From assembly GCA_027486275.1 (NCBI GenBank), contig JAIXPM010000222.1, forward strand, positions 1-10,935: 10,935 nt of DNA, in the 5' to 3' direction. The notes beneath the pieces are model-generated. The model was given only the letters and a program-made list of their open reading frames with translations. It searched no databases and had not been told where the DNA came from. This DNA comes from Sphingomonadales bacterium (lineage in GTDB: Bacteria; Pseudomonadota; Alphaproteobacteria; Sphingomonadales; Sphingomonadaceae). Shown in pieces: positions 1 to 10,935 of this stretch. Within the stretch, counting starts at the first letter, position 1. Each line of letters begins with the position of its first letter. The translations under genes and the position numbers were made by a program.

Positions 1-701
1 AACTCGATCGCCACATCCTTGGCACCCGGCACCTGCAGGATGGACGGGGTGGGCACGCCATCGAAATAGATTTCCGAATAGGCCAGATCGGAAAGCACCC
101 AGATATTATGCTTCTTCGCAAACGCCACGACGCGCTCATAAAAGGCCAGATCGGCGACCTCGGCAGTTGGGTTGCTGGGGTAACCCATCACCAGCACGCT
201 CGGCCGCGGCACGGTGAACCGCACCGCCCGCTCCAGCGCCTCGAAATATTTCTCATCCGGCGTTGTTGGCACGCTGCGGATGGTCGCGCCGGCAATGATG
301 AAGCCGAACGTGTGGATCGGATAAGACGGGTTGGGCGCCAGCACCACGTCACCGGGCGCGGTGATCGCCTGCGCCAGATTGGCCAAGCCCTCCTTGGAAC
401 CCAGCGTGACAACCACCTCGGTTTCGGGATCAACATCCACGCCGAACCGCCGGTCATAATAGGCGCTCTGCGCGCGGCGCAGCCCGGCGATGCCCTTGGA
501 TGCGCTGTATCCATGCGCATCCGGCTTGGCGGCCACTTCGGCCAGCTTGGCGATCACGTGCGGCGGCGGCGGCAGATCGGGATTGCCCATGCCCAGATCG
601 ATGATGTCGTCACCCCGGGCCCGCGCTGCGGCCCGCATGGCGTTCACTTCCGCGATCACATAGGGCGGCAAACGTTTGATGCGGTAGAAATCGTCCTGCA
701 T
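1..701 (-). CDS. alaC: AlaC-type PLP-dependent aminotransferase (5' part, truncated by window edge)
   Basis: Class I/II fold-type I aminotransferase, probably moving an amino group between alanine or glutamate and 2-oxo acids in the cytoplasm; often annotated as LL-diaminopimelate or aspartate aminotransferase. The N-terminus MQDDFYRIKRLPPYV, then DIIDLGMGNPD, HGYSASKGI, GSKEGLANL, PNPSYPIHT, GYPSNPTAE and SDLAYSEIYFDG, follows E. coli AlaC nearly block by block. About 233 codons are visible of a family length near 400; the PLP lysine and the C-terminal domain lie beyond base 1. The ATG at 701-699 has an AAGGA ribosome binding site seven bases upstream (713-709). The gene is divergent from phaC and is preceded by an intrinsic terminator and a short Ala-rich frame (separate entries), suggesting regulated readthrough. 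Family assignment is firm; the exact substrate is inferred from similarity. Confidence 0.93.
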   Translation of the reverse strand, partial: MQDDFYRIKRLPPYVIAEVNAMRAAARARGDDIIDLGMGNPDLPPPPHVIAKLAEVAAKPDAHGYSASKGIAGLRRAQSAYYDRRFGVDVDPETEVVVTLGSKEGLANLAQAITAPGDVVLAPNPSYPIHTFGFIIAGATIRSVPTTPDEKYFEALERAVRFTVPRPSVLVMGYPSNPTAEVADLAFYERVVAFAKKHNIWVLSDLAYSEIYFDGVPTPSILQVPGAKDVAIE

Positions 702-727
702 GGCTGCGTCCTTAGGCAACAGATGGA

Positions 728-769
728 CAAAAGAAAAGCGGCGGAGGAACCATTTTGTTCCGCCGCCGC
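728..769 (-). terminator. Intrinsic terminator in the alaC 5' leader (candidate attenuator)
   Basis: On the minus strand a 13-bp GC-rich stem with one mismatch (arms 769-757 and 750-738) closes a 6-base loop and is followed directly by TTTTCTTTTGT (737-727). This is a canonical Rho-independent terminator reading toward alaC, ending about 26 bases before its ATG. The plus strand has no T-tract after the stem, so it does not serve phaC. No recognisable gene lies upstream on the minus strand for it to terminate, only the short frame 895-800. A terminator placed inside a leader is the hallmark of attenuation; it could instead end a small RNA. Confidence 0.7.
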
Positions 770-799
770 CGGTTGGAGAGTTCGAATGTTGCGAAACTC

Positions 800-895
800 T
801 CAGCTCGGCGGCGCTCCTGCGGCCATAACGGCGGATGCGGCGGCTGCTGATGCAGCGCCGGCAATTGCCGCAATGATGGTGGCACGATTGATCAC
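800..895 (-). CDS. Candidate alanine-rich leader peptide upstream of alaC (31 aa)
   Basis: Short frame GTG (895-893) to TGA (802-800), 31 residues, 14 of them alanine, including four in a row at residues 17-20 (GCA GCC GCC GCA). It starts MINRATIIAAIAG and ends GAPPS. A possible AAGG lies 11 bases upstream of the GTG, so initiation looks weak. The stop codon is about 30 bases from the terminator stem. Alternative pairings are visible: GGCGCT inside the peptide (minus strand 859-854) is complementary to AGCGCC near its end (815-810), and CGCCGCCG (813-806) is complementary to the 5' arm of the terminator (CGGCGGCG within 771-757). This matches the 1:2, 2:3, 3:4 logic of amino-acid attenuators. 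GC-rich DNA yields Ala codons and such complementarities easily, so translation and function are inference. It could also be a small hydrophobic protein or a chance frame. Confidence 0.4.
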   Translation of the reverse strand: MINRATIIAAIAGAASAAAASAVMAAGAPPS

Positions 896-941
896 AGGTG
901 GAACGCCCTTGCAGCCGGCACACGCCGTGCCAGCAAATTCG

Positions 942-969
942 GCGTTAGCTGAAATGGCCGGCTTGGCAA
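942..969 (-). promoter_or_regulatory. Candidate promoter for the alaC leader
   Basis: Minus strand TTGCCA (969-964), a 16-base spacer, then TAACGC (947-942). Transcription would begin about 40 bases before the GTG of the Ala-rich frame, giving a leader that contains frame, terminator and alaC start in order. The -35 match is fair and the -10 weak, as is common in this group; motif-only support. Confidence 0.25.
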
Positions 970-970
970 A

Positions 971-987
971 GCCCCGTCACAAGGGGC
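971..987 (+). promoter_or_regulatory. Small hairpin in the phaC 5' region
   Basis: GCCCC (971-975) and GGGGC (983-987) form a perfect 5-bp stem with a 7-base loop, ending 13 bases before the AGGAG ribosome binding site of phaC (1001-1005). It could lie in the phaC leader or be an operator half-pair; no regulator can be assigned. No convincing plus-strand promoter was found in the rest of the 313-base gap 702-1014, which otherwise holds the minus-strand alaC leader elements. Confidence 0.2.
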
Positions 988-1014
988 AAGGTGCGATATC
1001 AGGAGATCACCCCA

Positions 1015-2796
1015 ATGACTGCCACGCCCGTACCGTCCGAATCCCCCACCGATCTTGGCGCCCGCCAGGTGCAAGCGCAGGAAAACTTTCAGAAATTCAC
1101 CGATCTGATGGGCAAGGGCCAGCAGATGATGATGGAATTCTGGACGAAGGAACATGCCGCAACGCCGATGGTCACCGATCCGATGGGCTTCATGTCCGGC
1201 TGGCAAAAGGCGATCACCGCCCTGATGTCCGATCCGGCCCGCCTGATGGAACAGCAGCAGAAGTACATGGCCGATGCCATGATGCTGTGGAAAAACTTCA
1301 TCAGCCCCGATGCCGAAAAGCCAACGATCAAAGACAAACGCTTTGCGAACGAAGCCTGGTCGCAAAACCCCGCCTTCGATTTCCTGCGCCAATCCTATCT
1401 GCTCACCGCCAGCCACTTCATGGAAGCCGCCCACCAGCTTGACGGGCTGGAACCCGCCGAAAAGGCCAAGGCGCAATTCCTGATCAAGCAGTTCGTGGAC
1501 GCGATGAGCCCGTCCAACTTCGCGCTCACCAACCCCGAAGTGCTGAAAACCACGGCCGAAACCGGCGGCGCCAATCTGCTCAGGGGCCTCGAACATCTGC
1601 TCGGCGATCTGCAAACCGGCCGCATGAAGATGACCGACGAAAACGCCTTCGAAGTCGGCCGCAACGTTGCCATCACGCCGGGCAAGGTCGTCTTCCAGAA
1701 CCGCCTGCTGCAGCTCATCCAGTACACGCCCACCACCGAAACCGTGTACGAAGTGCCGCTGGTGATCTACCCGCCGTGGATCAACAAATTCTACATCCTC
1801 GATCTCACCGCCGAAAAAAGCTTCATCCGCTGGGCCGTCGAACAGGGCATCACCGTGTTCGTTGCCAGCTGGAAAAATGCCGATGAAAGCATCGCCGATG
1901 CCACCATCGATACCTATGTCGAAGAAGGCATATTGCAGGGCGTCCGCGTGGCGCGCGAAATCTGCAACACCGAAGGCGCCCACGTCATCGGCTATTGCGT
2001 CGCCGGCACCACACTTGCCGCCACCATGGCCGTGCTCGAATCCCGCAACCAGGCCAGCCAGATCACCTCTGCCACCTTCTTCACCGCCCAGGTGGACTTT
2101 GCCGATGCCGGTGAACTGAAATTCTTCGTCGATGATCCCAGCGTCGAAACGCTGGACAAGCTGACGGAAGACAAACACGTGCTCGATGGCCGCTTCATGG
2201 CCACCACCTTCAACCTGCTGCGATCGAACGACCTGATCTGGAACTATGTCGTCAACAACTACATGCTGGGGAAAGACTATTTCCCCTTCGATCTGCTCTA
2301 TTGGAATTCAGATGCCACCAACGTGCCGGCCAGATGGCACCAGCAGTATATCAAGGATCTGTATCGCGAAAACCTGATGGTCCAACCCGGCGCGCTCACC
2401 GTGTGCGGCGTGCCCATCGATCTGAAAACCGTGAAAACCCCCACCTTCATCCAGGCCGGCAAGGAAGATCATATCGCGCCGGCAAAATCGGCCTTCAAAC
2501 TCACCAAGGCCTTCAGCGGCGAAACCCGCTTCGTGCTGGCCGGCAGCGGGCACATCGCCGGCGTCGTCAACCCACCCTCTGCCATGAAATACCAGCACTG
2601 GATCGGCGACCCAACCGTCGCCACCCTCGACGATTTCATCGCCAGCGGCACGGAAACCAAAGGCAGCTGGTGGCCCCACTGGCTCACCTGGCTCACCCCG
2701 CGTTCGGGCAAACAGGTGAAACCACGCGTGCCGGGGGAGGGGCCGTACACGGCGATCGAGGACGCGCCGGGGGCGTATGTGAAAGAGCGGATTTAA
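1015..2796 (+). CDS. phaC: Class I poly(3-hydroxyalkanoate) synthase
   Basis: Polymerises 3-hydroxyacyl-CoA into polyhydroxyalkanoate storage granules, releasing CoA. The 593-aa product has the size of class I synthases. It shows the PhaC N-terminal domain with the landmarks NRLLQLIQYTP and PLVIYPPWINKFYILDL, then an alpha/beta hydrolase core. The catalytic triad is intact: Cys328 in the lipase-like box GYCVAG, Asp485 in AGKEDHIAP and His513 in GSGHIAGVVNPP. I chose the ATG at 1015 because AGGAG sits 9 bases upstream; an in-frame GTG at 991 would place that site inside the gene. The N-terminal 100 residues are Met/Gln-rich and helical in appearance, as expected for the variable region. No phasin, depolymerase, phaA or phaB lies next to it, so the monomer pathway is encoded elsewhere. 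The downstream hairpin repeat may also serve as its terminator. Confidence 0.97.
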   Translation: MTATPVPSESPTDLGARQVQAQENFQKFTDLMGKGQQMMMEFWTKEHAATPMVTDPMGFMSGWQKAITALMSDPARLMEQQQKYMADAMMLWKNFISPDAEKPTIKDKRFANEAWSQNPAFDFLRQSYLLTASHFMEAAHQLDGLEPAEKAKAQFLIKQFVDAMSPSNFALTNPEVLKTTAETGGANLLRGLEHLLGDLQTGRMKMTDENAFEVGRNVAITPGKVVFQNRLLQLIQYTPTTETVYEVPLVIYPPWINKFYILDLTAEKSFIRWAVEQGITVFVASWKNADESIADATIDTYVEEGILQGVRVAREICNTEGAHVIGYCVAGTTLAATMAVLESRNQASQITSATFFTAQVDFADAGELKFFVDDPSVETLDKLTEDKHVLDGRFMATTFNLLRSNDLIWNYVVNNYMLGKDYFPFDLLYWNSDATNVPARWHQQYIKDLYRENLMVQPGALTVCGVPIDLKTVKTPTFIQAGKEDHIAPAKSAFKLTKAFSGETRFVLAGSGHIAGVVNPPSAMKYQHWIGDPTVATLDDFIASGTETKGSWWPHWLTWLTPRSGKQVKPRVPGEGPYTAIEDAPGAYVKERI

Positions 2797-2812
2797 GGGG
2801 GGTTAAGTTAGG

Positions 2813-2849
2813 GGGCCTCCGGCGGGCAGGGACGCAGTCCCTGCACCCA
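2813..2849 (+). repeat. GC-rich hairpin repeat, left copy (inverted relative to 5381-5417)
   Basis: A 37-base element beginning GGGCCTCCGGCGGGCAGGG and ending CCCTGCACCCA. Its core is a perfect 7-bp stem GCAGGGA/TCCCTGC (2826-2832, 2838-2844) with loop CGCAG. It matches the reverse complement of 5381-5417 at 32 of 37 positions, and both copies continue into a T-rich then G-rich stretch (here TTTGTTTTGGGG). It lies 16 bases after the phaC stop, so hairpin plus T-rich tail may terminate phaC. It resembles REP-type extragenic palindromes; genome copy number is unknown from this window. Confidence 0.75.
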
Positions 2850-2946
2850 TTTGTTTTGGGGCAGCCCCTTCTGATCAAGTCCTCCCGTCATCTCGGACTT
2901 CATCTGGTGTCTAGGTTTTCTGCGTTGGAAAAATGATTGTTGGTTG

Positions 2947-2975
2947 TTGCAGATGGACCGGGATATGCCATAGAA
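2947..2975 (+). promoter_or_regulatory. Candidate promoter of the methyltransferase gene (possibly leaderless)
   Basis: TTGCAG (2947-2952), 17-base spacer, ATAGAA (2970-2975), then only seven bases to the ATG at 2983. No Shine-Dalgarno sequence precedes that ATG, so a leaderless mRNA fits both facts. Leaderless expression is known for several restriction-modification controller genes. No C-protein box-like symmetric repeats were seen. Motif-only evidence. Confidence 0.3.
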
Positions 2976-2982
2976 CCTTTTT

Positions 2983-4173
2983 ATGATGTCACTTGCAAAC
3001 CGCTCGACCAATGCTCGAACCGCCAAGCAGGATGAATTTTATACACAGTTCAGCGACATTCAAATGGAAGTAGAATCTTATCTCGAGCTTGACGCTGACG
3101 CTTTTCAAAATAAAGTAGTATATTGCAATTGCGATGACCCTTTTGAAAGCAATTTTTTCAAATATTTTGCCGCAAACTTCAATAGGCTCGGTCTAAAGAA
3201 GCTTATCTCCACAAGTTACGATGGCTCTCCTATTGCCGGGCAAGGTGCCCTTTTTCCAGAGTATGATGATGGCAAAGCCAATCGGCGTAAGCCGATGGCC
3301 CTGGCTGTTGTTCTCGATCACGTGAAGGATGAGGATGGGGATGGCGCTGTCAACGTTACGGACGTTGAGATCTTTCTTAAACATAACAAGGCAGCGCGAG
3401 TCTCACTCAAAGGCAACGAGCAGTATGCCGGTGGAGACTTCCGTAGCCCAGAGTGTGTCGAATTCTTAAAAGAGGCCGACATCGTTGTCACGAACCCGCC
3501 CTTCTCGCTATTTCGCGAGTACGTTGCCCAACTCGTGGCCCACGAAAAAAGGTTCTTGATTATCGGGAATATGCAAGCCGCGACCTACAAGGAGATTTTC
3601 CCACTTATCAAGGCTGACAAGCTCTGGATGGGAGTTACCATTCACAGCGGGGATCGCGAATTCCGCGTTCCCGACCACTATCCGCTGGAAGCTGCTGGAT
3701 GGCGCGTGGACGAAGCGGGTGCCAAGTACATCCGCGTAAAGGGCGTGCGGTGGTGGACAAATTTGGATCACGGCCGCCGACATCAACCGCTGCCACTGAT
3801 GGGCATGGCGGACAATCTTAGATTTAGTAAACATAATGAAATCAAGGGCAAGACTGCTTACGACAGATATGAGAATTATGATGCTATAGAAATTCCGTTT
3901 ACGGATTCGATTCCGAATGATTATGATGGCGTGATGGGAGTGCCGATTTCGTTCTTGGACAAATATTGCCCGGAACAATTTGAAATTGTCGGCACGCTTG
4001 AATCCAGCGATCCTAACAATCCATTTCGGACAAGGTGGTATTCGTCTCAAGATCAAAAAGACGCATATTTCCGCCGGTTTGGAAAGGCCGGGACTATTCC
4101 ACTAAATATGTCTGGCGTCATTAATGATGTGAAGGTTTACAAGCGCATATTAATTCGTCAACGTAAAAGGTAA
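2983..4173 (+). CDS. EcoRI-family DNA adenine-N6 methyltransferase
   Basis: Transfers a methyl group from S-adenosylmethionine to adenine in DNA. The 396-aa product follows M.EcoRI in order: [30 protein letters not shown] and LGLKKLI near the N-terminus; GGDFRSPE; the catalytic motif IV in [12 protein letters not shown] (NPPF at residues 171-174); [16 protein letters not shown]; then [36 protein letters not shown] and a C-terminal YKRILIR. It is about 70 residues longer than M.EcoRI (326 aa), mainly through a segment around residues 75-160 and one near 320-380. The start is ATG 2983 or the adjacent ATG 2986; neither has a clear ribosome binding site. It lies 22 bases upstream of a DUF262-HNH nuclease gene and is probably co-transcribed with it. 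Family membership is firm; whether it still recognises GAATTC is unknown, because only catalytic and scaffold blocks can be matched by eye. Confidence 0.93.
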
Positions 4174-4195
4174 TAGCCTTAGCGAGATTCGCGCC

Positions 4196-5362
4196 ATGAA
4201 AACCAGTCTCAACACCGAGCTGAGCATCTCCGATGTCTGCGAAGGATTCATTTACAATCAGCTTGAGGGAAAGGGTTTGTTTGGACTTTCTGGCAAACTC
4301 ACGATTCAACCTGAATATCAGAGAAATTATATCTATGCTGAGAGCGGCGGTAAACGAGAGCAAGACGTCATCCACTCATTGCTTATGGGATATCCCCTTG
4401 GACTAATTTATTTCAACAAGGTCGCTCATGATAAGTTTGAAGTTTTGGATGGTCAGCAACGTATCACAAGCATAGGTCGCTTTATTACAAATAAGTTTTC
4501 AATCACGGAAAATGGAAATCCCAGGAACTTCGATAGTTTGGCCGCGGACCAGAAGCAGATAATTCTTGATTCTAAGCTATTGATATACGAATGTGAAGGA
4601 TCTGAAACCGAGATAAAACAGTGGTTTCAAACCATCAATATTGTTGGCGTTGAATTGAACGATCAAGAACTTTTAAATGCCATTTACTCTGGAAAATTTG
4701 TCACGAAGGCGAAAGAGGTGTTTAGCAACAGTCAGAACGCTAACATCCAAAAATGGAGCGCTTACGTCAAAGGAAATGCCAACCGGCAGGATTTTTTGGA
4801 ACGAGCGCTCCAGTGGGTCAGTAAGGGCGATGTCGGTTCTTACATGAGTGCGCGTCGCAATGATGCCGACGTTTCCGAACTGAAGAACTATTTCAACAGC
4901 GTGATTGACTGGGTCTCAAACGTATTTGTAGATGTTTTGCCGGAAATGAAAGGTATTGAATGGGGTCGCTTGTACGAAGAGCACCACCACAAGAGCTATG
5001 ACTCCAAGCTGGTTTCGGAGGCGGTGCGCGCTCTCGCCGCTGATGGCGAGGTCACAAATCGAAAGGGCATTTTTGAGTATGTTTTGGGTGGGTCTGTGGA
5101 CACCAAACTACTCAACGTTCGGGTGTTTGATGACAAGGTGAAAAGGGCGACGTACGCAAAGCAGACGCAAAGTGCCGAAACCAAAGGGGAGTCCAATTGC
5201 CCTCTCTGTGCAATCGGCCACGGTGCAAACAACGCTAGGCGGTATGCTCTGAGTGAGATGGATGCGGATCATGTTTCTGCGTGGAGCAAGGCGGGGGACA
5301 GCTCGGCCAACAACTGCCAAATGCTTTGCGTCACCCACAATCGCGCAAAGGGCAATCGCTAG
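4196..5362 (+). CDS. DUF262 (GmrS-like) protein with C-terminal HNH endonuclease domain
   Basis: A 388-aa predicted DNA nuclease. Residues about 10-120 carry the DUF262 signature of ParB/sulfiredoxin-fold nucleotidases: [11 protein letters not shown] (37-47), [14 protein letters not shown] (60-73) and [12 protein letters not shown] (83-93, with DGQQR at 85-89). In GmrSD, SspE and BrxU this domain couples nucleotide hydrolysis to sensing of DNA modification. The last 55 residues form a zinc-type HNH domain: CPLC (335-338), DADHV with His359, NN at 372-373, then C378-x2-H381 followed by N382 and K385. This is a different HNH class from the DUF1524 module of GmrD. The middle is helical, without a recognised motif. 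The start ATG 4196 follows the methyltransferase stop by 22 bases; the upstream SD is weak (GCGAG). The TAG stop abuts the right-hand repeat region. Predicted role is the restriction or effector half of a two-gene defence cassette; target and trigger are inferred, not seen. Confidence 0.88.
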
Positions 5363-5380
5363 CCCCCCTAAAAACGAAAG

Positions 5381-5417
5381 TGGGTGCAGGGGTTCAGCCC
5401 CTGCCCGCCGGAGGCCC
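5381..5417 (-). repeat. GC-rich hairpin repeat, right copy (inverted relative to 2813-2849)
   Basis: Read on the minus strand this is the same 37-base element as at 2813-2849. The core stem GCAGGGG/CCCCTGC (5386-5392 with 5398-5404) has one base pair changed from A:T in the left copy to G:C here, so pairing is preserved while the loop differs. It begins 18 bases after the nuclease stop. A second perfect inverted repeat, GGAGGC/GCCTCC (5410-5415, 5422-5427), and a GCCGC/GCGGC hairpin (5428-5440) follow, filling the gap before the DUF393 gene with palindromes. Confidence 0.75.
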
Positions 5418-5485
5418 TGCTGCCTCCGCCGCCCTGCGGCGAGGTGGGGTCTGGCGCCGTTTCGGCCTCCCACTATCAGGGGCGC

Positions 5486-5872
5486 ATGATCGAAAATCCC
5501 GAAACGTCGGTACTCTACAACGCCCAGTGTCCGGTGTGTCAGGTCGAGGTTAACCATTATGCGCGTTATGTGGGCGAGGCGGGTTTGCCGATCCGGTTTG
5601 ATGATCTGAACACGGATGCACTGCACCGGTGGGGGATTGATGCCGATACGGCCGCGCGCAGCCTGTATGTGCAGCGGGGTGGGGTGATTGTTTCCGGTGT
5701 GCCGGCGTTTTTGCTGCTGTGGTCGCAGATGCCGCGGTATCGATTGCTGGCGTGGATCGTGGGGTTGCCGGGGATCAGGCAGATTGCCGGCGCGGCCTAT
5801 GATCATGTGTTTGCCCCGGTGTTGTACCGGCGGCACCGGCGCCGGCAGGCCGGGAACCAGCGTATAGGGTGA
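5486..5872 (+). CDS. DCC/DUF393 family thiol-disulfide oxidoreductase-like protein
   Basis: A 128-aa protein of the DUF393 (YuxK/DCC1) family, named for its conserved N-terminal Asp-x-Cys-x-x-Cys-type motif. Here residues 8-21 read SVLYNAQCPVCQVE with the CPVC pair at 15-18, and the family's usual aspartate before the cysteines is replaced (YNAQC). The central SLYVQRGGVIVSGVPAF and the C-terminal helix with a basic RRHRRRQ tail fit the family. Members are predicted redox proteins, mostly without a proven substrate. I chose ATG 5486 because AGGGG precedes it and because upstream in-frame translation would run through the hairpin repeat. It is the first gene after the accessory island and precedes tspO by 83 bases, possibly in one transcript. 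Confidence 0.85.
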   Translation: MIENPETSVLYNAQCPVCQVEVNHYARYVGEAGLPIRFDDLNTDALHRWGIDADTAARSLYVQRGGVIVSGVPAFLLLWSQMPRYRLLAWIVGLPGIRQIAGAAYDHVFAPVLYRRHRRRQAGNQRIG

Positions 5873-5955
5873 AAGCCGCAAGCCGGTGCGATGGGGCCGC
5901 CCTATCTTGCCGGGCGTCGATGCTGCATGGAGGCGGTTGAAAGTGAGGCACCGCC

Positions 5956-6426
5956 TTGTCCGAGTTCAACCTGCCGCTTGCGAGTGCGATTATCTGGATG
6001 GTGGGCCTGTGCCTGGTGGGCGGGCTGATGACGCCGCGTGCCGATTGGTATGCCCGGCTGCGCAAGCCCGCATGGCAGCCGCCCGGTTGGGCGTTCGGGC
6101 CGGGGTGGACGATCATCCTTGGTTTGGCGGCGTGGGCGGCGGTGCGCGCTTGGGATGCCGGTGATGCGGCGCAGCAGCGGGACGTGCTGATCCTGTTCGG
6201 CGTGAACGCCGTGTTCCACCTGGCCTGGAGCCCGCTGTTCTTCAAGCTGCAGCGGCCTGATTGGGCGCTGATCGAAGTGCCGTTCCTCTGGGCCTCGGTG
6301 CTCGCGATGATGATCGGGTTGTGGCCCATCGACAGCCAAGCGGCGCTGCTCATCCTGCCCTATCTGGCATGGGTGGGATTTGCAGCGTCGCTCAACTGGA
6401 AGGTTGTTGATCTCAACCCGCGTTGA
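5956..6426 (+). CDS. tspO: TspO/MBR family tryptophan-rich membrane protein
   Basis: A small integral membrane protein of the translocator-protein family that binds tetrapyrroles such as protoporphyrin; in Rhodobacter it tunes pigment gene expression in response to oxygen. The 156-aa product has about five hydrophobic segments and 13 tryptophans. The family blocks are present: RKPAWQPPGWAFGPGWTI (36-53), VNAVFHLAWSPLFF (83-96) and the C-terminal LPYLAWVGFAASLNW (134-148). The start is taken as TTG 5956, with GAGG eight bases upstream; the next ATG would remove most of the first transmembrane helix. It converges with the monooxygenase gene, leaving only 15 bases between stops and no room for an obvious terminator. 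Ligand and role here are inferred from the family. Confidence 0.93.
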   Translation: MSEFNLPLASAIIWMVGLCLVGGLMTPRADWYARLRKPAWQPPGWAFGPGWTIILGLAAWAAVRAWDAGDAAQQRDVLILFGVNAVFHLAWSPLFFKLQRPDWALIEVPFLWASVLAMMIGLWPIDSQAALLILPYLAWVGFAASLNWKVVDLNPR

Positions 6427-6441
6427 CGGGAAGGCCCTTGG

Positions 6442-7917
<1,476 letters not shown>

Positions 7918-7930
7918 GGTACTGGTCTCC

Positions 7931-7948
7931 CTTTACGCGAACGTAAAG
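7931..7948 (-). promoter_or_regulatory. Palindromic operator candidate upstream of ethA
   Basis: A perfect 7-bp inverted repeat, CTTTACG/CGTAAAG, around a 4-base centre (minus strand TTCG). It lies 14 bases before the GTG start and directly adjoins the ribosome binding site. It overlaps a candidate -10 hexamer. Size and symmetry suit a dimeric TetR-type repressor; the same sequence in RNA would form a small hairpin next to the ribosome binding site. Which regulator binds is unknown. Confidence 0.5.
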
Positions 7949-7968
7949 CGAGGGCGGGCTGGCGGCAA
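7941..7968 (-). promoter_or_regulatory. Candidate ethA promoter
   Basis: Minus strand TTGCCG (7968-7963), 16-base spacer, TTACGT (7946-7941). The -10 lies inside the palindrome at 7931-7948, the arrangement expected for repression by promoter occlusion. Motif-only support. Confidence 0.3.
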
Positions 7969-8021
7969 TGGGGCAAAACAGCGAGGGCGGCCACGAACCG
8001 GCACAGGCCGGCAGCGGCCGG

Positions 8022-8582
8022 CTACCGGCGGGGCGCGCCCGGCAGCGGCGGCAACTGCCGCGGGCGATCCTTGCGCGGCATCTGCGCCTGATAGGCGACT
8101 AGGCAATGATCATTGCAATAAGGGAAGCCGGCGTTGGACGGGCGGCCGCAGAAATGGAAATCCGCGTCTCCCGGATGGCCGATCGGCCACTTGCACACCT
8201 TTTCGTTTAATTCGAGCAGGCTGGTGCGGGTGTGCTTGCCGCCCTTGCTGACACCCGTGGCCGGCCTGGCGACAGGGCGCGCGGCCGGTGCTTCCATCGG
8301 CGTGATCGCTGGTGCACTGGCGGCCACCGGAGCCGGGGCGGGCGGTGGTGCAGCGGCGGCCGGCGGTGGCGGCGGCGCGCCGGCCGCAGCGCGGGCAGGG
8401 GCCGGCGTGGCGTCGGTGGCCTTCACCGGTGAAGGCCGGCTTTCCAGGCCAAGCCGGTGCGCCTTGCCGATCACGGCATTGCGGGTCACGCCTTCGCCCA
8501 GCATTTCGGCAATCTGGGTCGCGGTCATGCCGCCCTCCCAGCCCTGCTTGAGCTTTGCGATGCGTTCGTCGGTCCAGGCCAT
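8022..8582 (-). CDS. gcrA: GcrA cell-cycle transcriptional regulator
   Basis: An alphaproteobacterial regulator that binds sigma-70 RNA polymerase and promotes transcription from promoters, many of them carrying CcrM-methylated GANTC sites. The 186-aa product has the diagnostic N-terminus MAWTDERIAKLKQGWEGGM with the helix-turn-helix continuing through GVTRNAVIGKAHRLGL (31-46). A long Ala/Pro-rich linker follows (about 50-110). The conserved C-terminal sigma-interacting part, residues 121-165, reads SLLELNEKVCKWPIGHPGD, with cysteines at 130, 145, 156 and 160. I chose ATG 8582-8580 because the family starts exactly there; an open frame upstream to 8714 has no family similarity. No GANTC site was found in the 71 bases between gcrA and the divergent permease gene. 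The linker is longer and more proline-rich than in Caulobacter GcrA. Confidence 0.96.
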   Translation of the reverse strand: MAWTDERIAKLKQGWEGGMTATQIAEMLGEGVTRNAVIGKAHRLGLESRPSPVKATDATPAPARAAAGAPPPPPAAAAPPPAPAPVAASAPAITPMEAPAARPVARPATGVSKGGKHTRTSLLELNEKVCKWPIGHPGDADFHFCGRPSNAGFPYCNDHCLVAYQAQMPRKDRPRQLPPLPGAPRR

Positions 8583-8617
8583 GGTGCGTCTTGCCCTCAG
8601 ATAATCAGCGTCACCCC

Positions 8618-8646
8618 TTGGCAGGGCGCGCGTGCAATCGTAAGCC
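8618..8646 (+). promoter_or_regulatory. Candidate promoter of the ABC permease gene (possibly leaderless)
   Basis: TTGGCA (8618-8623), 17-base spacer, TAAGCC (8641-8646), ending seven bases before ATG 8654. The start codon has no Shine-Dalgarno sequence, so transcription may begin at or next to the ATG. The -35 is good and the -10 weak. Confidence 0.3.
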
Positions 8647-8653
8647 CCTAGCG

Positions 8654-9484
8654 ATGATGAACGCTGATAACAAGCTGCCAGCACACCCGGAGCCCGGGGT
8701 GCCCGTGATTGCACGGCTCAACACGGAAGGGTTGAAGACCCTTTATCTGAAAGAGGTACGGCGCTTTTTCAAGGTGCAACTGCAAACCATCTGGGCGCCG
8801 GCGGTCACCACGCTGATGTTTCTGGTGATCTTTGCCGTGGCACTGGGCCGCGGCGATATCCTGATCCTTGGGGTGCCCTATGCCGATTTCCTCGGCCCTG
8901 GCCTGATCGTGATGGGCATGATCCAGAACAGCTTTGCCAACACCTCGTCTTCCATCCTGGTGGCCAAGGTGCAGGGCTCGATCATCGATGTGCTGATGCC
9001 GCCGCTGTCCGCAGGAGAATTGATGCTGGCCTGGGTGGGCGGTGCGGTCACGCGGGCCTGGTTGGTGGGGCTGGCAGTGTGGACGGTGATGGCGGTGGCA
9101 CCGGGCGTGAACGTGCCGGTGAAAGATCCGCTGCTGGTGCTCTATTTCGGCACCATGGGCGCGATCCTGCTGGCACTGCTCGGCATCCTGACGGGTGTGT
9201 GGGCCGATAAGTTCGATCATGCCGCGGCGGCCACAAACTTTGTGATCCAGCCGCTCACGCTGCTGTCTGGTACTTTCTATGCCGTGGAACGGCTTGGACC
9301 CACGGTGGCCGGAATTGCCCATGCCAATCCCTTCTTCCATGTGATCGATGGTTTCCGGGCCGGCTTCATCGGTGTGTCGGATGGGCCGCTGGGTCAGTCG
9401 GCACTGCTGCTGGCGCTGGTCAACGTCGCGCTGTGGTTCCTGTGCTATCGCGTGGTGAAATCGGGCTGGAAACTGCGCGCCTGA
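8654..9484 (+). CDS. ABC-2 type transporter permease, YadH-like
   Basis: The membrane subunit of an ABC exporter. The 276-aa product resembles E. coli YadH throughout: an N-terminal LYLKEVRRFFKVQLQTIWAP, YADFLGPGLIVMGMIQNSFAN, FVIQPLTLLSGTFYAVERL and NPFFHVIDGFRAGFIGVSD, with about six hydrophobic segments. The start is ATG 8654 or 8657; neither has a clear ribosome binding site, and a candidate promoter suggests leaderless translation. No ATPase gene adjoins it, although YadH-type permeases need one, so the partner must be encoded elsewhere. It is divergent from gcrA. Substrate is unknown. Confidence 0.92.
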   Translation: MMNADNKLPAHPEPGVPVIARLNTEGLKTLYLKEVRRFFKVQLQTIWAPAVTTLMFLVIFAVALGRGDILILGVPYADFLGPGLIVMGMIQNSFANTSSSILVAKVQGSIIDVLMPPLSAGELMLAWVGGAVTRAWLVGLAVWTVMAVAPGVNVPVKDPLLVLYFGTMGAILLALLGILTGVWADKFDHAAAATNFVIQPLTLLSGTFYAVERLGPTVAGIAHANPFFHVIDGFRAGFIGVSDGPLGQSALLLALVNVALWFLCYRVVKSGWKLRA

Positions 9485-9510
9485 TCCGGTGCTGTGCGGC
9501 AACGACGTAT

Positions 9511-9539
9511 TTGCACTGAACGCCAAAGCCGCATAACGC
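9511..9539 (+). promoter_or_regulatory. Candidate promoter of the RND efflux operon
   Basis: TTGCAC (9511-9516), 17-base spacer, TAACGC (9534-9539), about 66 bases before the adaptor ATG. The gap also holds a short GGGG-AAA-CCCC hairpin (near 9563) with no T-tract, so it is not a convincing terminator for the permease gene. Motif-only support. Confidence 0.28.
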
Positions 9540-9605
9540 ACGGCATGCTCAAATTCGCGCGGGGGAAACCCCTGGGCAGCGCGTAAGGGTTTGGACTGTA
9601 AAACG

Positions 9606-10823
9606 ATGATCATTGATGCCCCCCTCTTCCGCCGTGGCGGCGTGCTTGCGCTTGCAGTGCTGCTTGCCGCCTGTTCCAACGGCGAGGGCGATAATGCCGG
9701 CGGCAAATCCGGCCGTGGCAAGCGGCCGCCGCAACTTGTGTCTGCCCAAGTTGCCGCCATGGAAGATTTTGCGCCCACATTGCTGGCGCTCGGCACCGTC
9801 ACCCCCAGCCAGAGCGTGGCCGTGCGGCCCCGCGGCGATGGTGAGATCATGTCGATTGCCTTCAAAGAGGGCGATAATGTGCGCGCCGGACAGCTGCTGT
9901 TCCGGATCGATTCGCGCCAGGCCCGGGCTGCGGTGGCCCAGGCAGAAGGCGAGCTGAAGGGCGCCATCGCGGCCGAGCGTCGCGCCACGCTGGATTATGA
10001 GCGGGCCGAGAAGCTGGTAGAGAAGGGCTTCGTATCGGCCGCCGCGCGGGATCTGGCCCGGGCCAATGCCTGGTCTGCCCGCAGCCAGATCGAAACCAAC
10101 CGCGCACTGCTGCAATCAGCGCAGGTGCAATTGTCTTTCCTGACTGTCACCGCGCCCATTTCCGGACGCACCGGTGAACTTGGTTTCCGTCGCGGTGCCA
10201 CCGTGCGCCAGGGCGATGCCACGCCGCTGGTGACGATCAACCAGATTTCTCCCATCCACGTGCGTTTCCTTGTGCCGGCGGCCAACGTGCAACAGGCGCG
10301 CGCCGTGCAGGCCAGTGGCGGCGGCACTGTGCTGGCACGGGATCGGCAGAGCGGTGAGGTGCTGGCCACCGGCCGCCTCGTGTTCCTTGATAATAATATC
10401 GATCCGGGCAACGGCGGCGTCGCGGCTCGCGCGGAGTTCCGCAACGAAGGCGACGTGCTGTGGCCGGGCGCCATCATCGATGTTGAATTCCCGCTGGAAC
10501 GCGCCACGCCGCATATCACACTGCCCGAAGGCGCGGTGCAGACCGGCCGCGACGCCCCCTTCGTGTGGGCGGTTTCCGGTACTGCCAAGGCGCCTGGCGC
10601 GAAAGGGTCCGGCGGCAAGGTGCAGATGCGCAATGTGGATATCGCTGGGCGCCTGCGCGGCAAGGTTTATCTTGCCGGAGGCGTGAAGCCTGGCGAACAG
10701 GTCGTGGTCGATGCGCTTGCCCGCCTGAAAGAGGGAGACACTGTGCGCCTGAAGGGGCCCGACAAGCCCCAGTTGGCAGCCAGCCCTGATCGTCCAGCCG
10801 CGCCGGCCGGGAGCGCTGGCTGA
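9606..10823 (+). CDS. RND efflux pump periplasmic adaptor (membrane fusion lipoprotein)
   Basis: Links an inner-membrane RND pump to an outer-membrane channel. The 405-aa product starts with a lipoprotein signal peptide: RR at 9-10, a hydrophobic stretch, and the lipobox LLAAC with the lipidated Cys at 23. A first lipoyl half-motif is at about 69-104 (SVAVRPRGDGEIMSIAFKEG, then AGQLLFRIDS), a helical hairpin at about 105-178 rich in Ala, Glu and Arg, and the second lipoyl half at about 180-212 (LTVTAPISGRTGELGFRRG). The beta-barrel region is IHVRFLVPA onward. The tail is Pro/Ala-rich. ATG 9606 is preferred; an in-frame TTG at 9591 would add five residues and has AAGGG too close to it. The stop overlaps the pump start (TGATG), indicating translational coupling. 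It resembles the MdtA/AcrA branch; substrate cannot be read from the sequence. Confidence 0.94.
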   Translation: MIIDAPLFRRGGVLALAVLLAACSNGEGDNAGGKSGRGKRPPQLVSAQVAAMEDFAPTLLALGTVTPSQSVAVRPRGDGEIMSIAFKEGDNVRAGQLLFRIDSRQARAAVAQAEGELKGAIAAERRATLDYERAEKLVEKGFVSAAARDLARANAWSARSQIETNRALLQSAQVQLSFLTVTAPISGRTGELGFRRGATVRQGDATPLVTINQISPIHVRFLVPAANVQQARAVQASGGGTVLARDRQSGEVLATGRLVFLDNNIDPGNGGVAARAEFRNEGDVLWPGAIIDVEFPLERATPHITLPEGAVQTGRDAPFVWAVSGTAKAPGAKGSGGKVQMRNVDIAGRLRGKVYLAGGVKPGEQVVVDALARLKEGDTVRLKGPDKPQLAASPDRPAAPAGSAG

Positions 10824-10935
10824 TGGGTTTTGTCCGCCTCTGTGTCGAGCGGCCAATCGCCACCATCCTTCTGACTCTCGCGGTCGTGTTCGGCGGCCTG
10901 TTCGGCTATCGCCAACTGGCGGTGTCGGCCCTGCC
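10823..10935 (+). CDS. RND efflux pump inner-membrane transporter (N-terminal fragment, truncated by window edge)
   Basis: The first 37 codons of an AcrB/MdtB/MdtC-type proton-driven multidrug pump. The start MGFVRLCVERPIATILLTLA, then a hydrophobic helix and YRQLAVSALP, is the standard N-terminal cytoplasmic helix, first transmembrane segment and the conserved leucine-proline entry to the periplasmic domain. The ATG at 10823 shares its A with the TGA stop of the adaptor gene, so the two are co-transcribed and probably translationally coupled. Over 95% of the gene lies outside the window. Confidence 0.93.
   Translation, partial: MGFVRLCVERPIATILLTLAVVFGGLFGYRQLAVSAL

Follow-up and report, generated by a model that had tools for sequence, protein, structure and literature searches.

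EcoRI is the textbook pair of a nuclease and a methylase, each of which reads the same site alone. In the window, the whole stretch of 10,935 nucleotides analysed here from a Sphingomonadales contig, a methylase of the EcoRI family adjoins a nuclease of the DUF262-HNH kind.

Two genes in a low-GC island

Both open reading frames lie on the + strand, separated by 22 bases, in a low-GC block (GC of 0.40-0.54 in 500-base windows, about 0.57-0.72 outside) flanked by the two arms of a 40-nt inverted repeat. Its features are the following.

2813..2852, + strand: left arm of the inverted repeat that bounds the island; a dispersed repeat of the host lineage
2983..4173, + strand: EcoRI-family N6-adenine DNA methyltransferase, 396 aa (Pfam, PADLOC, M.EcoRI alignment, AlphaFold model)
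3493..3504, + strand: catalytic motif NPPF, methylase residues 171-174 (conservation in aligned methylases)
3613..3768, + strand: block 'TRDa', methylase residues 211-262, presumed target-recognition block (exchange nearly independent of the nuclease)
3769..3987, + strand: region 'mid', methylase residues 263-335, inherited with the nuclease (Mantel r)
3988..4170, + strand: C-terminal block, methylase residues 336-396, presumed second target-recognition block (exchanged; invertible in some relatives)
4196..5362, + strand: DUF262 (GmrSD_N, ParB/Srx-like)-HNH nuclease, 388 aa (Pfam, PADLOC)
4301..4687, + strand: DUF262 domain, nuclease residues 36-164, with QR (42-43) and DGQQR (85-89), likely nucleotide pocket
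5198..5359, + strand: Cys4 zinc-type HNH nuclease domain (C335, C338, H359, N373, C374, C378, N382)
5378..5417, - strand: right arm of the inverted repeat that bounds the island

The core pattern of the repeat, allowing up to 3 mismatches, has 57 copies in genome G001, and the reversed pattern used as a control has 0. As the sequence-only reading had it, the ORF list contains no further convincing gene between the arms.

Pfam EcoRI_methylase (PF13651) covers residues 10-393 of the 396 in the methylase (E 8.9e-129); this near-full-length match, together with NPPF, places the protein among the EcoRI-family adenine methylases. PADLOC MTase_II (PDLC03297) matches residues 9-341, and identity to true M.EcoRI is 46% (alignment A1). 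The N, P and P of the motif are present in 144/144 aligned methylases, the F in 143/144. A Rossmann methylase domain is present in the AlphaFold model (pLDDT 86, pTM 0.84), the fold comparison spanning mainly residues 11-262. A sequence search of the PDB gave no solved structure of an informative relative, and Foldseek of the model against the PDB gave nothing at E 0.001 or better.

In the nuclease, Pfam GmrSD_N/DUF262 (PF03235) falls on residues 36-164 (E 3.1e-20) and Pfam HNH (PF01844) on residues 353-388, the latter at E 2e-4 with 21.8 bits against a cut-off of 21.4. PADLOC REase_II (PDLC03418) spans residues 9-387 (E 8.1e-87). The motifs YQRNYIY, DGQQR, CPLC, DADHV and CVTHN are all found in the translation; ORFs, Pfam and motifs agree with the initial description of an EcoRI-family methylase followed, 22 bases on, by a 388-aa DUF262-HNH protein. 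Residues Q42, R43, 85-89 (DGQQR), C335, C338, H359, N373, C378 and N382 are identical in 134/134 aligned nucleases, selected as ORFs of more than 340 aa. Motif conservation in the nuclease and methylase alignments is far beyond chance, and each protein retains its active site.

Up to E 1, Pfam matches to the nuclease comprise the GmrSD_N and HNH families only, with no PF02963, DUF1524, helicase or other reader domain; NCBIfam returned nothing above a cut-off. The nuclease has at least 8000 relatives in a database search. Searched by sequence against the PDB it has no informative relative, and its model (pLDDT 83, pTM 0.57) gave nothing in Foldseek against the PDB at E 0.001 or better. A profile search yielded weak matches only, to EcoKMcrA (E 0.032) and BrxU (E 0.15); vaccinia F1L homologues, at E 0.025-0.033 in the same search, were taken as chance matches. 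Nucleotide dependence of the nuclease is plausible, its basis being the ParB/Srx-like fold and the invariant DGQQR.

Conservation of the gene pair

Recurrence of the pair in other genomes, on which the sequence-only reading had staked its proposal beforehand, is borne out in three collections. The methylase, whole or cut by a contig end, is found at 47/56 genome loci. Among the 9 without it, five nucleases begin no more than 134 bases from the end of a contig, two are broken or partial, and two are matches of 34 and 20 residues. In a virus collection of 81 loci, a few of them mutual duplicates, 76 are paired; four of the exceptions start within 426 bases of a contig end, and L071 is without a nuclease ORF. 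In Bacteroidales (393 genomes) the methylase accompanies 48/52 nuclease matches. We reject chance pairing on these three counts, since a methylase precedes almost all nuclease genes that have room for one upstream. They show the pairing to be widespread, with the genes travelling as a unit.

Viewed from the methylase side, the pairing is looser: among 65 Bacteroidales methylase matches, 16 lack a nuclease within 3 kb, and roughly half of these 16 are near full length. Where genome loci have both ORFs, the genes overlap by exactly 4 bases at 22/46, and the intergenic gap is 21 bases or less at 39/46. Both genes are complete only in G173 in a 299-genome set around the window's nearest genome. 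In L086 and in L099, a tandem of two methylases whose blocks differ precedes a single nuclease.

At L002, L083, L130, L213 and L216, a stop-free nuclease stands beside a broken or truncated methylase. Such loci would suit dependence on the methylase; we did not count them, given the nuclease-based collection of loci and possible assembly error. Many loci are metagenome assemblies.

GmrSD and BrxU, both with DUF262, are described as acting on modified cytosines (PMC12707154). By this kinship, the nuclease could defend against modified phage DNA in a Type IV-like manner, and the methylase would be an independent neighbour. Tight pairing with one methylase family, gene overlaps and co-inheritance argue against it, as does the HNH domain, which is of PF01844 type with no DUF1524 reported by Pfam; we hold it to be most improbable. 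The compact two-gene system put forward earlier is supported, together with conserved pairing and the replacement of R.EcoRI, whereas a sensor of differently modified phage DNA lacks support as first choice and is less likely, no result of the analysis pointing to it.

Exchangeable blocks in the methylase

We compared regions of the methylase with the nuclease in 107 non-identical pairs, the remainder of 119 loci with both genes once exact duplicates and methylases that were short or cut at an edge had been set aside. The Mantel correlation (r) with the nuclease is 0.69 for residues 1-80, 0.25 for 149-205, 0.075 for 211-262, 0.77 for 263-335 and 0.10 for 336-396. Low identity as the sole cause of this decoupling was rejected: residues 92-132 are poorly conserved too, yet they follow the nuclease (r 0.50-0.59). 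The best r of any nuclease window is not above 0.12 with TRDa and not above 0.15 with the C-terminal block.

Among 128 methylases, duplicates and second copies retained, TRDa falls into 23 discrete types, of which the window's is the commonest (23 members). Mapped on the nuclease tree, TRDa types require 66 changes (79 when shuffled) and the mid insertion requires 4 (38 when shuffled); the tree counts cover types with at least three members (113 and 57 of the 128 rows). The decoupling is not total: block changes are fewer than in all 150 shuffles, and Mantel permutations give p 0.013 for TRDa and 0/2000 for the C-terminal block, a residual signal such as recent shared ancestry would give.

Close relatives give the same picture. 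Among five non-identical pairs with nucleases more than 95% identical, the blocks changed in three (two independent cases) and stayed unchanged in L066/L100 and L090/L091. L100 and L101 have nucleases identical at 389/390 residues and methylase regions identical at 100, 100, 92, 31, 95 and 19%, both blocks differing. L207 and L209, with 380/386 identical nuclease residues, have the same methylase through TRDa, a mid region at 94% and a C-terminal block at 40%. We take these comparisons to show that blocks 211-262 and 336-396 fall into discrete types that recombine with little dependence on one another or on the nuclease, and that the N-terminal and mid regions are inherited with it. The two blocks probably read the DNA sequence. 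An insertion near residues 272-292 occurs in 86/93 methylases with long nucleases, in 0/40 with short ones and in 0/7 with R.EcoRI; the mid region is a candidate nuclease interface.

A nuclease without sequence specificity would, for that very reason, need not track the blocks, and could, like SspE, sense through DUF262 the methylase mark, its absence or a foreign modification. N6-methyladenine (m6A), however, is a poor unique mark, because many other methylases produce it. Pfam found no other reader domain in the nuclease, and its co-inheritance with the mid region suits a protein partner, even if co-inheritance alone could suffice. We consider such a sensor fairly unlikely.

Loci with a true R.EcoRI beside the same methylase family exist, which upholds the view that DUF262-HNH replaces R.EcoRI in the window. 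As a control we used 7 of 12 such loci, omitting the duplicates L062, L158 and L159, and leaving out L153 and L157, where the methylase was not found in the stretches examined. At nuclease identities of 0.75-0.85, TRDa identity is 0.87 and C-terminal identity 0.82 in the R.EcoRI loci (6 comparisons), the latter resting on few positions as the C-terminal block of M.EcoRI is short; the values are 0.42 and 0.31 in DUF262-HNH loci (510 comparisons). The N, core and mid regions are similar in both groups, and in the seven R.EcoRI loci both blocks are conserved as much as the methylase remainder, or more. True M.EcoRI, the sole methylase of known target that anchors the block types, has TRDa type 1 and C-terminal type 1. 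Its TRDa type recurs in the DUF262-paired L017, L059, L067, L089, L099, L125 and L126 and its C-terminal type in L044; no DUF262-paired methylase in the set of 128 combines both.

The DUF262-HNH protein might nonetheless read the methylase's site itself, as R.EcoRI does, in a classical Type II system whose variable blocks do not set specificity and serve, for example, to escape phage inhibitors. The near-whole-length PADLOC match is named 'Type II restriction enzyme', nuclease and methylase genes are separate, and R.EcoRI partners the same methylase family elsewhere. Yet the blocks that are conserved in R.EcoRI pairs vary widely in DUF262-HNH pairs, those of L100/L101 and L207/L209 differ beside near-identical nucleases, and in some relatives inverted alternative blocks adjoin a constant nuclease. 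We judge this reading quite unlikely.

Opposite-strand C-terminal copies lie at 7/170 loci, two of them weak matches (L101, 2e-6, with an internal stop; L121, 1e-5). The window has no inverted copy, and its 22-base gap leaves no room for one. Compared with both L206 and L103, L100 has a segment of ~380 bp inverted between colinear flanks. Inverted repeats of 18-22 nt occur in L101, L103 and L206 and were not found in L105, L106, L212, L213 and L223, in a search of 8 loci that did not take in L066, L100, L121 and L130. Tyrosine recombinase genes lie downstream of the nuclease in L066, L101 and L103, and L100 probably has one by its 98.7% DNA match to L101; beside L206, a scan of one neighbouring ORF found no recombinase. 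These alignments show that at a few loci alternative C-terminal blocks are inverted beside the gene, with opposite orientations in related loci.

Inverted copies, with a recombinase gene near some, would also suit a phasevarion-like methylome switch in the main, the nuclease being a weak or conditional restriction component. Against this, the catalytic residues of the nuclease are identical in all 134 sequences, so cleavage appears to be under selection, and 163/170 loci are without an inverted copy. A switch of this kind seems very unlikely.

Proposed mechanism and comparison with known systems

The blocks are swapped or flipped while the nuclease stays near-constant, which suggests that the methylase also directs the nuclease; the sequence-only reading had missed the two exchangeable blocks, whose variation without the nuclease points to methylase-directed cleavage. 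We give a probability of about 60% to the view that the two genes form a restriction-modification system whose EcoRI-family methylase recognises the sequence for both activities. The methylase would mark its own site on host DNA, and the DUF262-HNH protein would bind the constant part of the methylase. A nucleotide in the DUF262 pocket would gate the nuclease, and the HNH domain would cut wherever the complex encounters an unmodified site. Swapping or inverting a block would re-target methylation and cleavage jointly without being lethal to the cell, as happens in systems of Type I and Type III. TRD mobility is reported for both of these types (PMC3983042).

The chances seem about even that this is a distinct kind of restriction-modification: two combinatorial methylase blocks, of which one can invert in some hosts, would guide a nucleotide-gated DUF262-HNH protein, with Type III-like logic, Type II-looking parts and no helicase.

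PADLOC models already file both window proteins under Type II; what appears new is that two methylase blocks evolve nearly independently of the nuclease. The family known from EcoRI works here with a nuclease whose sequence appears barely to reflect the site. If the proposal is true, methylase guidance would extend to a large family at present classed as Type II, two short blocks might allow its specificities to be predicted, and exchanging blocks would open a way to restriction systems for new targets. DUF262 would gain a role besides sensing modified DNA, and inversion-based specificity switching would extend to a system whose parts are not those of Type I. In the open-licence PMC literature we found no DUF262-HNH/EcoRI-methylase pair and no invertible EcoRI-family methylase.

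With the EcoRI system the DUF262-HNH system shares the methylase family PF13651, two adjoining genes and plasmid-borne members. It differs in its nuclease, a DUF262-HNH protein without a PF02963 match in place of R.EcoRI, and in its gene order, methylase then nuclease, the R.EcoRI loci examined having the reverse; both blocks are conserved there and widely variable in DUF262-HNH pairs. With Type II systems in general it shares nuclease and methylase as separate genes.

In the GmrSD/BrxU/SspE group, whose members are of the DUF262-DUF1524 kind, a ParB/Srx-like DUF262 domain that carries DGQQR is described as attached to a nuclease domain (PMC4619093). The window nuclease has the same DGQQR-bearing domain fused to a nuclease domain, but its C-terminus is a Cys4 HNH of PF01844/McrA type instead of DUF1524, at 388 aa it is shorter than the solved chains of BrxU and SspE (560-771 aa), and DUF262-HNH adjoins an EcoRI-family methylase in nearly all loci.

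Type I systems with invertible hsdS are described as undergoing cassette inversion (PMC4948785, PMC7394358), and our loci resemble them in two blocks that assort nearly independently and in cassette inversion at some loci; the blocks here, however, lie inside the methylase, and the pair has no separate specificity or helicase gene. Compared with Type III (Mod/Res), the window partner is without a helicase match in Pfam, a 388-aa DUF262-HNH protein stands where Res would be, and the blocks are two and separated. The likeness to Type III is in the proposed logic: a methylase with exchangeable blocks would serve both activities, and the nuclease would stay constant.

The gene pair and its surroundings

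The low-GC block of the window is occupied by a methylase-nuclease pair, the two genes being separated by 22 bases and flanked by an inverted repeat.

2983-4173, + strand: methylase gene, 396 aa, EcoRI-family adenine methylase (PF13651, E 8.9e-129)
4196-5362, + strand: nuclease gene, 388 aa, GmrSD_N/DUF262 domain followed by an HNH domain
2813-2852 and 5378-5417: two arms of a 40-nt inverted repeat flanking the pair

Every motif listed in the sequence-only reading, which had proposed a compact two-gene defence system composed of these proteins, is found in the window. The pair is in effect already on record as restriction-modification: the PADLOC Type II models REase_II (PDLC03418) and MTase_II (PDLC03297) match residues 9-387 of the nuclease (8.1e-87) and residues 9-341 of the methylase, respectively, and PDLC03418 also matches a short-type nuclease relative (2.6e-144). 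The nuclease family is therefore already classed with Type II restriction enzymes. NCBIfam gave no match above a cut-off. In the accessible portion of the open-licence literature we found no paper on the DUF262-HNH/EcoRI-methylase pair or on invertible EcoRI-family methylases, and the sources consulted hold no statement on the mode of DNA recognition by the DUF262-HNH family.

In G001, the genome nearest to that of the window, the flanking DNA on the two sides matches that of the window at 97% and 96% identity, and a different gene takes the place of the pair between the same two repeats.

L168 (G001:C144:21300-26100), 1028-3559, - strand: gene of an 843-aa protein, NPPY motif seen by eye

This protein, unrelated to the window pair, matches a Type II methylase model weakly, and no Pfam family matches it at E 0.01 or better. 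As the same repeats enclose different methylase-like cargo in G001, the site is perhaps a restriction-type cargo hot spot with dispersed repeats at its borders. The repeat has 57 copies in G001 with up to 3 mismatches, against none for a backwards control pattern. Several copies form facing pairs about 100-200 bases apart, which we take to be REPIN-like, and some lie kilobases apart.

Conservation of the pairing

Among 56 loci, drawn from one genome per species, 47 have a methylase of the EcoRI family, complete or truncated by a contig end. The nine exceptions comprise five nucleases whose start is no more than 134 bases from a contig end, two that are broken or incomplete (L053, L054) and two matches that span 34 and 20 residues. 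The methylase is likewise present in 76 of 81 virus-collection loci (L068-L148, including some mutual duplicates), as a fragment in L083 and L124 and downstream of the nuclease in L121; four of the remaining five begin no more than 426 bases from a contig end, and L071 has no nuclease ORF. Across 393 Bacteroidales genomes, 45 carry a total of 52 nuclease matches: 48 have a same-strand methylase less than 3 kb upstream, and the other four are either fragmentary or placed at the edge of a contig. Seen from the methylase side, the pairing in Bacteroidales is looser (49 of 65 matches); of the 16 unpaired methylases, which would be solitary or have other partners, about half are near full length. 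Genomes G546, G637, G571, G478, G314, G459, G415 and G599 each hold such a methylase with no DUF262-HNH match within 3 kb.

The two genes overlap by exactly 4 bases in 22 of the 46 genome loci with both ORFs, and the gap is at most 21 bases in 39. Members of the pair span many phyla and occur on chromosomes and plasmids, in a Flavobacterium phage and on large virus-collection contigs; the protein search yielded at least 8000 nuclease relatives, counted on the protein match whatever the neighbouring gene.

By eye, small ORFs resembling REP-associated or IS200-type transposases lie between the two genes in L028, L034 and L024, and an apparent MNT/HEPN pair in L049. Plasmid pRGI00069 (L065) carries an unannotated 268-aa gene (719-1525) just upstream of the pair. 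EcoRI-family methylase matches also occur in the mycobacteriophage records Marchy, Hami1 and Norz, and 30 of the 98 plasmid records with such a match are from Lactococcus or Lactiplantibacillus.

Two methylase blocks largely uncoupled from the nuclease

Two exchangeable blocks of the methylase, presumed to recognize the target, are almost uncoupled from the nuclease, which is a new observation.

Mantel correlation of pairwise identity between methylase regions (window residue numbers) and the nuclease, 107 non-identical pairs
Residues 1-80 (N): r 0.69
Residues 149-205 (core): r 0.25; strongly conserved all through
Residues 211-262 (TRDa, first block): r 0.075, p 0.013
Residues 263-335 (mid): r 0.77
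Residues 336-396 (C-term block): r 0.10; 0 of 2000 permutations

For the blocks a small link to the nuclease remains, about ten times weaker than for the N-terminal and mid regions. Low identity is ruled out as the cause, because the poorly conserved stretch around residues 92-132 still tracks the nuclease (r 0.50-0.59). No nuclease window scanned exceeded 0.12 with residues 211-262 or 0.15 with 336-396, and the blocks correlate with each other at 0.044 (p 0.038). At 50% identity, 128 methylases contain 23 types of the first block and 61 of the C-terminal one, in 93 combinations. On the nuclease tree, first-block types change at least 66 times (shuffled 79.0, sd 2.4, lowest 71), C-terminal types 33 times (shuffled 43.3, lowest 40) and a short mid-region insertion 4 times (shuffled 38.2). 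Of the 93 loci with the long nuclease 86 have this insertion, against 0 of 40 with the short one and 0 of 7 with R.EcoRI.

As a control we used these seven loci, in which a methylase of the same family lies beside R.EcoRI; there both blocks are conserved equally to or above the rest of the methylase. At nuclease identities of 0.75-0.85, mean identities of the N, core, TRDa, mid and C-term regions are 0.78, 0.81, 0.87, 0.80 and 0.82 in the control (6 mutually dependent comparisons from few loci, the M.EcoRI C-terminal block being short), versus 0.75, 0.76, 0.42, 0.76 and 0.31 in DUF262-HNH pairs (510 comparisons). The control pattern would be expected of DNA-reading blocks held constant by a nuclease that reads the site itself. 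R.EcoRI-like nucleases of Acinetobacter and Paracoccus plasmids (L155, L156) lie next to methylases whose annotation goes no further than DNA methyltransferase or DNA adenine methylase; partners may have been exchanged from the R.EcoRI side too. The Helicobacter phage Pt11509_1 record has a named EcoRI nuclease adjoining its methylase.

Natural swaps are seen between close relatives. The nucleases of L100 and L101 differ at 1 of 390 residues, and their methylases are 100, 100, 92, 31, 95 and 19% identical in successive regions, with sharp DNA breaks. In L207 and L209, which come from separate genomes, 380 of 386 nuclease residues are identical; their methylases do not differ up to and including the first block, and identity then drops to 94% (mid region) and 40% (C-terminal block). 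Among five non-identical locus pairs with nucleases more than 95% identical, blocks are changed in three (L100/L101, L066/L101 and L207/L209, two independent cases) and unchanged in L066/L100 and L090/L091; six more pairs have both genes identical. The opposite case is that of L068 and L143: their first blocks are 83% identical, their nucleases only 42%.

Of the 170 loci with a methylase match, 7 carry an alternative C-terminal block beside the gene, on the opposite strand; the window has no such inverted cassette.

Loci with an opposite-strand C-terminal block: L066, L100, L101, L103, L121, L130, L206

The matches lie between 8e-15 and 3e-41, with the exception of L130 (2e-14), the two in L101 (9e-14, and a weak one of 2e-6 with an internal stop) and the weak L121 (1e-5). 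Inverted repeats of 18-22 nt lie at the joint in L101, L103 and L206. A segment of about 380 bp is inverted between colinear flanks in L100 versus L206 and versus L103, which at 72-81% DNA identity are related loci, not a single strain; a type of block that is active in one locus lies silent in its counterpart. In L066, L101 and L103 the gene after the nuclease is that of a tyrosine recombinase (PF00589); the one neighbouring ORF scanned in L206 is a glycosyl hydrolase, not a recombinase. In L130, on a 356-kb virus-collection contig, the silent block resembles that of M.EcoRI and the locus's own methylase gene looks frameshifted. Tandem methylases with different blocks precede one nuclease in L086 and L099, and in L115 two methylases differing throughout lie on either side of it. 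In the methylase-nuclease interval of L066, L100 and L101, there is a gene of 283 aa after the silent cassettes, and its L101 copy has a BRO-N domain (PF02498).

Proposed recognition through the methylase

In Type II pairs, nuclease and methylase generally read DNA by different modes, according to the part of the source available (PMC4081073), and recognition domains move between genes in Type I and Type III systems, as described in the accessible part of PMC3983042. Analogy with GmrSD and BrxU, from the available portions of PMC4619093 and PMC12707154, suggests that the nuclease may be gated by nucleotides via its DUF262 domain.

If the nuclease read its site by itself, swapping or flipping the methylase blocks would strip the old sites of protection. 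Methylase-dependent recognition is the simplest reading. The blocks would set the target, and the DUF262-HNH nuclease, judging from these sequence comparisons, would rely on the methylase for recognition. A rival explanation, in which the nuclease senses methylation in any context, likewise predicts zero co-variation with the blocks. Res depends on Mod in Type III systems and HsdR on HsdS in Type I; the proposed dependence of the nuclease on its methylase would resemble both.
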